64,000 nucleotides of DNA from Methylomarinum sp. Ch1-1 (GTDB taxonomy: Bacteria; Pseudomonadota; Gammaproteobacteria; Methylococcales; Methylomonadaceae): NCBI RefSeq assembly GCF_030717995.2, contig NZ_CP157743.1, positions 1,240,001 through 1,304,000 of the forward strand. The letters are read 5' to 3'. Shown piece after piece: positions 1 through 64,000 of the stretch. Within the stretch, counting starts at the first letter, position 1, and every line of letters begins with the position of its first letter. A program made the position numbers and the translations under genes. Under the pieces are notes generated by a model. That model saw only the letters and a list, made by a program, of their open reading frames with translations. It did not search any database and was not told the DNA's origin.

Positions 1-1390
1 CGCTGTGATGGGCGACGAAATACAGCATCGGCGTCGGGATCAGGCCTATATCCAAGACATCGCAACCACTGGTGACGATGCCTTCGGCCAATGATTTGGC
101 AAAAGTCCGGCTGGAAGGACGGCCATCCCGGCCTAGCACGATGGTCTTAATGTTTAAGGCTTTGGCTTCACTGGCAAATGCCTGGCCGATTTTAAAAACG
201 ATGTCCGGGGTCAAAGTTTGGTCGACAATGCCGCGAATATCATAAGCCCTGAAGATTGCGTCCGTGTCAGCAGAGGTCTTGATGGGCAACGGACTGGACG
301 GTTTGCTAGCCGGATTATTTGCCTTAGGTTTGGGCGTTATAGCCTCGACAGCCGGTGTTTTTTGTTCGTTGTCCGGCTCAGTGCCTTGGTCCAGAAATTC
401 GGTGTCCAGGCCCTCATCGAAGAAGCCGTCGTCGAAGTCGACTTCGCTGGAGCTATTGATTTCCTCCTCGTTGTCGATGACGCGTTTAAACTGAATCAGT
501 GTGGTGATTATCGCCTTCATTTCCTGCAATTGCACCGGGTAGTTGCCGGCTATTTTGCCCGCCAACAGGTCTTTGGCGACTTTGGTAATGCTGCCTTGGT
601 CCTCTCGGAGATAGCCGGCCAGTTTTCGATAGCCGATGAAAAAAGCCAGGCAGGCGCTCAGTCCACATAGGGCGATGGTCGATAAGATCAGGGTTAACTC
701 ATTGCTGCCGATTTGTTGGTCAGGCCAGTACAGAATTTGCCAGGCGGAATGGGGAATGGGGATTTTATACGCCGGTTCGGCCATATTTTTCACGTTTCCG
801 GCGCTGATAAGAACGTTGCGTTGTTGTTTGATTTTTATCAAGCCCTCATCGATGGCGGCATGTCTGACGGCGTCGTTAACAAAGTCGAATCTTAGACTGG
901 CCAACAACACCCCTAGCGCTTTCCCATCCTGGCTGACCAAACTGGTGATGGCCAGATGGCGGTTTGGGCCTTGTCCTTGAATCATCGCCGGTTGTTTCTC
1001 GGCCAAGGTGGCCTTTACCATCTCCAGGTCGGCAAAGCCCATGTGAGGGACGGAGGACTGGTCGGTTTCTCTGACATGGGGGGGCAATAGACGCAGTTTC
1101 TGCGCTTTAGGCATCAGCGGCTCCAGCTGAGCCGCTAGCTTTTCTAATTCGGCGTCATTGCCGCGCTGCAGCGCATCGATTACTTCCGGATTATGCGCCA
1201 AGCCATCGAGGCTTTGTTGAAGCATGTCCAGTTGGCTGGAAATAGCGAGCGAAATGCCTTTGGCCATGGCCCGGGTCGTGTTCTGTTTCGCCTGTCTGAT
1301 ATCCGGCAGTGAAAACCAGTAGACGCTGGCGCCGACGAGCAAAATCAGCGTCACGGCAATGACTGATAATAATGTGAAGATGCGGGCCAT
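1..1390 (-). CDS. algC: Phosphomannomutase/phosphoglucomutase, membrane-anchored long form (3' end outside window)
   Basis: Interconverts hexose 1- and 6-phosphates for exopolysaccharide and LPS precursor synthesis. About 463 codons are in the window and the gene runs off the left edge. An N-terminal membrane segment lies at residues 5-27 and a second near 233-255, bracketing a probable periplasmic sensor-like region. An acidic, Pro-rich linker follows, then the start of the phosphohexomutase domain near residue 376 (IFRAYDIRGIV, later LGRDGRPSS). The catalytic Ser loop lies beyond the window. The start ATG has a GGGAG ribosome site. The domain order matches the long AlgC type with an N-terminal membrane module. 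It lies just upstream of dut on the same strand in a dut/coaBC neighbourhood. The symbol is by similarity of the domain start; the identification is firm at family level. Confidence 0.88.
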   Translation of the reverse strand, partial: MARIFTLLSVIAVTLILLVGASVYWFSLPDIRQAKQNTTRAMAKGISLAISSQLDMLQQSLDGLAHNPEVIDALQRGNDAELEKLAAQLEPLMPKAQKLRLLPPHVRETDQSSVPHMGFADLEMVKATLAEKQPAMIQGQGPNRHLAITSLVSQDGKALGVLLASLRFDFVNDAVRHAAIDEGLIKIKQQRNVLISAGNVKNMAEPAYKIPIPHSAWQILYWPDQQIGSNELTLILSTIALCGLSACLAFFIGYRKLAGYLREDQGSITKVAKDLLAGKIAGNYPVQLQEMKAIITTLIQFKRVIDNEEEINSSSEVDFDDGFFDEGLDTEFLDQGTEPDNEQKTPAVEAITPKPKANNPASKPSSPLPIKTSADTDAIFRAYDIRGIVDQTLTPDIVFKIGQAFASEAKALNIKTIVLGRDGRPSSRTFAKSLAEGIVTSGCDVLDIGLIPTPMLYFVAHHS

Positions 1391-1412
1391 GCTGTTCTCC
1401 CTGTTAATCCGG

Positions 1413-1868
1413 CTAGTGGCGGCCGCTATGGCCAAACCCGCCTTCGCCGCGATGACTCTGGTCAAACTCGTTGACGCATTCAAATTCCGCCTGCACCACC
1501 GGCACGAACACCATTTGCGCGATGCGTTCACCTATCTCAATGGTAAAAGGCTTATCGCCGCGGTTCCAGCAGGATACGAAAACCTGGCCCTGATAATCAG
1601 AATCGATCAGGCCGACCAAGTTGCCCAGCACCACGCCATGTTTGTGGCCCAGGCCGGAGCGCGGTAACAAAACCGCGGCCAGGCCCGGATCATCGATATG
1701 TATCGCGAGTCCGGTGGGGATCAACAGCGTTTCGCCGGGCTTTAGGGTGGCAGCTTCATCGAGGCAGGCTCTCAAATCGAGGCCAGCCGAGCCCGCGGTG
1801 GCGTATTCGGGCAAGGGTATTTCATTGCCCAGGCGCTTATCCAGTCTCTTAAGCTGTATTTTTTTCAT
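1413..1868 (-). CDS. dut: Deoxyuridine 5'-triphosphate nucleotidohydrolase (dUTPase)
   Basis: Hydrolyses dUTP to dUMP and pyrophosphate, keeping uracil out of DNA and feeding dTMP synthesis; a cytosolic trimer. The 151 residues match the family length. Visible motifs are [10 protein letters not shown] (motif 1, near residue 26), [29 protein letters not shown] and the C-terminal [10 protein letters not shown] that closes over the active site. I start at the ATG behind AGAGGA; a TTG one codon upstream is possible. The start overlaps the end of coaBC by about 20 bases, so the two are probably cotranscribed and translationally coupled, as is common in proteobacteria. Confidence 0.96.
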
Positions 1869-3045
1869 CAATCCTCTCTGCTATCAAAGCTATCAGCTGT
1901 TCCGCCAATTGTTGTTTGTCGGTCATCGCCAATGTTTTACCGCCATCGGGCCAGAAGACCTTCAGGGCGTTCAGATCGCTATCGAAACCGCCAGTTAGCT
2001 TGCCGACCCAATTTGCGGCGATCATATCCAGTTTTTTGTCGCGCATCTTATTCAGGGCGTAGGTGTCCAGATCATCGGTTTCGGCGGCGAAGCCGACTAC
2101 GAACGGTTTTCTGGCTAGTGCGGCGACATCGGCGACGATGTCGGGGTTGCGTTGCAAATGAATCACGCTGTCGGTCTGTTGTTTTTTGATTTTATGGGGC
2201 TGAATTTCCGCAGGGCGGTAATCGGCGACCGCCGCGGCGCCGATATAAATATCGTAAGCAGACGCTCGCGGTACGATCGCATCGTACATCTGCAACGCGC
2301 TTTCCACGTCGATCCGTTCTATGTCGTTCGGCGCCGGCAGATTGACCGGCCCACTGACCAATGTGACCGATGCGCCGGCTTTTTGCGCGGCTTTAGCAAT
2401 AGCATAGCCCATTTTGCCGGAACTGCGATTACTGAGGTAACGAACCGGGTCCAACGCTTCCCGAGTCGGTCCGGCGCTGATCAGAACCTTTTTGTTCTGC
2501 AAAGGTCGCTTGCCGGGGGGGCGAACGAGTTCGGCGCAAATGTTTTCCGCATCAGACATTCGCCCCCAGCCTATTTCTCCGCAAGCCTGTTCGCCGGCTT
2601 CAGGACCGATGATTCGATATCCTTGCTGCTGTAAGCGGGCGATGTTCTCCTGGGTCAACGCATTGTGCCACATCGCTTGATTCATCGCCGGGGCGAAATG
2701 GATAGGGCAATTGGCGGCCAGACAAAGAGTGGACAACAAGTCGTCGGCCAGGCCGTGGCTGATTTTCGCGATCATGTTGGCCGTGGCCGGGGCGATGATG
2801 ATCGCATCCGCCCAGCGCGCCAGACTGATATGGTTCATCGCGTTTTCTTGCTCGGCATCCAACAATTGACTGTGGACTGGGTGGCCGGACAAGGCCTGGA
2901 ACGTTAACGGGGCGATGAAGCGCATCGCCGCTTCGGTCATCACGACGCGCACCTCGATGTCGCGTTGGCGCAACAGACGGACCAGCTCAGCGGATTTATA
3001 GGCGGCGATGCCGCCGCAAACGCCTAATAAAATTCGTTTGTTAAT
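1849..3045 (-). CDS. coaBC: Bifunctional phosphopantothenoylcysteine decarboxylase/synthetase, probable ATT start
   Basis: Carries out two steps of coenzyme A synthesis: CTP-dependent joining of cysteine to 4'-phosphopantothenate (CoaB, C-terminal half) and FMN-dependent decarboxylation (CoaC, N-terminal half). CoaC motifs include [10 protein letters not shown] at the N-terminus and PAMNQAMW; CoaB motifs include [20 protein letters not shown] and the KIKK region. The first ATG/GTG/TTG in the frame is a TTG at 2973, which would remove the flavin-binding GGIAAYK segment. Upstream to the in-frame stop only ATT and CTG codons could start. The ATT at 3045-3043, seven bases behind GGGA, gives 398 residues aligned with the usual family N-terminus. 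A sequencing error at that codon is the alternative. Confidence 0.9.
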
Positions 3046-3123
3046 GGCTTTTTCCCGGTACAGATAAATAACAGTTAATTATGGCAAAGGCTGGGGTAAT
3101 CTTCTATGCTTAATTTCACAGAT

Positions 3124-3144
3124 GCAAGGTAAAAGGTGCAAGGT
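3124..3144 (+). repeat. Degenerate heptanucleotide tandem repeat supplying the radC ribosome site
   Basis: Three consecutive 7-base units (gcaaggt, aaaaggt, gcaaggt) end one base before the radC ATG. The AAGG in the last unit is at a usable Shine-Dalgarno distance. A cleaner heptamer array lies before moaB in this window. Confidence 0.6.
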
Positions 3145-3145
3145 G

Positions 3146-3820
3146 ATGGCGATTAAAGACTGGCCCGCGGAAGAACGTCCTAGAGAAAAACTGTTACAAA
3201 AAGGCGCGTCGGCATTAACCGATGCGGAATTGTTGGCGATCTTCTTACGCACCGGTACGCAGGGAAAGTCGGCCGTTGATCTGGCCAGGGAGCTGCTCGA
3301 AGAGTTCGGTTCATTGAAGGCGTTGCTGGAGGCCGACCAGTTGCGTTTTTGTCAGGCTAACGGTTTGGGGGCGGCCAAATATGCGCAGTTACAGGCGGTA
3401 CTGCAAATGGCTAGGCGCCATTTTGAGGAAATCATACAGCGGGGAGACGCCTTGACGAGCCCGGACATTACTCGCGCCTATTTGAGCGCGCAGCTGCGCG
3501 GCTATAGTTACGAGGTCTTCGCCTGCCTGTTTATGGATAATCAGCACCGGGTATTGCGTTTCGAGGAATTGTTCCGCGGTACGATAGACGGCGCCAGCGT
3601 CTATCCTCGCGAAGTCGCCAAAAAGGCCCTGCTGCATAATGCCGCGGCGGTCATTTTCGCCCACAATCATCCGTCTGGCATCAGCGAGCCCAGTCAGGCG
3701 GACCGGATGATCACCGATAAGCTGAAGCAGGCCTTAGGTTTGTTCGATATTCGGGTGTTGGATCACTTCGTCATCGGCGACGGCCTGCCGTATTCGTTCG
3801 CCGAACATGGTTTGCTGTAA
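3146..3820 (+). CDS. radC: RadC family JAB/MPN-domain protein (UPF0758)
   Basis: A conserved protein with an N-terminal helix-hairpin-helix region and a C-terminal JAMM metalloprotease-like domain. Despite its name the cellular role is unsettled, and the early DNA-repair assignment was not upheld. The protein is 224 residues, the usual size. It begins [17 protein letters not shown], as most members do, and carries the metal motif [15 protein letters not shown] near residue 180. A frame extension starting at 3122 exists but adds only repeat-encoded residues. The gene is divergent from coaBC, the standard arrangement. Its ribosome site AAGG is supplied by a degenerate heptamer repeat described separately. 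Confidence 0.94.
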
Positions 3821-3848
3821 AGCACGGTAGGTCGTCAAGATTGTCCGC

Positions 3849-4745
3849 TTAGTTTTGAGTCAGTTTGATTTCCGCTTCACGATATTTCGCCGCGCACAGC
3901 TCCGTCACCTCCGCAGGCAGTGACGGTCCCGGGGCGGTTTTATCCCAGTCCAGCGTTTCCAGATAATCGCGCAAATATTGCTTATCAAAACTCGGTGGGC
4001 TGATGCCGACCCGGTATTGCTCGGCTGGCCAAAATCTTGATGAATCGGGGGTCAGCGCCTCGTCGATCAGATATAATTCGCCCGCCTCGTCGAGACCGAA
4101 CTCGAATTTGGTGTCGGCGATGATGATGCCGCGTTGCCTGGCGTAGTCGGCGGCCTCCGTATAGAGTCGGAGGCTGGCGTCGCGAACCTTTTCCGCCATG
4201 TCTTGGCCGAGCAACGGAACGGTTTCGGCAAATGAGATGTTGATGTCGTGATCGCCGACTTCGGCCTTGGTCGATGGCGTATAGATCGCTTCCGGCAGCT
4301 GCTGGGCCTGTTGCAGGCCGGCAGGCAACTGAATGCCGCATACCGAGCCGGTTTTCTGGTAATCTTTCCAGCCCGAGCCGATCAGGTAGCCGCGTACGAT
4401 GGCCTCGACCGGCAGCGGTTGCAGGCGTTTGACGATGATGGCACGGCCTTTGACCTGGGCGCGGGCGTCGGCATCGGGAATGACCTGTTCCAAGGTCAGG
4501 TCGCCGGCGAGATGATTGGGTATGACGTCCTTCATCTTGTCGAACCAGAAGTTGGAAACACTGGTCAGCACACGGCCTTTGCCGGGAATCGGGTCAGGCA
4601 GAATGACGTCGAATGCCGACATCCTGTCGGTCGTGACGATCAACAAGTGGTGGGCGTCAATCTCGTAAATATCGCGGACTTTACCGCGAGCCAGCAGTTT
4701 GAGGTTGGGGATCGAGGATTCGTAAAGTGCGGCAGGAGCATTCAT
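3849..4745 (-). CDS. purC: Phosphoribosylaminoimidazole-succinocarboxamide synthase (SAICAR synthetase)
   Basis: Joins aspartate to CAIR using ATP to form SAICAR in de novo purine synthesis. The 298-residue protein is of the longer PurC type. Typical blocks are [53 protein letters not shown], the DINISF segment and DTKFEFG, followed by [11 protein letters not shown]. It is convergent with radC, with a 28-base gap and no clear terminator, and divergent from djlA. All family blocks are intact. Confidence 0.97.
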
Positions 4746-4871
4746 AATAGCTATTTTAATGGCATGATGGGACGTAATGATTCGGCGTTATTGCGTTTTT
4801 CAGTGCATGAACTTGAATCGCTACGATTAAACGACGACATTTTATCATTTAACGACGGGATTGATAGTCAT

Positions 4872-5675
4872 ATGAGTTGGTTGGGCAAGGTTGTGGGCGG
4901 CGCGTTCGGCTTTTTGCTGGGCGGGCCCTTGGGGGCGATTTTGGGGGCTTCGGTCGGCCATCAGTTCGATGCCGGCATGGAAGGGCTGGATCTTGACGAA
5001 GATCTCAGCCCCGGCGCGCAGCATCGCGTGCAAATGGCTTTTTTTACCGCGACTTTTTCGGTGATGGGGCATTTGGCCAAGGTTGACGGCCGCGTTTCCG
5101 AGGCGGAAATCAGTCTGGCCAGACGCGTGATGGACGAAATGAGATTATCCGGCGATATGCGCGAAGCCGCGATCAATCTGTTTCAGCAGGGTAAAAAGGC
5201 CGATTTTCCTCTGCAGGCGGCTTTGACGCAATTTCGTAAGGAGTGCCATCGACGCACCAACCTCATACGGATGTTCATGGAAATTCAGGTTCAGGCCGCT
5301 TATGCCGACGGCGTGCTGAATCGGAGCGAAGAGATGGTGTTGCAGAATATCTGCGCCCACCTTGGGATATCTCGTTTCGAATACGAAAGCATTAAATTGC
5401 AATTTCAGGCGCAACAGCGTTTTTACCGACAAAGCCAGCAATATCCGGGCAGGGCGTCAAGAAACCGTTTGCATGACGCCTATGCGGTATTGGGGATTGA
5501 TTCGAGCGCCAGCGACGGCGAGGTCAAAAAGGCTTATCGCCGGCTGATGGGCCAGCACCACCCGGATAAACTGGTCGCTAAAGGCCTGCCGGAAGAAATG
5601 ATGACTCTCGCCAAGGAAAAGACCCAACAGGTCAGGAAGGCCTACGAGACGATCAGGGAGAGTCGGGGATTGTGA
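4872..5675 (+). CDS. djlA: Membrane-anchored J-domain co-chaperone DjlA
   Basis: A type III DnaK co-chaperone held in the inner membrane. The 267 residues start with a hydrophobic Gly-rich segment at residues 5-29 (MSWLGKVVGGAFGFLLGG), then a TerB-like helical domain (VMGHLAKVDGRVSEAEI and a second AYADGVLNRSEE block). The C-terminal J domain runs from about residue 200, with the HPD triad in GQHHPDKL. The frame stays open far upstream through the antisense of purC. I chose the ATG at 4872 because the protein then matches the E. coli length and begins directly with the membrane anchor. It is convergent with pilU, with 20 bases between them. Confidence 0.92.
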   Translation: MSWLGKVVGGAFGFLLGGPLGAILGASVGHQFDAGMEGLDLDEDLSPGAQHRVQMAFFTATFSVMGHLAKVDGRVSEAEISLARRVMDEMRLSGDMREAAINLFQQGKKADFPLQAALTQFRKECHRRTNLIRMFMEIQVQAAYADGVLNRSEEMVLQNICAHLGISRFEYESIKLQFQAQQRFYRQSQQYPGRASRNRLHDAYAVLGIDSSASDGEVKKAYRRLMGQHHPDKLVAKGLPEEMMTLAKEKTQQVRKAYETIRESRGL

Positions 5676-5695
5676 TATCCTGCGAAGGTCGCCTA

Positions 5696-6835
5696 TTAAT
5701 ACAAGCTGCCGCCGGCGTCTTCATCGGTTTCTTCCAAGGTCATGCCGCCTTCACCTTCCAGCGTGCCGGCATTTTCGGCGCCCAACTTGATCATCAAGCG
5801 GACCTCGTTTCTGGAGTCGGCTGAATTCAATGCATCCTCATAGCTGATTTTGCCGGCGGTGTAGAGGTCGTAGAGCGCCTGATCAAAGGTTTGCATGCCG
5901 TGTTCGCGCGAGTTTTTCATCAGCTCTTTCAGCTTGTGGACTTCGCCCTTGCGGATCAAGTCGGAGACCAGCGGTGTATTCAACAGTATTTCGATCGCCG
6001 GATAACGGCCGTTGCCGTCGGCGCGTTTGATCAGCTGTTGGGCGACGATGCCGCGCAAGTTCAGCGATAAATCCATGAACAGCTGACCATGCATTTCATC
6101 GGGGAAGAAGTGTAGAATGCGGTCTATGGCTTGGTTGGCGTTGTTGGCATGCAGTGTGCATAGGCATAAATGACCGGTTTCGGCAAAGGTGATTGCGTGT
6201 TGCATGGTTTCGCGAGAGCGCACCTCGCCGATCAGGATGACATCGGGCGCTTGCCTTAGCGTGTTTTTCAGGGCGACCTCATAAGATTCTGTATCTATGC
6301 CGACTTCTCGCTGGGTGATAATGCAGCCCAGGTGTGGATGTTCGAATTCGATCGGGTCTTCGATGGTGATGATATGGCCGCTGGTGTTTTCGTTGCGATG
6401 GCGGATCAAGGCCGCCAATGAGGTTGATTTACCGGTGCCGGTTGCGCCGACGAAAATCACCAGGCCGCGTTTATGCATGATCAGTTCTTTCAGCACTGGC
6501 GGTAGATGAATGTCATCGGCCTCGGGAATTTCGCTTTCGATCCGTCTAAGCACCATGCCGGCGGCATCCCGTTGAGTGAAGGCGCTGACTCGGAAGCGCC
6601 CGAGCTTAGGGGTGCTCAGGGCAAATTGGCATTCCTTGGTGTTGTCGAATTCATCCCGTTGTCGTTGCTCCATGATGCCTAATACCACGGACCTTGCTTG
6701 CGCCGCCGTTAACGGGGTCTTAGACACTTCGACGACCTTGCCGTCGACTTTCATCGCCGGCGGTTTGCCAGCGGTAATAAACAGGTCAGAGGCCTTTTTT
6801 TGCACCATCAGTGCCAGCAGCGCATTAAAATCCAT
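5696..6835 (-). CDS. pilU: Type IV pilus accessory retraction ATPase PilU
   Basis: Works with PilT to power pilus retraction, as a cytoplasmic hexamer at the inner membrane. The 379 residues show the PAS-like N-terminal domain, Walker A GATGTGKST near residue 130, an Asp box (IITIEDPIEFEH), Walker B ILIGEVRSRETM and a His box (HLCLCTLHANNA). The acidic C-terminal tail is typical of PilU rather than PilT. It lies 18 bases downstream of pilT on the same strand, the usual pilT-pilU pair, presumably one transcript. Confidence 0.95.
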   Translation of the reverse strand: MDFNALLALMVQKKASDLFITAGKPPAMKVDGKVVEVSKTPLTAAQARSVVLGIMEQRQRDEFDNTKECQFALSTPKLGRFRVSAFTQRDAAGMVLRRIESEIPEADDIHLPPVLKELIMHKRGLVIFVGATGTGKSTSLAALIRHRNENTSGHIITIEDPIEFEHPHLGCIITQREVGIDTESYEVALKNTLRQAPDVILIGEVRSRETMQHAITFAETGHLCLCTLHANNANQAIDRILHFFPDEMHGQLFMDLSLNLRGIVAQQLIKRADGNGRYPAIEILLNTPLVSDLIRKGEVHKLKELMKNSREHGMQTFDQALYDLYTAGKISYEDALNSADSRNEVRLMIKLGAENAGTLEGEGGMTLEETDEDAGGSLY

Positions 6836-6853
6836 CGTTTTCTCTCCGTACGA

Positions 6854-7891
6854 TTAGCGGAACATGTCTTTGTTGACGGCTTTGACCATCGCGATTTTGG
6901 CATTGATCATGCCCTTTTGGACCAACTCCTTCAGGTTTTGATCCAACGTCTGCATGCCCTCTTTACGACCGGTTTGAATCGCGGAGTACATTTGCGCGAC
7001 CTTTGCCTCCCGGATTAAGTTGCGTATCGCCGGCGTACCCACCATGATTTCATGGGCAGCGATCCGGCCGCCGCCGATTTTTTTCAGCAGGGTCTGAGAG
7101 ATCACGGCTTGCAGCGATTCCGACAGCATCGAGCGGATCATGTCTTTCTCCGCCGCCGGGAACACGTCGATGATCCGGTCGATGGTTTTCGCGGCCGAGG
7201 TGGTATGCAGGGTGCCGAAAACCAGGTGGCCGGTTTCCGCCGCGGTCAACGCCAAACGTATCGTTTCCAGGTCCCGCATCTCGCCGACCAAGATGATGTC
7301 GGGGTCTTCCCGTAGCGCCGAACGTAAGGCTTCATTGAATCCCAGCGTATCGCGATGGACTTCGCGTTGGTTGATCAGCGATTTCTGACTGTCGTGGACA
7401 AATTCGATCGGGTCTTCGACGGTCAGAATGTGGGCGTATTCGGTGGAGTTGATGTGATTGATCATCGCCGCCAGCGTCGTCGATTTACCGGAACCGGTTG
7501 GGCCGGTCACCAGGATCAACCCTCTCGGTTTCTTACAGACTTCGGCAAAGAACTTCGGCGCATTGAGTTGCTCCAGCGATAAGACTTCCGAGGGAATGGT
7601 GCGGAAAACCGCCCCAGCTCCCCGTTCCTGATTGAAGGCATTGACCCGGAAACGGGCGACATTCGGCAACGCGAAGGAAAAATCCGTTTCCAGAAATTCT
7701 TCATAATCGCGGCGTTGTTTGTCGTTCATGATGTCGTAAATCAACGCATGGACTTCCTTGTGATCGAGGGCGGGGATATTGATGCGGCGTATGTCGCCAT
7801 CCACTCTGATCATCGGCGGCAGGCCGGCTGAAAGGTGTAAATCTGATGCGTTGTTTTTTACCGAAAAAGCCAATAATTCAGCGATGTCCAT
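6854..7891 (-). CDS. pilT: Type IV pilus retraction ATPase PilT
   Basis: Hexameric ATPase that depolymerises pilin fibres and drives twitching motility and DNA uptake. The 345 residues are the standard length. Visible motifs are Walker A GPTGSGKST near residue 130, ILTVEDPIEFVH, Walker B IILVGEMRDLETI, the His box GHLVFGTLHTTSA and the C-terminal AIRNLIRE motif needed for retraction. First gene of a pilT-pilU pair, divergent from yggS. Other pilus genes are not in the window. Confidence 0.97.
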   Translation of the reverse strand: MDIAELLAFSVKNNASDLHLSAGLPPMIRVDGDIRRINIPALDHKEVHALIYDIMNDKQRRDYEEFLETDFSFALPNVARFRVNAFNQERGAGAVFRTIPSEVLSLEQLNAPKFFAEVCKKPRGLILVTGPTGSGKSTTLAAMINHINSTEYAHILTVEDPIEFVHDSQKSLINQREVHRDTLGFNEALRSALREDPDIILVGEMRDLETIRLALTAAETGHLVFGTLHTTSAAKTIDRIIDVFPAAEKDMIRSMLSESLQAVISQTLLKKIGGGRIAAHEIMVGTPAIRNLIREAKVAQMYSAIQTGRKEGMQTLDQNLKELVQKGMINAKIAMVKAVNKDMFR

Positions 7892-8013
7892 ATAAGGGTC
7901 CCCGTGTACTTCGAATGATAAATCATGACGCCCTAGCTATCGCGGTGTTCCCTGATGGGGCGCCGATATCCAGCCGTCCAATTGCTAACATGTCGTTGTA
8001 GATTGGCGCTGGC

Positions 8014-8040
8014 TATAATAACGAACTATAACCATAGTTC
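8014..8040 (+). promoter_or_regulatory. Possible yggS promoter -10 and adjoining palindrome
   Basis: A TATAAT hexamer at 8014-8019 lies about 85 bases before yggS, but I see no convincing -35. Nine bases from it, 8023-8040 forms a perfect palindrome, gaactat-aacc-atagttc, with 7-base arms and a 4-base centre. This is the size and form of a dimeric repressor site between two divergent genes. No regulator is assigned. Confidence 0.35.
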
Positions 8041-8103
8041 AGTTCTTTGTTTTTTTGAAGTCGTGTTGTTTAATAACAGGCCCGATTCAATGCAAGGTTA
8101 TTT

Positions 8104-8796
8104 ATGCCAACTATAGAGCAAAGGTTTAAACGCGTCCGTTCTCAAATCAGCCATGCCGAAATTGCTGCTAACCGGCCTCGCGGCAGCGTCGCCTTATTGG
8201 CGGTCAGTAAGACTAAGTCGGCGCAGGTTGTTGCGGACGCCTACCGACTAGGACAACGCCATTTCGGCGAAAGTTATTTGCAGGAGGCGCTGACCAAGCA
8301 ACAGGCGCTGGCGGGGTATGATATTACCTGGCATTTTATCGGCCCGATTCAATCGAATAAGACTCGAGCGATCGCCGCACATTTCGACTGGGTGCACAGC
8401 GTTGATCGCCTGAAAATTGCCAAACGCTTGAGTGAACAGCGTCCGGAAGGACGGCCGCCGCTGAATATCTGTTTACAGGTCAATATCAGCGGCGAGAGCA
8501 GCAAGTCCGGCATCATGCTGGCCGAACTGCCGCGCCTGGTCGATGAAGTTAAGGCTTTGCCGAATCTGTGTTTGCGCGGCGTGATGGCGATTCCGGAGCC
8601 GGAAAGCGAATATCAGCGCCAACGCCAGCCTTATCGCCAATTGTATCAAGCCGTGTCCGCATTGGGGCTGGACGAGCTGGATACCTTTTCCTTCGGCATG
8701 AGCGGCGATCTCAAAGCTGCCATTGCTGAAGGGTCGACGCTAGTGAGGATAGGGTCTGCATTGTTTGGTGAGCGCACGACTGCAGCGCGTCATTGA
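8104..8796 (+). CDS. yggS: Pyridoxal phosphate homeostasis protein (YggS/PLPBP family)
   Basis: A single-domain PLP-binding protein without known catalysis that buffers free PLP. The 230 residues include LLAVSKTKSAQVV with the PLP lysine (near residue 36), FGESYLQEA, WHFIGPIQSNK, CLQVNISGESSKSG, LRGVMAIPEP, FSFGMSGDL and the C-terminal AIAEGSTLVRIGSALFG. It sits beside pilT, a common proteobacterial neighbourhood. Its last 86 bases are also read on the opposite strand by the end of the TauE-like gene. Confidence 0.96.
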   Translation: MPTIEQRFKRVRSQISHAEIAANRPRGSVALLAVSKTKSAQVVADAYRLGQRHFGESYLQEALTKQQALAGYDITWHFIGPIQSNKTRAIAAHFDWVHSVDRLKIAKRLSEQRPEGRPPLNICLQVNISGESSKSGIMLAELPRLVDEVKALPNLCLRGVMAIPEPESEYQRQRQPYRQLYQAVSALGLDELDTFSFGMSGDLKAAIAEGSTLVRIGSALFGERTTAARH

Positions 8797-9595
8797 CAAA
8801 ATCCTGGGTCAACAACAGCTTGACGCCCATCAGTGAAAGCAGTGTCGCGATCACGGGACGCAAGATCCGGTCCGGCAGTTTCTTGCCCAACAGGCTGCCG
8901 AGGTAGATGGCCGGCAAACCGCCTGCCAGCAACCCTAGCAGCAAATTGAAGTCAATCGAGCCGAAATGCATATGGCCGAACCCGGCGATCGCAGTCAGGG
9001 GTACGGCATGGGCGAGGTCAGTGCCCACCACGTTGATCGGTCGTTTGTGCGGGTACATCAAAAACAGAATCGCAGAGCCGATCGCCCCGGCGCCGACTGA
9101 CGACAGCGTCACGACGATGCCGAGCAGGCAACCGGCAAGCATGGTGATGATCGGGCGTTGCTGTCTGATCAGATTGACCAGAGGGTTGCGGTTATGGCGA
9201 CGGTGAATAAATTCCAGCAGACGGTTCTTGATGATGATGATCACCGCGGTCAGCACCAACATGACGCCGAGCGTGCTGATGATCAGGTGATCGTAATTGA
9301 CGCCGTGCGTGCGTAAGCGTTCCAGCAGCGCAATGGTCAACAGCGAGCAAGGCACACTACCGCTGCCGAGCAATAGCACCACTTTCCAATCCACCGTGCC
9401 GTTTTTATGATGAAAAAACACGCCGCTGCATTTAGTGATCGCGGCATAAAGCAAGTCGGTGCCCACTGCGATCGCCGGTGCATAGCCGAAGCCCATCACC
9501 AATATCGGCGTCATCAGTGAGCCGCCGCCGACGCCGGTTAAGCCGATCACCAGACCTACTAAACATCCCGCGCCGATATGAATCAGTTCCATCAT
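8711..9595 (-). CDS. TauE/SafE family membrane permease
   Basis: A predicted inner-membrane transporter of 294 residues in the family that includes sulfite/sulfoacetate exporters. The first repeat begins with GLTGVGGGSLMTPIL near residue 20; the second half repeats the theme (LSSVGAGAIGSAILFLMYPHK). About eight hydrophobic segments are visible. The gene is divergent from a CysB-type regulator, 94 bases away, which supports a sulfur-compound substrate by context only. Two adjacent ATG codons lie behind GGAGTTA. The last 29 codons overlap the end of yggS on the other strand, so the C-terminal tail may be a lineage-specific extension. Confidence 0.88.
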   Translation of the reverse strand: MMELIHIGAGCLVGLVIGLTGVGGGSLMTPILVMGFGYAPAIAVGTDLLYAAITKCSGVFFHHKNGTVDWKVVLLLGSGSVPCSLLTIALLERLRTHGVNYDHLIISTLGVMLVLTAVIIIIKNRLLEFIHRRHNRNPLVNLIRQQRPIITMLAGCLLGIVVTLSSVGAGAIGSAILFLMYPHKRPINVVGTDLAHAVPLTAIAGFGHMHFGSIDFNLLLGLLAGGLPAIYLGSLLGKKLPDRILRPVIATLLSLMGVKLLLTQDFVNDALQSCAHQTMQTLSSLASTLQQWQL

Positions 9596-9689
9596 TAACT
9601 CCGTGTCTACCTAGAGTCGGGAAAATATAACGGATATGATGTATATTGGAAAGTAATAAAATATTGTATATATATTCCAAAAAAAGATT

Positions 9690-10679
9690 ATGAAGTTACA
9701 GCAGTTGCGCTATTTGTCTGAAATACAGCGTCAGCAATTAAACATCACCAAGGCGGCGGCCAGTCTCTGCACGTCGCAATCCGGGGTTAGCAAGCAGATC
9801 CAATTGTTGGAGCAAGAGTTGGCTATCCAACTGTTCAGGCGTAAGGGCAAACATCTCGTGGCATTCAGCGAGGTCGGTGAGGAAGTCTTGCAATTGGCCC
9901 GTGAAGCCCTCAGTAAGGTTGACGATATCCGCCAGTTGGCGAAAGAAGCCAATCAGCAAAACCAGTCTCTGATCATCGCCACGACCCATACACAGGCTCG
10001 CTATGTGTTGCCGGCGATAGTCAGCCAATTCATGCGGTGTTATCCCGATATCAATCTTCATATTCATCAGGGCACGCCGACTCAGGTCGCCGCGATGCTG
10101 GAGCGGGGGGAGGCCGATATCGCGATCGCCACCGAAGCGTTGTCCGGGCGGGAAGGCTTGTTGGCGCTGCCGTGTTATCGTTGGGGGCGCAGTATCATTA
10201 CCCAGAAGCATCATCCCTTGGCCGCGCAACGCTCCGTCACGCTGGAAGACATCACTCAATATCCGATTGTCACCTATGTGCAGGGATTTACCGGTCGTTA
10301 TATGTTGGACGAAGCCTTTGCCAGGCATCAATTGCAACCGGATATCGTGTTGACCGCGGTCGATGCCGATGTGATCAAAACCTATGTACGGTTGGGATTG
10401 GGTATCGGCATCATAGCCGATATGGCGTTCAGCCGTGAGCAAGATAAAGACCTTGAAACACTGGATGCAACGGCGTTGTTTGGCGTCAGCACTAGTCGGC
10501 TTGCGATCAGAAAGGACAAGTATCTGAAAGCCTATCTGTTTCGCTTCATCGAAATGTTCGCCCCGCACCTGTCGGTCGACGTCGTCAAGCAGGCCTTGGC
10601 CTGCGCCAATGACGAACAGGCGCAAGCCTTATTGGCTGATTTTTCGGTGCCTCTGTATCAATCCCTGGCGGAGCGCTGA
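9690..10679 (+). CDS. cysB: CysB-type LysR family transcriptional regulator
   Basis: A LysR-type activator of 329 residues. The N-terminal helix-turn-helix (MKLQQLRYLSEI, SQSGVSKQIQLLEQEL) is close to E. coli CysB, as are the effector-domain blocks IATTHTQARYVLP, HQGTPTQVAAML, ADIAIATEAL, TYVQGFTGR and TAVDADVIKTYVRLGLG. CysB controls sulfate assimilation in response to O- or N-acetylserine. This copy is divergent from a TauE/SafE permease, its likely target, and probably represses itself. The 94-base intergenic region is very AT-rich, as CysB sites are. The stop codon abuts the first copy of a tandem repeat. Confidence 0.93.
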   Translation: MKLQQLRYLSEIQRQQLNITKAAASLCTSQSGVSKQIQLLEQELAIQLFRRKGKHLVAFSEVGEEVLQLAREALSKVDDIRQLAKEANQQNQSLIIATTHTQARYVLPAIVSQFMRCYPDINLHIHQGTPTQVAAMLERGEADIAIATEALSGREGLLALPCYRWGRSIITQKHHPLAAQRSVTLEDITQYPIVTYVQGFTGRYMLDEAFARHQLQPDIVLTAVDADVIKTYVRLGLGIGIIADMAFSREQDKDLETLDATALFGVSTSRLAIRKDKYLKAYLFRFIEMFAPHLSVDVVKQALACANDEQAQALLADFSVPLYQSLAER

Positions 10680-10983
10680 AATAATGCCGTTAAGGAAAGC
10701 GGCCATCCGCTAGCTTGCTCCGCGGGACGCTGTAAACACATCCCTGTGCGCTTGGGGTCGGCTCCTGCCTCCCACACCCGCGGTTCAAGCCAGCGGATAC
10801 CCTATCATAGCCTCTGTTGGAGCGAAAAAACTGATATTCAGGAAACGCGGGATTTGATTGGCGAGGATGTCGGGCGGCAGGGAGTCCGCCGTCCAGCCGC
10901 CAAGTATGGGTTTACCCCGCACCTAAATTCCATGGCTTTTGGCTATATTTACATTCCAGGATAGTTTAGGTGCGGGGTTCTCT
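10678..10983. repeat. Composite repeat unit, tandem copy 1
   Basis: About 305 bases, beginning at the cysB stop codon and repeated nearly exactly at 11037-11343 with a 359-base period. It contains motifs shared with other repeats in the window (gtaaac-catccctg, ggcgaggatgtcgg, gggtttac) and ends with the small inverted-end element at 10914-10978. It encodes no recognisable protein; short frames within it read repeat sequence. Confidence 0.85.
10914..10978. repeat. Small inverted-end element, copy 1 (type A interior)
   Basis: A 65-base stretch with inverted ends (accccgcacctaaa and its complement) and an interior containing ttccatggct, ctatatttacattccagg and ata. The same interior is found in the copies at 11276 and, reversed, at 63016. 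It has no coding capacity and resembles a miniature inverted-repeat element. Confidence 0.8.
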
Positions 10984-11036
10984 CGGCAGATACAGCCCCT
11001 TGCCTGCGACAAAGTTGAGCAAAGCTTCGGACCGCA

Positions 11037-11343
11037 GAAATAATGCCGTTAAGGAAGGCGGGCATCCGCTAGCTTGCTCCGCGGGACGCTGTAAACACAT
11101 CCCTGTGCGCTTGGGGTCGGCTCCTGCCTCCCACACCCGCGGTTCAAGCCAGCGAATACCCTATCACAGCCCCTGTTGGAGCGAAAAAAAAGCCTGATAT
11201 TCAGGAAACGCGGGGTTTGTTTGGCGAGGATGTCGGCGGCAGGGAGTCTGCCGTCCAGCCGCCAAGTATGAGTTTACCCCGCACCTAAATTCCATCGCTT
11301 TTAGCTATATTTACATTCCAGGATAGTTTAGGTGCGGGGTTCT
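11037..11343. repeat. Composite repeat unit, tandem copy 2
   Basis: Second near-identical copy of the 10678-10983 unit. After its inner element it continues into ctcctcgacagac-like sequence and caaactgggaattgct (to about 11411), which matches, in reverse orientation, the composite repeats at 38316 and 62950. The region 10680-11501 holds no gene that I can support. Confidence 0.85.
11276..11340. repeat. Small inverted-end element, copy 2 (type A interior)
   Basis: Same 65-base element as at 10914, with a few substitutions in the interior (ccatcgcttttagc). The inverted ends are intact. Confidence 0.8.
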
Positions 11344-11501
11344 CCGCGTTCCTCGACAGACGCTCCCCAGACCCTAAACACCGCTAAAACGCTCAAACTG
11401 GGAATTGCTGGGGGTTAGGCATGGAGTGGAATCCATGCGGATAAAGTGGTACAGTTCAGCTCTTGTTATCAGTCATTTGTCAAAATATTGACGATCAATC
11501 C

Positions 11502-11942
11502 ATGAAAAAAACGAATCTTACGATAAAAATGTTTGTTGCGCTGGCGGCTGTGTTTGTCTTCGCCGGCGCCTTGTCCGGCTGTTCAGAGGATAAGCCGAAA
11601 GTTGTCGCCAAAAAAGCCGAGCACAATCCTTTTGATCATTCTCATGGCGCCGATGTCACCGATTTAGTCAAACATAAGTTTGAGCATGATTTTGCCGAAC
11701 AATGCGTCGAGCGCGAAATCAAGAATTCGGTCAACAAGACCGAGGATAGAAAGCGCTACGCGAAGCCTTGCCTTTGTATCGCGACTTACATGATGAAAGA
11801 TCTGACCGCGGTGGAAGCGGAAAAATTCTTGCAGGAACACAAGGACACCCAATCTTTGAGAATCCGTTTCGAAAACGCCGCCTACCATTGTCTGCAGCAA
11901 AAGTCTCAGCCCAAATCACCGCAATTGTTCGGTAAGCGCTAA
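11502..11942 (+). CDS. Predicted lipoprotein of unknown function
   Basis: A 146-residue protein that I do not recognise. It begins with a Lys-rich N-terminus, a hydrophobic stretch and a lipobox (GALSGC, Cys near residue 27), so it should be lipid-anchored. The mature part is charged, with a His-containing stretch (HSHGADVTDL). Four Cys residues (EQCVER, KPCLCIA, YHCLQQ) could form disulfides in the periplasm. The start ATG follows an open upstream extension that would spoil the signal peptide. It lies between the tandem repeat block and hemL. The end is KSPQLFGKR. Confidence 0.72.
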   Translation: MKKTNLTIKMFVALAAVFVFAGALSGCSEDKPKVVAKKAEHNPFDHSHGADVTDLVKHKFEHDFAEQCVEREIKNSVNKTEDRKRYAKPCLCIATYMMKDLTAVEAEKFLQEHKDTQSLRIRFENAAYHCLQQKSQPKSPQLFGKR

Positions 11943-12089
11943 ATACCCCGGCTATCCTGTTAACCGCCGAGGCGCAGAGTTCAGGGGCGGGTTGGTTTTT
12001 CAGCCCGCCGCTCTCAGGTTTTCTGTTGACACGGCAGCGGCTGATCTCAGCGTCCCCGCGATGAAGTTCTAATAATCTAAGTGAAAGCA

Positions 12090-13370
12090 ATGACCCAGTC
12101 AGACGAATTATTTTCCCAGGCCAAAACAGTGATTCCCGGTGGCGTTAATTCGCCGGTCCGTTCATTCGGCGGCGTCGGCGGCACGCCGGTTTATATTGAT
12201 CATGCCTCGGGCCCTTATGTCTTCGACAGTGACAATAAGCGCTATATCGATTATGTCGGTTCGTGGGGGCCGATGATACTCGGGCATGCTCATCCCGAGG
12301 TCATCGCTGCGGTCAAGGACGCGGCGGAAAAAGGCCTTAGTTTCGGCGCGCCGACCGAAATAGAGACCCGCATGGCTGCTAAGATCTGCGAATTGCTGCC
12401 TTCGGTGGATTTGGTGCGCATGGTCAGTTCCGGCACCGAAGCGACGATGAGCGCGTTGCGCTTGGCGCGTGGTTACAGCGGGCGTGACAAAATCGTTAAA
12501 TTCGAAGGCTGTTATCACGGCCACTCCGATTCTTTGCTGGTGAAGGCCGGTTCCGGGGCGTTGACGTTGGGCGTGCCCAGTTCGCCGGGGGTGCCGGCCT
12601 CGTTGGCCGCCGATACGATCACGTTGACCTATAACGACAGCGAGGCGGTCAAACAGGTCTTTGCCGAACTCGGTGAGCAAATCGCCTGCATCATCGTCGA
12701 GCCGGTGGCCGGCAACATGAATTGCATTCCGCCGGAGCCGGGTTTCCTGGAGACCTTGCGAGCCGTTTGCGATCAATATGGCAGCGTGTTGATTTTTGAT
12801 GAGGTGATGACCGGTTTCAGAGTGGGATTGCACAGCGCCCAGGGTTATTATCGAGTCACGCCGGACTTGACGACGTTGGGCAAGATTATTGGCGGCGGAA
12901 TGCCGGTCGGCGCATTCGGCGGTCGTCGTGAAATCATGGAGCACTTGGCGCCGCTCGGTCCGGTTTATCAAGCCGGCACCTTGTCCGGTAATCCGGTGGC
13001 GATGGCGGCTGGGTTGAAGACGCTGGAGCTGATTTCGGCGCCCGATTTTTATCGAAAATTGAGCGAGAAAACCGAGCAGCTGGTGAGCGGCCTTAAACAG
13101 CAGGCCGCATCGGCGGGCGTCGCTTTGACCTGTAATCAGGTCGGCGGCATGTTCGGGTTGTTTTTCAGCGACGAGGAAAACATCAGCCGGTTTGCCCAGG
13201 TGATGCGCTGTGATCAGCAACTTTTCAAGCGCTTCTTTCATGCGATGCTCGATCAGGGCGTTTATTTAGCGCCTTCGGCATTCGAGGCGGGATTCGTGTC
13301 CGCGGCGCACAGCGATGCTGATATACAGCAGACTTTGGAGGCCGCAGGCAAGGCTTTCAAATCCTTGTAA
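12090..13370 (+). CDS. hemL: Glutamate-1-semialdehyde 2,1-aminomutase
   Basis: PLP enzyme that converts glutamate-1-semialdehyde to 5-aminolevulinate, the C5 route to haem. The 426 residues show [18 protein letters not shown] at the N-terminus, [45 protein letters not shown] and the PLP lysine in [16 protein letters not shown] near residue 267. An in-frame GTG nine bases upstream (12081) is an alternative start; the ATG fits the family. It overlaps rmuC by one base (TAATG), so the two may be coupled. Confidence 0.97.
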
Positions 13371-14731
13371 TGGAATGGTTGCGGGAACCCTGGCTATCGT
13401 CGCTGGCGGCCATAGCCGGTTTTCTCATCGCTTGGTTGTTAAGCGCAAGGCGCCATAGCCGACAGCGGGTGCGCGTCGCTGAGCTGGAACAGCGTTTGGC
13501 GATTAAGGCCGAAGAACAGCAACAGGTCGTCGTCAAGCTGGCCGTTAGCGAAGAAAGGCTCGCTCATTATGTGAACAAGGAGGTCGACTGTCAGCAGTTG
13601 CAGCAGCAGTTGCTCGATAGCAAAACCGCTTATGCGGAATTGCAGAGCCGTTTGCAGGAACAGCAAAAAAGCAGCGCCGAGAAGATACAATTGCTGCATG
13701 ATGCTGAAAGCCAGCTGAAAACGCAATTTGAAAATCTGGCCAATCGCATTTTTGAGGAGCGTAATAAACAATTCAGCGAACACAATAAAAGCAGTATCGA
13801 GCATCTGGTCTCCCCGCTGAAACAACAACTGGGCGATTTCAAAAGCCGCCTGGAAGCGGTTTACGATAACGAAAGCAAGGATCGTATCTCACTGCGCGAG
13901 GAAATTGTTTCATTACGGCGCGATACCGCGAAAATGAATCAGGAGGCCTTGAACTTGACCCGGGCGCTGAAAGGCGACAAAAAGACCCAGGGAAACTGGG
14001 GCGAGATGATTCTGGAAAAGGTCCTGGAGCAGTCCGGCTTGCGGAAAGGCGTCGAATATGAAACCCAGAGCGCCTTCAGGGATGCGGGCAATCAATTATT
14101 CAAGCCGGATGTCATCATACGTTTACCCGAAGACAAGGATGTGGTCATCGATTCGAAGGTGTCGCTGTTGGCCTATGAGCGCTATTGTTCCGCGGAAGAT
14201 GAGCAGGAGCGGCGCCAGGCGCTGAAGGAGCATGGCGATGCGATCAGACAACATATCAAGAGTTTGAGCGGCAAGGACTATGCCTCGTTGCAGGGGCTGC
14301 GCTCGCTGGATTTTGTGCTATTGTTCATGCCTATCGAGGCGGCGTTCATGGCCGCTTTTCAGGCCGACGAGCAGTTGCTCGGCGAAGCCTTAGAGCATAA
14401 GATCATCGTTGTGACGCCGACGACCTTGCTGGCGACGCTGAGAACGATACAGAATCTTTGGCGCTACGAGCAGCAGAACGAAAACGCCAAGGTCATCGCC
14501 GATAAGGCCGGTGCGTTGTACGATAAAATCAGAGGATTTGTCGAAGAGTTGGACAAGCTCGGCCAGCAGTTGGCCACGGTCAACAAGACTTATGATGGCG
14601 TCATGAATAAGCTGACCCGCGGCCAGGGCAATCTGCTGCGTCAGGCCAGCAGTTTCGAGAAGCTGGGCGTCAAGGTGAGAAAAAAATTGCCTAAGTCGCT
14701 GACCGAAAAAGCCGGTTTAGGCGAAGAATAA
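13370..14731 (+). CDS. rmuC: RmuC family DNA recombination protein
   Basis: A membrane-tethered coiled-coil protein with a nuclease-fold domain that limits recombination at inverted repeats in E. coli. The 453 residues have a short N-terminal membrane segment (residues 8-24), a long Gln/Glu-rich coiled coil to about 190, then the RmuC domain with GNWGEMILEKVLEQSGL, FKPDVIIRLPEDKDVVIDSKVS and FVLLFMPIEAAF, ending in a helical tail. It starts in the hemL stop codon. The presence of many inverted repeats in this window makes its role locally relevant, but that link is only inference. Confidence 0.93.
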   Translation: MEWLREPWLSSLAAIAGFLIAWLLSARRHSRQRVRVAELEQRLAIKAEEQQQVVVKLAVSEERLAHYVNKEVDCQQLQQQLLDSKTAYAELQSRLQEQQKSSAEKIQLLHDAESQLKTQFENLANRIFEERNKQFSEHNKSSIEHLVSPLKQQLGDFKSRLEAVYDNESKDRISLREEIVSLRRDTAKMNQEALNLTRALKGDKKTQGNWGEMILEKVLEQSGLRKGVEYETQSAFRDAGNQLFKPDVIIRLPEDKDVVIDSKVSLLAYERYCSAEDEQERRQALKEHGDAIRQHIKSLSGKDYASLQGLRSLDFVLLFMPIEAAFMAAFQADEQLLGEALEHKIIVVTPTTLLATLRTIQNLWRYEQQNENAKVIADKAGALYDKIRGFVEELDKLGQQLATVNKTYDGVMNKLTRGQGNLLRQASSFEKLGVKVRKKLPKSLTEKAGLGEE

Positions 14732-14777
14732 AGAGTGAGCTTGAGCCGGAGATATCGGAAGGTGGCTAAAACCCGAT

Positions 14778-15449
14778 TCAACGTTTCTTGAGCACCTTAG
14801 GATGAGGCTTGAAGCCGTCTTTATTATGTTGCTTGCAGGTGGCGAATCGGTAGAGTCTGTTTTTCAGCGTGATGACGATCGTTTCAAGGTTGCCGGTTCG
14901 GCTGCAGCGGCTGCCCTTGGCCGTTTCGGCCTGACATCGAGTGGCGCTTTTCGCTAGGTCTAGCATGGCCTGTTCGCCTTTTTCCTCGGTGCTTTGCGGC
15001 TCTGGCCTTGCACCTTTGTCTTTGCTTTCTGCTGCGGTAATGGCGGTTTGCCTGATTTTTGCTGTTTGCGGCTGGCTTTCCTCTGTTTGGCGCTGCGCGG
15101 TCGCCGATTCGTCCTTGAATAAAAACCAGCCCAAAGCGACAATCAAGAATGGCAGGAAATTCAGCATCGATACATCCTGCTTGTTCGCCAACATTTCACG
15201 GTATCTGGCCGGCGTAATCGCGCTGTTGGTTGATGATTTTGCGGGGCTTTCCAGTGTCGCTTTGGCAATGACGATTTTTCTGAAAGTCTTAGCCGACGCC
15301 GCCGCTTTGGATGCAATGTCCTGCTCAACAGCCGCCTCAATGGATTGATTGCTTGCCTGTTCGATCAGCTCTTCGCCGGCTAGGACCAGTCCACCAAGCA
15401 TGAAGGTGATGACGATCAATAAAATCTGCAAGTGCTTTTTTGTTTTCAT
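14778..15449 (-). CDS. Membrane protein with C-terminal Cys/His motif (DUF5763-like)
   Basis: 223 residues of unknown function. There is an N-terminal signal or anchor (residues 6-25), an Ala-rich helical stretch, a second hydrophobic segment near residue 100 (NFLPFLIVALGWFLF), then a charged, Gln/Lys-rich linker. The C-terminus has Cys-x8-Cys (RCQAETAKGSRCSR) followed about 28 residues later by CKQH. This is the pattern of small putative zinc-binding domains grouped as DUF5763, usually found alone or at C-termini. The topology would put the motif either in the cytosol or the periplasm; I cannot tell which. Convergent with rmuC. Confidence 0.7.
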   Translation of the reverse strand: MKTKKHLQILLIVITFMLGGLVLAGEELIEQASNQSIEAAVEQDIASKAAASAKTFRKIVIAKATLESPAKSSTNSAITPARYREMLANKQDVSMLNFLPFLIVALGWFLFKDESATAQRQTEESQPQTAKIRQTAITAAESKDKGARPEPQSTEEKGEQAMLDLAKSATRCQAETAKGSRCSRTGNLETIVITLKNRLYRFATCKQHNKDGFKPHPKVLKKR

Positions 15450-15800
15450 TGTTCTTGGCCTTTTGAGACGTAATAAGCGAAGATTTAAGCGATGGGAATG
15501 CTGGTAAATCAGGCTTTTTCCAGGACCTCGCGAGCAAGATCAATCCTAACAAGTAATTGACCTTGGCGGGTAAAGAAAAACGTACTCACGCTTTCCCAAA
15601 CGTTGAAATATCCGGGCTAATATCACCAGAATGCAATATTGACGTTATTAACAGATGACGACATGGCATTATTGAACACAGACTATCCCATATTTCCGGC
15701 GCAGGGTCTATAGCGATAAAGGAGGCAAGGCTCCATCGCTCTGTTAATATCGAGGCCGATGGAGGTTTTAGAGCTTGGAGCTAAGCAGCCAGCCGATTGC
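15450..15800. other. Intergenic region without a recognised gene
   Basis: About 350 bases between two minus-strand genes. No convincing frame is present. Arms ctccatcg and cgatggag near 15733-15766 could form a hairpin downstream of the cytochrome gene, possibly a weak terminator, but no clear T-run follows. Confidence 0.4.
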
Positions 15801-16106
15801 TTATTTGCTTGCGCTGTGCTCGAGAGCATAGGCGCTGAGCTTTTTTAAATCTTCCGCTTTGATGTTCGGAAACTTGGGCATCATCAATGATCCGGTTTTG
15901 ACCTTATGGGCAATATAGGTAGGATTGGCGTTTTTGCTGTCGATATGGAATATGATGCCTTTTTCATCGGCTGGATGGCATTCTATGCAGGCGGCCTGAT
16001 AAATTTGTTCGCCGCTGGCTTCGGGGGCTGGATCATAGTCGCGCGAACAGCCTGCGATCAAGGCGATGGCTAACGCGGATAAGGATATCGTCATTGTGCT
16101 GCGCAT
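15801..16106 (-). CDS. Small class I c-type cytochrome lipoprotein
   Basis: 101 residues: a signal peptide with lipobox (LIAGC), a single haem site CIECH near residue 42 and a methionine-bearing segment (GSLMMPKFPNI) that supplies the sixth ligand, in the cytochrome c5/c6 style. It should be lipid-anchored and face the periplasm, carrying electrons; the partner is unknown. It lies only 7 bases downstream of pyrC' on the same strand, so it may be read through from the pyrimidine operon. That is a location without obvious functional meaning. Confidence 0.88.
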   Translation of the reverse strand: MRSTMTISLSALAIALIAGCSRDYDPAPEASGEQIYQAACIECHPADEKGIIFHIDSKNANPTYIAHKVKTGSLMMPKFPNIKAEDLKKLSAYALEHSASK

Positions 16107-16113
16107 AGTGTCC

Positions 16114-17391
16114 TCAATTTGGGTAGATAATTCTGCCGGCCTGTATCGTATAAGTGACCTTGCCTTGCTGCGGCTTGTTCCAGTAAGGGGTGTTGCGTCC
16201 GGCGCTACGCCAGTTTTCTTGCTGAACCCGCCATGTTTCGTTCGGATCGAAGATGCATATGTCCGCTTGCAAGCCAGGGGTTAATGCGCCTAATGGCAGT
16301 CCCAGTATGTTGGCGGGTTTTAGTGTCAACGCGGCAATCGCCTGCGACAAATCGATGGCGTTTTGCCGGCTGAGTTGCAGAGTCAGCGGCAATAGCGTTT
16401 CCAGTGTCGAAGCGCCGGCTTCCGTTTCCGGAAAGGCGCCAAGTTTGGCGTCGATATCATGCGGCTGGTGATCCGAACAAATCGCGTCCAGGGTGCCGTT
16501 GGCCAAACCCTCGCGTAAAAACTGCAAGTCGCTCTGGGTGCGTAATGGCGGGTCGACATGATAGGCGCTGTCGAAAGGGGTCATGTCATCTTCGGTTAGG
16601 TGCAGTTGGTGGACGGCGACATCGGCGCTGACGTTCAGACCATATTTTTTGGCTTGTTGTATCTTGATGACTGAGCCTTTGCAGCTGAGACGGCTAAAAT
16701 GGACTCGGCAACCGGTCAGTTTCGCCAGTTCCAGGCATTGTGCGACGGCCACCGTTTCCGCTGCGGACGGAATGCCTGGCAGGCCATAGCGACTAGCGAC
16801 CGCGCCATCATGGGCGCAGCCGCCGGCATGCAATGAAGGTTCGTTGGCGTGGTAAATCAACAATAGGTCGTGGCTGTCGGCATATTCCATCGCTCGGCGC
16901 AGAATCTGCAGGTTGGCGAGCGGAATATCGGCGTTGCTGACTGCAATACAGCCCGCCTGTTTCAGTGCAAACATCGAACTGAGTTCGGCGCCCGCTAAAC
17001 GTTGGGTCAGGGCGCCGATCGGATAAATCTGTTCATAACCGGCTTTTTCCGCCTTGTCCTTGATATATTCGGCGACTGCAGGCGTGTCGATGACCGGCTT
17101 GGTGTCCGGGGGCAGGCATAGCGAAGTCACGCCGGCCGCCGCCGCGGCGCGGGTTTCCGACTGGATGTTGCCCTTGCGGGTGTGGCCGGGTTCGCGCAAA
17201 CGCACGCTCAAGTCGATGAAGCCGGGGCTGACGATTTGGTTTTGCGCATCGATGATCTGGTCGGGGGTAAAGTCCGCGACTTCATCGCTTAGCGAGAGGA
17301 TTTTGCCGTCGGCGATGTATAGCGAGCCGATGCGGTCCCGTTGATTGGCCGGATCGATGATGCGGCCGTTGCGGATTGCGATTTTGCTCAT
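16114..17391 (-). CDS. pyrC': Dihydroorotase-like protein PyrC', probably non-catalytic
   Basis: 425 residues with the amidohydrolase fold of dihydroorotase. The normal metal-binding HxH in the N-terminal GFIDxHxHLREPG motif is here [13 protein letters not shown], so both His are lost; the later [10 protein letters not shown] segment is retained. In Pseudomonas an analogous inactive PyrC' is needed as a structural partner of aspartate transcarbamoylase in a dodecameric complex. The gene overlaps the end of pyrB by 4 bases, matching that arrangement. A catalytic dihydroorotase must be encoded elsewhere. The symbol and role rest on motif loss plus gene order. Confidence 0.9.
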
Positions 17392-18353
17392 GCGCCGCCT
17401 CCTGTGCTCTGCATGGCCATCGACATGACCGCCATACGCACTGCAATGCCATTGCTGACTTGTTCCAGGATGACCGATTGCGCGCCGTCGGCGACGCTGG
17501 ATTCAATTTCGACGCCCCGATTGATCGGGCCGGGATGCATGACGATGGCGTCCGGCTTGGCCAGTCTGACCTTATCCTCGGTCAGGCCGAAACATTTGAA
17601 ATATTCGCTTTCGCTGGGGAGTAGAGAGGAGTTCATGCGTTCTTTCTGCAGGCGCAGCATGATGATTACGTCGATATCGGCTAAGCCCGCTTTCATGTCG
17701 TGAAAAGGGGTGACGCCGAGTTTTTCGATATGGGCAGGCAACAACGTTTTCGGGGCAATAACCCGGACTTCTTCGGCGCCCAGCGTGTTCAAGGCCTGAA
17801 TTTGCGAGCGGGCCACCCGTGAATGCAGGATATCGCCGATAATTGCGACTTTCAGTCGGCTGAAATCCTGTTTATGCTGACGTATCGTGAACATGTCCAG
17901 CATCGCCTGGGTGGGGTGGGCGTGTTGACCGTCTCCGGCATTGATGACGCTGATATGCGGCGCGCAGTTTTCGGCGATAAATTGCGCGGCGCCGCTGATA
18001 CCATGCCTGACCACAAACATGTCGACATGCATCGCCTCCAGGTTTCGTATCGTATCGAGCAGACTTTCCCCTTTCGAGGTCGCCGAGGTGGCGATATTGA
18101 TATTCAGCACGTCGGCGGATAAACGGGTCGCGGCCAGTTCAAAGGTAGTGCGGGTGCGAGTGCTGTTTTCAAAAAACAGATTGACGATGGTTTTACCGCG
18201 CAATAACGGCACCTTTTTGACCTGATGCTCGGACATGCCGGCAAACGAGGTGGCGGTATCGAGGATTTCATTGAGCATTTCCCGGCTGAAACCGTCGATG
18301 GTCAAGAAGTGCTTCAATTTACCTTCATCATTCAATTGCAGATTGGCGCTCAT
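17388..18353 (-). CDS. pyrB: Aspartate carbamoyltransferase catalytic subunit
   Basis: Makes carbamoyl aspartate from carbamoyl phosphate and aspartate, the committed step of pyrimidine synthesis. 321 residues from the ATG; a TTG 21 bases upstream gives 328. Motifs are [16 protein letters not shown] (carbamoyl phosphate site, near residue 60), [11 protein letters not shown], the [11 protein letters not shown] block and [11 protein letters not shown]. No regulatory pyrI is adjacent; the partner is the PyrC'-like protein directly downstream. It follows pyrR with 4 bases between stop and start. Confidence 0.96.
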
Positions 18354-18357
18354 CGTT

Positions 18358-18876
18358 TCAGGCGGCGTGATCAAAGGATTGTATATGGATGCTCAGCGGT
18401 TCGGGGCCGGTTAATTTGATGCGCTGGCCCGGCTGCATCTGGATATTGCAGGCGCAGCAATCCGGACGCAAAGGGATCTGGCGTCCGTCTCTTTCGATCA
18501 ACACCGCCAGCAGCACTTGGTTGGGGCGTCCGTAATCGAAAATTTCATTCAGCGCAGCGCGTACGGTCCGGCCGGTATAGAATACATCATCGATCAGGAT
18601 GATGTCACGACCTTCCAGGTGTGCGGGTAATTGGCTGGGTTTGATTTTGGGGTGCATGCCGATTTGGGAAAAATCGTCGCGATAAAAGGAAATATCGATC
18701 AGACCCAATGGCTCCTCTATGTTCAGGCGTTTGTGCATGTGCTCGGCAATCCAGGCGCCGCCGCTATGTATGCCTATCATCAAGGGGTTATGCAGGTTTC
18801 TGGAGGCGATTTGCTGTCTGAGTTTGCTTTCCAATGTATCGAGTAAGCTAGGAATGTCTTGTGTCGTTAATGTCAT
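18358..18876 (-). CDS. pyrR: PyrR-type bifunctional regulator/uracil phosphoribosyltransferase
   Basis: 172 residues with the type I phosphoribosyltransferase fold; the PRPP loop reads [20 protein letters not shown] near residue 95. In Gram-positives PyrR attenuates pyr mRNA. In Pseudomonas-like operons its role as a regulator is less certain, and uracil salvage activity is possible. I see no attenuator between this gene and pyrB. It overlaps ruvX by 4 bases. Confidence 0.94.
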
Positions 18877-19331
18877 AATGATGAATGGTTGTTAAGCCAG
18901 CTTTGCAGTATTAACTGGGCGGCCAATTGATCTTGTACTTCCCATAGTTTACCAGCACGGACCCCAAGCTCATCAAATAATAGCTGTTTCGCCTCGAAGG
19001 TCGATAAGGCTTCGTCGATCTGATAGACAGGCAGCTGGAAGCGCCCTTCCAGCTGTCGACAAAATTTCCGCATTCTCGGTGTGATGATGTTGTCGGAGCC
19101 GTCCGACTGCTTGGAAATTCCAACCACCAGGCCGGCCGGTTGCCATTCGGCGATCAGTTTGCCGATGGCGTCCCAGTCGGGGCGCTGATTGATCGAACGG
19201 ATCGTTTGCAAGGGACTGGCCGTGCCAGTGGTGGTTTGGCCGATGGCGACGCCGATTTTTTTATTGCCGAAGTCGAAACCCAGGTAGGTGTCGCTGCTGA
19301 TTTTACTGGCCAACGGATCTTTATTAGGCAT
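18873..19331 (-). CDS. ruvX: RuvX/YqgF family putative Holliday junction resolvase / pre-16S rRNA nuclease
   Basis: 152 residues with the RNase H-like YqgF fold. The first acidic motif is LGFDFGNKKIGVAIG at the N-terminus; WQPAGLVVGISKQSDGS (usually VVGLPLNMDG) and DEALSTFEA follow. E. coli YqgF helps to mature the 5' end of 16S rRNA. It overlaps yqgE by 8 bases at its start and pyrR by 4 at its end, in the widespread yqgE-ruvX pair. A C-terminal acidic motif is less clear, but the QDQLAAQLILQSWL helix is typical. Confidence 0.93.
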   Translation of the reverse strand: MPNKDPLASKISSDTYLGFDFGNKKIGVAIGQTTTGTASPLQTIRSINQRPDWDAIGKLIAEWQPAGLVVGISKQSDGSDNIITPRMRKFCRQLEGRFQLPVYQIDEALSTFEAKQLLFDELGVRAGKLWEVQDQLAAQLILQSWLNNHSSL

Positions 19332-19890
19332 GTCCGGCTGGGGCGGTCAGCTTGTTGATGTCGACGCCCAGTTGGCTGGCGGCCGCATTCCAGCGCTGAT
19401 TGATCGGCATGTCATATAAAATATTTTCTCCGCAGGGCGTGTTCAGCCAGGCGTTGTCGATGATTTCTTTTTCCAACTGACCGCTGCCCCAACCGGCATA
19501 TCCTAACGCGATTAGGAAATGGTCCGGGCCTTCGCCGGCGGCAATCGCTTCGAGGATGTCGCGCGAACTGGTTAAGGCGGTGGTGTCGGAGGTGGCGACC
19601 GTCGAATCCCAGCTCTGGTCGCGGTAGCTGTGGAGAACAAAACCGCGGTCTTGCTGCACCGGGCCGCCGATTAAAATCGGCGTCTCATTGATCTGTTCAT
19701 CGCTGGAGTTGATCTTCATTTGTTCGAAAATATCGCTGAGAGTCAGTCCTGCTGAGCGATTGATGACGATGCCTAAGGCGCCTTCCTCATTGTGTTGACA
19801 CAAATAGGTCACGGTATGACTAAAGCTGGGGTCGGTTAGGTTGGGCATGGCGATCAGAAACTGATTGTTCAAGTAATTAGCTGTAGTCAT
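19324..19890 (-). CDS. yqgE: YqgE/AlgH family protein (UPF0301)
   Basis: 188 residues of a conserved family without an agreed biochemical function; in Pseudomonas the homologue AlgH affects alginate production. The start LNNQFLIAMPNLTDPSFSHT is diagnostic. Further blocks are ALGIVINRSAGLTL, GGPVQQDRGFVLH and ALGYAGWGSGQLEKEI. It lies 6 bases downstream of the tonB-like gene and overlaps ruvX, in the conserved gshB to pyrC' run. Confidence 0.95.
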   Translation of the reverse strand: MTTANYLNNQFLIAMPNLTDPSFSHTVTYLCQHNEEGALGIVINRSAGLTLSDIFEQMKINSSDEQINETPILIGGPVQQDRGFVLHSYRDQSWDSTVATSDTTALTSSRDILEAIAAGEGPDHFLIALGYAGWGSGQLEKEIIDNAWLNTPCGENILYDMPINQRWNAAASQLGVDINKLTAPAGHA

Positions 19891-19896
19891 GGTTGT

Positions 19897-20769
19897 TTAC
19901 CGGGTTGTCATGCCTGATTCGTCAGAAAATTTCCATACTCGGGTGATGACCAAGACATCCAGTTCCTGCAGCAATTCAGCCGGCAGCGCGGCAAACGGCG
20001 CACTCATCTGTACGATGCGTTTGGCGGCGTCATCCAGGGCTTGATTGCCTGAGGACTTGGTGATCCGTATGCTGTATATGCTGCCGTCGGCGTTGATGCC
20101 GACGTCCATCGTCAAGGTGCCGGAAAAGCCTTTTTTACGCGCGACTTCAGGATAATTTAGGTTGCCGGTGCGTTCAACCTTATTTTCCCAGTCTTTCATG
20201 TATTGAGCGGCGATATATTTATGGGTGCTGACGGAATTAACAAATTTGATTTTGTTTTGTTCGGCGCTGCTCTGGCTTTGCCGAATCTGTTCGCCTAGCT
20301 GGGCAATCTGCTTTTGCAACGATGCGGCGGTCAGTTGCGGTTTTGGTTGGCTGGCCTGGGCCGGGATAACCGGCTTGTTAGCCGTTTCGATTTTTTCCAC
20401 GGCCTGTTTCACGGTTACCTTCTTGGAGGCCTTCGCCGCTTTGCTCGCGCTTTTCCGTGGCGCCGGTTGCCGACGCTTGCCGCTGTTGTGGCTGGGCAGT
20501 TTTTGCTTGGGAGCCTCCGGTTTTTTGTTTTCCTTGCCTGCGCCGATTTGATTGTCCTGAGCCAGGTATTCGGCCTTTTTCGGCGCTTTTTTTGCCGGCG
20601 TGTTGGACAGAGTGATCTCGATCGACTTGCCCACTTTTTCCGGTTCTGGAATGCTGAAATTAAGCCCCATCAGGATGATGGCGTGGACGACGGCGGCGAT
20701 GAACAGCGCCGTCAGCAATGAATCGCTATGCGATATCGGAGGGGGATTGTAGGAAAATGAAGACGTCAT
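19897..20769 (-). CDS. TonB family energy-transducing protein
   Basis: 290 residues. There is one N-terminal membrane segment (near residues 20-38), a long Lys/Pro/Ala/Gln-rich periplasm-spanning region (about 50-190), and a C-terminal TonB domain with NYPEVARKKGFSGTLTMDVGI and a conserved SGNQALDDAAKRIV block. It should couple ExbB/ExbD proton force to outer-membrane receptors; no exbB/exbD lies nearby. The position between gshB and yqgE matches the second TonB of Pseudomonas. It overlaps gshB by 4 bases. Confidence 0.9.
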   Translation of the reverse strand: MTSSFSYNPPPISHSDSLLTALFIAAVVHAIILMGLNFSIPEPEKVGKSIEITLSNTPAKKAPKKAEYLAQDNQIGAGKENKKPEAPKQKLPSHNSGKRRQPAPRKSASKAAKASKKVTVKQAVEKIETANKPVIPAQASQPKPQLTAASLQKQIAQLGEQIRQSQSSAEQNKIKFVNSVSTHKYIAAQYMKDWENKVERTGNLNYPEVARKKGFSGTLTMDVGINADGSIYSIRITKSSGNQALDDAAKRIVQMSAPFAALPAELLQELDVLVITRVWKFSDESGMTTR

Positions 20770-21713
20770 GATAATCTGTTTTCAATATAATCCATCAATT
20801 GGGCGCTAATATTGAGTCCGAATTGTCGATCCAGTTCCTGGACGCAGGTGGGGCTGGTGACATTGATCTCGGTCAGGTAAGCACCGATCACGTCGATACC
20901 AACGAAAGCCAAGCCTTTTTCCTTTAGGGTTGGGCCAACCTGACGAGCTATCCACCAGTCGCGTTCAGTCAGCTCCCGGCCTTCCGCCCTGCCTCCGGCG
21001 GCGAGGTTGCCACGGGTTTCACCGCTAGCCGGAATACGGGCCAGGCTATAAGGCACCGGTTCGCCGTCGATCAGCAAAATACGTTTGTCGCCGTCCTTGA
21101 TTTCGGGTAGGTAACGCTGAGCCATGATGAAGCGGCTGGCGTGTTGGGTCATCGTTTCCAGAATCACGCTAAGGTTAGGGTCGTTTTCTCGGATATGGAA
21201 AATGGAGGCGCCGCCCATGCCGTCCAAGGGCTTCAGAATGATTTCCCGGTGTTGTTGCAGAAATGAACGTATGCGCTGCGGTTCCCTGGCGACCAGGGTA
21301 GGAGCGCAGCATTGCGGAAACCATGCGGTAAACAGTTTTTCGTTGGCGTCTCTTAGCGATTGTGGCTTGTTAATGACCAGGCTGCCGGCTTTCTCCGCTT
21401 GTTCCAGCAGGTAAGTGACATAGATGTATTCTTGGTCAAACGGTGGGTCCTTGCGCATGATGATGACATCGAGATCAGATAGCGCCATTTCCTGTTCGTC
21501 GATGAATTCGAACCATCGCTTTGGGTCTCGCTGTACCCGCAGAGTCCGGGTTCTGGCGTAAACCCGGCCGTCATGCAAGAAAAGGTCGTTCAGCTCCATA
21601 TAATGAAGCTCCCAATTTCTACTCTGGGCTTCCAGCAGCATCGCGAAACTGGTGTCTTTTTTAATATTGATCCGGTCGATGGGGTCCATCACCATACCTA
21701 ACTTTATGCGCAT
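20766..21713 (-). CDS. gshB: Glutathione synthetase
   Basis: ATP-grasp enzyme joining gamma-glutamylcysteine to glycine. The 315 residues start MRIKLGMVMDPIDRINIKKD, nearly the family signature, with DLDVIIMRKDPPFDQEYI, VINKPQSLRDANEKLF, ILKPLDGMGGASIFH and the C-terminal GIDVIGAYLTEINVTSPT (metal/ATP site). It leads the run gshB-tonB-yqgE-ruvX-pyrR-pyrB-pyrC', where neighbours overlap or lie a few bases apart. Confidence 0.97.
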   Translation of the reverse strand: MRIKLGMVMDPIDRINIKKDTSFAMLLEAQSRNWELHYMELNDLFLHDGRVYARTRTLRVQRDPKRWFEFIDEQEMALSDLDVIIMRKDPPFDQEYIYVTYLLEQAEKAGSLVINKPQSLRDANEKLFTAWFPQCCAPTLVAREPQRIRSFLQQHREIILKPLDGMGGASIFHIRENDPNLSVILETMTQHASRFIMAQRYLPEIKDGDKRILLIDGEPVPYSLARIPASGETRGNLAAGGRAEGRELTERDWWIARQVGPTLKEKGLAFVGIDVIGAYLTEINVTSPTCVQELDRQFGLNISAQLMDYIENRLS

Positions 21714-21975
21714 CGGTCAGCCTGTTAATGATTGGTTATTTAAGGAATAAGGCAAAAAGTGATTCTTTAAAGCTCGAGCGTTATTCTGTCAATTACGCGG
21801 CATAGATACATGGCGGTTAAATTTCCCGGGTTGTTGCTGATTGATCATCAGGCGCCATGAGGTGGCGGTGATCTTGAAAAAACAATGGGTAAGCACGCTG
21901 CGCTAAAAAGTACGGCGTTGTTATTGATAGCCATGTAAAATGATAATTCTACCAAATATATTTTGCTATGGGTTG

Positions 21976-22004
21976 TTTACCTGAAAAAGATTTTTTGGTA
22001 TAAA
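21976..22004 (+). promoter_or_regulatory. Predicted sigma70 promoter of rpmB-rpmG
   Basis: A -35 TTTACC (21976-21981) and a -10 TATAAA (21999-22004) are separated by 17 bases, 42 bases before the rpmB start. The ribosome site of rpmB is AGAGGT. The rest of the 330-base gap (21714-22046) between gshB and rpmB is AT-rich and shows no gene. Confidence 0.6.
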
Positions 22005-22046
22005 GAGCGGCTAACTTTTGAATAAAGGCACGCATTAGAGGTAATC

Positions 22047-22283
22047 ATGTCCAGAGTATGTCAAGTAACGGGTAAGCGCCCTGTTACCGGAAATAACGTA
22101 TCACACGCACAAAACAAAACCAAAAGACGTTTTAGTCCGAACCTCCATCAGCACAGATTCTGGGTTGAAAGCGAAAATCGCTGGGTTCGTCTGAGAGTTT
22201 CCGCCAAAGGGATGCGTATCATCGATAAGAAAGGTATCGATGAGGTCTTGGCCGATATTCGTAAACGTGGCGAAAATATTTAA
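22047..22283 (+). CDS. rpmB: Ribosomal protein bL28
   Basis: 78 residues, the usual size. [17 protein letters not shown], the [12 protein letters not shown] segment and [18 protein letters not shown] are typical of L28. It is a component of the large ribosomal subunit. It stands 12 bases before rpmG, the standard rpmB-rpmG pair, with a promoter 42 bases upstream. Confidence 0.98.
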
Positions 22284-22295
22284 GGAGTCTGAAAA

Positions 22296-22451
22296 ATGCG
22301 CGATAAAATTAAATTAGTTTCCAGCGAAGGAACTGGTCATTTTTATACTACGACAAAAAATAAAAGAACCATGCCCGAGAAAATGGAGATCAAAAAGTTT
22401 GATCCCGTTGTTCGTAAGCATGTGATGTATAAAGAAGCCAAAATCAAGTAA
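22296..22451 (+). CDS. rpmG: Ribosomal protein bL33
   Basis: A 51-residue protein: [20 protein letters not shown], then [17 protein letters not shown] and the Lys-rich end. This is the Cys-less, zinc-free type of L33, since the CxxC pairs are absent. The ribosome site is AAGGAG. It follows rpmB in one transcript. Confidence 0.97.
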
Positions 22452-22460
22452 TGGCTTAAG

Positions 22461-22486
22461 CGCCTTTGCCGGAATCGACAAAGGCG
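22461..22486. terminator. Hairpin between convergent rpmG and cNMP/rhodanese gene
   Basis: Arms cgcctttg and caaaggcg form a perfect 8-base stem with a 10-base loop, 9 bases after rpmG. T-rich sequence is weak on both sides, so termination strength is uncertain. It could serve both strands. Confidence 0.55.
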
Positions 22487-22511
22487 TCCTTCCTCCAAGG
22501 CAAAGCTGAGC

Positions 22512-23834
22512 TCATTGGTTGTTGCCGTTTCTCAGTGAGTCCAGAAAGGCTTTCATTTTTTCAGATTGCTTGAATAGCTGCTTATATTTTCTGGCGAGCT
22601 CGTCCCTTTCTTGCCTCAGTGTTTGGCATTTTACTTCCAGTTGCGCGATAGTCTGTTTCAGTTGTTCGCTATCGGGTTCTGAATTGAGTCCCGGTTGTTC
22701 GGCCGCTGTTTTAGCCGCTTCATCGACGCTTAAAGGCGTTTCATCGTCATGCTCGTCCACGGCGAAGGTGGCTGGCTTATCAACCGGCTGGTCGGGAACC
22801 TTCTCCATGCCACCTTGCAGAACAAAGGCCTTGATGCGGTTTCTTAACAGCAGGAAGGCGGCGGCCTCACTGGTTTTGCCGTTTTCACAGACGACGATGA
22901 TTGGCTGCTTTTTGTTCAGTGTTTTCAAGGTCATGCGCAGGGAAAAAAATGGCGCATTGATGCTGTGTTCCAAATGATTTTTTTGATATTCGTCAGGCGG
23001 CCTGACATCCAGCAGCGTGGCGCCCTGACTTATTTCAGTCTGGGCTTGTGGATAATCGATGAATTGTAGGGTCGGCTTCTTGATCAGGTTAATGAAATTT
23101 TCTTTGTTGAGCCGCAATAACACCACATTGGTCAGGGCTCGGACGGTCACATTGCGTGGTTCGCCGGATAATAAGGCATCCTCGCCAAAGGTTTCCTGGC
23201 TTTTCAGTTGCCCCAGCTTGATGTCCTTGGCGGTCGGTGTAGGTTTGCGTGTGATCAGGCATTGACCACTTTTGATTAGATAATAATAATCACCCGGTTC
23301 CCCTTGGGTGATTATGCTTTCGCCTTGTTCATAACAGACTTCTTCAAGCCCGATGATAATGCGCTGCAAGTTGGCGGGCGGTAATGCTCTGAAAATAGGG
23401 GATTTTAGCAGCGTTGTCATCCAGTCATCGTTATCTTCAAGATCGTCAACGACCATATAATTTTTTTCCTCTTGGTAAGGCGTATTATGTTCTTGATTAA
23501 TCATATCAGCATTAAGGCGTAAAAAACGAATGTCTGTTTCGGCTAGAGCGTCGATTTTTCTTGGAATTTGATGGGCTAGCGCGAATTTCGACGCCTCGCT
23601 GCCTGAGCTAATCGTTTCCACCTTGAACTCTTCGGTTTGCAAGCTGATACGGCCATCTAGCAAATAAAACAAATCGTTTCCGTCATCGCCTTGTTTGAAT
23701 AAGAAGCTGCCGGCTTTAAGCTCGGCGACAGCAATCTGTGCGCAGAGGTCATCAAAGCAATCCTGAGGGATTCTTTTTAGCGGAATCAATTGTCGAATCG
23801 CGCTAGCTTCTTTAGAACGGGGGTCAATAGTCAT
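22512..23834 (-). CDS. Two cyclic-nucleotide-binding-like domains plus rhodanese domain and coiled coil
   Basis: 440 residues, cytosolic, of unknown role. The first cNMP-binding-fold domain is at about 15-115 (FLFKQGDDGNDLFYLLDG) and the second at about 140-260 (SIITQGEPGDYYYLIKSGQ, then GEDALLSGEPRNVTVRA, close to the phosphate-binding cassette). A rhodanese domain at about 270-350 has TLLDVRPPDEY and the active-site loop VCENGKTSE with its Cys present. A Gln/Glu-rich coiled coil ends the protein. There is no helix-turn-helix, so it is not a CRP-type activator. The start is the ATG before TIDPRSKEA; a TTG five codons earlier is possible. It is convergent with rpmG. Confidence 0.85.
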   Translation of the reverse strand: MTIDPRSKEASAIRQLIPLKRIPQDCFDDLCAQIAVAELKAGSFLFKQGDDGNDLFYLLDGRISLQTEEFKVETISSGSEASKFALAHQIPRKIDALAETDIRFLRLNADMINQEHNTPYQEEKNYMVVDDLEDNDDWMTTLLKSPIFRALPPANLQRIIIGLEEVCYEQGESIITQGEPGDYYYLIKSGQCLITRKPTPTAKDIKLGQLKSQETFGEDALLSGEPRNVTVRALTNVVLLRLNKENFINLIKKPTLQFIDYPQAQTEISQGATLLDVRPPDEYQKNHLEHSINAPFFSLRMTLKTLNKKQPIIVVCENGKTSEAAAFLLLRNRIKAFVLQGGMEKVPDQPVDKPATFAVDEHDDETPLSVDEAAKTAAEQPGLNSEPDSEQLKQTIAQLEVKCQTLRQERDELARKYKQLFKQSEKMKAFLDSLRNGNNQ

Positions 23835-23911
23835 ATGGCAAAGAGTCAAACTATTCGGATTGGAGTTTCAGGGCAAATGATAGAGCATATTGCGCCTTTG
23901 TTCTGTTAATA

Positions 23912-23933
23912 AAACAGCAGATTTATGCTGTTT
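23912..23933. promoter_or_regulatory. Inverted repeat in a divergent intergenic region
   Basis: aaacagca and tgctgttt form perfect 8-base arms with a 6-base centre, between the divergent cNMP/rhodanese gene and the degQ-like gene. It could be an operator or a leader hairpin. No regulator is suggested by the sequence. Confidence 0.3.
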
Positions 23934-24108
23934 CCAGCTGAAAATACGCCTTTAGAGGAAGATTTGCATCGATGGCCGACCAGGTCTAGCCCTTTAAAAG
24001 CAAATAATCATCTTCATATTGAATATATGGCAAAATAGTAATGAAGCCTAAATATTTCTGACGATATCGAGCCTATGCGCTGATTATTAAACATTAAGGA
24101 TTTTGGGA

Positions 24109-25461
24109 ATGACGAATTTAGTAAAGAAATTGACAGGGGGCGCCGCGCTGGCGGTCTTGTTATTGATGAATGTCGGCGCGGAGGCGGCCTTGCCGGCTAA
24201 TGTTGAGGGCAAAACCTTGCCTTCGTTGGCGCCTATGTTGGAACGCAGCATGCCGGCGGTGGTCAACATCTCGACGACTAAGGCGGTTGCGGAAAATCCA
24301 CTATTAAATGATCCTTTTTTTAGGTATTTCTTCCAATTGCCGCATCCTCCTAGACGCCAACAGAAGAATAGCCTGGGCTCGGGCGTCATTATCGATGGTC
24401 AAAAAGGCTATGTGGTGACCAATAATCATGTCATCGATAAGGCCGATAAAATCATGGTCACACTAAGCGACGGGAGGCAGTTTAATGCCGAATTATTGGG
24501 CGCCGACCCGGAAGCGGATGTCGCGGTCATTCAGATACCGGCCGATAATCTGACCGCGTTGTCGATCGCCGATTCAAGAATGCTGAAGGTCGGTGATTTT
24601 GCCGTCGCCATCGGCAACCCTTTCGGTCTCGGCCAGACGGTGACTTCCGGCATTATCAGCGCCTTGGGGCGGAGCGGGCTAGGCATTGAGGGCTATGAAG
24701 ACTTTATTCAAACCGATGCGTCGATTAACCCCGGTAATTCCGGAGGCGCGTTGGTGAATTTGCGCGGTGAGTTTATCGGTATGAACACGGCGATCTTGGC
24801 CCCCGGCGGCGGCAATGTCGGTATCGGTTTCGCGATTCCCTCCAATATGGTGATGACGTTGGTAGACTCGTTGGTTGAGCACGGTGAAGTCAGGCGCGGC
24901 TTGCTGGGAGTGACGACGCAAGATTTGACGGCCGAATTGGTCAATGCCTTCGGCCTAAAAAGCAAGCATGGCGCCGTGATCAGTCGTGTCGAGGCGTCAT
25001 CGGCTGCTGCCAAGGCCGGCCTGGAGCCGGGTGATATCATCGTGTCCTTGAATGGTCGCAAGGTCAAAGGCAGTCATCAGATCCGCAATATGATCGGTTT
25101 GATGGAAATTGGCGATCATGTCGACATCGGCGTGATTCGGGGTGAGCAGAGAAAAACGATTCGTGCGACCATCGGCAAGCCTCAGCGGCAGATGTTGGCT
25201 GGCGACCAGTTGCATAGAACGCTGGATGGGACGATATTGGCGACAACGCAAAAAGGCCAGGTCGAAGGTGTTTTGTTGGAAAAAATCAAGGCGGGTTCCT
25301 ACCCTTGGCGTGTTGGATTGCGTCCCGGAGACATCATCGTTTCGGCTAATCGCTATCGGACCAGGAATCTGGATGAATTGAGACGAGTTATTGATCCGCG
25401 TCGGCCCTTGTTAATCAACATTCAAAGAGGCGGCGAGGCGTTCTTTTTGGTGTTGAAATAA
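24109..25461 (+). CDS. degQ: Periplasmic Do-family serine endoprotease (DegP/DegQ type)
   Basis: Periplasmic protease/chaperone for misfolded envelope proteins. The 450 residues have a signal peptide ending near residue 26 (VGAEA). The trypsin-like domain has the catalytic His in VVTNNHVID, Asp in DPEADVAVIQI and Ser in INPGNSGGALV. Two PDZ domains follow, the first with GVISRVEASSAAAKAGL and the second with RVGLRPGDIIVSANRY. The length and lack of a long LA loop fit DegQ better than DegP. It starts at the ATG giving MTNLVKK, where the signal is cleanest; a frame start 6 bases upstream is possible. Confidence 0.95.
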   Translation: MTNLVKKLTGGAALAVLLLMNVGAEAALPANVEGKTLPSLAPMLERSMPAVVNISTTKAVAENPLLNDPFFRYFFQLPHPPRRQQKNSLGSGVIIDGQKGYVVTNNHVIDKADKIMVTLSDGRQFNAELLGADPEADVAVIQIPADNLTALSIADSRMLKVGDFAVAIGNPFGLGQTVTSGIISALGRSGLGIEGYEDFIQTDASINPGNSGGALVNLRGEFIGMNTAILAPGGGNVGIGFAIPSNMVMTLVDSLVEHGEVRRGLLGVTTQDLTAELVNAFGLKSKHGAVISRVEASSAAAKAGLEPGDIIVSLNGRKVKGSHQIRNMIGLMEIGDHVDIGVIRGEQRKTIRATIGKPQRQMLAGDQLHRTLDGTILATTQKGQVEGVLLEKIKAGSYPWRVGLRPGDIIVSANRYRTRNLDELRRVIDPRRPLLINIQRGGEAFFLVLK

Positions 25462-25493
25462 CATTGCTGAAAGGTTCGGGGTAAAATCTGAAC

Positions 25494-25535
25494 CTTGAAC
25501 CTTGAACCTTGAACCTTGAACCTTGAACCTTGAAC
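25494..25535 (+). repeat. Perfect heptanucleotide tandem repeat before moaB
   Basis: Six exact copies of cttgaac, with a one-base-short copy (ctgaac) in front, end five bases before the moaB ATG. The array occupies the place of the ribosome site, and no Shine-Dalgarno sequence is visible. In one frame it reads through to moaB from a TTG within the array. Confidence 0.95.
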
Positions 25536-25540
25536 CTAAA

Positions 25541-26062
25541 ATGAATCAAATCTCTCAATTCATACCCTTGAATATCGCCTTACTGACGGTATCGGATACC
25601 CGTCAAGAAGCCGATGACGTATCGGGTCAGACCTTGGCCGAGCGAGTTGAGCTGGCAGGTCACCAAGTGCGCCAAAAAACCATCGTGCCTGACGATGTCT
25701 ACCGTATCAGGGCGGCGGTGTCCAACTGGATTGCCGATGATCGGGTCAATGTCGTTATCACGACTGGCGGCACCGGCGTGACCGGTCGCGACGGTACGCC
25801 GGAAGCGGTGGCGCCATTGCTGGATAAGACGCTAGACGGCTTCGGCGAAGTGTTTCGGATGCTTTCCTATCGCGACATCAAGACCTCGACGATGCAATCG
25901 AGGGCGCTTGCCGGCGTCGCCAACGGCACGTTTCTGTTTTGCCTGCCCGGTTCTTCCGGCGCCTGCCGCACCGCGTGGGATGAATTAATCAAAGAACAGC
26001 TGGATTATCGCACCAAGCCGTGTAACCTGGTCCAGTTAATGCCGAGACTGATGGAGAAATAA
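25541..26062 (+). CDS. moaB: Molybdenum cofactor biosynthesis protein MoaB (MogA-like fold)
   Basis: 173 residues of the MoaB/Mog family, which adenylates molybdopterin or assists that step. The N-terminus ([15 protein letters not shown]) and blocks [57 protein letters not shown] and [14 protein letters not shown] are close to E. coli MoaB. The start ATG is preceded directly by a heptamer array instead of a clear ribosome site. It is followed by DUF423 with a one-base overlap. Confidence 0.94.
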
Positions 26063-26454
26063 TGCGCTCCCTTTTTTTAATGTTAAGCGCCTTGATGGCG
26101 TTAGTGGCCGTAGCGATGGGCGCCTTTGGCGCGCACGGCCTGAAACAACTGCTGACGGCCGAAATGTTGGCAGTTTATCAGACGGCGGTGACTTATCAGA
26201 TGTGGCATGCCTTAGGGCTTGGACTGATCGCCGTTTGCAGTCGGGCGTCGCCAGCGTCGACTCTGTTACGCTGGGCGGGGTGGCTGATGTTCACCGGTAT
26301 TCTCTTGTTCTCTGGCAGTCTTTATCTGCTTGTCCTGCTGAAGCTGAAATGGCTCGGTATGATCACGCCGCTGGGCGGTGTTGCCTTCATCCTGGCTTGG
26401 TTGCTGCTGCTTGTGTTTGCCGCTAAAGACGATAATAGCGAGCCGGCGACATAA
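26062..26454 (+). CDS. DUF423 family small membrane protein
   Basis: 130 residues with four predicted membrane helices. The start [20 protein letters not shown], then GAFGAHGLKQLL and YQTAVTYQMWHALGL, are the family signature (YgdD-like). Function unknown, inner membrane. It starts within the moaB stop codon (ATAATG), so it is probably cotranscribed, and lies 43 bases before pepN. Confidence 0.92.
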   Translation: MRSLFLMLSALMALVAVAMGAFGAHGLKQLLTAEMLAVYQTAVTYQMWHALGLGLIAVCSRASPASTLLRWAGWLMFTGILLFSGSLYLLVLLKLKWLGMITPLGGVAFILAWLLLLVFAAKDDNSEPAT

Positions 26455-26497
26455 GCGGCCGGCTATCATTTTTCCCAATTTTTAATGAAATAGAATC

Positions 26498-29143
26498 ATG
26501 CGTGACGCCAATCCCCAAACGATATATCTGAAAGACTACTCGGTTCCTGAATATTTGATTCACGAGGTTGATTTGAACTTTGACCTTGGCGAGGAGCATA
26601 CCGTCGTCGTAGCGCGGCTGACGCTGCAGCGTAACCCCCAGAGCCAAAGCCCGAACCAGGAATTGACCTTAATGGGAGAGGACCTGAATCTGCTCGGCGT
26701 CGAGCTGGACGGTACGGCGCTACACGCGCAACAGTATGTGCAGACGGATACATCGCTGACTATTCATCAGGCGCCGCAGGACGGCATTTTTGTATTAAAG
26801 ATAGAAAACAGCATCAATCCGAAGGCGAATACCGCGTTCGAAGGCTTATATCAGTCCAGCACGATGTTATGCACCCAATGCGAGGCGGAAGGTTTCAGAA
26901 AAATCACCTATTTTCTCGATCGTCCCGATGTGATGAGTCGGTTTAAAACTACCCTGGTCGCCGATAAGGACAAGTACCCTGTGTTGCTGTCCAACGGCAA
27001 TAAGGTGGAGCAAGGGGAGTTGGCGGGCAACCGTCATTGGGTGAGCTGGGAAGACCCGTTTGCCAAGCCCTGCTATTTATTTGCGTTGGTAGCCGGTCAG
27101 TTGGAATGTATCGAAGACCGCTTTGTGACAATGAGTGGCCGCGAAATCAGCCTGCAAATTTATGTCGAAGCGCATGATGTTGATAAATGCGACCATGCCA
27201 TGCAGTCGCTGAAAAATGCGATGCGTTGGGATGAAGAAGTCTATGGCCGGGAATATGACTTGGATCTGTATATGATCGTCGCCGTCGGCCATTTCAATAT
27301 GGGGGCGATGGAAAACAAGGGATTGAACATCTTCAACACCAAGTTTGTGCTGGCGCGCCCGGATACCGCGACCGACAGCGATTATGAGCATATCGAAGGG
27401 GTCATCGGACATGAATATTTCCATAACTGGAGTGGCAACCGCGTGACCTGTCGGGATTGGTTTCAGCTCAGCCTGAAGGAAGGTTTTACCGTGTTTCGCG
27501 ATCAGCAGTTCAGTGGCGATCGCGCCTCGAAGGCCGTCAAGCGCATCGAGGACGTCAACATGCTCAGAGCCCGTCAGTTCGCCGAGGATGCCGGGCCTTT
27601 GGCGCATCCTATTCGGCCGGAAGCCTATATCGAGATCAATAACTTTTATACCTTGACCGTTTACGAAAAAGGCGCCGAAGTCGTGCGCATGTTGCACACC
27701 TTGTTGGGAGGCGAGGGTTTTCGCAAGGGCTGCGATCTGTATTTTCAGCGTCACGACGGCCAGGCCGTGACTTGTGACGATTTTGTCTCGGCGATGGAAG
27801 ACGCCAATGGCAGGGATTTGACTCAATTCAGGCGCTGGTATTCCCAAGCCGGCACGCCGCAACTGAATGTCGAGCAGCACTATGATGCCGAGAGCGGACA
27901 GTTGGAATTGACGCTTAGGCAGCACTGCCCCGATACACCCGGGCAGACCGATAAGCCGCCGTTGCATATCCCGGTCAAGATCGGCTTGTTGAATTCCCGC
28001 GGCCAGGTTGAGCTCATCAAACTGGATGGGCGTCCCCCGGTCGAGGAAACGGTCCTGGAGCTGACCGAGGCCGAACAAAGCTTTGCCCTGTCCGGCCTGG
28101 CTGAGCAGCCGACGGTGTCATGGTTGCGCGGTTTCTCCGCGCCGGTCATCGTAAAAATGCAGCGCAGCCTCGAAGAACTGGCTTTTTTGTTGAGTTACGA
28201 TTCCGATACCTTTAATCGCTGGGAAGCCTCCCAGCAATTAGCGGGACAGGTGATCGCCGATTTGATTGCCGATATCCAGCAAGGACGAGAACTGACACTC
28301 AACCCGGTGATCGTCGAAGCCTATACAAAGCTCCTGGAACAGCAGTGGGATGATTTAAGCTACTTTTCCTTGTTATTAGCGCTGCCGGATGAAAGTTATC
28401 TGGCCAGCCAAATGGATGTGATCGATGTCGATGCGATTCATCAGGCCCGGGAATTCGTCAAAAAATCTTTGGCCGAACGCTTGCAGGCGCATTTCTTACG
28501 TCTGTATCGGGAAAATCATCGCGAAGAATCGGGGCAGTTCGACGCCGGCGCGATCGGCAGGCGGCGGATTAAGAATACCTGCCTGCACTATTTATCGACA
28601 CTGGAAACGGGCGACAGCCAGTCCTTAAGTCTGAGGCAGTTTGAGGGTGCGGCAAATATGACCGATCAGATGGCGTCGCTTTCGGCTATCGTCAATAGCC
28701 GGCATCCGGCCAAGCAGGCCTGCCTGGAGCAGTTTTACCGGCAATGGCAAGATGAGGACTTGGTCATCGATAAATGGTTTGCATTGCAGGCCAGCAGTCA
28801 CTGGCCCGGGACCTTTGCCAAGGTGCAGCAATTATTGCAGCATTCGGCTTTCGATATGAAAAATCCAAATCGGGTCCGGTCATTGGTCGGGGCCTTCAGT
28901 CAAGCCAATCCCGTGCATTTTCATGCCCGCGACGGCTCCGGCTATCATTTTCTGGCGGACCAGGTGATTGCGCTGGACAAGCTGAATCCTCAGGTGGCTT
29001 CGCGCATGGTGACGGCATTGACGCAATGGCGACGGTATGATGATGAAAGGCAACAGCTGATGAAGGCGGTATTGCAGCGCATTATCGACACTGAGGCGAT
29101 TTCCACGGATGTGTTCGAAACGGCCAGTAAGAGTTTGGCCTGA
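26498..29143 (+). CDS. pepN: Aminopeptidase N (M1 family)
   Basis: Zinc aminopeptidase of 881 residues that trims N-terminal residues from peptides in the cytosol. Substrate-binding GAMENKG is near residue 270. The zinc site HEYFH, with a distal Glu in LKEGFTVFRD, lies near 307-335. The start YLKDYSVPEYLIHEVDLNF and the C-terminal helical domain fit the gammaproteobacterial PepN subfamily, including the expected length. It is followed after 29 bases by a DUF4442 gene on the same strand. Confidence 0.97.
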   Translation: MRDANPQTIYLKDYSVPEYLIHEVDLNFDLGEEHTVVVARLTLQRNPQSQSPNQELTLMGEDLNLLGVELDGTALHAQQYVQTDTSLTIHQAPQDGIFVLKIENSINPKANTAFEGLYQSSTMLCTQCEAEGFRKITYFLDRPDVMSRFKTTLVADKDKYPVLLSNGNKVEQGELAGNRHWVSWEDPFAKPCYLFALVAGQLECIEDRFVTMSGREISLQIYVEAHDVDKCDHAMQSLKNAMRWDEEVYGREYDLDLYMIVAVGHFNMGAMENKGLNIFNTKFVLARPDTATDSDYEHIEGVIGHEYFHNWSGNRVTCRDWFQLSLKEGFTVFRDQQFSGDRASKAVKRIEDVNMLRARQFAEDAGPLAHPIRPEAYIEINNFYTLTVYEKGAEVVRMLHTLLGGEGFRKGCDLYFQRHDGQAVTCDDFVSAMEDANGRDLTQFRRWYSQAGTPQLNVEQHYDAESGQLELTLRQHCPDTPGQTDKPPLHIPVKIGLLNSRGQVELIKLDGRPPVEETVLELTEAEQSFALSGLAEQPTVSWLRGFSAPVIVKMQRSLEELAFLLSYDSDTFNRWEASQQLAGQVIADLIADIQQGRELTLNPVIVEAYTKLLEQQWDDLSYFSLLLALPDESYLASQMDVIDVDAIHQAREFVKKSLAERLQAHFLRLYRENHREESGQFDAGAIGRRRIKNTCLHYLSTLETGDSQSLSLRQFEGAANMTDQMASLSAIVNSRHPAKQACLEQFYRQWQDEDLVIDKWFALQASSHWPGTFAKVQQLLQHSAFDMKNPNRVRSLVGAFSQANPVHFHARDGSGYHFLADQVIALDKLNPQVASRMVTALTQWRRYDDERQQLMKAVLQRIIDTEAISTDVFETASKSLA

Positions 29144-29172
29144 CTCGTCATCGGCTGGGTAGGTGGCGTTAA

Positions 29173-29682
29173 ATGAATTTGCGCAAACTGATCTGGAATG
29201 CCCGTTGGCTCAGCGATGAGCAACGCATCAAATGGTATCCGGCTTTCTGGCTGATGCGGCTGAAGGTGTTGGAATTGTCACCGTGTTGGCGGCGGGTCAC
29301 CATTTTATTGCCGCATAGCTGGATTGCGACCAATACCGGCGGCAGCATGTTTGGCGGTTTTCAGGCCTGCCTGGCGGATCCGATCGCGGCGATGTCCTGT
29401 TTGAAGGTTTTTCCCGGTTATTCGGTTTGGACGCGTTCACTGCATCTGGATTTCAGGCGCGAAGGCTTGAGCGATCTACAATTGCGTTTCGCCATGAGCT
29501 CGGAGCAGGAGCAGCAGATCAGGCGTGAGTTGGAAAGAAAAGGTCGAAGCACGCCGGAATTTGAGTATGGTTATTATCAGGCCGATGGCAGTCTATGCAC
29601 GTTAATCAGGGCGCGGGTGGCGATTCGGCCGAAAGGCTATAAAAAAGACATGGCGTCCAACGTGCAACCGTCTCAACCATAA
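29173..29682 (+). CDS. DUF4442 hotdog-fold protein (thioesterase-like)
   Basis: 169 residues with the hotdog-like DUF4442 fold related to acyl-CoA thioesterases; substrate unknown. Visible blocks are FWLMRLKVLELSPCWRRVTI, NTGGSMFGGFQACLADPIAA (helix end and catalytic-like region) and WTRSLHLDFRREG. A Lys-rich tail ends the protein. The start ATG lies behind GTAGGTGGCGTTAA. It is probably read with pepN. Confidence 0.82.
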   Translation: MNLRKLIWNARWLSDEQRIKWYPAFWLMRLKVLELSPCWRRVTILLPHSWIATNTGGSMFGGFQACLADPIAAMSCLKVFPGYSVWTRSLHLDFRREGLSDLQLRFAMSSEQEQQIRRELERKGRSTPEFEYGYYQADGSLCTLIRARVAIRPKGYKKDMASNVQPSQP

Positions 29683-29881
29683 GCGCTTATTGGGTGTTAA
29701 AATTAAAAAAGATAATATGATTATAATCTGTTGCGGATTGTTTCTCCTATTTGGCCTTCAAGATCCGGCGTGAATATGGCCTTGCCAACTAGTACTCAGT
29801 CAATTTATATATGACGGGTACTCGGCAGGCGCCAGTTATTCCCGGGTTGAGCATTTTTGAACATATAAGGGAAATGCTGAG

Positions 29882-29967
29882 GTAGGTGCGAATTTATTCG
29901 TATTGCGCGGCTAAATCTGCACCTACTTTCATAATTGCCGACAGAATGATATTGACTATGTACTAGT
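29882..29967. repeat. Dispersed repeat with inverted ends, copy 1 of 2
   Basis: gtaggtgc (29882) pairs with gcacctac (ending 29926). The sequence from 29888 to 29967 (gaatttattcg, gcgcggctaaatctgc, aattgccgacagaat, attgactatgt) is found again, with a few differences, at 44130-44209. Both copies are intergenic. Confidence 0.75.
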
Positions 29968-30011
29968 ACAACACCATTATTGTAATGTCGAGTAAATGTA
30001 TTAAAAAATAT

Positions 30012-30362
30012 CTAAGAATTCATGTGCTTGCTTAAGCCGATAACTCGACAGAGGACAATGGATGCCGCACTAGCAGCCCCTGCTTCACGTTGCACGGACT
30101 CCTCTTTGTGTGGCTTAGCCTTGACGGCTGTCTTGAAAACCAATCGGAAACGGCTTAAATCAAATTCACCTGGCGGTTTGTTCATAGCGATATCAAAGTA
30201 TAATTTGCGCCTATGACCTGGCAAGTCGTGTAATATCATCACGCCACCGTTCGTCATGGTCGGGCGCCGCCTGAAATCCTCATTGACAGGATAATAAATG
30301 GTGCTTTTTGGTTGCCAGCGCTGACGCCGGCTCGTAACGGTATTGAACGGGTTCTGATACAA
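30012..30362 (-). CDS. Uncertain ORF of 116 codons in the DUF4442-UPF0182 gap
   Basis: I do not recognise this frame. It is read on the minus strand from MYQNPFNTV, with a basic centre (GGVMILHDLPGHRRKLYFD, then NKPPGEFDLSRFRLVFKTAV) and a charged end. It could be a short real gene, the remnant of a larger one, or a spurious frame in a conserved non-coding segment. No ribosome site of note precedes it. The gap 29683-30407 otherwise holds one dispersed repeat. Confidence 0.3.
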   Translation of the reverse strand: MYQNPFNTVTSRRQRWQPKSTIYYPVNEDFRRRPTMTNGGVMILHDLPGHRRKLYFDIAMNKPPGEFDLSRFRLVFKTAVKAKPHKEESVQREAGAASAASIVLCRVIGLSKHMNS

Positions 30363-30407
30363 TCGACCCTATAATAATAAACAGTCTAGAGTAAAAAAGA
30401 GGAATTT

Positions 30408-33041
30408 ATGCGAATCCGGAAACTGTTGCCTGCCTTGGTGGGTGCGACCATCGTTATCGCTATAGTTTTATACGTTGCGTTCTATTTCGTATTTCTCGAT
30501 CTTTTTGTCGATCTCTGGTGGTTCCGTTCGCTGCAATATGAAGCCTATTTCTGGCTGAGATTGTTGTATCGCTTTATTCTTTCCGGCGGCGTCACGCTGT
30601 TTTTCTTCGCGGTATTCTTTTTTCATTTCTGGATCGCCTCGCGTTACCTGGGGCTGAATCCGCCCGATGCGGTGTTGCTCGATGCCGATAAAAGACGACG
30701 TTTTCAAAGTTTTGCCGATGTTTTCATGAGCGGTTCGTCGAAAGTTTATACGCCGTTATCTTTTTTTCTGGCCGTGTTCATCGCGATTCCGTTTTACGAG
30801 CAGTGGGAAAAGGCGCTGTTGTTTTTCTTCGGCAGCGCCTCCGGTATCGTCGAACCGGTTTTTGAGCAGGACGTCAGTTTCTATATGCTCTCCTATCCGA
30901 TTTTTATGCTGATTCAACAGGAGCTGTTGTCGACGGCGATTATTCTGTTTTTCCTGGTTGGAGGGTTGTATTGGCTGGAGCACATCTTTGTGCCGAATCA
31001 AAGCAAGGAATATCCATTAGGCGCGAAGATCCATCTAACGATGCTGCTCGGCTTCATCGTGCTGTTTGTGATTTGGGGCTTCTTGCTGGAACGTTACTCG
31101 CTATTGTATGTCGATTCGCATGAGCCGGTTTTTTTCGGCCCGGGTTTTGTCGAAATGCGTTATCAATTACCGCTGATTTGGTTGTCGATCTTATTTTTCC
31201 TGGCGATGGCCGTTGCCGGGATGGTGTTTATTTTTTCCGAAAAGCACCGTATCAAGATGCCGTTGATTATTTGCGCTATCGGTTTCGTTTGCGTCGTCGG
31301 CTTAAGGAAAGTGGAGTTCATCCCGCAATTGATGACGACCTTCATCGTCAAGCCGAATCCGGTCAAAACGGAAGGCGTGTTCATGCAGCATAATATCGAT
31401 GCGACGCTGGATGCCTATGATTTGAACAATATCAAGACCATCGAGACCACGGTCAGCTTGGATGCGACTAAGGACATCGAAGAGTGGTCGACGAAAAAAC
31501 ATTTCGAAAACATTCCGGTCTGGGACAGGGAGTTTTTGACCGATGTCTATATGCAATTGCAGGGGATCCGGCCTTATTATCGTTTCCCGGCTGTCGATGA
31601 GGATCGCTATTTTCTGAATAATCATTATCAACAGGTCAACTTGGCGGCACGGGAAATGAATATCAAGAAATTGCCGGCGGAAGCGCAAAACTGGGAAAAC
31701 ACGCATTTACGCTACACCCATGGTTATGGCGCGGTCGTGACGCCGGCCGCCCAAGATGCCGGCAAACCGATAATCTGGTATCTGCGCGACCTGAACATGA
31801 CTTCCGACGCCGGTTTTAAGGTCAAGTATCCCGACATTTATTACGGCCAGGAGCCGTATCATTACGCGATCATGCCGAACCAGCTGACCGTCGCCGGCCT
31901 ATCCAGCTCAGATCCGGGGACCGGGAGTCAATATGTCGGCTCCGGCGGTGTGCCCATTCCGGGCTATTTCAGAAAGATCCTGTTCGCGTTCTATTTCAAA
32001 GACGAAAAAATCTTCTTTTCGACCAATATCTCGACCAGAAGCAAGATGATGATACGGCGCAATCTCATCGACCGGATCAATGCGCTGACGCCGTTTCTGC
32101 ATCTGGACAAAGACCCTTATCTGGTCATCGATAAAGACCGCTTTTATTGGATTCAAGATGCCTATACGACTTCGGATAAGTATCCCGTCTCCAAGCCGGC
32201 GGCGGATGATTTCCTCGACGCTAAACTGGACTTTAATTATATCCGCAACTCGGTGAAGATCGTCGTCGACGCCTATGATGGTTCGGTGGATTTTTATATT
32301 TCGGAGCCCGATGATCCGATCATTAAGGGCTACAATCTCGCCTATCCGGGCTTGTTTAAAGACCTGGATGAAATGCCTCTGGAATTGAAAAAACATCTGC
32401 GTTATCCGCGTGATTTGTTTTATATGCAAATGAAGGTCTATGCCAAATATCACCAGATCACGCCGGAGCTGTTTTATGAGCAGGCGGAAACTTGGCAGCA
32501 CGCGACCGTCAACAAACAACAAGTCAGGCCCTATTTCATCACGATGGATTTCGGGAACTGCAATGATCGGGAAGAGTTTGTGATGATCAACCCGATGACG
32601 CCGATCAATCGCGACAACCTCAGTATGATTGGGATTGCCGGCACCCTGAATAGAGAGCAGTGTGGCGTCTCCTATGACCCTGGCGTGACCATCTACAAAT
32701 TTAGCAAGGATGTTCAGGTCAACGGGCCGGCTCAGGTCGATGCGTTGATCGATCAGGATCCTGATGTTTCCGAACAGTTCACGCTATGGGATCAGCATGG
32801 ATCCAGCGTTCAGCGTGGCAGGATGGTGATCTTGCCGATGGGGAATTCGATACTCTATGTTCAGCCGATCTATATGTTGTCGACCAAAACCAGGATACCG
32901 GAATTAACGCGGGTCATCGTTTCGATTGGCAACCAGGTGGTGATGGACAAGACATTATGGTCGGCCTTCAATCGCCTGAAAAAGCTGTTTATCAAGGAAG
33001 TCAAAGATGCCGCCGGTTCCGGCACCACCGTTGGAGACTAG
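30408..33041 (+). CDS. UPF0182 family large membrane protein
   Basis: 877 residues. Seven or so hydrophobic segments lie in the first ~310 residues (MRIRKLLPALVGATIVIAIV, then LDLFVDLWWFRSL near residue 35, which is typical). A large soluble domain of about 560 residues follows, probably extracytoplasmic, with PVWDREFLTDVYMQLQGIRPYY, AVDEDRYF and YGQEPYHYAIMPNQ. UPF0182 has no established function. It stands alone between intergenic repeats and rsd. The start ATG has an AGAGGAA ribosome site; a TATAAT lies about 30 bases upstream. Confidence 0.93.
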   Translation: MRIRKLLPALVGATIVIAIVLYVAFYFVFLDLFVDLWWFRSLQYEAYFWLRLLYRFILSGGVTLFFFAVFFFHFWIASRYLGLNPPDAVLLDADKRRRFQSFADVFMSGSSKVYTPLSFFLAVFIAIPFYEQWEKALLFFFGSASGIVEPVFEQDVSFYMLSYPIFMLIQQELLSTAIILFFLVGGLYWLEHIFVPNQSKEYPLGAKIHLTMLLGFIVLFVIWGFLLERYSLLYVDSHEPVFFGPGFVEMRYQLPLIWLSILFFLAMAVAGMVFIFSEKHRIKMPLIICAIGFVCVVGLRKVEFIPQLMTTFIVKPNPVKTEGVFMQHNIDATLDAYDLNNIKTIETTVSLDATKDIEEWSTKKHFENIPVWDREFLTDVYMQLQGIRPYYRFPAVDEDRYFLNNHYQQVNLAAREMNIKKLPAEAQNWENTHLRYTHGYGAVVTPAAQDAGKPIIWYLRDLNMTSDAGFKVKYPDIYYGQEPYHYAIMPNQLTVAGLSSSDPGTGSQYVGSGGVPIPGYFRKILFAFYFKDEKIFFSTNISTRSKMMIRRNLIDRINALTPFLHLDKDPYLVIDKDRFYWIQDAYTTSDKYPVSKPAADDFLDAKLDFNYIRNSVKIVVDAYDGSVDFYISEPDDPIIKGYNLAYPGLFKDLDEMPLELKKHLRYPRDLFYMQMKVYAKYHQITPELFYEQAETWQHATVNKQQVRPYFITMDFGNCNDREEFVMINPMTPINRDNLSMIGIAGTLNREQCGVSYDPGVTIYKFSKDVQVNGPAQVDALIDQDPDVSEQFTLWDQHGSSVQRGRMVILPMGNSILYVQPIYMLSTKTRIPELTRVIVSIGNQVVMDKTLWSAFNRLKKLFIKEVKDAAGSGTTVGD

Positions 33042-33077
33042 CGGCTTGCTCCGGGAGGGGGATTCCGATGACAGGCC

Positions 33078-33524
33078 TTAACTAAGCAGCATGCCGCAGA
33101 GTCTGTCCTCGATTTCCATTCGATAGGCTAGGCTTTCGCCCAGTTTGGACAAGTCGGCTTCCAGTTTATCGACGGTGAATTTGCGTTTACCTTGGTCGTA
33201 GCGGTCATTGAAGGTGATCACCGCGTCGGTGGTTTTGGAGAATTCAGGATAAATGTTCTGGGCGTCGGTTAGCAGGCGCGCCCTGCGTTCGCATCCCGCC
33301 AGCAAGCGATCGTAAATCCCGAAGTGTCCCAGCGATACATAGTCAACGATGATTTCGGCAAATTGCTTCAGTATCGGTTTGAGGGCGGCATGGTCGTCGA
33401 AAGGCTTTAAACGTCCAATTTGGCAATACAAAGACCAGAGTTCTTGTCTTTGTTGCTGTAATTCTGTGATCAAACACTGGATATGTTGACGCCTTTCAGG
33501 GTGGAATTTGATTGCAGCAGACAT
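33078..33524 (-). CDS. rsd: Rsd/AlgQ family anti-sigma70 regulator
   Basis: 148 residues, all helical. The core EIIVDYVSLGHFGIYDRLL matches the Rsd/AlgQ signature. Rsd binds RpoD region 4 and shifts RNA polymerase toward alternative sigma factors; AlgQ in Pseudomonas affects alginate and virulence genes. I start at the ATG with GGAGGT seven bases upstream; a longer frame exists. It is convergent with the UPF0182 gene and divergent from a glycosyltransferase. Confidence 0.9.
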   Translation of the reverse strand: MSAAIKFHPERRQHIQCLITELQQQRQELWSLYCQIGRLKPFDDHAALKPILKQFAEIIVDYVSLGHFGIYDRLLAGCERRARLLTDAQNIYPEFSKTTDAVITFNDRYDQGKRKFTVDKLEADLSKLGESLAYRMEIEDRLCGMLLS

Positions 33525-33607
33525 TTTGACCTCCGTTGGAATTAGCGAAATTAAATTTATGTCAAATATCAAGAAAATTCAACAATTAATTAAAATTTAA
33601 GGAAAAT

Positions 33608-34435
33608 ATGTTAGCTGTGTCCGTGGTCATTCCCACCTACAATCGCCGTGATCGTCTGCAAAGAGCGCTAGCTTCGGTGTTTGCGCAGAGCTATGCCGCC
33701 CGCGAAGTGATTGTCGTTGACGACGGCTCGACCGACGGGAGCGGGGCGATGGTCGAGGAACTTTTCCCATCGGTGCGTTATCATTATCAGGCTAATAAAG
33801 GCGTCAGTTCCGCCCGCAATGTCGGCATCGGTCTTGCGACAGGTGACTGGATCGCCTTCCTGGATTCCGATGACGAGTGGTTGCCGGATAAATTGACTAC
33901 ACAAGTTGCAAGGCTAAGCGAGCAGACCGATATCAAGGTCTGTCATACCGAGGAAATCTGGATGCGTAATGATAAACGGGTGAATCCGATGCGCAAACAT
34001 CGTAAAGCAGGCGGCTGGATCTTTCGCAATTGTCTGCCTTTATGCGCGATGTCGCCTTCGTCTATCATGATTCAGCGCAGCGTTTTTGCCGCGGTGGGGG
34101 GCTTCGATGAATCCCTGCCGGCTTGTGAGGATTACGATTTATGGTTGCGTATCACGGCTCGCTATCCGGTGTTATTCGTTGAACAGGCGCAGATCATCAA
34201 ATACGGGGGGCACGAAGATCAATTGTCGAGAAAATATTGGGGCATGGATCGATTCAGAATCTATGCATTGGAGAAGATTATTGATGAAGGCGGCTTGTCC
34301 AAGGACGACCGCGTCGCCGCCATGCAGATGCTAGTGAAAAAATGTCGAATCTACCGGCAGGGTGCGTTAAAACGTGACAAGCAACAAGAAGCTAGCCATT
34401 ATCAGCAATTGATTGAACGTTTCACAGCGGCATGA
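33608..34435 (+). CDS. Family 2 glycosyltransferase
   Basis: 275 residues with the GT-A fold. The start VSVVIPTYNRRDRLQRALAS, EVIVVDDGSTDGSG and the DxD-type motif FLDSDDEW near residue 85 are intact. The later GGFDESLPACEDYDLWLRI supplies the ED/catalytic-base region. No membrane segment. Sugar and acceptor cannot be read from sequence. It overlaps the nucleosidase-like gene by 4 bases. Confidence 0.92.
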   Translation: MLAVSVVIPTYNRRDRLQRALASVFAQSYAAREVIVVDDGSTDGSGAMVEELFPSVRYHYQANKGVSSARNVGIGLATGDWIAFLDSDDEWLPDKLTTQVARLSEQTDIKVCHTEEIWMRNDKRVNPMRKHRKAGGWIFRNCLPLCAMSPSSIMIQRSVFAAVGGFDESLPACEDYDLWLRITARYPVLFVEQAQIIKYGGHEDQLSRKYWGMDRFRIYALEKIIDEGGLSKDDRVAAMQMLVKKCRIYRQGALKRDKQQEASHYQQLIERFTAA

Positions 34436-35253
34436 ACATTATGGAGCCCGCGGTGTTTATTTTTTGCGCATTGGAATGCGAGGCAAAACCATTGCTTAAC
34501 CAATACGGTTTGAAAAAATGGCGGCAGCCGCATTCGTTTGCCATTTACCGCGCGGAGGACAGAGTGCTGGTCGTCAGCGGTGTCGGTAAAACCGCGATGG
34601 CCGGCGCGGTTGGCTATGCGATGGCTATCTTTCAGCCGCTTAATCCGGTGTTGATCAACTTGGGCATTGCCGGGCATAGAGACATCCCGACAGGTTCCTT
34701 GGTCATGGCCGATACCGTCATTGATGCGGATAATCAAGAGAAAAGGTTTTATCCTCAATGGATCGGACGCTGGCCTTGTCAAAGCAGGCCACTATCTACG
34801 CTGGCGCAACCTGATTTTTCCTATTCGGGCGATTCTTTATATGACATGGAAGGGGCTGCGTTTTATCAAATAGCGCTTAAATTCAGCAGCAGTGAATTGA
34901 TTCATTGTATAAAAGTGATTTCCGACAACCTCGATCAGTCGGCTAAGCACATCAATGCAAAAGCCGTGAGCAGCTGGGTGGCGAAGCAATTGCCGGCGAC
35001 CGATGCGATCATCGCCCGCTTGCTTGCGTGCAGACAGCAAACGACGGAACTGCCGCCGAAGTATTATCAAAGCTTAATCGAACGTTACCACTTTAGCGTC
35101 AGCGGACGAATCAAATTGAAATCCTTGTTGCAGCGCTGGGAGGTCGTCAGCGATAGAGCGCCGCTAACGTTCGATCAGCAAGCGTTTAGCGACGCTAAAC
35201 AGTTATTGCGCTGGTTGGAACGACAGATAGCCGGTCGGTCGTTCTATTTATAA
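34432..35253 (+). CDS. Nucleoside phosphorylase/nucleosidase-like protein
   Basis: 273 residues with the purine nucleoside phosphorylase/MTA nucleosidase fold. Features: VVSGVGKTAMAGAVGYAM, NLGIAGHRDIPTGSLVMAD, and YDMEGAAFYQIA, where the Glu of the DMEGAA motif is the ribose/base-binding residue. About 75 residues at the C-terminus (from PPKYYQSLIERYHFSVSG) extend beyond the usual domain and look helical. The partner role of the upstream glycosyltransferase is unclear. It starts in the preceding stop codon (ATGA); a second ATG three codons later is possible. Confidence 0.85.
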   Translation: MNIMEPAVFIFCALECEAKPLLNQYGLKKWRQPHSFAIYRAEDRVLVVSGVGKTAMAGAVGYAMAIFQPLNPVLINLGIAGHRDIPTGSLVMADTVIDADNQEKRFYPQWIGRWPCQSRPLSTLAQPDFSYSGDSLYDMEGAAFYQIALKFSSSELIHCIKVISDNLDQSAKHINAKAVSSWVAKQLPATDAIIARLLACRQQTTELPPKYYQSLIERYHFSVSGRIKLKSLLQRWEVVSDRAPLTFDQQAFSDAKQLLRWLERQIAGRSFYL

Positions 35254-35356
35254 GCCGAGTTCGGTATAAGGTAACTATTCAGCTTGATTTACTATCAATT
35301 GCTTGTGGAAGAAGTGTGTGCGACAGGGATGTCGCATCCAAGCCTATAGGGGCATA

Positions 35357-35429
35357 TTCACCCAGCACCTAAATTCCATAGGCTAATAGCTGCGATAAAT
35401 CATCTTCGTTTATTTAGGTGCTGGGTGAA
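35357..35429. repeat. Small inverted-end element, copy 3 (type B interior)
   Basis: 73 bases with perfect 18-base inverted ends, ttcacccagcacctaaat. The interior begins like type A (tccatagg) but then differs (ctaatagctgcgataaatcat, cttcgttt). It lies in the 228-base gap between the nucleosidase-like gene and sirB. The sequence to its right (ggcgtcttctg) also flanks the copy at 43767. Confidence 0.88.
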
Positions 35430-35481
35430 CGGCGTCTTCTGTAGCAAGTAACGGATAGAAAAGAGTTTTGATGCTGAATGG

Positions 35482-35838
35482 TTAAATAAATCCTTGCTTC
35501 GTGATGGCGATGACGAAAATTAAGATAAAACTAGCGACTGCCGCGGCAAAGGCCAGCCAACGTTTATTGCCGCTGCTGCGCATCGTCATGATGGCAAACG
35601 CTATGTACAGCACCAGCACGATCAGTTTACTGATGATCCAGCCATATTCGCCCGCCAACCAGTTGCCTTGAAACACCAATGCGATGCCGCTCAGCAACAG
35701 CAGCGTGTCGATGATATGCGGAGCAATTTTAAACAGCTTACGTTGCAATAGCTCCGCGTTAAATTGCAATAATGCGACCCGACCGATAAAACTGGAGAAA
35801 GAGGCGAGGATAAAAAAAACATGGATCAATTTGAGCAT
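35482..35838 (-). CDS. SirB2-like small membrane protein
   Basis: 118 residues with four membrane helices. KLIHVFFILASFSSFIGRV, APHIIDTLLLLSGIALVF and WIISKLIVLVLYIAFAIM are typical of the SirB/SirB2 family, which is associated with invasion-gene regulation in Salmonella but without a known activity. It stands downstream of lexA and the small ORF, on the same strand, 53 bases after that ORF. Confidence 0.88.
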   Translation of the reverse strand: MLKLIHVFFILASFSSFIGRVALLQFNAELLQRKLFKIAPHIIDTLLLLSGIALVFQGNWLAGEYGWIISKLIVLVLYIAFAIMTMRSSGNKRWLAFAAAVASFILIFVIAITKQGFI

Positions 35839-35891
35839 GGGAATTCCCGATAGCGTATAAATAGCTGATTATACCGTTAGATTCAACGATG

Positions 35892-36044
35892 CTACCAGCA
35901 TAAGCCTAGCGTCATGAATATGGTCACCAGAGCCAAAGTGGCGATATTTTGTAAAATCTCATCCCAATTATGGCGGGGGGCTTCATTCATCAGTTCTTGG
36001 ATTCTGTTGTGAACTTGATCCTGCATGTGGATACGAGACATCAT
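35892..36044 (-). CDS. Small membrane protein directly downstream of lexA
   Basis: 50 residues, not recognised. A polar N-terminal half (MMSRIHMQDQVHNRIQELMN) is followed by a single predicted membrane helix near residues 31-49 (LQNIATLALVTIFMTLGLC) and ends in Trp. The ATG pair follows a good AGAGGT ribosome site. The gene starts 18 bases after the lexA stop, so it should be on the lexA transcript and SOS-controlled if that transcript is. Position, size and topology recall SOS-induced small membrane peptides, but there is no homology evidence. Confidence 0.6.
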   Translation of the reverse strand: MMSRIHMQDQVHNRIQELMNEAPRHNWDEILQNIATLALVTIFMTLGLCW

Positions 36045-36062
36045 GTGATTTACCTCTAATGA

Positions 36063-36692
36063 TTAGCGATGTTGATAACTTCTCATTTGACCAACCAGCA
36101 CCCCTTGGATTTCGACTTGGTTCGGGTGAAAACGCATCGGCTTGATGGTTTTGTTGGCCGGGATTAATACCGTTTCGTGGGGGTATTGTTCAATATATTT
36201 AAGCGTGGCATTATTTTTATCGATCAGGGCGACGACAATTTCGCCATTTCTGGCGTGACTGCGTTGTTCGATCACGACCCAATCGCCGTCAAAAATACCG
36301 GCGTCGATCATCGAATCCCCTTTGACCTGCAAGACATAGCATGGGTTGTCGGTTTTCAGTTGCTCCGGAACCACCATGTGGTTGATGTTTTCAATCGCCT
36401 CGATGGGTTGACCGGCGGCAATGGCGCCGACCAGCGGCAGTCCGTCTTCATCCGCCATGGCCATCAACGCTTGTTGAGTCAGGCGCACGCCGCGTTGCTT
36501 GCGTTCGGGGGGCTCAACCAGGCCGGCGGCGATCAGGCCCTGAATATGTTTGTGTAGCGACCCTCTCGATTTCAATCCCATCGCCAGGCAGAGCTCGTCC
36601 AGGGTCGGCGGATGAGGAAATTTGTTTTGATTGGCAAGCAGGAATTCAAAGACTTCCTGCTGTTTTCGGGTGAGAGGGTCAGGGTAACTCAT
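36063..36692 (-). CDS. lexA: LexA repressor, SOS regulator
   Basis: 209 residues. The winged-helix DNA-binding domain reads LTRKQQEVFEFLLANQ, PPTLDELCLAMGLKSRGSL. The autocleavage site is Ala-Gly in GAIAAGQP near residue 87; the catalytic Ser is in LQVKGDSMIDAGI near 125 and the Lys in ATLKYIEQYP near 162. RecA filaments trigger self-cleavage. I start at the ATG with GGAGAA eight bases upstream; a longer frame adds four residues. The recognition helix (KSRGSLHKH) differs from E. coli, so the operator may also differ. It is divergent from an M20 amidohydrolase. Confidence 0.96.
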   Translation of the reverse strand: MSYPDPLTRKQQEVFEFLLANQNKFPHPPTLDELCLAMGLKSRGSLHKHIQGLIAAGLVEPPERKQRGVRLTQQALMAMADEDGLPLVGAIAAGQPIEAIENINHMVVPEQLKTDNPCYVLQVKGDSMIDAGIFDGDWVVIEQRSHARNGEIVVALIDKNNATLKYIEQYPHETVLIPANKTIKPMRFHPNQVEIQGVLVGQMRSYQHR

Positions 36693-36728
36693 CTTGTTCT
36701 CCATTAGTTTTGCTTAATCATAGAGAAA

Positions 36729-36743
36729 GAACGGAAGGAGAAC
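36729..36743 (-). promoter_or_regulatory. Possible LexA box of the GTTC-N7-GTTC type
   Basis: On the minus strand, 37 bases upstream of the lexA start, GTTC and GTTC are separated by 7 bases (tccttcc). This is the form of the LexA box known from alphaproteobacteria. A copy of gttctcc in inverted orientation at 36695-36701 may make a second half-site. It could be chance; no second target in the window supports it. Confidence 0.35.
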
Positions 36744-36803
36744 AAGTTTTTGCCGCCGAATCTTGGCGATGAATTTGTAAATTTTTGAAAATTAAGGGGG
36801 AAT

Positions 36804-37988
36804 ATGATGGGGGTCTATGCAGGCATTGCGGCGATGCACGATGAAATGCGGCAATGGCGACGTTATTTTCATAGTTTTCCGGAAACCGCTTACGAAGAGG
36901 TGCAGACAGCGGCCTTTATCGGAAAAAAGCTGCAGAGTTTCGGTTTGGATGTCGTGCAGGGCCTGGGCATGACCGGCGTTGTTGCGACATTGACGGCAGG
37001 TGCGAGTGGCAAAAAGATCGCTCTGCGCGCCGATATGGATGCGCTGTTTATCGAGGAGCGCAATGATTTGTCATATAAATCTTGTCATCCAGGGAAAATG
37101 CATGCCTGCGGTCATGACGGGCATAGCGCGATGTTGTTGGGGGCGGCAAAATATTTGGCAGAGCGGCGGCATTTTGACGGAACGGTCTACTTTATTTTTC
37201 AGCCGGCCGAAGAGGGGCGAGCCGGGGCGAAGAAAATGCTCGATGACGGCTTGTTCGAACGCTTTCCGGTTCAGGCGGTTTACGGTTTGCATAATTTTCC
37301 GGACATCCCCGCCGGGCATTTCGCCGTCAAAAGCGGGGCGATGATGGCGTCTCTCGATTGTTTCGAGATTGCTTACAGAGGCACGGCCACCCATGCGGCG
37401 ATGCCGCATCTGGGCAATGACGTGATGCTGGGCGCCGCTCAGTTGGTCACGGCTTTACAATCGATCGTCAGTCGTAATATCGACCCGGCCGAAGCGGCCG
37501 TGGTCAGCATCACCCAGATTCATGGTGGCAATACCTGGAATGCGATTCCCGAAGAAATCGTATTAAGAGGTACCTATCGCTGCTTCAGCCAGAGCGTACA
37601 GGCGCAGGTTCAGGATAAGATTCGCCACATCGCCGAGGCCGCCGCGCGATGTTTTGAGCTGCAAGCCGAAATTCGCTTCAATCCGGAAAATCCTGGCTAC
37701 CCGGTGACCGTGAACAGCGAGCATGAAACGGCTTGCGCGATCGAGGCGGCCCGCGCCGTCGTCGGGAATCAGGCGCTGAATTTAGAACCGGCAGCGAGCA
37801 TGGGTTCGGAGGATTTTGCCTTCATGTTGCAGCAAAAGCCGGGTTGTTATATCTGGCTGGGTAATGGTCCCGGCACAGGCGGTTGTTTACTGCATAATCC
37901 GCATTACGATTTCAATGACGAAATCTTACCGATCGGCGCCAGCTATTGGGTGAAACTGGTGGAAATGCAGTTGGCGAAAGCGGACTGA
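36804..37988 (+). CDS. M20 family amidohydrolase (hippurate/N-acyl-amino acid hydrolase type)
   Basis: 394 residues with the bi-zinc M20D fold. Motifs include WRRYFHSFPETAYEE, IALRADMDALFIEE, MHACGHDGHSAMLLG (zinc ligands near residue 105), FQPAEEGRAGAKKM and ATHAAMPHLGNDVM (dimer/lid domain). Family members cleave N-acetyl or N-benzoyl amino acids or deacylate diaminopimelate and IAA conjugates; the substrate is undetermined. The start has two ATGs behind AAGGGGG. It is divergent from lexA, with no evident functional link. Confidence 0.93.
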   Translation: MMGVYAGIAAMHDEMRQWRRYFHSFPETAYEEVQTAAFIGKKLQSFGLDVVQGLGMTGVVATLTAGASGKKIALRADMDALFIEERNDLSYKSCHPGKMHACGHDGHSAMLLGAAKYLAERRHFDGTVYFIFQPAEEGRAGAKKMLDDGLFERFPVQAVYGLHNFPDIPAGHFAVKSGAMMASLDCFEIAYRGTATHAAMPHLGNDVMLGAAQLVTALQSIVSRNIDPAEAAVVSITQIHGGNTWNAIPEEIVLRGTYRCFSQSVQAQVQDKIRHIAEAAARCFELQAEIRFNPENPGYPVTVNSEHETACAIEAARAVVGNQALNLEPAASMGSEDFAFMLQQKPGCYIWLGNGPGTGGCLLHNPHYDFNDEILPIGASYWVKLVEMQLAKAD

Positions 37989-37997
37989 GTGTTTCGA

Positions 37998-38165
37998 TTA
38001 TTTAAACAAGCAGTGTTTGGCGAAATCCGCTGCTTCGTTGGCGGTCCAATCGGCTTTGGGTTTCTCTTTCATGTTCTGGCACCAAGCCTCGCTACCGACT
38101 TCTGGAGCGCAGGCGGTTAATAAGGCAAGTAAGGTGGGTAGTAACATCAGTTTGCTTAAGTTCAT
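37998..38165 (-). CDS. DUF3012 family lipoprotein
   Basis: 55 residues. The signal peptide with lipobox (LLTAC near residue 19) and the short mature part GSEAWCQNMKEKPKADWTAN, then EAADFAKHC, are the DUF3012 pattern. Two Cys of the mature part may pair. Function unknown, predicted outer- or inner-membrane lipoprotein. It is convergent with the M20 gene and ends 10 bases from it. Confidence 0.88.
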   Translation of the reverse strand: MNLSKLMLLPTLLALLTACAPEVGSEAWCQNMKEKPKADWTANEAADFAKHCLFK

Positions 38166-38315
38166 GGTGGTGACTGCTGACTAGAAAAATCAATGAGTCT
38201 ATCTAACAGTCGCTGTTGCCGTCAATCGCAGGACTCCCTCATTAAAAAATACCTGAACTAACACAGGGGGTTGGTTAATATGGTTAATATCGCGTCATCC
38301 CTCTGGGGCGGGGCC

Positions 38316-38460
38316 AGCAATTCCCAGTTTGAGCATTTTTGCTGTGTTTAGGGCATGGGATGTGTCTGTCGAGGAGCGCCGTAAACCCATCCCTGGGGGC
38401 TTGACGGCAGCATCCTTGCTGCCGACATCCTCGCCAAACACACCCCATGCCCTTTTTGAA
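38316..38460. repeat. Composite repeat, copy without the small inverted-end element
   Basis: 145 bases from agcaattcccagttt to ctttttgaa, with an inner hairpin (cggcagc/gctgccg at 38405-38424). It is about 90% identical to 62950-63178 apart from the small element, which is absent here. The surrounding stretch 38166-38821 has no supported gene. At 38698-38727 a hairpin (ggcggctt/aagccgcc) and further GC-rich inverted sequences lie downstream of dolP and may end its transcript. Confidence 0.85.
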
Positions 38461-38821
38461 CTCCAAATTGATGATATGGACTCCTCTGGAGCGGGGCGGG
38501 TTATTTAACCCGCCCCCGATATCGGTCTTGGGCCACACAAATTCGCGTAGACAAGGGTGCATTGCATGCACCATTTTTGAATCTCGTTAAGGTCGGTGTT
38601 TTCGGTGCATAAAATGCACGTCTGGCGGGAACGTGAAGCGCATCAAAAACCGGTGCGCTTCCTCTCGTCAGCACACCCTACCCGCACCGTAGCATCGTAG
38701 GGCGGCTTCGCGAAGCAAGCCGCCAAAAACCGCCACAGGGGCAAAATTGGCCATTGTGCGTATCCAGGCGGATTGCCTGGCGGCGAATCCACCCTGTTGC
38801 GATGCCAATGTAGCCTTGCCG

Positions 38822-39424
38822 TCAATCGGCGTTTGCCTTGCTCCCTGATTCGATGTATTCAAACACCTTAACGACTTGTTTGACGCCGTTTTGCCGGCGG
38901 GCAATTTCCGTCGCGACATTACCTTCGTTAGGGTGTAGCAGACCCATTAGAAAAACCACGCCGTTTTCGGTGACGACCTTGACCCGGGTTGCATCAAAAC
39001 CGGGCAGATTTCTAACCTCGCTCAGCGACGACTTGGTCTTGGCGGTGATCAGGGTGTCATTGGAGCGGCTGGCGAGTGTAGTGGGCTCGGCGATGGCCAT
39101 TTCATTATGCACCATTTTAACGCCGGGTATGACGCGGACGATGGCGACTATGTTGTCGCGTAATTCGACTGTCGGCGCTTCTCCGGTCAGCAATACCTTG
39201 CCGTTATAAGCGGTGACATTGAAATGGCAGCGATCACGAATGGCGTCATTGGCATTGAGTTCTATGCCGGCATTGATTTCAATGCGCTCATCGTTCAGCA
39301 AGGCTTCGCTAGTGCGGCGGTCATGCAGCAAGGACAGGCCGGTGACTTCGGCGCTGCCGGTCGCTAGCGTGGTGCAGCCGGTGGTGAGGATGGGGATCAA
39401 TAATATCGGGATCAGTGTTTTCAT
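38822..39424 (-). CDS. dolP: Outer-membrane BON-domain lipoprotein DolP
   Basis: 200 residues. The signal with lipobox (ILTTGC near residue 17) is followed by two BON domains: the first has INAGIELNANDAIRDRCHFNV and AYNGKVLLTGEAPT, the second LITAKTKSSLSEV with ENGVVFLMGLLHP. DolP (YraP) is an outer-membrane lipoprotein that maintains envelope integrity and is tied to amidase activation at the septum. It is separated from diaA by one base, in the conserved lpoA-yraN-diaA-dolP group. Confidence 0.94.
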   Translation of the reverse strand: MKTLIPILLIPILTTGCTTLATGSAEVTGLSLLHDRRTSEALLNDERIEINAGIELNANDAIRDRCHFNVTAYNGKVLLTGEAPTVELRDNIVAIVRVIPGVKMVHNEMAIAEPTTLASRSNDTLITAKTKSSLSEVRNLPGFDATRVKVVTENGVVFLMGLLHPNEGNVATEIARRQNGVKQVVKVFEYIESGSKANAD

Positions 39425-39425
39425 A

Positions 39426-40367
<942 letters not shown>

Positions 40368-40378
<11 letters not shown>

Positions 40379-42278
40379 TGGAGAAAGCCGAATCCTTTTC
40401 TGCTGGCGGCGGATCGACGGCAATACTCTGGTAATCTTCGGCGGCTCGATCGAGATAGCCGCTGACGACCGCAATGCCGTCTTTGAATTTTGCGCAGATC
40501 AATTGACGGGTGATGCGGTTTTCTTTGTTCAGCAGCAAATTACCGGTGGCGCCTTGATATTTTGCCGTATCTAATTTGTCCAGATGGGCGACCAGATTGT
40601 AAGCATCAATTCCTAGGGCGATCAGGCGTAAATAAATGTTGGGGAATTGCTGCCAGTTGCTGCGCAGCGCTTCCTGATTCAGTTCTCCTTGATAGACTTC
40701 GCTGAAAAGCCAAGGGATGTCGCAAAAGGTGATGTTGTTCAGGTCGATATCCTGGCTGGGATTGGGTACACCGCTATATAGATGTGGGGTGGCGTATACG
40801 GGTACATCGGTCGCGTGGTAGAAACGCAGCTGCGGATTCAGCGAGCGGGCGACAGTCGGGGAGGCGTAGATGAAGATGGCATCCACATCATGACGCCTTC
40901 TTGGCGTGAATTCCAATTTTCTGGCCAATAGGCGGCGTAATTGGTGATAGCGTTGCTCGCTTTCATTCAGGTTGAGCAGTTGCTTGATGGGATAGGAAAA
41001 ATCATGCTCTTTAGGGTTATAAGATTGCACCTCTAACATTTTGCCGTCGGCTTGTAGCCAGGCTTCCGTCAGATAGTTGGCTATGCGTTCGCCCTGTTCG
41101 CTGGCCGGTGTCAGAATGACGGCTTTTTGATGGCCGTCCTGCCAAGCCTTGGCGCTAACTTGCTGGGCCTCGTCAATCGGACTCAGGCCGAATTGATAAA
41201 GGTTGCTCTTGCTGAGATTGTCTACGTGATTTAAGGCTAACACCGGAATTTTCAGGTCGCTTCCGGCGGCCAGTTCGGCGATTTTTTCCTTGTTGAGCGG
41301 GCCGATGATCAGCTCGGCGCCATTGGCGACAGCCTGGTCATAAACGGTGGCTGGGCTGCCTTGCATGCTGTCATAAAAACGAATCGAAGGTTGGGACGCC
41401 GTGTCTTGCTGATGATAGTAGGCGGCCATAATGCCTTCTCGTATGGCTTTGGCGGCCTGGGCATAAGGACCCGATTCAGGCAGCAGGATCGCGATCGCAG
41501 AAGGTTGTTTGAAGGCGTGTCGCGGCTTGGTCAGATAGTCGAGCAGAAATTCGTTATTGGCCGGATGATTCGGGAATGCTTGCCGCCAAGAGGCAAGGGC
41601 GTTGTTAAGCTCGGCATCGTCCAAGGGTTTTTGTTTCAGCAGGTTGGCCAACGCCATCCAGCCACCTAACACATCGGGCGCCGGTGGTTGATTCAGAATC
41701 AATGTTTGTCGAGGCAGCAGACTGAGAGTCTCGAGTATCGCGGCGTTGTTTGTGGAAATTTGTTCGGGGGCTGTCAGCAAAGGGCTCAATTTGATGCGTG
41801 CCTGGGCGCTGTCTAATAAGTTTCCGGTCAAGGAGTGGGCAAAGGCTAACGAGCGGTAATATTTTTTTTGATCCTCGCGAGCGAGTTTGTCATAGCGAAC
41901 AAGATTGAGCCGATTCAAAGCTTGTTCCGCATTGCCGTAACTCAGGTTGATTTGGGCATATATCAGATTCAACTGTTGGCGCTGGGGTTCCGATAAGCCG
42001 CTTGGGTCGATGCTGTCGGCGTATTGTTTGGCTTTGTCGCTCTCGCCTGACTGCACCAGTGCGTCCGCGGCCAGTAGTCGGAATTGACTTTGCCGAAGAG
42101 GATAGGTTTCGGCTAGGTTCTGGTACAATTTGGCGGCTTGTCTGTGTTTACCGCTGGTCATCAGGGTTTCCGCCTGAGCGGCGTCTTCAAAATAGGGTTG
42201 GTCTTTGGGAGGAACAGCGGTGCAGGCGGAAAGCAGGGTCAGGGATAAACAGCAGAGCGTCAGGTGAAGGCGGATCAT
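40368..42278 (-). CDS. lpoA: Penicillin-binding protein activator LpoA
   Basis: Outer-membrane lipoprotein of 636 residues that stimulates the bifunctional peptidoglycan synthase PBP1a. Signal with lipobox (TLLSAC near residue 17), an N-terminal helical TPR-like domain (to about 245) and a C-terminal periplasmic-binding-protein-like domain starting at SAIAILLPESGPYAQAAKAIREG, with IIGPLNKEKIAEL and AIFIYASPTVARSL. It starts with the ATG just after the divergent rsmI promoter region. The longer frame upstream would spoil the signal peptide. Its neighbours are conserved across gammaproteobacteria. Confidence 0.94.
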
Positions 42279-42331
42279 GATGATAGTTAAACCTTTATCA
42301 GTAAAAATCAGACAAGAGGACAAAAACACAG

Positions 42332-43177
42332 ATGCCGGGCAAATTATACGTTGTCGCAACACCGATAGGTAATTTAGCAGATTTTAGCCATAGAGCTGTG
42401 GAAATTTTGCAACAGGTCGATATGATCGCCGCCGAGGATACGCGACATGTCAGGATGTTGTTACAGCATTACGGTATTTCCAAGCGCTTAATTTCATTGC
42501 ATCAGCATAATGAAGACAAGGTCGCGCCGAAGCTCGTGGAGAAAATGCAACAAGGGTTGACCATCGCCTTGGTTTCGGATGCCGGTACGCCACTATTGAG
42601 CGATCCTGGGCTGCCTTTGGTTAGATTGGCTAGGGAGCAAGGGATCGACGTGTCACCGGTGCCAGGGGCCTGTGCGTTGATTGCCGCCTTGTCGGTGTCG
42701 GGCTTGCCGGTGTCTCGATTTACGTTCGAGGGCTTTTTGCCCAGAACGACGGGAGCCAGAAAGGCGTTTTTTCGGGAAAGGCTGTTGGAGCCGGCAACCT
42801 GGGTTTTTTATGAGTCCAGTCACCGCATACAGGCGGCGCTGGAGGATATGTTGGAGATTTTTCCTGCCGATCGGCAGATCGTGTTGGCCCGGGAATTGAC
42901 CAAACTACATGAGACTATAGTCAAGGATCAATTGGCGGTGGTCTTCGAACGCGTCAAAAATGATGGCAATATGCGCAAGGGAGAGTTTGTCGTCGTCGTG
43001 GAGGGAGCAAAAGTCGATAAGCATAAACAAGAGATCAGCGAGGAGGAGAGGCGGATACTGGCGCTGCTGTTGCAGCACTGCTCGATCAAGACCGCGGTGA
43101 CCTTGGCGGTGGAAATGACCGGGCAACGAAAAAAATTGTTGTATCAGGCCGCATTAACGCTGGCGAATGACGGATAA
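42332..43177 (+). CDS. rsmI: 16S rRNA (cytidine-2'-O)-methyltransferase RsmI
   Basis: Methylates C1402 of 16S rRNA using SAM, in the tetrapyrrole-methylase fold. 281 residues: LYVVATPIGNLADFSHRAVE at the start, AAEDTRHVRMLLQHY, LVSDAGTPLLSDPG, VPGACALIAALSVSGLP and FYESSHRI. It is divergent from lpoA (53 bases between starts) and directly before rnpB, as in Pseudomonas. Confidence 0.97.
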   Translation: MPGKLYVVATPIGNLADFSHRAVEILQQVDMIAAEDTRHVRMLLQHYGISKRLISLHQHNEDKVAPKLVEKMQQGLTIALVSDAGTPLLSDPGLPLVRLAREQGIDVSPVPGACALIAALSVSGLPVSRFTFEGFLPRTTGARKAFFRERLLEPATWVFYESSHRIQAALEDMLEIFPADRQIVLARELTKLHETIVKDQLAVVFERVKNDGNMRKGEFVVVVEGAKVDKHKQEISEEERRILALLLQHCSIKTAVTLAVEMTGQRKKLLYQAALTLANDG

Positions 43178-43213
43178 GTCTAAAATTCGCTGAATGACGG
43201 CGGCTTTATAGGG

Positions 43214-43219
43214 TATAAT
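43214..43219 (+). promoter_or_regulatory. rnpB promoter, -10 box
   Basis: A perfect TATAAT ends eight bases before the first base of the predicted RNase P RNA. A matching -35 is not clear; TGAATG at 43191 would give a 17-base spacer. Confidence 0.6.
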
Positions 43220-43226
43220 GGCCGCC

Positions 43227-43579
43227 GAGTTGGCCGAACAGTCGCTGTTTTATTGCAAAATAAAGCGGAGGAAAGTCCGGGCTCCATAGGGCAGGGTGCC
43301 AGGTAACGCCTGGGAGGCGCAAGCCTACGGAAAGTGCCGCAGAAAATATACCGCCCCTCACCTAACGCTAGGTGAGGGGTAAGGGTGAAATGGTGTCGGT
43401 AAGAGCGCACCGCGCCGCTGGCAACAGCGGTGGCAGGGTAAACCCCACCCGGAGCAAGATCAAATAGAGGAGCAGACGCGCGGCCCGCGCGGTTCCCGGG
43501 TAGATTGCTTGAGCCGTGAGGTGACTTGCGGCCTAGATGAATGGCTGTTCAAGACAGAACCCGGCTTATAGGCCAACTC
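43227..43579 (+). ncRNA. rnpB: RNase P RNA, class A
   Basis: Catalytic RNA that trims tRNA 5' ends. Outer helix arms gagttggcc (43227) and ggccaactc (43571-43579) close the molecule. Universally conserved blocks are gaggaaagtccgggctcc (43268-43285), the following catagggcagggtgcc and, at the 3' side, acagaacccggcttat (43554-43569). A variable stem is present as perfect 10-base arms cccctcacct/aggtgagggg (43354-43379), replacing the longer E. coli counterpart. A TATAAT sits in front. The RNA may extend a few bases past 43579. Confidence 0.96.
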
Positions 43580-43766
43580 TTTCTTTGTGCTGATCGACGT
43601 TTACGCCATGCCGCTTATCTTTGATGTTAGGGAGTGAAGCGTTAAGTTATATAGTTATATTGTAATGGTATGAATAGGGATCGAGTGTGAAAAACAATCG
43701 TAGCTATTCGGCTTGGCATTGAGAAAATATTTCCTTGACTATCAGTTGCCTGTCCCAGAATACGCC

Positions 43767-43818
43767 GTTCACCCAGCACCTAAATTAACGAAGATTATTG
43801 ATCGAAGCTAATTGCCTA
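43767..43818. repeat. Small inverted-end element, copy 4, truncated (type B)
   Basis: Aligned with the reverse complement of the copy at 35357: the left end (ttcacccagcacctaaat) and about 35 further bases match, including acgaagat and atcgaagct, but the second end is missing. The outer flank (gaatacgccg) also resembles that of the 35357 copy. Confidence 0.75.
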
Positions 43819-43823
43819 GCGTT

Positions 43824-43910
43824 CTGTTTCATGCGGCGCTTGCGCTTCCCTGTGCGGCGGCCGCTTCCAATTTCCTGTCTCACGCGGCACTTGCACTTCC
43901 CTGTGCGGCG
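43824..43910. repeat. Direct repeat, two units of about 36 bases
   Basis: Units 43824-43859 and 43875-43910 (period 51) share gcggcgcttgcgcttccc- and ctgtgcggcg-type sequence with a handful of substitutions. No function is evident. Confidence 0.7.
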
Positions 43911-44129
43911 CATGCTTGGATGCGACATCTGCCTGTCGTGGGGTGGCAATGCCGATTTTGCAGGTAGAAAATTGTTCCTGCATTTTCTACATTTCCGCCT
44001 TCCTTGGCGGTTAGAACAAAAATCGGCCATGATGCTGCGCGCACTTCTTCCAGAGCGGCCTGATGCTGTCTTAATTCTTTGCAGTATAAGATTCTTTTAT
44101 CCCGAGATACTGGGCATTGCTGCGCTAGC

Positions 44130-44209
44130 TGCGTATTTATTCGCTTGGCGCGGCTAAATCTGCGCCTACATTCACAATTGCCGACAGAATAATATTGACT
44201 ATGTGCTAG
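44130..44209. repeat. Dispersed repeat, copy 2 of 2
   Basis: Matches 29888-29967 (gcgtatttattcgc, gcgcggctaaatctgc, ttgccgacagaat, atattgactatgtgctag) with scattered differences. It shows the same orientation as copy 1. Confidence 0.75.
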
Positions 44210-44491
44210 GTCTTTAAGGTATTGATTCGAAAGTTGTTTGCGCCAAAATTTTTTGTTGGTGGTGCGGGTGTGTGACAGAGGCGGTCGTGTTAAAGAAAGC
44301 GGGGGTCGGTGTAAAGCGTTAGAAAATTAGCATGTATTGCTGTTGTATTTATACAAATCGCATCAATAAAAGCAATTAACTTTTTGATAGGAAAAAGATT
44401 TTGATGTTGTTAATTTGCAATACCTGAAAGTGTTAGGGGAATATCATGTAAGTCATTGTAGAAAAAGAAAGAATTTAACAGTTAATCGGTC

Positions 44492-44520
44492 TTGACTAAA
44501 GCAGGTTTGAAATCTATAGT
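44492..44520 (+). promoter_or_regulatory. Sigma70 promoter of the division/cell-wall cluster
   Basis: TTGACT (44492-44497) and TATAGT (44515-44520) are 17 bases apart, a near-consensus pair. Transcription should begin near 44527, just before the MraZ boxes, so MraZ binding would block the start. Confidence 0.75.
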
Positions 44521-44529
44521 GGAACGTAA

Positions 44530-44574
44530 GTGGGGTAAAGTGGAAAAAAAGGGAATTTTTTGGACTATTGGGGG
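44530..44574 (+). promoter_or_regulatory. MraZ operator boxes
   Basis: TGGGG at 44531, TGG at 44541, GGG at 44551, TGG at 44561 and a G-run from 44570 recur every 10 bases, the spacing of known MraZ sites (TGGGN repeats with 5-base spacers). They lie between the promoter and the mraZ start, consistent with autorepression. Confidence 0.65.
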
Positions 44575-44579
44575 CTCTG

Positions 44580-45047
44580 TTGTTCCGGGGGATAAGCGCA
44601 ATCAACTTAGACGCGAAAGGGCGTATTACGATCCCCACCCGCTATCGGGGGGAGTTGCAGGATTGCTGCGAGCGACAAATGGTGGTGACCGTGGCCGTTG
44701 ACGAGAAATGCGTTGGCGAGGCCGGATGTCTATGGTTGTATCCGTTGCCGGAATGGGAGCGCTTGGAACATACCATCAGCAAGTTGCCTACGCTGAACAA
44801 AATGGCCGGAAAATTGCGCCGTTTCGTGATCGGTAATGCTTCAGAATGTGAAATGGATAAGCAGGGGCGGTTGCTGTTGCCTGAGAAATTGAGAAAGTTC
44901 GCCGGTATGGATAAACACATCATGCTGGTTGGACAGTTGAATAAATTTGAGATTTGGAACGAGCTAGCTTGGCAGGCCAAAGAGGATGATTGGCTGAATG
45001 GCGATGATAATGAAGGCTTGGAAGACCTAGGCTCATTGTCATTTTAA
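44580..45047 (+). CDS. mraZ: Transcriptional regulator MraZ, TTG start
   Basis: 155 residues, a swapped-hairpin AbrB-type repressor of its own cluster. Two MraZ repeats are visible: FRGISAINLDAKGRITIPTR at the start, and GNASECEMDKQGRLLLPEKL in the second half. I start at a TTG five bases after GGGGG, which gives the usual M-FRG N-terminus; another TTG four codons upstream is in frame. It is the first gene of the dcw cluster, with boxes for its own protein just upstream. Confidence 0.93.
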   Translation: MFRGISAINLDAKGRITIPTRYRGELQDCCERQMVVTVAVDEKCVGEAGCLWLYPLPEWERLEHTISKLPTLNKMAGKLRRFVIGNASECEMDKQGRLLLPEKLRKFAGMDKHIMLVGQLNKFEIWNELAWQAKEDDWLNGDDNEGLEDLGSLSF

Positions 45048-45058
45048 ACAGGGATTTT

Positions 45059-45985
45059 ATGGAACATTTGTCGGTTTTATATGAAGAATCGTTGCAAGCC
45101 CTCGATATTAAGCCTGGTGGATGGTATCTGGATTGTACGTTTGGGCGGGGTGGGCATAGTCGCGGCATTCTGAATTTGTTGGGCGAATCAGGCAAGCTAT
45201 TGGCCTTTGACCGGGATCCGGACGCGATTGATTCGGAATATGCTCGGGAACTGAATACAGATAGTCGATTCAGTCTTCATTACGGCTGTTTTTCCCAGCT
45301 CGCTGAGGTGGTTAGGCGACAAGGCGGCGCAGGCGCCATCGACGGAGTGCTGATGGATCTCGGCGTTTCGTCGCCGCAATTAGATGATCCGGCAAGGGGT
45401 TTCAGTTTTTTGCGGGATGGCCCCCTGGATATGCGCATGGATGGGAATTCCGCTTTAACGGCTGCGCAGTGGTTGGCTCAGGTCGAGGAAAAAGAACTGG
45501 TCAGGGTGCTGTTCGAATATGGTGAGGAGCGATTTGCCCGAAAAATAGCCCGAGCGATCGTGGAAGCAAGGCGGAAGACGCCGCTGCAGACGACGCTTCA
45601 ATTGGCGAAGCTGATTGAAGAAGCCATACCTTTCCGGGACAAGCATAAGCATCCGGCCACTCGCACCTTCCAGGCGATCAGGATCGAAATAAACCGGGAG
45701 TTGCAGGAAATCAGCGACGGCTTGGAGCAGGCTGTCGAGATGTTGAGGCCGGAAGGCCGGCTGGTGGTGATTTCCTTTCATTCATTGGAGGACAGAATCG
45801 TCAAGCGCTTCATCCGTGCGGAATCGGGGCGTAAATATAATCCCGGGCGGCTGCCGGTTAAGGAAGAGGATATCGAGCAGGGTCGCTTGAAAACGATCGG
45901 TAAGGCCATACGGGCCGGAAAGGAAGAAATGCGCGATAACCCGCGGGCAAGGAGTGCGGTGATGCGTGTCGCGGAGAAGCGCTGA
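45059..45985 (+). CDS. rsmH: 16S rRNA (cytosine-N4)-methyltransferase RsmH
   Basis: 308 residues, methylates C1402 at N4 (partner of RsmI, which adds the 2'-O-methyl). SAM-binding YLDCTFGRGGHSRGIL near residue 23, then LLAFDRDPDA, GVLMDLGVSSPQLDDPARGF, RDGPLDMRMD and VVISFHSLEDRIVKRF. It lies 11 bases after mraZ, and its stop adjoins the ftsL start with no gap. Confidence 0.97.
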   Translation: MEHLSVLYEESLQALDIKPGGWYLDCTFGRGGHSRGILNLLGESGKLLAFDRDPDAIDSEYARELNTDSRFSLHYGCFSQLAEVVRRQGGAGAIDGVLMDLGVSSPQLDDPARGFSFLRDGPLDMRMDGNSALTAAQWLAQVEEKELVRVLFEYGEERFARKIARAIVEARRKTPLQTTLQLAKLIEEAIPFRDKHKHPATRTFQAIRIEINRELQEISDGLEQAVEMLRPEGRLVVISFHSLEDRIVKRFIRAESGRKYNPGRLPVKEEDIEQGRLKTIGKAIRAGKEEMRDNPRARSAVMRVAEKR

Positions 45986-46258
45986 ATGAGTGAGTTAAAA
46001 GGCGTTTTTTTAGCGGGGTTGAGCGTCATGCTGTTGTTGTCTGCGCTGTCGGTTATTTACAGCAAATATCAGACCCGGCGGATATTTATCGAAATTCAGC
46101 GAATGGAAAAGCTGCTGGACCATTATGAGGTCGAATGGGGGCGTCTCCAGCTGGAGCTGACGATGCTGACCGAGGAAAACAGGGTTGAGATTGAAGCCCG
46201 AAATAGATTGAAGTTGATCATGCCCGAGCGGGATAAAATTATTTACATAAAGCCTTAA
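45986..46258 (+). CDS. ftsL: Cell division protein FtsL
   Basis: 90 residues: a short cytosolic end, a membrane helix (residues 8-26, GVFLAGLSVMLLLSALSVIY) and a periplasmic leucine-zipper-like coiled coil (MEKLLDHYEVEWGRLQLELT). It forms the FtsQLB complex. Small and poorly conserved, so the name rests mainly on position between rsmH and ftsI and on topology. There is no gap to either neighbour. Confidence 0.92.
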   Translation: MSELKGVFLAGLSVMLLLSALSVIYSKYQTRRIFIEIQRMEKLLDHYEVEWGRLQLELTMLTEENRVEIEARNRLKLIMPERDKIIYIKP

Positions 46259-47980
46259 ATGCATATTGCCAATGGAGATGTCAGGCGTCGAGTCCGCTCT
46301 AGTGATTTCGCCTTAAGACGTAAACTTCTATTAGGTCTGATGTTGTTCGGCATGCTGGCCTTGGTGATTAGGGCCGTGGATTTGCAGATATTTAATAAAA
46401 GTTTTCTGCAGCAACAGGCGCAACGTCAGCACGTGGCCGAAGTCGTCGTGCCGGCCTACCGCGGGCAGATCAAGGATAGACATGGGGAGCCGTTGGCGAT
46501 CAGTACGCCGGTTCAGTCGGTCTGGGCGAATCCTCAACAAATCAACACGGAAGACCGGGAAAAAATCAGACAGGTCGGCCGATTATTGAGTTTGTCGGGT
46601 AATAAATTACAGGCGCTGATTAGTAAAAAATCGAATCGCCGTTTTGTTTATTTGAAACGACGGATCAATCCGGATTTGGCGGCAAAAATTAAGGAACTCG
46701 GTGTCGACGGCATTCATTTCGAAAAGGAATTCAAACGTTTTTATCCGGCTGGTGAAGTCTCCGGCCACTTGGTCGGATTTACCGATATCGACGATGTGGG
46801 CCAGGAAGGCTTGGAGCGGGCCTATGAAGCCAGTCTGCGCGGCATTGCAGGTAAAAAGCATGTCATTAAAGATGGCAAGGGGCGGATCATTAAGGATGTG
46901 GAAAATATTGCCGAACCGGTGGCGGGGCAAGACCTGACACTGACGATAGATCAGCGCATTCAATATCTGGCCTATCGAGAGTTGCAGGCGGCCTTTATTA
47001 AACATCAGGCGCATTCGGCTTCTTTAGTAGTCTTGGATGCGAAAACGGGAGAGGTGTTGGCGGCGGTTAATCAGCCGGCCTTCAATCCTAATACGCGCAG
47101 GGGATTGAGCGGCAGGCTTTATCGCAACCGAGCCATTGTCGATGTCTTCGAACCGGGTTCGACAGTCAAGCCGTTTGTCATCGCGGCGGCACTGGATGGT
47201 GGTTATGTGGCGCCGGACGAGATCATTGAAACCCATGGTTTTCATCGGGTCGGACGTAATCTGGTTCGCGATGTCCACAATTATGGCGATTTGGATTTAA
47301 CCCATGTGCTGAAAAAATCCAGCAATGTGGCGGCCAGCAAGATTGCCTTGCGTATGCCGCCGCAACATTTTTGGAGCGTCTATCGCGGCCTGGGATTTGG
47401 AAGTGCGCCTGGCGTCGGGTTTCCGGGCGAAGCCAGTGGCGCTTTGCAAGACTATCGGCAATGGAGCAGTTTCGAACAGGCGACGATGTCGTTTGGCTAC
47501 GGTTTATCGACTTCGCTGCTGCAACTGGCGAGAGCTTATACCGCCCTCGCAGATGACGGCCTAGTCCATTCGGTGACGCTGTTGCAACGGGATGAAGACT
47601 ATCAGGCGCGGCGGGTATACAGCGCGGCCAATGCGCAAAAAGTCAGGGAAATGCTCGAGCATGTCGTCAAGAAGGATGGTACGGCCTATCAGGCCAGAGT
47701 CGCCGGCTTTCGGGTCGCGGGCAAGACCGGCACGGTAAAGAAGGCGACTGCCGGCGGCTATGCGGATAAGCGCTATTTTGCTGTATTTGTCGGCTTGGCG
47801 CCGGTCAGCTCACCGCGTTTTGTCATTGCGGTGATGGTCGATGAGCCAAGCGCCGGCGACTACTATGGCGGCCTAGTCGCGGCGCCGGTGTTTGCAAAAG
47901 TGATGGCGGGGGCATTGCGAGTTTACGGCGTGACGCCGGATAAAGAAGATACGATGCCGGTGTTGTTAACAAGAAGATGA
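46259..47980 (+). CDS. ftsI: Septal peptidoglycan transpeptidase FtsI (PBP3)
   Basis: 573 residues. One N-terminal membrane helix (about 22-42), an N-terminal pedestal domain (VVPAYRGQIKDRHGEPLA) and the transpeptidase domain with catalytic SxxK in FEPGSTVKPFV near residue 300, KKSSNVAAS (SxN) and AGKTGTVKK (KTG). It cross-links septal peptidoglycan with FtsW. The start adjoins the ftsL stop. Confidence 0.97.
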   Translation: MHIANGDVRRRVRSSDFALRRKLLLGLMLFGMLALVIRAVDLQIFNKSFLQQQAQRQHVAEVVVPAYRGQIKDRHGEPLAISTPVQSVWANPQQINTEDREKIRQVGRLLSLSGNKLQALISKKSNRRFVYLKRRINPDLAAKIKELGVDGIHFEKEFKRFYPAGEVSGHLVGFTDIDDVGQEGLERAYEASLRGIAGKKHVIKDGKGRIIKDVENIAEPVAGQDLTLTIDQRIQYLAYRELQAAFIKHQAHSASLVVLDAKTGEVLAAVNQPAFNPNTRRGLSGRLYRNRAIVDVFEPGSTVKPFVIAAALDGGYVAPDEIIETHGFHRVGRNLVRDVHNYGDLDLTHVLKKSSNVAASKIALRMPPQHFWSVYRGLGFGSAPGVGFPGEASGALQDYRQWSSFEQATMSFGYGLSTSLLQLARAYTALADDGLVHSVTLLQRDEDYQARRVYSAANAQKVREMLEHVVKKDGTAYQARVAGFRVAGKTGTVKKATAGGYADKRYFAVFVGLAPVSSPRFVIAVMVDEPSAGDYYGGLVAAPVFAKVMAGALRVYGVTPDKEDTMPVLLTRR

Positions 47981-48014
47981 GCGTCCGTCGCCGATTGCTT
48001 TGAGCGAAACGATA

Positions 48015-49484
48015 ATGAAGTTGACTGAATTACTGGCGGGACTGGCTGACGTCGCTGCAAAGGTTGAAATAGCCGGACTGGCGTTGGACAGCAGGCAAGT
48101 TAAGCCGGGTTTCGCGTTTATCGCATTGGCAGGGTCGGCTCAGCATGGCATCGCGCATGTCGAACAGGCGCTAGACCACGGTGCCATCGCGGTTATTTAC
48201 GATCCGGCTGCAGGGGGCCAAGCGCAGGCGAACAAAACGGGGAGCGCAGTTATGGTCGCGATACCCGACTTGACGCAGCGGCTCGGCCTGATAGGCGCTC
48301 GCTTTTATCGGCATCCGTCGCAGTCGATGGCGGTGATCGGCGTGACAGGAACTAACGGCAAGACCACTTGCAGTCAGTTTCTGGCTCAGGTTTTGCCGGC
48401 TTGCGGCGTGATCGGCACGATGGGCTGGGGCTGTTGGGGGCAATTACGCCATACTCTCAACACGACGCCGGATGCGCTGGCGATACAGGGCATGTTGCAT
48501 GAGTTATTGGTCAGCGAGAAAAAAAACGTCGTGATGGAGGTTTCCTCGCACGGCTTGGAGCAGGGACGGGTGAACGGGGTTCGTATCAGGGGGGCGCTGT
48601 TTACCAATTTGAGTCGAGATCATCTCGATTATCATGGCTCGATGGATGATTATTTGGCCGCAAAAATAAAGTTGTTTGCACGGCCGGAACTCGAGTTCGC
48701 GGTGTTAAACATGGACGATCCGCGCGCCGAGCGGATATTAAACAGAATCGCCGACGCTGTGACGGTGTGGGGATTTACGCAACAGGCCGTCGAGCTAGCG
48801 ATTGATGAACGGGTTTATGCGAAAAACATCGTAGAGGGTCTGGACGGGATACGCATGGATGTCGTCTGGCGGGAGGCGGAAGTCTCGCTGCATAGTGGGA
48901 TCGTCGGTCTTTACAATGTGGAAAACATTTTGGCGGTGCTGACCGTATTGTTGGCGATGGATATGTCGTTGGAGCAGGCCGTTGACCGTTTGGCCGGCTT
49001 AAAGCCGGTTGCGGGGCGAATGGAAAATTTCGGCGGCCATGGCCGGCCGTCGGTGTTTGTCGATTACGCCCACAGTCCCGATGCGCTGGAAAAGGTTTTG
49101 GCCGGATTAAAGCCGCATTGCCGAGGCAGACTCAGGGTCGTGTTTGGCTGCGGAGGTGAGCGGGATCGGGGCAAGCGCACGCAGATGGGGGCAGTGGCGG
49201 AAAAATGGGCGGATGACATGGTGCTAACCGATGACAATCCGCGCACAGAGCCGCCCGAGCAGATTATAGCGAATATTTTAAAGGGCTGTCGCGGCGATAA
49301 GAAGGTGGTGCATGACCGAAAACAGGCGATACACGAGGTGATTGCAAGTGCAGGACGACAAGACTGCGTTGTCGTTGCCGGCAAGGGTCATGAGCATTAC
49401 CAAGAAATAAACGGTATTCGACAGCCTTTCAGCGACCAACGGGTCGTCGAACAGGCGCTGGCCGAGTGGCATGAAGAACAATGA
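48015..49484 (+). CDS. murE: UDP-MurNAc-tripeptide synthetase MurE (meso-DAP type)
   Basis: Adds meso-diaminopimelate to UDP-MurNAc-L-Ala-D-Glu. 489 residues: ATP-binding GVTGTNGKTTCSQF near residue 108, the carbamylated-Lys region and EVSSHGLEQGRVNG, with the DAP-selective motif DDNPRTEPP near residue 405. A TTG 15 bases upstream (48000) would give 494 residues; I prefer the ATG though neither has a clear ribosome site. It overlaps murF by 4 bases. Confidence 0.95.
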   Translation: MKLTELLAGLADVAAKVEIAGLALDSRQVKPGFAFIALAGSAQHGIAHVEQALDHGAIAVIYDPAAGGQAQANKTGSAVMVAIPDLTQRLGLIGARFYRHPSQSMAVIGVTGTNGKTTCSQFLAQVLPACGVIGTMGWGCWGQLRHTLNTTPDALAIQGMLHELLVSEKKNVVMEVSSHGLEQGRVNGVRIRGALFTNLSRDHLDYHGSMDDYLAAKIKLFARPELEFAVLNMDDPRAERILNRIADAVTVWGFTQQAVELAIDERVYAKNIVEGLDGIRMDVVWREAEVSLHSGIVGLYNVENILAVLTVLLAMDMSLEQAVDRLAGLKPVAGRMENFGGHGRPSVFVDYAHSPDALEKVLAGLKPHCRGRLRVVFGCGGERDRGKRTQMGAVAEKWADDMVLTDDNPRTEPPEQIIANILKGCRGDKKVVHDRKQAIHEVIASAGRQDCVVVAGKGHEHYQEINGIRQPFSDQRVVEQALAEWHEEQ

Positions 49485-50842
49485 AATTTAAATTGAGTGA
49501 TATTGCGACAGCGGTGCAGGGTCGATTAATTGGCGCCGAGCGGACGATCGAAGCAGTCAGCATCGATAGTCGCACCTTACAGAGCGGTGATTTATATATC
49601 GCGATCAAGGGTGAAAACTTCGATGGCCATGATTTTATCGACATGGCTGTAAGCGCCGGCGCCTCCGCCGTCATCGGCGAGCGACGCGTCGATATCGAGT
49701 TGCCGCAAGTGGTCGTTTCCGATAGTCGTCTCGCGTTGGCTGAACTGGCGGGAGCCTGGCGCAGGAAATTACCGTTGAAAGTAGCTGGTGTTACAGGTAG
49801 CAACGGCAAGACTACGGTCAAGGAGATGATTACGGCGATTCTGTCGGTGAGCGATCCCGTGCTGTCTACATTAGGCAATTTGAATAACGATATCGGGGTG
49901 CCGCTGACGTTATTGCGGCTCGATCATCATCATCGTTATGCGGTGATAGAAATGGGCGCCAATCATCCCGGCGAGATCGCTTACAGCAGTCGCTACGCGC
50001 AGCCTGATGTCGCCGTGATCACCAATGTCGGCGCCGCGCATATCGAAGGTTTCGGCGATCTGCAAACGGTGGCGGCAAGCAAGGGCGAAATGATCGCAAC
50101 ATTGGTCGATGACGGGATTGCGGTGTTGAATGCAGAGGATGAATTTTATTCGTTCTGGCAGAGATTGGCGGGCCAGCGCCGGACCGTGTCATTCGGTTTT
50201 CGACAGACGGCCGATGTGCGCGCCGTGAATATCGGCATGCGCATTAGCAATGATCAGTTCGTCACCCAGTTTGATATCGACAGTGGCGCCGGGCGGGAGA
50301 CGGTACAGATGCAGTTGGCCGGCGTTCATAATGTCAGCAACGCATTGGCGGCGGCGACAGTTTGTCTGCAATTTGGTATCGGTTTAGCACAGATCAGGCA
50401 AGGTTTGGCGACGATGAGGCCGGTGACCGGTAGGCTGCAGCCTTGGGTCGGAAAGCGAGGAAGCATCGTCATCGATGACAGCTATAACGCCAATCCGTCT
50501 TCGTTGCAAGCGGCGTTGGAGGTGCTGGGACTATGCCAAGGGGAGCCGTGGCTGGTTTTGGGCGCTTTTGCCGAGCTCGGTGAGGATAGCGCACGCTTAC
50601 ACCGGGAAATGGGGCAATTGTGCAAGACGATGAAGGTCGCCAGATTGTTCGCGATTGGCGCCGACGCTCAGCATTGTGTCGAGGGTTTCGGTGAGGGAGG
50701 CATGTTTTTTGATTCACTGGATGAGCTAATAGCAAGCTTGCAACAACAGCTGACCGGTAACGAAACAATATTGATAAAAGGTTCGCGAGCCCGGAAGATG
50801 GAACAAGTGGCTGCCGCGTTAGTGGAAAACTTCAGAGCATAA
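49481..50842 (+). CDS. murF: UDP-MurNAc-pentapeptide synthetase MurF
   Basis: Adds D-Ala-D-Ala to the tripeptide. 453 residues with [16 protein letters not shown] near residue 105, [36 protein letters not shown] and [10 protein letters not shown] in the C-terminal ligase domain. The ATG starts within the murE stop codon. Confidence 0.97.
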
Positions 50843-50844
50843 CA

Positions 50845-51927
50845 ATGTTACTTTATTTAACGGAATATCTGATTCAGTTCGACAGTAGCTTCAGGGTTTT
50901 CCAATACCTGACTTTCCGGGCCATTCTAGGTGCGCTAACGGCATTGATGATTTCATTCATGGTCGGCCCGGTGATGATCAGAAAATTAACGCGCAACAAA
51001 ATTGGCCAAAGCGTGCGCGAAGAAGGGCCGCAGAGCCATTATGAAAAAGCCGGCACACCGACCATGGGCGGCGCGCTGATTTTGGTGGCCATCGCCGTCA
51101 GCACGTTGTTGTGGGCCAATCTGCAGAATCGTTATGTCTGGGTGGTTTTCTTCGTCACGATGAGCCATGGCGTGATCGGCTTCATCGATGATTATCGCAA
51201 AGTCGCATTGGGCAATAGTGACGGTTTATCGGCGCGGAGCAAATATTTTTGGCAGTCGGTCGTGGCCTTGAGCGCGGCCATTTATTTGTTTCAGAGCGCG
51301 GAAGTGGCGGCGGAAACCCAGTTTATCGTCCCCTTTTTTAAGGATGTCATGCTCGATATGGGTTGGCTATACGTGCTGTTAACGTATTTTGTCATCGTCG
51401 GCAGCAGTAATGCGGTGAATTTGACCGACGGCCTTGATGGTCTGGCGATCATGCCAACGGTGATGATTGCCGCGGCATTGGCTATTTTCGCCTATTTGTC
51501 AGGGCATGTGGATTTCGCTAATTATCTGGCGATTCCTTATTTGCCGCTATCCGGTGAACTGATAGTCTTTTGCGCCGCCTTAGTCGGCGCTGGCCTGGGC
51601 TTTCTGTGGTTTAACGCCTATCCGGCCATGGTGTTCATGGGCGATGTAGGCGCGCTGGCGTTAGGCGCGGCGTTGGGAATCATGGCGGTGCTAGTGCGGC
51701 AGGAAATTGTCCTGATGATTATGGGCGGCGTCTTTGTCGTCGAAACGGTGTCGGTCATTATTCAGGTGGTGTCCTATAAAATGCGCGGCAAGCGAGTTTT
51801 TTTGATGGCGCCGATTCATCACCATTATGAATTGAAGGGCTGGCCCGAACCTAGGATCATCGTGCGTTTCTGGATTATTACGGTGATTTTGGTGTTGATC
51901 GGTCTGGCGACGTTGAAATTGAGATAG
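50845..51927 (+). CDS. mraY: Phospho-MurNAc-pentapeptide transferase MraY
   Basis: Inner-membrane enzyme of 360 residues, about ten helices, that moves phospho-MurNAc-pentapeptide to undecaprenyl phosphate to make lipid I. Motifs are [26 protein letters not shown] (Mg-binding Asp pair), [33 protein letters not shown] and [13 protein letters not shown]. It lies 2 bases after murF and 2 before murD. Confidence 0.98.
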
Positions 51928-51929
51928 TC

Positions 51930-53294
51930 ATGGATACTGTGGCGTTGTTGAGAGCATTGGATGAAAGGTTTGCGCTGAATCGGGAGGATGCGAAGGTTCT
52001 GATTGTCGGTCTTGGCGCGACTGGTTTTTCCGTCGCCCGTTTCTTGCGCGAACTGAACATCCGCTTTGCTATCGTAGACAGTCGCGATAAACCGCCGTTG
52101 ATCGACCGACTGGCCACGGAAATGCCGGATGTACCGGTTTTTACCGGCGGTTTCGACAAGGCGGCGTTGGAGGTGGCGACGCATTTGATCGTCAGTCCCG
52201 GCATTTCGCTGCACGAAAAGGCCATCCATAAGGCTGCAGTCACCGGCGTCAGCATCATCAGCGATATCGATCTGTTCGTCAGCGCTATCGATCGGCCGAT
52301 TTTGGCGATCACAGGCTCGAACGGCAAGAGCACGGTGACGACGATGGTTGGGGCGATGGGCAATGCCGCGGCAGTCAAAACCGCCATCGGCGGGAATTTG
52401 GGAACGCCGGCCCTGGATTTGTTGGCGCAGAACGCGGATTTATATGTGCTGGAGTTGTCCAGCTTTCAATTGGAAAGAACCTGCGCCCTAAATGCTAAGG
52501 CGGCAACGGTGTTGAATATTTCGGCAGATCACTTGGATAGGCACATAGATATCAACACTTATGCCGAGGAGAAACGACAAATTTTTCGCGGCGACGGCGT
52601 GATGGTGTTGAATGCCGATGACCCATTGGTCATGGCGATGAGCGATGCCGACAGAGTATGCCTGACCTTTTCGATCAATGGTCCTGCTGATTTCTGGCTG
52701 GATAATGAGGTCGGCATGCTGAAGCAGGGCGAACAGGACTTGATGGCGAGAGCCGACTTGCCGTTGGAAGGCCGGCATAATGTCGCCAATGCCTTGGCGG
52801 CCTTGGCCTTGGGTAGCGCGGTAGGACTGAACGTGGCGGCGATGTGCAAGGCGTTGAAAACGTTCAAGGGGTTAGCGCACCGCATGCAGAAAGTGGCCGA
52901 AATCAAAGGCGTCAGCTGGGTCAATGATTCGAAGGCCACCAATGTCGGCGCCTGCATCGCGGCTTTGCAGGGCTATGAGCACAAAGTCCTGCTGATCGCC
53001 GGCGGAGATGCTAAGGGTGCGGATATGCATGATTTGGTTCCGGTGGTCAAAGAAAAGGCCAAGGCCGTGGTGCTGATGGGTAAGGATGTGCCGTTGATCG
53101 ACCAGGCATTGGCCAATTGCGTGCCGGTTTATTTTGCCAGCACCATGAAGGAAGCGGTAAGGATTGCCGCCGGACTGGCCGAACCGGGCGATAATGTTTT
53201 ATTGTCGCCAGCCTGCGCCAGCTTGGATCAATATAAGAATTATATAGACCGTGGTGAAAAATTCACCGCCGCGGTGATGGAGTTGGCGGCATGA
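51930..53294 (+). CDS. murD: UDP-MurNAc-L-alanine-D-glutamate ligase MurD
   Basis: 454 residues. An N-terminal Rossmann domain (VLIVGLGATGFSVARFLREL) is followed by the ATP loop AITGSNGKSTVTTMVGAM near residue 120, NLGTPALDLL, LELSSFQLERT and VNDSKATNVGACIAAL. It adds D-glutamate to UDP-MurNAc-L-Ala. It overlaps ftsW by 4 bases. Confidence 0.97.
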   Translation: MDTVALLRALDERFALNREDAKVLIVGLGATGFSVARFLRELNIRFAIVDSRDKPPLIDRLATEMPDVPVFTGGFDKAALEVATHLIVSPGISLHEKAIHKAAVTGVSIISDIDLFVSAIDRPILAITGSNGKSTVTTMVGAMGNAAAVKTAIGGNLGTPALDLLAQNADLYVLELSSFQLERTCALNAKAATVLNISADHLDRHIDINTYAEEKRQIFRGDGVMVLNADDPLVMAMSDADRVCLTFSINGPADFWLDNEVGMLKQGEQDLMARADLPLEGRHNVANALAALALGSAVGLNVAAMCKALKTFKGLAHRMQKVAEIKGVSWVNDSKATNVGACIAALQGYEHKVLLIAGGDAKGADMHDLVPVVKEKAKAVVLMGKDVPLIDQALANCVPVYFASTMKEAVRIAAGLAEPGDNVLLSPACASLDQYKNYIDRGEKFTAAVMELAA

Positions 53295-54472
53295 TTAACC
53301 GGGTGCTGAAGTCGGTCAGTCAGATCCAGTTTCATTGCGATCAACTGCTGTTGTTGGTGTGCTTAGGGTTGCTATTGATCGGCTATGTCATGGTGGCCTC
53401 GTCATCGTTGCATTTGGGCGTCAAGATGACCGGCAATGCCATGCATTATCCGTTACGGCAGATGTTGCACATCATCGCAGGCTTGATGGCGGCGGCGGTA
53501 GCGTCGGCTATTCCGATGGCGCTGTGGGAAAAAACCGGATCATGGCTGTTTATCGGTGGTCTGCTGTTGCTGGCTATCGTGTTGATTCCCGGGATCGGAG
53601 TCAAGGTTAACGGCAGCATGCGATGGTTATCGGTCGCCGGCCTGAGAGTTCAGGTTTCCGAAGTCGTGAAGTTTATTTCGGTGATTTATATGGCGGGTTA
53701 TGTGGTCAGGCACCAAGAGGATGTCAGGCAGTCCCCCTATGGCTTGTTGCGACCGCTGTTATTGTTTTCGATCGCTTGCGCTTTGTTGCTGAAAGAACCG
53801 GATTTCGGCTCTGCGGTGGTGATATTGACTATTGCCATGGGCATGATGTTTCTGGGAGGGGCAAGGATACAGCAGTTTTTAGTTTTAGTGGCGCTGGTTG
53901 CGGTGCTGGCCAGCCTGTTGGTCTGGGTGTCGCCCTATCGTTTGGCGAGGGTGACGGCCTTCATCAATCCTTGGGCTGATGCGCGAAACACCGGTTTTCA
54001 GTTGGTTCAGGCGCTGATTTCATTCGGCCGCGGCGACGTTTTTGGCGTCGGTTTAGGTAATGGCATTCAGAAGTTATTTTATTTGCCGGAAGCACATACC
54101 GACTTTTTATTTTCGGTGCTGGCCGAAGAGCTGGGGCTGGTTGGCGTGTTAGTGGTGATTAGTCTATTTACGCTGTTGCTGTGGCGAGCATTTAAGATTG
54201 GCGCGATGGCCGAGCAGGCCGGACAGGTTTTTTCGGCTTATGTCGCTTACGGCTTGGGGATATGGTTTGGTTTTCAGGCCTTCGTCAACATGGGCGTCAA
54301 TATGGGGATCTTGCCGACTAAGGGCTTGACCTTGCCGTTAATGAGTTATGGCGGCGGCAGCATGATCGTAATGTGTGGGGCGATGGCTGTGCTGTTTAGG
54401 GTGAACAGCGAAGTGATCGAGCACTTGAAGAACAACGTTAAAGGTAAGCGGGAATGGCCAAGCGTATCGTAA
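53291..54472 (+). CDS. ftsW: Septal peptidoglycan polymerase FtsW (SEDS family)
   Basis: 393 residues with ten membrane helices. Typical blocks are GVKVNGSMRWLSVAGLRVQVSE, KEPDFGSAVVILTIAMGMMF, the loop GFQLVQALISFGRGDVFGVGLGNG-type segment and LPTKGLTLPLMSYGGGSM. It polymerises glycan strands with FtsI. The start overlaps murD and the end overlaps murG by 19 bases. Confidence 0.97.
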   Translation: MINRVLKSVSQIQFHCDQLLLLVCLGLLLIGYVMVASSSLHLGVKMTGNAMHYPLRQMLHIIAGLMAAAVASAIPMALWEKTGSWLFIGGLLLLAIVLIPGIGVKVNGSMRWLSVAGLRVQVSEVVKFISVIYMAGYVVRHQEDVRQSPYGLLRPLLLFSIACALLLKEPDFGSAVVILTIAMGMMFLGGARIQQFLVLVALVAVLASLLVWVSPYRLARVTAFINPWADARNTGFQLVQALISFGRGDVFGVGLGNGIQKLFYLPEAHTDFLFSVLAEELGLVGVLVVISLFTLLLWRAFKIGAMAEQAGQVFSAYVAYGLGIWFGFQAFVNMGVNMGILPTKGLTLPLMSYGGGSMIVMCGAMAVLFRVNSEVIEHLKNNVKGKREWPSVS

Positions 54473-55515
54473 TCATGGCTGGGGGCACCGGTGGACATGT
54501 GTTCCCGGCACTGGCGGTTGCCCAGGAATTAAGCGAACGCGATTGGCGGGTTAGCTGGTTGGGCACCCGCAAGGGCATCGAGAGCCGTGTGGTTCCGGAG
54601 CATGGCATAGATATCGAGTGGTTATCGGTCGAAGGCGTACGCGGAAAAGGCGCGTTCGGCAAATTGACAGGGATACTGAAGTTGTTCAAAGCCTGCGCTG
54701 AGGCGCTGCTGATTTTGCGTCGCTGCAAACCCGATGTGGTGTTAGGTATGGGTGGATTCGTCGCCGCGCCCGGCGGGCTGATGAGCAAGGCATTGGGCAT
54801 ACCGTTATTGATACATGAACAAAATCGTGTGCCCGGGACTACTAACCGATTGCTGGCGGCGCGAGCGAAAATCGTGATGGAGGCGTTTCCGGGCAGTTTT
54901 GCCGACGACGTCAAGGCGGTTTGCACCGGTAATCCGTTAAGAAAGGCATTTCGAGACATGACGGCTAAACAACCATGGTCCAGTGCATCGGGCAGGCCTT
55001 TGAGAATTTTGGTTGTCGGCGGTAGTCAGGGCGCGCAGGTGCTGAATGAAGTGGCGCCGAGAGCGCTGGCGAAGCTGGGCGACGTGGAAATAAAGCATCA
55101 AGCCGGTCGCGCGATGGCTGAACAAGTCAGTCAGCAATATCAAGCATTGGGCATCAAGGCGCAGACATTGAGTTTCATCGACGATATCGCGGCCGCCTAT
55201 CAATGGGCCGATCTGGTCATTTGTCGGGCCGGCGCGATGACGGTGAGCGAGATAGCGGCGGCCGGGTTGCCGGCGGTGTTGATACCGTTACCCCATGCAA
55301 TTGATGACCATCAGACGGCGAATGCGCGTTATTTGACCGAAGCCGGGGCGGGTATCTTGTTGCCTCAGCATGAATTGAGCGAAGAAACATTGAAAAACGC
55401 AGTAGAAAAAATGATAAGTGGATTGGCGGCGATGAGTCGGGCAGCCAGAAGCATGGCGCGGTTAGACGCCACGAAAGCCGTAGCTGATCGCTGTGCGGCG
55501 GAGGTTAGGTCATGA
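54454..55515 (+). CDS. murG: Lipid II synthase MurG
   Basis: Peripheral membrane GlcNAc transferase (GT28, GT-B fold) of 353 residues that turns lipid I into lipid II. Motifs: [18 protein letters not shown] at the start, [30 protein letters not shown] and the UDP-GlcNAc region [18 protein letters not shown]. It overlaps ftsW (19 bases) and murC (4 bases). Confidence 0.97.
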
Positions 55516-56948
55516 ATAGGCCAGACTTACACCCGGCCCAGGTTTTAAGCAATATCGACAGGATTCACTTTGTCGGCATCGGCGGCACCGGCATGAGCGG
55601 CATTGCCGAGGTGTTGTCAAATCTGGGCTACCATGTGTCCGGTTCCGATCTCAAGGAAAGCTCGGTGACGCGGAGACTGGAAAACATGGGCGTCGTGGTG
55701 CATTACGGTCATAGCGACAGCCATATCGATGGCGTCGATGTGGTAGTGACCTCGACCGCGGTGAATCACGAAAATCCGGAGGTCAAAGGAGCTATTGCCC
55801 GCAGAATACCGGTGATTCCCAGGGCCGAAATGTTGGCCGAATTGATGCGCTTTCGTTTCGGCATAGCGGTTGCCGGCACCCATGGCAAAACTACGACTAC
55901 CAGCCTGATTGCCAGCATGCTGGCGGAAGATGGCCTGGATCCGACCTTTGTCATCGGCGGGCGTCTAAACAGCGCCGGCTCTAACGCCAAGCTCGGCCTG
56001 GGTAAATATCTGGTCGCCGAAGCCGATGAAAGCGACGCCTCGTTCCTGTATCTGCAACCGATGATGGCGGTGGTGACCAATATCGATCAGGACCACATGG
56101 AAACCTATGGCGGCAGCTATCAGCGCTTAAAAGAGACGTTTCTCGAATTCCTGCATCATCTGCCCTTTTACGGTTTGGCGGTTTTGTGTATGGATGACGC
56201 CGGGGTCGGGGAGATTATCCCTAAGGTGTCGAAACCGATTCGAACCTATGGCGTCCACGAAGAAGCCGATGTGCGCGCCGTTGATATCGAACAGGACGGT
56301 ATGCAGACTCGCTTCACCGTGTTGCGTTGGGCGCCCTATGCGCCATTGCAAGTCACGTTGAATATGCCGGGTTGGCACAACATGTTGAATTCCCTGGCCG
56401 CGATCACTATCGCGACGACCTTGGGCGTCGATGATCGCGCGATAATCAATAGTTTGCTCGATTTCAAGGGCATAGGCAGGCGGTTCCAGATCAATGCCGA
56501 CATCGACTATCAGGGCGGCAAACTGACCTTGGTCGATGATTATGGTCATCATCCTCGGGAAGTGGCGGCGACGCTGGAGGCGATGCGCCAGGCCTGGCCG
56601 CATAGGCGGTCGTTAGTGGTTTTTCAGCCGCATCGTTATACCCGAACACGCGACCTGTTTGAGGAATTTGTCGAAGTGCTTTCGACGGTTGATATGTTGA
56701 TCATCCTGGATATTTATTCGGCCGGTGAGGAGCCGATTAACGGCGCCGATGGACAAACCTTGTGCCGGGCGATACGGGTGCGCGGGCAAGTGGAGCCGGT
56801 ATTCGTCAAGAACCGGGAGGAACTTCCAGAAATCCTGGCCGCGATGGTGCAGAAAGACGATGTGATCATGACCATGGGGGCCGGCAATGTCGGTCAGATA
56901 GCCGCGGAATTGCCGCAGAAATTGGCGGAGGCTTTACAACATGGTTAA
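55512..56948 (+). CDS. murC: UDP-MurNAc-L-alanine ligase MurC
   Basis: 478 residues. [17 protein letters not shown], the ATP loop [18 protein letters not shown] near residue 122, [22 protein letters not shown] and [15 protein letters not shown]. It adds L-Ala to UDP-MurNAc. Overlaps murB by 8 bases. Confidence 0.97.
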
Positions 56949-57819
56949 GGCCGGAAAATTGCTGGCAAACGAGCCGCTGGCGAAATACACCAGCTGGCGG
57001 GTCGGTGGGCCGGCGGAGAAGATGTATCTGCCGAGCGATAAGGATGATCTGATACGATTCATCGCCGCCCAGCCCGAGCATGAAGAAATATTCTGGCTGG
57101 GACTGGGCAGTAATTTGCTGGTTCGAGACGGCGGCATACAAGGTGTCGTGATCAACAGTCGGGGACGATTGAAGGAAATGAAGCTGCTTGATTCGGCCCG
57201 GGTCTATGTCGAAGCCGGCGTTCCCTGTGCCCATGTGGCCCGCTATTGCAGCGATTTAGGCTTGACCGGCGCCGAATTTCTGGCCGGTATCCCAGGCACG
57301 ATGGGCGGGGCGTTGAGAATGAATGCCGGCGCCTTCGGAGGCGAGACCTGGAATATTGTCGACTGCGTGGAGATGATCAATCATCGCGGCGAGGTCAGCA
57401 AGCGCGACAAAAATGACTTTGAGGTCGCTTATCGTTCGGTGAAAGGGCTAGCCGGTGAATGGTTTTTGTCGGTGGAGTTGATATTGACTCAGGGCGAATC
57501 GGTACTGAGTCAGCAGAAAATCAAGGCCTTGCTGGAACGACGAGCCACGACCCAACCCACCAACAAGCCTACTTGTGGCTCGGTGTTCAAGAATCCGCCC
57601 GGCGATTATGCCGCGCGACTGATCGAGGCCTGTGGCTTGAAAGGATTTTGCATCGGTGGGGCCTGTGTATCGGAGAAACACGCTAATTTCATCGAGAACC
57701 AGGGGCATGCGACTTCGGCGGACATAGAAACACTGATTGACCATATTCGCACCCAGGTCGAGGAAAAACAGGGGGTCAGCCTGCAAACCGAAGTCTGTAT
57801 CGTCGGAGAGAGGATATGA
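56941..57819 (+). CDS. murB: UDP-N-acetylenolpyruvylglucosamine reductase MurB
   Basis: FAD enzyme of 292 residues, type II MurB. NTT-type start ([19 protein letters not shown]), [49 protein letters not shown] with the catalytic Ser and the C-terminal VCIVGERI. It forms UDP-MurNAc, the first substrate of MurC. Overlaps ddl by 4 bases. Confidence 0.97.
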
Positions 57820-58751
57820 AAGCGAGGCGGATCAATAAGGCGGCGGATTTCGGGGTGGTCGCGGTGTTGATGGGCGGCAGCGCCGCGGAACGCGAGATTT
57901 CCCTGAACAGCGGTGGCGCGGTGTATTCGGCCTTGCGGCGGCAAGGCGTGGAGGCGCTGGCGATCGACGTCAAGGATAATCCGATTGCGGCTTTGGCCGG
58001 ACTAAACGTCGATCGCGTGTTCAATATCGTTCATGGGCGCGGCGGCGAAGACGGCGTCTTGCAGGCGGTTTTGGAGGTGCTGGGCATCCCTTATACCGGT
58101 TCCGGCGTCATGGCGTCGGCGTTGGCGATGGATAAACTGAGGACGAAGCTTTGCTGGCGAGGCATGGGGTTGCAGACGCCCGAATGGCGATTGTTAGAGG
58201 GTGACGACGATATCGATGCTTGCATCGAGCAATTGGGGGCGCCGCTGATTGTCAAGCCGGCCCAGGAAGGATCCAGTCTGGGCATGAGCAAAGCCGCCGA
58301 TCGGGAGGAGTTGGTCCAGGCGTTTCGATTGGCGACAGGCTATCGCTGCGATGTCTACGCCGAACAATGGGTGCAAGGCTGCGAATATACGATAGCGTTA
58401 TTGGATGGCGAGGCGTTACCGGTTATTCGTTTGCAGACGCCGAATCAATTTTATGATTTCGAGGCTAAATATCGCGCCGACACGACCGAATATCATTGCC
58501 CGTGCGGTTTGGATAAAGGCCAAGAGCAGGCCTTGCAACAGCTGGCTGTTAAGGCCTGCGCCGGATTGGCGGTGCGCGGTTGGGCCAGGGTCGATGCCTT
58601 TATCGACGATAATGGTCAGGCTCAATTGATCGAAGTCAATACCGTGCCTGGCATGACCGATCACAGTCTGGTGCCGATGGCGGCGAAGGCGGCCGGCATC
58701 GATTTTGACGAGCTGGTTTGGCGCATATTGGAAACCAGTTTCGATGACTAA
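57816..58751 (+). CDS. ddl: D-alanine-D-alanine ligase
   Basis: ATP-grasp enzyme of 311 residues supplying D-Ala-D-Ala to MurF. VAVLMGGSAAEREISLNSG, FNIVHGRGGEDGVLQ, YTGSGVMASALAMDK, KPAQEGSSLGMSKA and IEVNTVPGMTDHSLVPMAA are visible. The Ser in GSxAEREIS and the Tyr of the ATP loop region fit D-Ala specificity. It overlaps ftsQ by 8 bases. Confidence 0.96.
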   Translation: MKARRINKAADFGVVAVLMGGSAAEREISLNSGGAVYSALRRQGVEALAIDVKDNPIAALAGLNVDRVFNIVHGRGGEDGVLQAVLEVLGIPYTGSGVMASALAMDKLRTKLCWRGMGLQTPEWRLLEGDDDIDACIEQLGAPLIVKPAQEGSSLGMSKAADREELVQAFRLATGYRCDVYAEQWVQGCEYTIALLDGEALPVIRLQTPNQFYDFEAKYRADTTEYHCPCGLDKGQEQALQQLAVKACAGLAVRGWARVDAFIDDNGQAQLIEVNTVPGMTDHSLVPMAAKAAGIDFDELVWRILETSFDD

Positions 58752-59496
58752 GTCTACCGTAATCAGGGGCGCCTCTGTTGTCGGCCTGCTGGGCGTGACG
58801 CTGAGTTACGGCTGGGTGGAGATAAAGGCCCAAGGCGCCGACCTGATGCCGATTAACTATGTCAGGGTCGAAGGAGCGTTTCAGTATATCGGTCGGGATG
58901 AGATTAAAAAGGTATTGGCGAAACAGTTGATGCACGGCTTTTACAATGCCGACCTGCAACGGATACAGGACTCGGTGACGGCGCTATCCTGGGTGGAGAA
59001 GGTCGAGGTGCAACGGGTGTGGCCGGATGCGATCAAGGTTCGGATTCGCGAGCAACGGCCGGTGGCGCGCTGGGGCGGCGACAGTCTGCTCAATGCTCGA
59101 GGGGAATTGTTCGTGCCGGCTAGCGTTGCAGGATTTGAAAGTTTGCCGGTCATCACCGGTCCCGAAGGGCAGGAGCAGAAATTATTGGAAGTGATGAAGG
59201 GGCTGTCGATCGCCTTGCGGGATCGGGCGATGGTGTTAAAAGAATTTTATGTCAATGAAAGGAGAGCCTGGAAGGTGGTGTTGACGAACGGCATGGAAAT
59301 TAAGCTGGGTAGGAAGGCGCCGCTGGCGAATATTCAGCGGTTTTTGCGGACTGTCGAGCTGTTGGGGCCGGAACGAGTGGCGATGATGGCGACCGTGGAT
59401 TTGAGATATCCGAATGGCTACGCAGTGACATGGAAAGCCAATGCTGAAAAAATAGATTGGGAAGACATTGTGAATAAAGAATCGAACCGAGCATAA
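58744..59496 (+). CDS. ftsQ: Cell division protein FtsQ
   Basis: 250 residues with a single membrane segment (near 10-25), a POTRA domain (NYVRVEGAFQYIGRDEIKKVL, then LSWVEKVEVQRVWPDAIKVRIREQRPVARW-type block in the expected order) and a beta domain. Part of FtsQLB, which controls septal synthesis. The ATG at 58744 overlaps the ddl end; an upstream start within ddl is in frame but gives an unusual N-terminus. Confidence 0.94.
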   Translation: MTKSTVIRGASVVGLLGVTLSYGWVEIKAQGADLMPINYVRVEGAFQYIGRDEIKKVLAKQLMHGFYNADLQRIQDSVTALSWVEKVEVQRVWPDAIKVRIREQRPVARWGGDSLLNARGELFVPASVAGFESLPVITGPEGQEQKLLEVMKGLSIALRDRAMVLKEFYVNERRAWKVVLTNGMEIKLGRKAPLANIQRFLRTVELLGPERVAMMATVDLRYPNGYAVTWKANAEKIDWEDIVNKESNRA

Positions 59497-59514
59497 CGCT
59501 GACAGAGCATAAAA

Positions 59515-60741
59515 ATGGCTAAAAAGACAGATCGTAATTTATTGGTGGGTTTGGATATCGGTACTTCCAAGGTCGCCGCCGTCGTCGGTGAATTCACTGG
59601 AGGCGATGACCTTGAGGTTATCGGCATTGGCACCGCGCCATCGAGAGGATTAAAGAAAGGGGTGGTGGTGAATCTTGAGTCTACCGTGACGTCGATACAG
59701 CGCGCGGTGGAAGAGGCGGAATTGATGGCGGGCTGTCAGATCCGGTCGGTGTTCGCCGGGATAGCCGGCAGCCATATCAAGAGCCTGAATTCACATGGTA
59801 TCGTTGCGATCAAGGACAAGGAGGTGACGCAATACGATATCGACCGGGTGATTGATTCGGCTAGAGCGGTGGCGATACCGGCCGACCAGAAGATACTGCA
59901 TATTCTGCCGCAAGAATTTGTCATCGATCAGCAAGACGGCATCAAGGAACCGATCGGAATGTCCGGCATTCGGTTGGAGGCCAAGGTGCATATGGTGACT
60001 GGTAGCGTCAGCGCGGCGCAGAACATCATTAAGTGCATCCGCCGCTGCGGTTTGGAGGTCGATGACATCGTGCTCGAGCAGTTGGCGTCCTGTACAGCGG
60101 TGTTAACCGATGATGAAAAGGATTTGGGGGTATGTCTGATTGATATCGGCGGCGGCACCACCGACATCGCGATTTTTTCCGAGGGTGCGATTAAGCATAC
60201 CGCGGTGATTCCGATTGCCGGCGATCAGGTCAGTAACGATATCGCCGTGGCATTGCGGACGCCGACTAAAAATGCCGAAGAAATTAAGAAGCAATATGCC
60301 TGTGCATTGACGCAGTTGGCCGATGCGCAGCAAACGATAGATGTTCCTAGTATTGGAGACCGGGAACCGAGAAAGATTTCCGCGCAAAACCTGGCGGAAA
60401 TCATCGAGCCGCGTTACGAAGAGCTGATGTTGCTGGTGCAAGCAGAATTGCGTCGTAGCGGCTATGAGGACCTAATTGCGGCTGGCATGGTTTTGACCGG
60501 CGGCAGTTCAAAGGTCAAGGGGTTAGTGGAATTGGCGGAAGAAATTTTTCACATGCCAGTCCGCATGGGTATGCCACAACATGTGTCGGGATTGACCGAT
60601 GTGGTGCAAAACCCAATTTATTCTACTGGGGTAGGATTGTTGTTGTATGGAAGGGAACACCAGGGTCGAGCCGAGGGACTGAACGATGAGGGCGTTGGTC
60701 TGTTGGCGACGATGAAAAATTGGTTTCAGGGTAATTTTTAG
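59515..60741 (+). CDS. ftsA: Cell division protein FtsA
   Basis: Actin-like ATPase of 408 residues that anchors FtsZ to the membrane. LLVGLDIGTSKVAAVVGEF (phosphate 1), the 1C domain, VCLIDIGGGTTDIAIFSEG (phosphate 2), GMVLTGGSSKVKGL (adenosine motif) and a C-terminal amphipathic helix (LLATMKNWFQGNF) for membrane binding. It lies 26 bases before ftsZ. Confidence 0.97.
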   Translation: MAKKTDRNLLVGLDIGTSKVAAVVGEFTGGDDLEVIGIGTAPSRGLKKGVVVNLESTVTSIQRAVEEAELMAGCQIRSVFAGIAGSHIKSLNSHGIVAIKDKEVTQYDIDRVIDSARAVAIPADQKILHILPQEFVIDQQDGIKEPIGMSGIRLEAKVHMVTGSVSAAQNIIKCIRRCGLEVDDIVLEQLASCTAVLTDDEKDLGVCLIDIGGGTTDIAIFSEGAIKHTAVIPIAGDQVSNDIAVALRTPTKNAEEIKKQYACALTQLADAQQTIDVPSIGDREPRKISAQNLAEIIEPRYEELMLLVQAELRRSGYEDLIAAGMVLTGGSSKVKGLVELAEEIFHMPVRMGMPQHVSGLTDVVQNPIYSTGVGLLLYGREHQGRAEGLNDEGVGLLATMKNWFQGNF

Positions 60742-60767
60742 AACTTGAGGTTTTAGAGGGCGTAACA

Positions 60768-61922
60768 ATGAAATATGAATTGATGGATATGTGTAGCGAA
60801 AATGCCGTCATTAAGGTCATCGGTGTCGGTGGCGGTGGTGGAAATGCCGTGGATCACATGGTCGAAGGCAGCATCGACGGGGTGCATTTTATTTGCGCCA
60901 ACACCGATGCGCAGGCGTTGCGAGGCCTGAATGTCGACACCAAGATCCAGTTAGGGGTGGAATTGACCAAGGGCCTCGGCGCCGGCACCAAGCCGGAAAT
61001 AGGCAAAGAGGCGGCTGAAGAAAATAAGGAACGCCTCAAAGAAGAGATTGAAGGGGCAGATATGGTGTTCCTGACCGCCGGCATGGGCGGAGGCACCGGC
61101 ACCGGCGCTATCTCGGTGATTGCCGAAGTGGCCAAGGAGATGGGGGTGTTAACGGTAGCCGTGGTGACCAAACCCTTCGAGTTTGAAGGTAAGAAGAAAA
61201 AGGCTGTCGCGGAAGCGGGCATCAGAGAGCTGGAAAAGCATGTCGATTCCTTGATTATTATTCCGAATCAGAAGCTGCTGCCGGTGTTAGGCAATAACTT
61301 ATCGCTGACCAATGCTTTCAAGGCGGCCAATGATGTGTTGCTGGATGCGGTGCAAGGCATCACCGAACTGATTACCCATCCAGGGCTGATAAACGTCGAT
61401 TTCGCCGATGTCAAAACGGTGATGAGCAGCATGGGCACCGCGATCATGGGCTCTGGGATTGCTGAAGGCGATAATCGGGCTAGAGAGGCGGCGGAAAAGG
61501 CGATCGCCTGCCCGTTATTGGAAGACATCAGTTTGCAAGGCGCCAAAGGCATACTGGTCAATATCACCGCGGCGGAAATGGATCTGACCGAGTTCGATGA
61601 AATCGGCAGCATCATGCATACCTTTGCCTCGGAAGAGGCCGACATGAAGATCGGCACCGCGATTAATCCGGAGATGGGCAATGCCATTAAGGTGACCGTG
61701 GTCGCGACCGGCATGGGCGAAAAGGCGATTGCCGCGGCGCCGGTCAAGCTGGTGCAAAAGGCCGCCACCGGCGAACTGAATTACGATGTGCTGGATAAGC
61801 CGACCGTGATTCGTAAGAACAGACCGGAGAATCGGGAAACACGCTTCGGGGCGCAACCGAAAAGCGATATGGATCTAGATTATCTCGACGTACCGGCCTT
61901 TTTAAGACGACAGGCTGATTAA
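60768..61922 (+). CDS. ftsZ: Cell division GTPase FtsZ
   Basis: Tubulin-like GTPase of 384 residues forming the Z ring. VIGVGGGGGNAVDHMV, the tubulin signature GGGTGTGA near residue 108, the synergy loop NVDFADVKTVMSSMGTAIMG and a C-terminal peptide LDYLDVPAFLRRQAD, which binds FtsA and ZipA. The ribosome site is AGAGGGCG. The start (MKYELMDMCSENAVIKV) is a little shorter than in E. coli. Confidence 0.98.
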   Translation: MKYELMDMCSENAVIKVIGVGGGGGNAVDHMVEGSIDGVHFICANTDAQALRGLNVDTKIQLGVELTKGLGAGTKPEIGKEAAEENKERLKEEIEGADMVFLTAGMGGGTGTGAISVIAEVAKEMGVLTVAVVTKPFEFEGKKKKAVAEAGIRELEKHVDSLIIIPNQKLLPVLGNNLSLTNAFKAANDVLLDAVQGITELITHPGLINVDFADVKTVMSSMGTAIMGSGIAEGDNRAREAAEKAIACPLLEDISLQGAKGILVNITAAEMDLTEFDEIGSIMHTFASEEADMKIGTAINPEMGNAIKVTVVATGMGEKAIAAAPVKLVQKAATGELNYDVLDKPTVIRKNRPENRETRFGAQPKSDMDLDYLDVPAFLRRQAD

Positions 61923-61955
61923 CCGCTTCGCTGGCGGCTTCAAAAGGTAAAATTA

Positions 61956-61964
61956 TGCTAAAAT
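61956..61964 (+). promoter_or_regulatory. Possible lpxC promoter (extended -10)
   Basis: TGCTAAAAT lies 32 bases before the lpxC start, in the 73-base gap after ftsZ. This is an extended -10 form. A small inverted sequence (ccgc/gcgg) just after the ftsZ stop may be a weak terminator. Confidence 0.4.
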
Positions 61965-61995
61965 TGCTATTTTGCCTTAAAAAGCTGCACTTTAT

Positions 61996-62922
61996 ATGAT
62001 TAAACAGCGAACATTAAAAAATACGATACGGGCCACCGGTGTAGGGCTGCATACTGGAGACAAGGTTTACCTGACCTTGCATCCCGCCGAGCCTGATACC
62101 GGTATCCGTTTTCGTCGCATCGATCTGGCTGAACCGGTTATGATCGAGGCGAAGCCGGAAAATGTCGGCGAAACGATGTTGTCTACGACGCTGATTCAGG
62201 ATGGCGTTAAAGTCGCCACCGTCGAACATCTTTTATCCGCCTTGGCCGGCCTCGGGATCGATAACGCCATTATCGATGTCAGTGCGGCAGAAGTGCCGAT
62301 CATGGATGGCAGCGCCGGTCCCTTTGTGTTTTTATTGCAATCCGCCGGTGTCACCGAGCAGGAATGCCCTAAACAATATATACGGATCAAGAAGTCGATT
62401 CGTGTCGATGATAATGACAAATGGGCGGCTTTCGAACCGTTTGATGGCTTTAAGGTGACATTCACGATTGATTTCGAGCATCCGGCCTTTTCCGATCATT
62501 TGAAAACTGCGGTGATGGATTTTTCCTCGACCACCTTCGTCAAGGAAGTCAGTCGGGCGCGTACCTTCGGTTTCATGAAGGATATCGAATTCTTGCGCGA
62601 GAGAAATCTAGCTCTAGGGGGTAGCCTGGATAACGCCATCGTCGTCGATGATGATAAGGTGTTAAATGAAGATGGCTTGCGTTATGCCGACGAGTTCGTC
62701 AAACACAAGATTCTCGACGCCATCGGCGATCTCTATTTGCTGGGACACAGCTTGATCGGCGAATTCAAAGGCTTTAAATCGGGGCACGCCTTGAATAATA
62801 AGCTGTTGCTGACATTGTTGGCGGATCGTGACGCTTGGGAAATGGTCACCTTCGAAAACGATGAGGATGCGCCGATTTCCTTCATGCGCTCGGCACATAC
62901 ACCTATTCCGCCGGCTAATTAA
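61996..62922 (+). CDS. lpxC: UDP-3-O-acyl-N-acetylglucosamine deacetylase LpxC
   Basis: Zinc amidase catalysing the committed step of lipid A synthesis. 308 residues: [39 protein letters not shown] (first zinc His), [27 protein letters not shown] and [20 protein letters not shown] (second metal site), ending after GHALNNKLL. The final gene of the dcw cluster; a repeat block follows. Confidence 0.97.
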
Positions 62923-62949
62923 CGGAGCGCTGCGGCAGACTGTTAATCC

Positions 62950-63178
62950 AGTAATTCCAAGTTTGAGTATTTTTGCGGTGTTTAGGGCATGGGGAGTGTC
63001 TGTCGAGGAGCGAAGTTCATCCAGCACCTAAATTATCCTGGAATGTAAAATATAGTCCAGTAGCCATGGAATTTAGGTGCTGGGTAAACCCATCCCTGGG
63101 GGCTTGACGGCAGCATCCTTGCTGCCGACATCCTCGCCAAACACACCCCATGCCATTTTTGAAAAACTGGGAATTGCT
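62950..63178. repeat. Composite repeat, copy containing the small inverted-end element
   Basis: Starts ccagtaattccaagttt and ends aaactgggaattgctcc, an inverted pair. It matches 38316-38460 on both sides of an additional small element at 63016-63088. The gap 62923-63182 is entirely this repeat. Confidence 0.85.
63016..63088. repeat. Small inverted-end element, copy 5 (type A, reverse orientation)
   Basis: ttcatccagcacctaaatt and aatttaggtgctgggtaaa bound an interior that is the reverse complement of the type A interior at 10914 (atcctggaatgtaaaatatag, then agccatgga). It lies between gaggagcg and taaacccatccc of the composite repeat. Confidence 0.85.
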
Positions 63179-63182
63179 CCTG

Positions 63183-63641
63183 TTAATCCTTCTGAGTTGA
63201 CAGTCTGTCCAGCGTCTCACTGAGCCTTAACAGCGCTCTATTCAGGCGATCGTCGCTTTGCTGCATGCCTTGCTGACGAATCAATTCTATATTTTTTCGA
63301 CACGGTATTTTAACGTTGGACGGGTGTTCATCGGCTATTTGCTGAGGGGTTACCTTGATCTGCAGCGTTTCGATGCCGCGATAACCATGCTCATGTAACT
63401 GGCCGAGGATGGTCTGCTGATAGAAGCGCAACTGCGATGACCAGATAGCCGAATCGGTATACAGTAGGATTTTCTTCCCGCTAAGCACACAATGCAAGGC
63501 ATGATCGGCAAGTTGTGCCGGTATTGCCGACTTGATCAGTGCGAGCAGTTGTGTTTGCTGGTTAATTTTATGTTGATAAATAGTGAATAATCGTTGAGGA
63601 TAATTCAGAACCGACTTGAAAGATTGGGATTGCTTAGGCAT
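63183..63641 (-). CDS. DUF721 family protein, probable DciA-type helicase operator
   Basis: 152 residues. The C-terminal-like fold ADHALHCVLSGKKILLYTDS, AIWSSQLRFYQQTILGQL and LQIKVTP is the DUF721 pattern; the rest is low-complexity and charged. In bacteria lacking DnaC or DnaI, DciA assists DnaB loading; in gammaproteobacteria the gene after lpxC is commonly of this family. It is convergent with lpxC across a repeat block. Confidence 0.85.
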   Translation of the reverse strand: MPKQSQSFKSVLNYPQRLFTIYQHKINQQTQLLALIKSAIPAQLADHALHCVLSGKKILLYTDSAIWSSQLRFYQQTILGQLHEHGYRGIETLQIKVTPQQIADEHPSNVKIPCRKNIELIRQQGMQQSDDRLNRALLRLSETLDRLSTQKD

Positions 63642-63816
63642 AAAGGGTCAGGCAAGATGTTAGAGATTGCATCTCGGTAATGTTTTGGTCACAAAGTTGC
63701 GTTAAGCTGGGAAATGCCGGACAAAACAGCATTGACCGGACGCTGAGAAATCCTGGGTCCGTTTCGTTCAGCGCTTCTATAGTCTACCAGGACTGAGCCG
63801 GTAAGGATATTCCATT

Positions 63817-63848
63817 GTTAATATTGTACGGTTAGGAGTAATATTAAC
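63817..63848. promoter_or_regulatory. Perfect inverted repeat in the last intergenic region
   Basis: gttaatatt and aatattaac, 9-base arms, enclose a 14-base centre about 115 bases before the last gene. The region 63642-63962 holds no other recognised feature. It may be an operator or RNA hairpin. Confidence 0.4.
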
Positions 63849-63962
63849 TCGAAAGCGGCATTTTGCCAGGGGCCGACGCGCAGAAAATTTCTTCAGTGTC
63901 TTAGGTTAGATTCGGCCGTTACAGAACGACACGTTAATCAATATCACGGTGCAAGGGGCGAT

Positions 63963-64000
63963 ATGAAACAATTTCTTGATATGGTGCTTGAGTCGGCCGA
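63963..64000 (+). CDS. Start of an unidentified gene (cut by the right edge)
   Basis: MKQFLDMVLESA is all that can be read: an ATG with an AAGGGGCG ribosome site followed by 12 codons. The gene after a DUF721 gene is often secM/secA or a peptidase, but this start does not match SecA. No function can be assigned. Confidence 0.5.
   Translation, partial: MKQFLDMVLESA

Follow-up and report, generated by a model that had tools for sequence, protein, structure and literature searches.

Insertion sequences that target REP palindromes have been described, among them IS1397, ISKpn1, IS621 and ISPpu9/10 (excerpts of PMC1525189). In Coxiella, IS1111, which recognises a GTAG palindrome, has a preferred site inside the MITE QMITE2 (excerpts of PMC10969869). 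The Correia/NEMIS elements of Neisseria (107 and 155 bp) are MITEs in which an internal segment of about 50 bp may be present or absent (excerpts of PMC2229807). Among the pneumococcal repeats BOX, RUP and SPRITE, BOX is modular, with optional self-folding boxB modules (excerpts of PMC3049150). The locus described here resembles these systems in part: a small element has a specific insertion site inside an abundant palindromic MITE, and the MITE exists with and without it. The guest, however, is 65 bp long and non-coding and its hosts are MITEs of several families, whereas REP-targeting insertion sequences have their own transposase and REP hosts, and IS1111 is a full insertion sequence rather than a MITE within a MITE. 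The excerpts on Correia/NEMIS do not describe the internal segment as an independent transposon that has ends and a duplication of its own, and those on BOX, RUP and SPRITE describe no fixed insertion site inside another repeat. Among titles and abstract openings in PMC, with subscription literature outside the scope, we found no description of such elements in methanotrophs.

The window (the whole stretch of 64,000 nucleotides that was analysed) contains the larger repeat in an occupied and an empty form. By its structure, the repeat at 62949-63179 can be classed as a MITE: its ends are CAGCAATTCCCA and its target duplication is 9 bp long; we call its family family 1. The features of the two forms were as follows.

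62940-62948, no strand: left copy of the 9-bp target duplication of the larger MITE, CTGTTAATC
62949-63179, plus strand: larger MITE of family 1, occupied, with ends CAGTAATTCC... and ...GGGAATTGCTC
63016-63019, plus strand: TTCA, left neighbour of the small element, read as an altered target tetranucleotide
63020-63084, plus strand: small element E, 65 bp, terminal inverted repeats (C/T)CCAGCACCTAAAT and ATTTAGGTGCTGGG
63085-63088, plus strand: TAAA, right copy of the target tetranucleotide
63180-63188, no strand: right copy of the 9-bp target duplication, CTGTTAATC
38315-38460, plus strand: larger MITE of family 1, empty, with GATGATATGGACTCCTCT (38470-38487) in place of the right terminal repeat
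38382-38385, plus strand: single TAAA, the unoccupied target site, in the context gaggagcgccg-TAAA-CCC

The occupied composite is palindromic and lies between an ORF and a second, convergent ORF, which, judging by their sequence, look lpxC-like and DUF721-like, respectively. An earlier, sequence-only reading had stated that the two composites match on both sides of an insert of 73 bases. The match held, with the arms of 62948-63163 and 38314-38460 being 86% (76 nt) and 94% (89 nt) identical when the insert was excluded, but the insert resolved into the 65-base element plus TTCA and TAAA. The empty composite was continuous as claimed, with its single TAAA. A 24-mer of the element had three matches in the window with 0-1 mismatches and a 23-mer of the right arm had four with 0-3 mismatches, where shuffled sequences would be expected to give none. 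The element at 63020-63084 reads TCCAGC...GCTGGG (consensus, CCCAGC...GCTGGG), and this copy has aag where most other copies read ccg. Both composites folded much better than shuffled sequences (z = -6.4 occupied, -6.7 empty). The composite had no Rfam match above the gathering score and was not assigned to a known RNA family. GATGATATGGACTCCTCT was also found at the right end of further family-1 copies.

Other copies in the window were the following.

11277-11339, minus strand: element in the reverse composite (11212-11410), neighbours TTTA/TTCT on the plus strand
10915-10977, minus strand: element in a partial composite, tandem-duplicated with the element at 11277-11339
35271-35485, minus strand: family-3 MITE, occupied, one end GTAACTATTCAG, the other end degenerate
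35361-35425, minus strand: element with core type B in the family-3 MITE, flanks TTCA/TGAA
43768 to about 43820, plus strand: truncated element after a family-3 left arm and TTCA, with left arm and core and without right arm

The reverse composite therefore carried an element, as the sequence-only reading had said. The elements at 11277-11339 and 10915-10977 are not independent, because both belong to a tandem duplication of about 360 bp (10669-11344, 96% identity) that includes the occupied composite. A bacterial RNase P RNA of class A lies at 43226-43584 (Rfam RF00010, 346 bits), near the truncated element.

We surveyed the genome of the window (4.77 Mb, three contigs). By lpxC, its closest named relatives are Methylococcaceae and kin, so the organism is probably a methanotroph of the Methylococcales. 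The element end had 389 matches with at most one mismatch (control, 0), and the junction pattern GTCGAGGAGCGCCGTNNACCCA had 159 with at most two mismatches (reversed control, 0). As expected of a MITE, the 65-bp element is short, non-coding and present in high copy number, with 14-bp terminal inverted repeats (CCCAGCACCTAAAT). A catalogue was made from 128 stretches, comprising the window, 400 kb of contiguous sequence around it and 107 hit-centred stretches of about 1 kb. The order left arm, element, right arm was found 58 times, the same order with the element inverted 4 times, and left arm joined to right arm without the element 55 times; partial and compound forms were also present. The ratio of 58:55 is no population frequency, because the short stretches were chosen by hits; the contiguous part held about ten occupied and fourteen empty copies. 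These copies agree with the proposal that the element inserts at a preferred site or is lost precisely. Among 92 intact elements, three core types (A, B and C) were recognised, in both orientations. At each end of 67 unique 61-mers, the outer 12 columns had 1.78-2.0 bits and the core went down to 0.24 bits, although part of this constancy was built in by the search, which permitted no more than one mismatch in each outer 11 bases. Conserved ends would fit an enzyme that reads the ends.

The insertion site was G(C)CG^T(G/A)AA. Its position within the core was constant across at least four MITE families, which differ in their arms. Two of them, families 2 and 3, share GTAACTATTCAG ends, and family 4, with the left arm GGTTCGGTAACTCGCTTGACAGGACGCCG, was represented by one empty copy and one occupied copy that was without the usual right side. 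Empty copies read GGGACGCG-TGAATAC in family 2, GACGCCG-TAAATATG in family 3 and GACGCCG-TGAATACATCC in family 4. Core type C was shared by families 1 and 2, and type A by families 1 and 4 as well as chimeras, indicating that core type does not track MITE family. When four empty cores were folded in silico as single strands, the target tetranucleotide was predicted to be unpaired or nearly so, which suggests that a hairpin may be recognised at the target site.

TTCA preceded 79 of the 92 elements in this genome and TAAACCC followed 61 of them. A direct 4-bp repeat was found at 2 of 91, so the flanks there give little indication of recent insertion. One guess is that TTCA at the left, in this genus, arose by a fold-back correction that would lengthen the inverted repeat.

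The larger repeat had its own target duplications. At least 8 of 9 bases were repeated outside the ends in 31 of 42 empty copies (shuffled mean, 0.7) and in 27 of 33 occupied copies (shuffled mean, 1.0), i.e. in 58 of the 75 copies with both terminal inverted repeats; the other 42 of 117 copies, in which an end was not recognised, were excluded. The 9-bp duplications of both forms indicated that occupied and empty MITEs had each moved as units to many places.

The sequence-only reading had seen no transposase in the window and proposed that an enzyme acts in trans. None of the listed PF13808, PF01609 and PF01797 matches falls inside the window, and a likely enzyme was found for the larger repeat. 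This is a DDE_Tnp_1 insertion sequence of the same genome with ends CAGCAATTCCCAATTTAAAACC and 9-10-bp duplications. Its transposase scored 25.8 bits against DDE_Tnp_1 (cut-off, 23) and 19.8 against the NCBI IS4 model, far under the cut-off of 152. Uninterrupted frames of 439 aa were present at C2:2961879 and 522201, and several other copies were interrupted or frameshifted. Two relatives with 57% identity had CAGCAATTCTCAATTTA ends and 9-bp duplications. The family-1 MITE agrees with the ends of this candidate autonomous partner over the outer 12 bases and partly further in. Thus, judging by the matching ends, the family-1 MITE is most likely moved by the DDE-transposase insertion sequence with CAGCAATTCCCA ends. 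Like IS-derived MITEs in general, the family-1 host has its ends and 9-bp duplication in common with an insertion sequence of the genome; nothing in it is unusual except the copy number and the docking site. Plasmids gave no match to the candidate insertion sequence.

ISAs1 was considered as the family-1 partner and rejected, as the sole PF13808 match above the cut-off was just inserted in the right arm of a composite. That ISAs1-type insertion sequence, with its own ends, a 10-bp duplication CCAAACACAC and a 373-aa frame (PF13808), lies inside the right arm of an empty composite (L227/L239, G000:C2:1869540-1873544). In family-1 copies at ten loci (L020, L140, L141, L152, L181, L184, L192, L196, L198 and L205) and in the window at 38470-38487, GTGATGATATGGACTCCTCT or a near match replaces the right terminal repeat; L181 is partly an exception, as it retains the right end. 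In L239, GTGATGATATGGACTCCTCT runs into an ORF that, by eye, we take to resemble an IS110-type transposase, so an IS110-like element seems to target the end of the family-1 MITE.

Among 151 genomes of the family, 11 had the element end pattern. They included the genome of the window, a single other species of its genus, out of five (7 matches), six species from another genus, g11 (26-254 matches each) and one g17 genome (7 matches). Single matches in two more genomes were, by sequence, not paired elements. Eighty lpxC loci of relatives held no core module, and six weak element-end matches there were not paired elements. In the sister species G005, all three family-1 copies examined were empty, with TGAACCC or TAAACCC at the site, and none of five elements had a direct 4-bp repeat. 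In seven g11 and g17 genomes, a direct 4-bp repeat flanked 34 of 63 elements, part of which came from loci selected by a TTCA-containing pattern. In contiguous 400-kb stretches of three g11 genomes, the counts were 9 of 19 (G041), 10 of 21 (G063) and 0 of 1 (G015), the repeated bases being TGAA, TTCA, TAAA or TTTA. Nine of the ten remaining G041 elements differed by one base between the flanking tetranucleotides. The target duplication that the sequence-only reading wanted defined is thus 4 bp in the related genera and mostly absent from the window's own genome (TTCA...TAAA). The 16 bases on each side of the elements in the 400-kb stretches were mostly MITE core, indicating that the target is one site and not random TGAA. 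Empty and occupied sites per 400 kb numbered 41 and 19 in G041, 24 and 22 in G063, and 58 and 1 in G015 (G015:C1:1434001-1834000). G015 either escaped the spread of the element or lost nearly all copies.

The genomes G041, G063, G080, G094 and G015 are collinear, with about 89-96% identity over the 16 kb compared. Of 111 mapped pairs between G041, G063 and G015, 101 failed an orthology filter on length or identity because of other sequence differences nearby, and 10 passed. These ten mappings represented six distinct pairs: three with the element in G041 and the same MITE without it in G015, three without the element on both sides, and none with it on both. A fourth G041/G015 site, 3190590, was clean in alignment and failed the length filter; the other three were 3187942, 3279015 and 3283549. 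At all four sites the gap was exactly 69 bp (65 + 4) and the flanking alignments were 97-99% identical. The four bases left in G015 were TTCA, TAAA, TGAA and TTCA. At 3190590, TAAA stood on both sides of the element and at the empty site, and elsewhere TTCA or TGAA was found twice, so the duplicated tetranucleotide tracks the target sequence. These sites and the 34 of 63 elements above support a 4-bp target duplication for the small element. At 3279015, G063, G080 and G094 had no MITE, G015 had the MITE only, and G041 had the MITE and the element. At 3283549, the MITE-bearing stretch was missing in G063, G080 and G094 too, within a longer difference. In another pair (G041 L354 and G094 L297), the same MITE had three differences in about 465 columns outside the core, and the cores were very different and in opposite orientation. 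Seven of 11 alignments called occupied/empty by script (five G063, two G015) were dropped on inspection, as the MITE was absent or the MITEs differed.

Together with the empty and occupied copies of further MITE families, the four orthologous sites bear out the proposal of insertion or loss. The element was not limited to one frame of reference in all genomes, and occupied and empty sites were both found beyond one duplication, so descent of all occupied copies from a single duplicated repeat did not hold up. The nesting, the fixed site, the 4-bp repeats, the orthologous presence and absence and the replacement of cores can all be seen in the sequences, and the best reading of the small element is a tiny MITE with other MITEs as its targets. 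We put a probability of roughly 0.78 on the reading that it is a MITE with 4-bp duplications that inserts into the core of other MITEs and travels with them. It would be a non-autonomous 65-bp transposon in which a variable core separates 14-bp terminal inverted repeats (CCCAGCACCTAAAT). A transposase acting in trans, probably a DDE transposase, would insert it with a 4-bp target duplication at TGAA or TAAA. Structure prediction places this tetranucleotide in an unpaired loop or bulge of the core module that several otherwise different MITE families have in common, and the loop structure may be what is recognised. The larger palindromic MITEs would have mobilising enzymes of their own; for family 1, the most likely source is the DDE-transposase insertion sequence with CAGCAATTCCCA ends. 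The element could then spread both by inserting into empty MITEs and by being carried along with an occupied MITE as it moves, and recombination and conversion among the many copies would reshuffle cores, orientations and half-elements. We infer that insertion rather than loss made most occupied sites.

Precise loss would leave the same junctions as insertion. In that case the element would be an ancestral module of the MITEs, and empty copies would arise by hairpin-assisted slippage between the 4-bp repeats, which would delete the palindrome together with one of the repeats. The element forms a strong palindrome, is often flanked by direct repeats in other genera and sits at the same place in several families. 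G015, with 58 empty sites and one element in 400 kb, was the element-less side at all four clean sites; as these differences all run one way and the cores are unlike, a general loss in G015 would fit too. In the window's genome, however, the flanks are mostly TTCA...TAAA and not direct repeats, though empty copies are abundant. Empty sites also exceed occupied ones in G041 (41:19) and G015 (58:1) and are about equal in G063 (24:22), and different cores and orientations at one orthologous site require gain or replacement. We therefore consider ancestral presence followed by loss unlikely. It is a more serious possibility, though one that we lean slightly against, that the mosaic in the window's genome came mainly from homologous recombination or gene conversion among hundreds of near-identical MITEs rather than from transposition. 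A tree was built from 110 family-1 copies after excision of the element. Its branch support was low throughout; the occupied/empty state needed 40 changes on it (shuffled mean, 36.5), and 468 of 500 shuffles needed as few. Three sets of identical arms were found in both states. The element state had no association with 21 polymorphic columns (mean r2 0.006, smallest p 0.11), and left-right arm column pairs had a mean r2 of 0.023, with 2 of 90 at p < 0.001. The presence of the element is thus no more tied to the arms than the arms are to each other, and with arm-arm linkage so weak, an unlinked element state is also expected from recombination. Seven elements with an identical type-C core sat in arms that did not cluster together. 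Four chimeras (L131, L156, L014 and L172) have halves from different MITE families joined at the small element, indicating that recombination does occur. Yet some linkage persists across the element, as in those 2 pairs, and none with the element itself, and conversion is unable to create 4-bp duplications or the first occupied copy of a family. In the window's genome, contributions from transposition, from loss and from conversion are all conceivable.

The sequence-only reading had suggested looking for a REP-associated partner of the RAYT type. A Y1 transposase of the IS200/IS605 or RAYT type could carry the element as a passenger, with TTCA on the bottom strand as the target and TGAA/TTCA as the right cleavage site, and the genome has 15 Y1_Tnp matches. 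The unpaired or nearly unpaired target predicted in four MITE cores would suit such an enzyme. IS200/IS605 elements make no target duplication and have a constant right cleavage site, so that a Y1 right end should keep its own sequence. At G041 3190590, by contrast, both tetranucleotides are TAAA, like the empty target; the duplicated tetranucleotide follows the target, unlike in an IS200/IS605-derived element. The element was also found in both orientations, and no element end lay within about 1.5 kb on each side of the 15 Y1 loci, so the search for this partner came up empty and a REP/RAYT system was not seen. We regard a Y1 enzyme as improbable. An enzyme shared with the larger MITE, since both repeats start with CAGCA, is the least credible source of movement. 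Family-1 copies at L007:4057-4195 and L128 end exactly at the right end of the element with a 9-bp repeat, which starts at the inner end CAGCACC. These two cases are explained by deletion between 8-11-bp repeats TGCTGGGT(AAA), which are common to the element end and to the MITE end plus its duplication; use of the element end as a MITE end was dropped, as such a deletion probably made them. The element duplication elsewhere is 4 bp, against 9-10 bp for the insertion sequence.

For the small element, then, the enzyme proposed to act in trans was not found. About 1.66 Mb of contiguous sequence from four genomes and other loci held no autonomous relative with the element ends: eleven pairs of ends lay 300-4000 bp apart there, and the one pair with a matching 4-bp repeat was an element interrupted by about 310 bp. 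In the 30 DDE_Tnp_1 loci examined, out of 59, no gene was bounded by element ends. IS1380 was set aside as the partner: five g11 genomes and one g17 genome, in which the element has direct repeats, were searched and contained none. Plasmids and viral contigs yielded neither the composite nor the element with its flanks, and an exact-pattern search for the paired ends was also negative there.

The nested repeats offer a clear example from nature of one bacterial MITE transposing site-specifically into others, and at one orthologous locus the empty, MITE-only and complete stages can all be seen. Nesting would explain the layered growth of composite palindromic repeats and points to a transposase with strong target choice. 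With up to hundreds of sites per genome, the system is countable for gain, loss and exchange of hairpins. The odds are about even, in our estimate, that the element is a specialised hyperparasite, i.e. a miniature transposon that regularly targets nothing but the core hairpin of other miniatures, at its loop or bulge, and rides several transposases. The empty cores would then be docking sites for gain, loss, flipping and replacement as species diverge.

Elements also occur in altered forms in g11. At L361, L363 and L365 (G041) and at two places in G063, a second small element replaces one arm of the first. At L349 (6700-7073), an interruption of about 310 bp within an element left its TTCA repeats intact.
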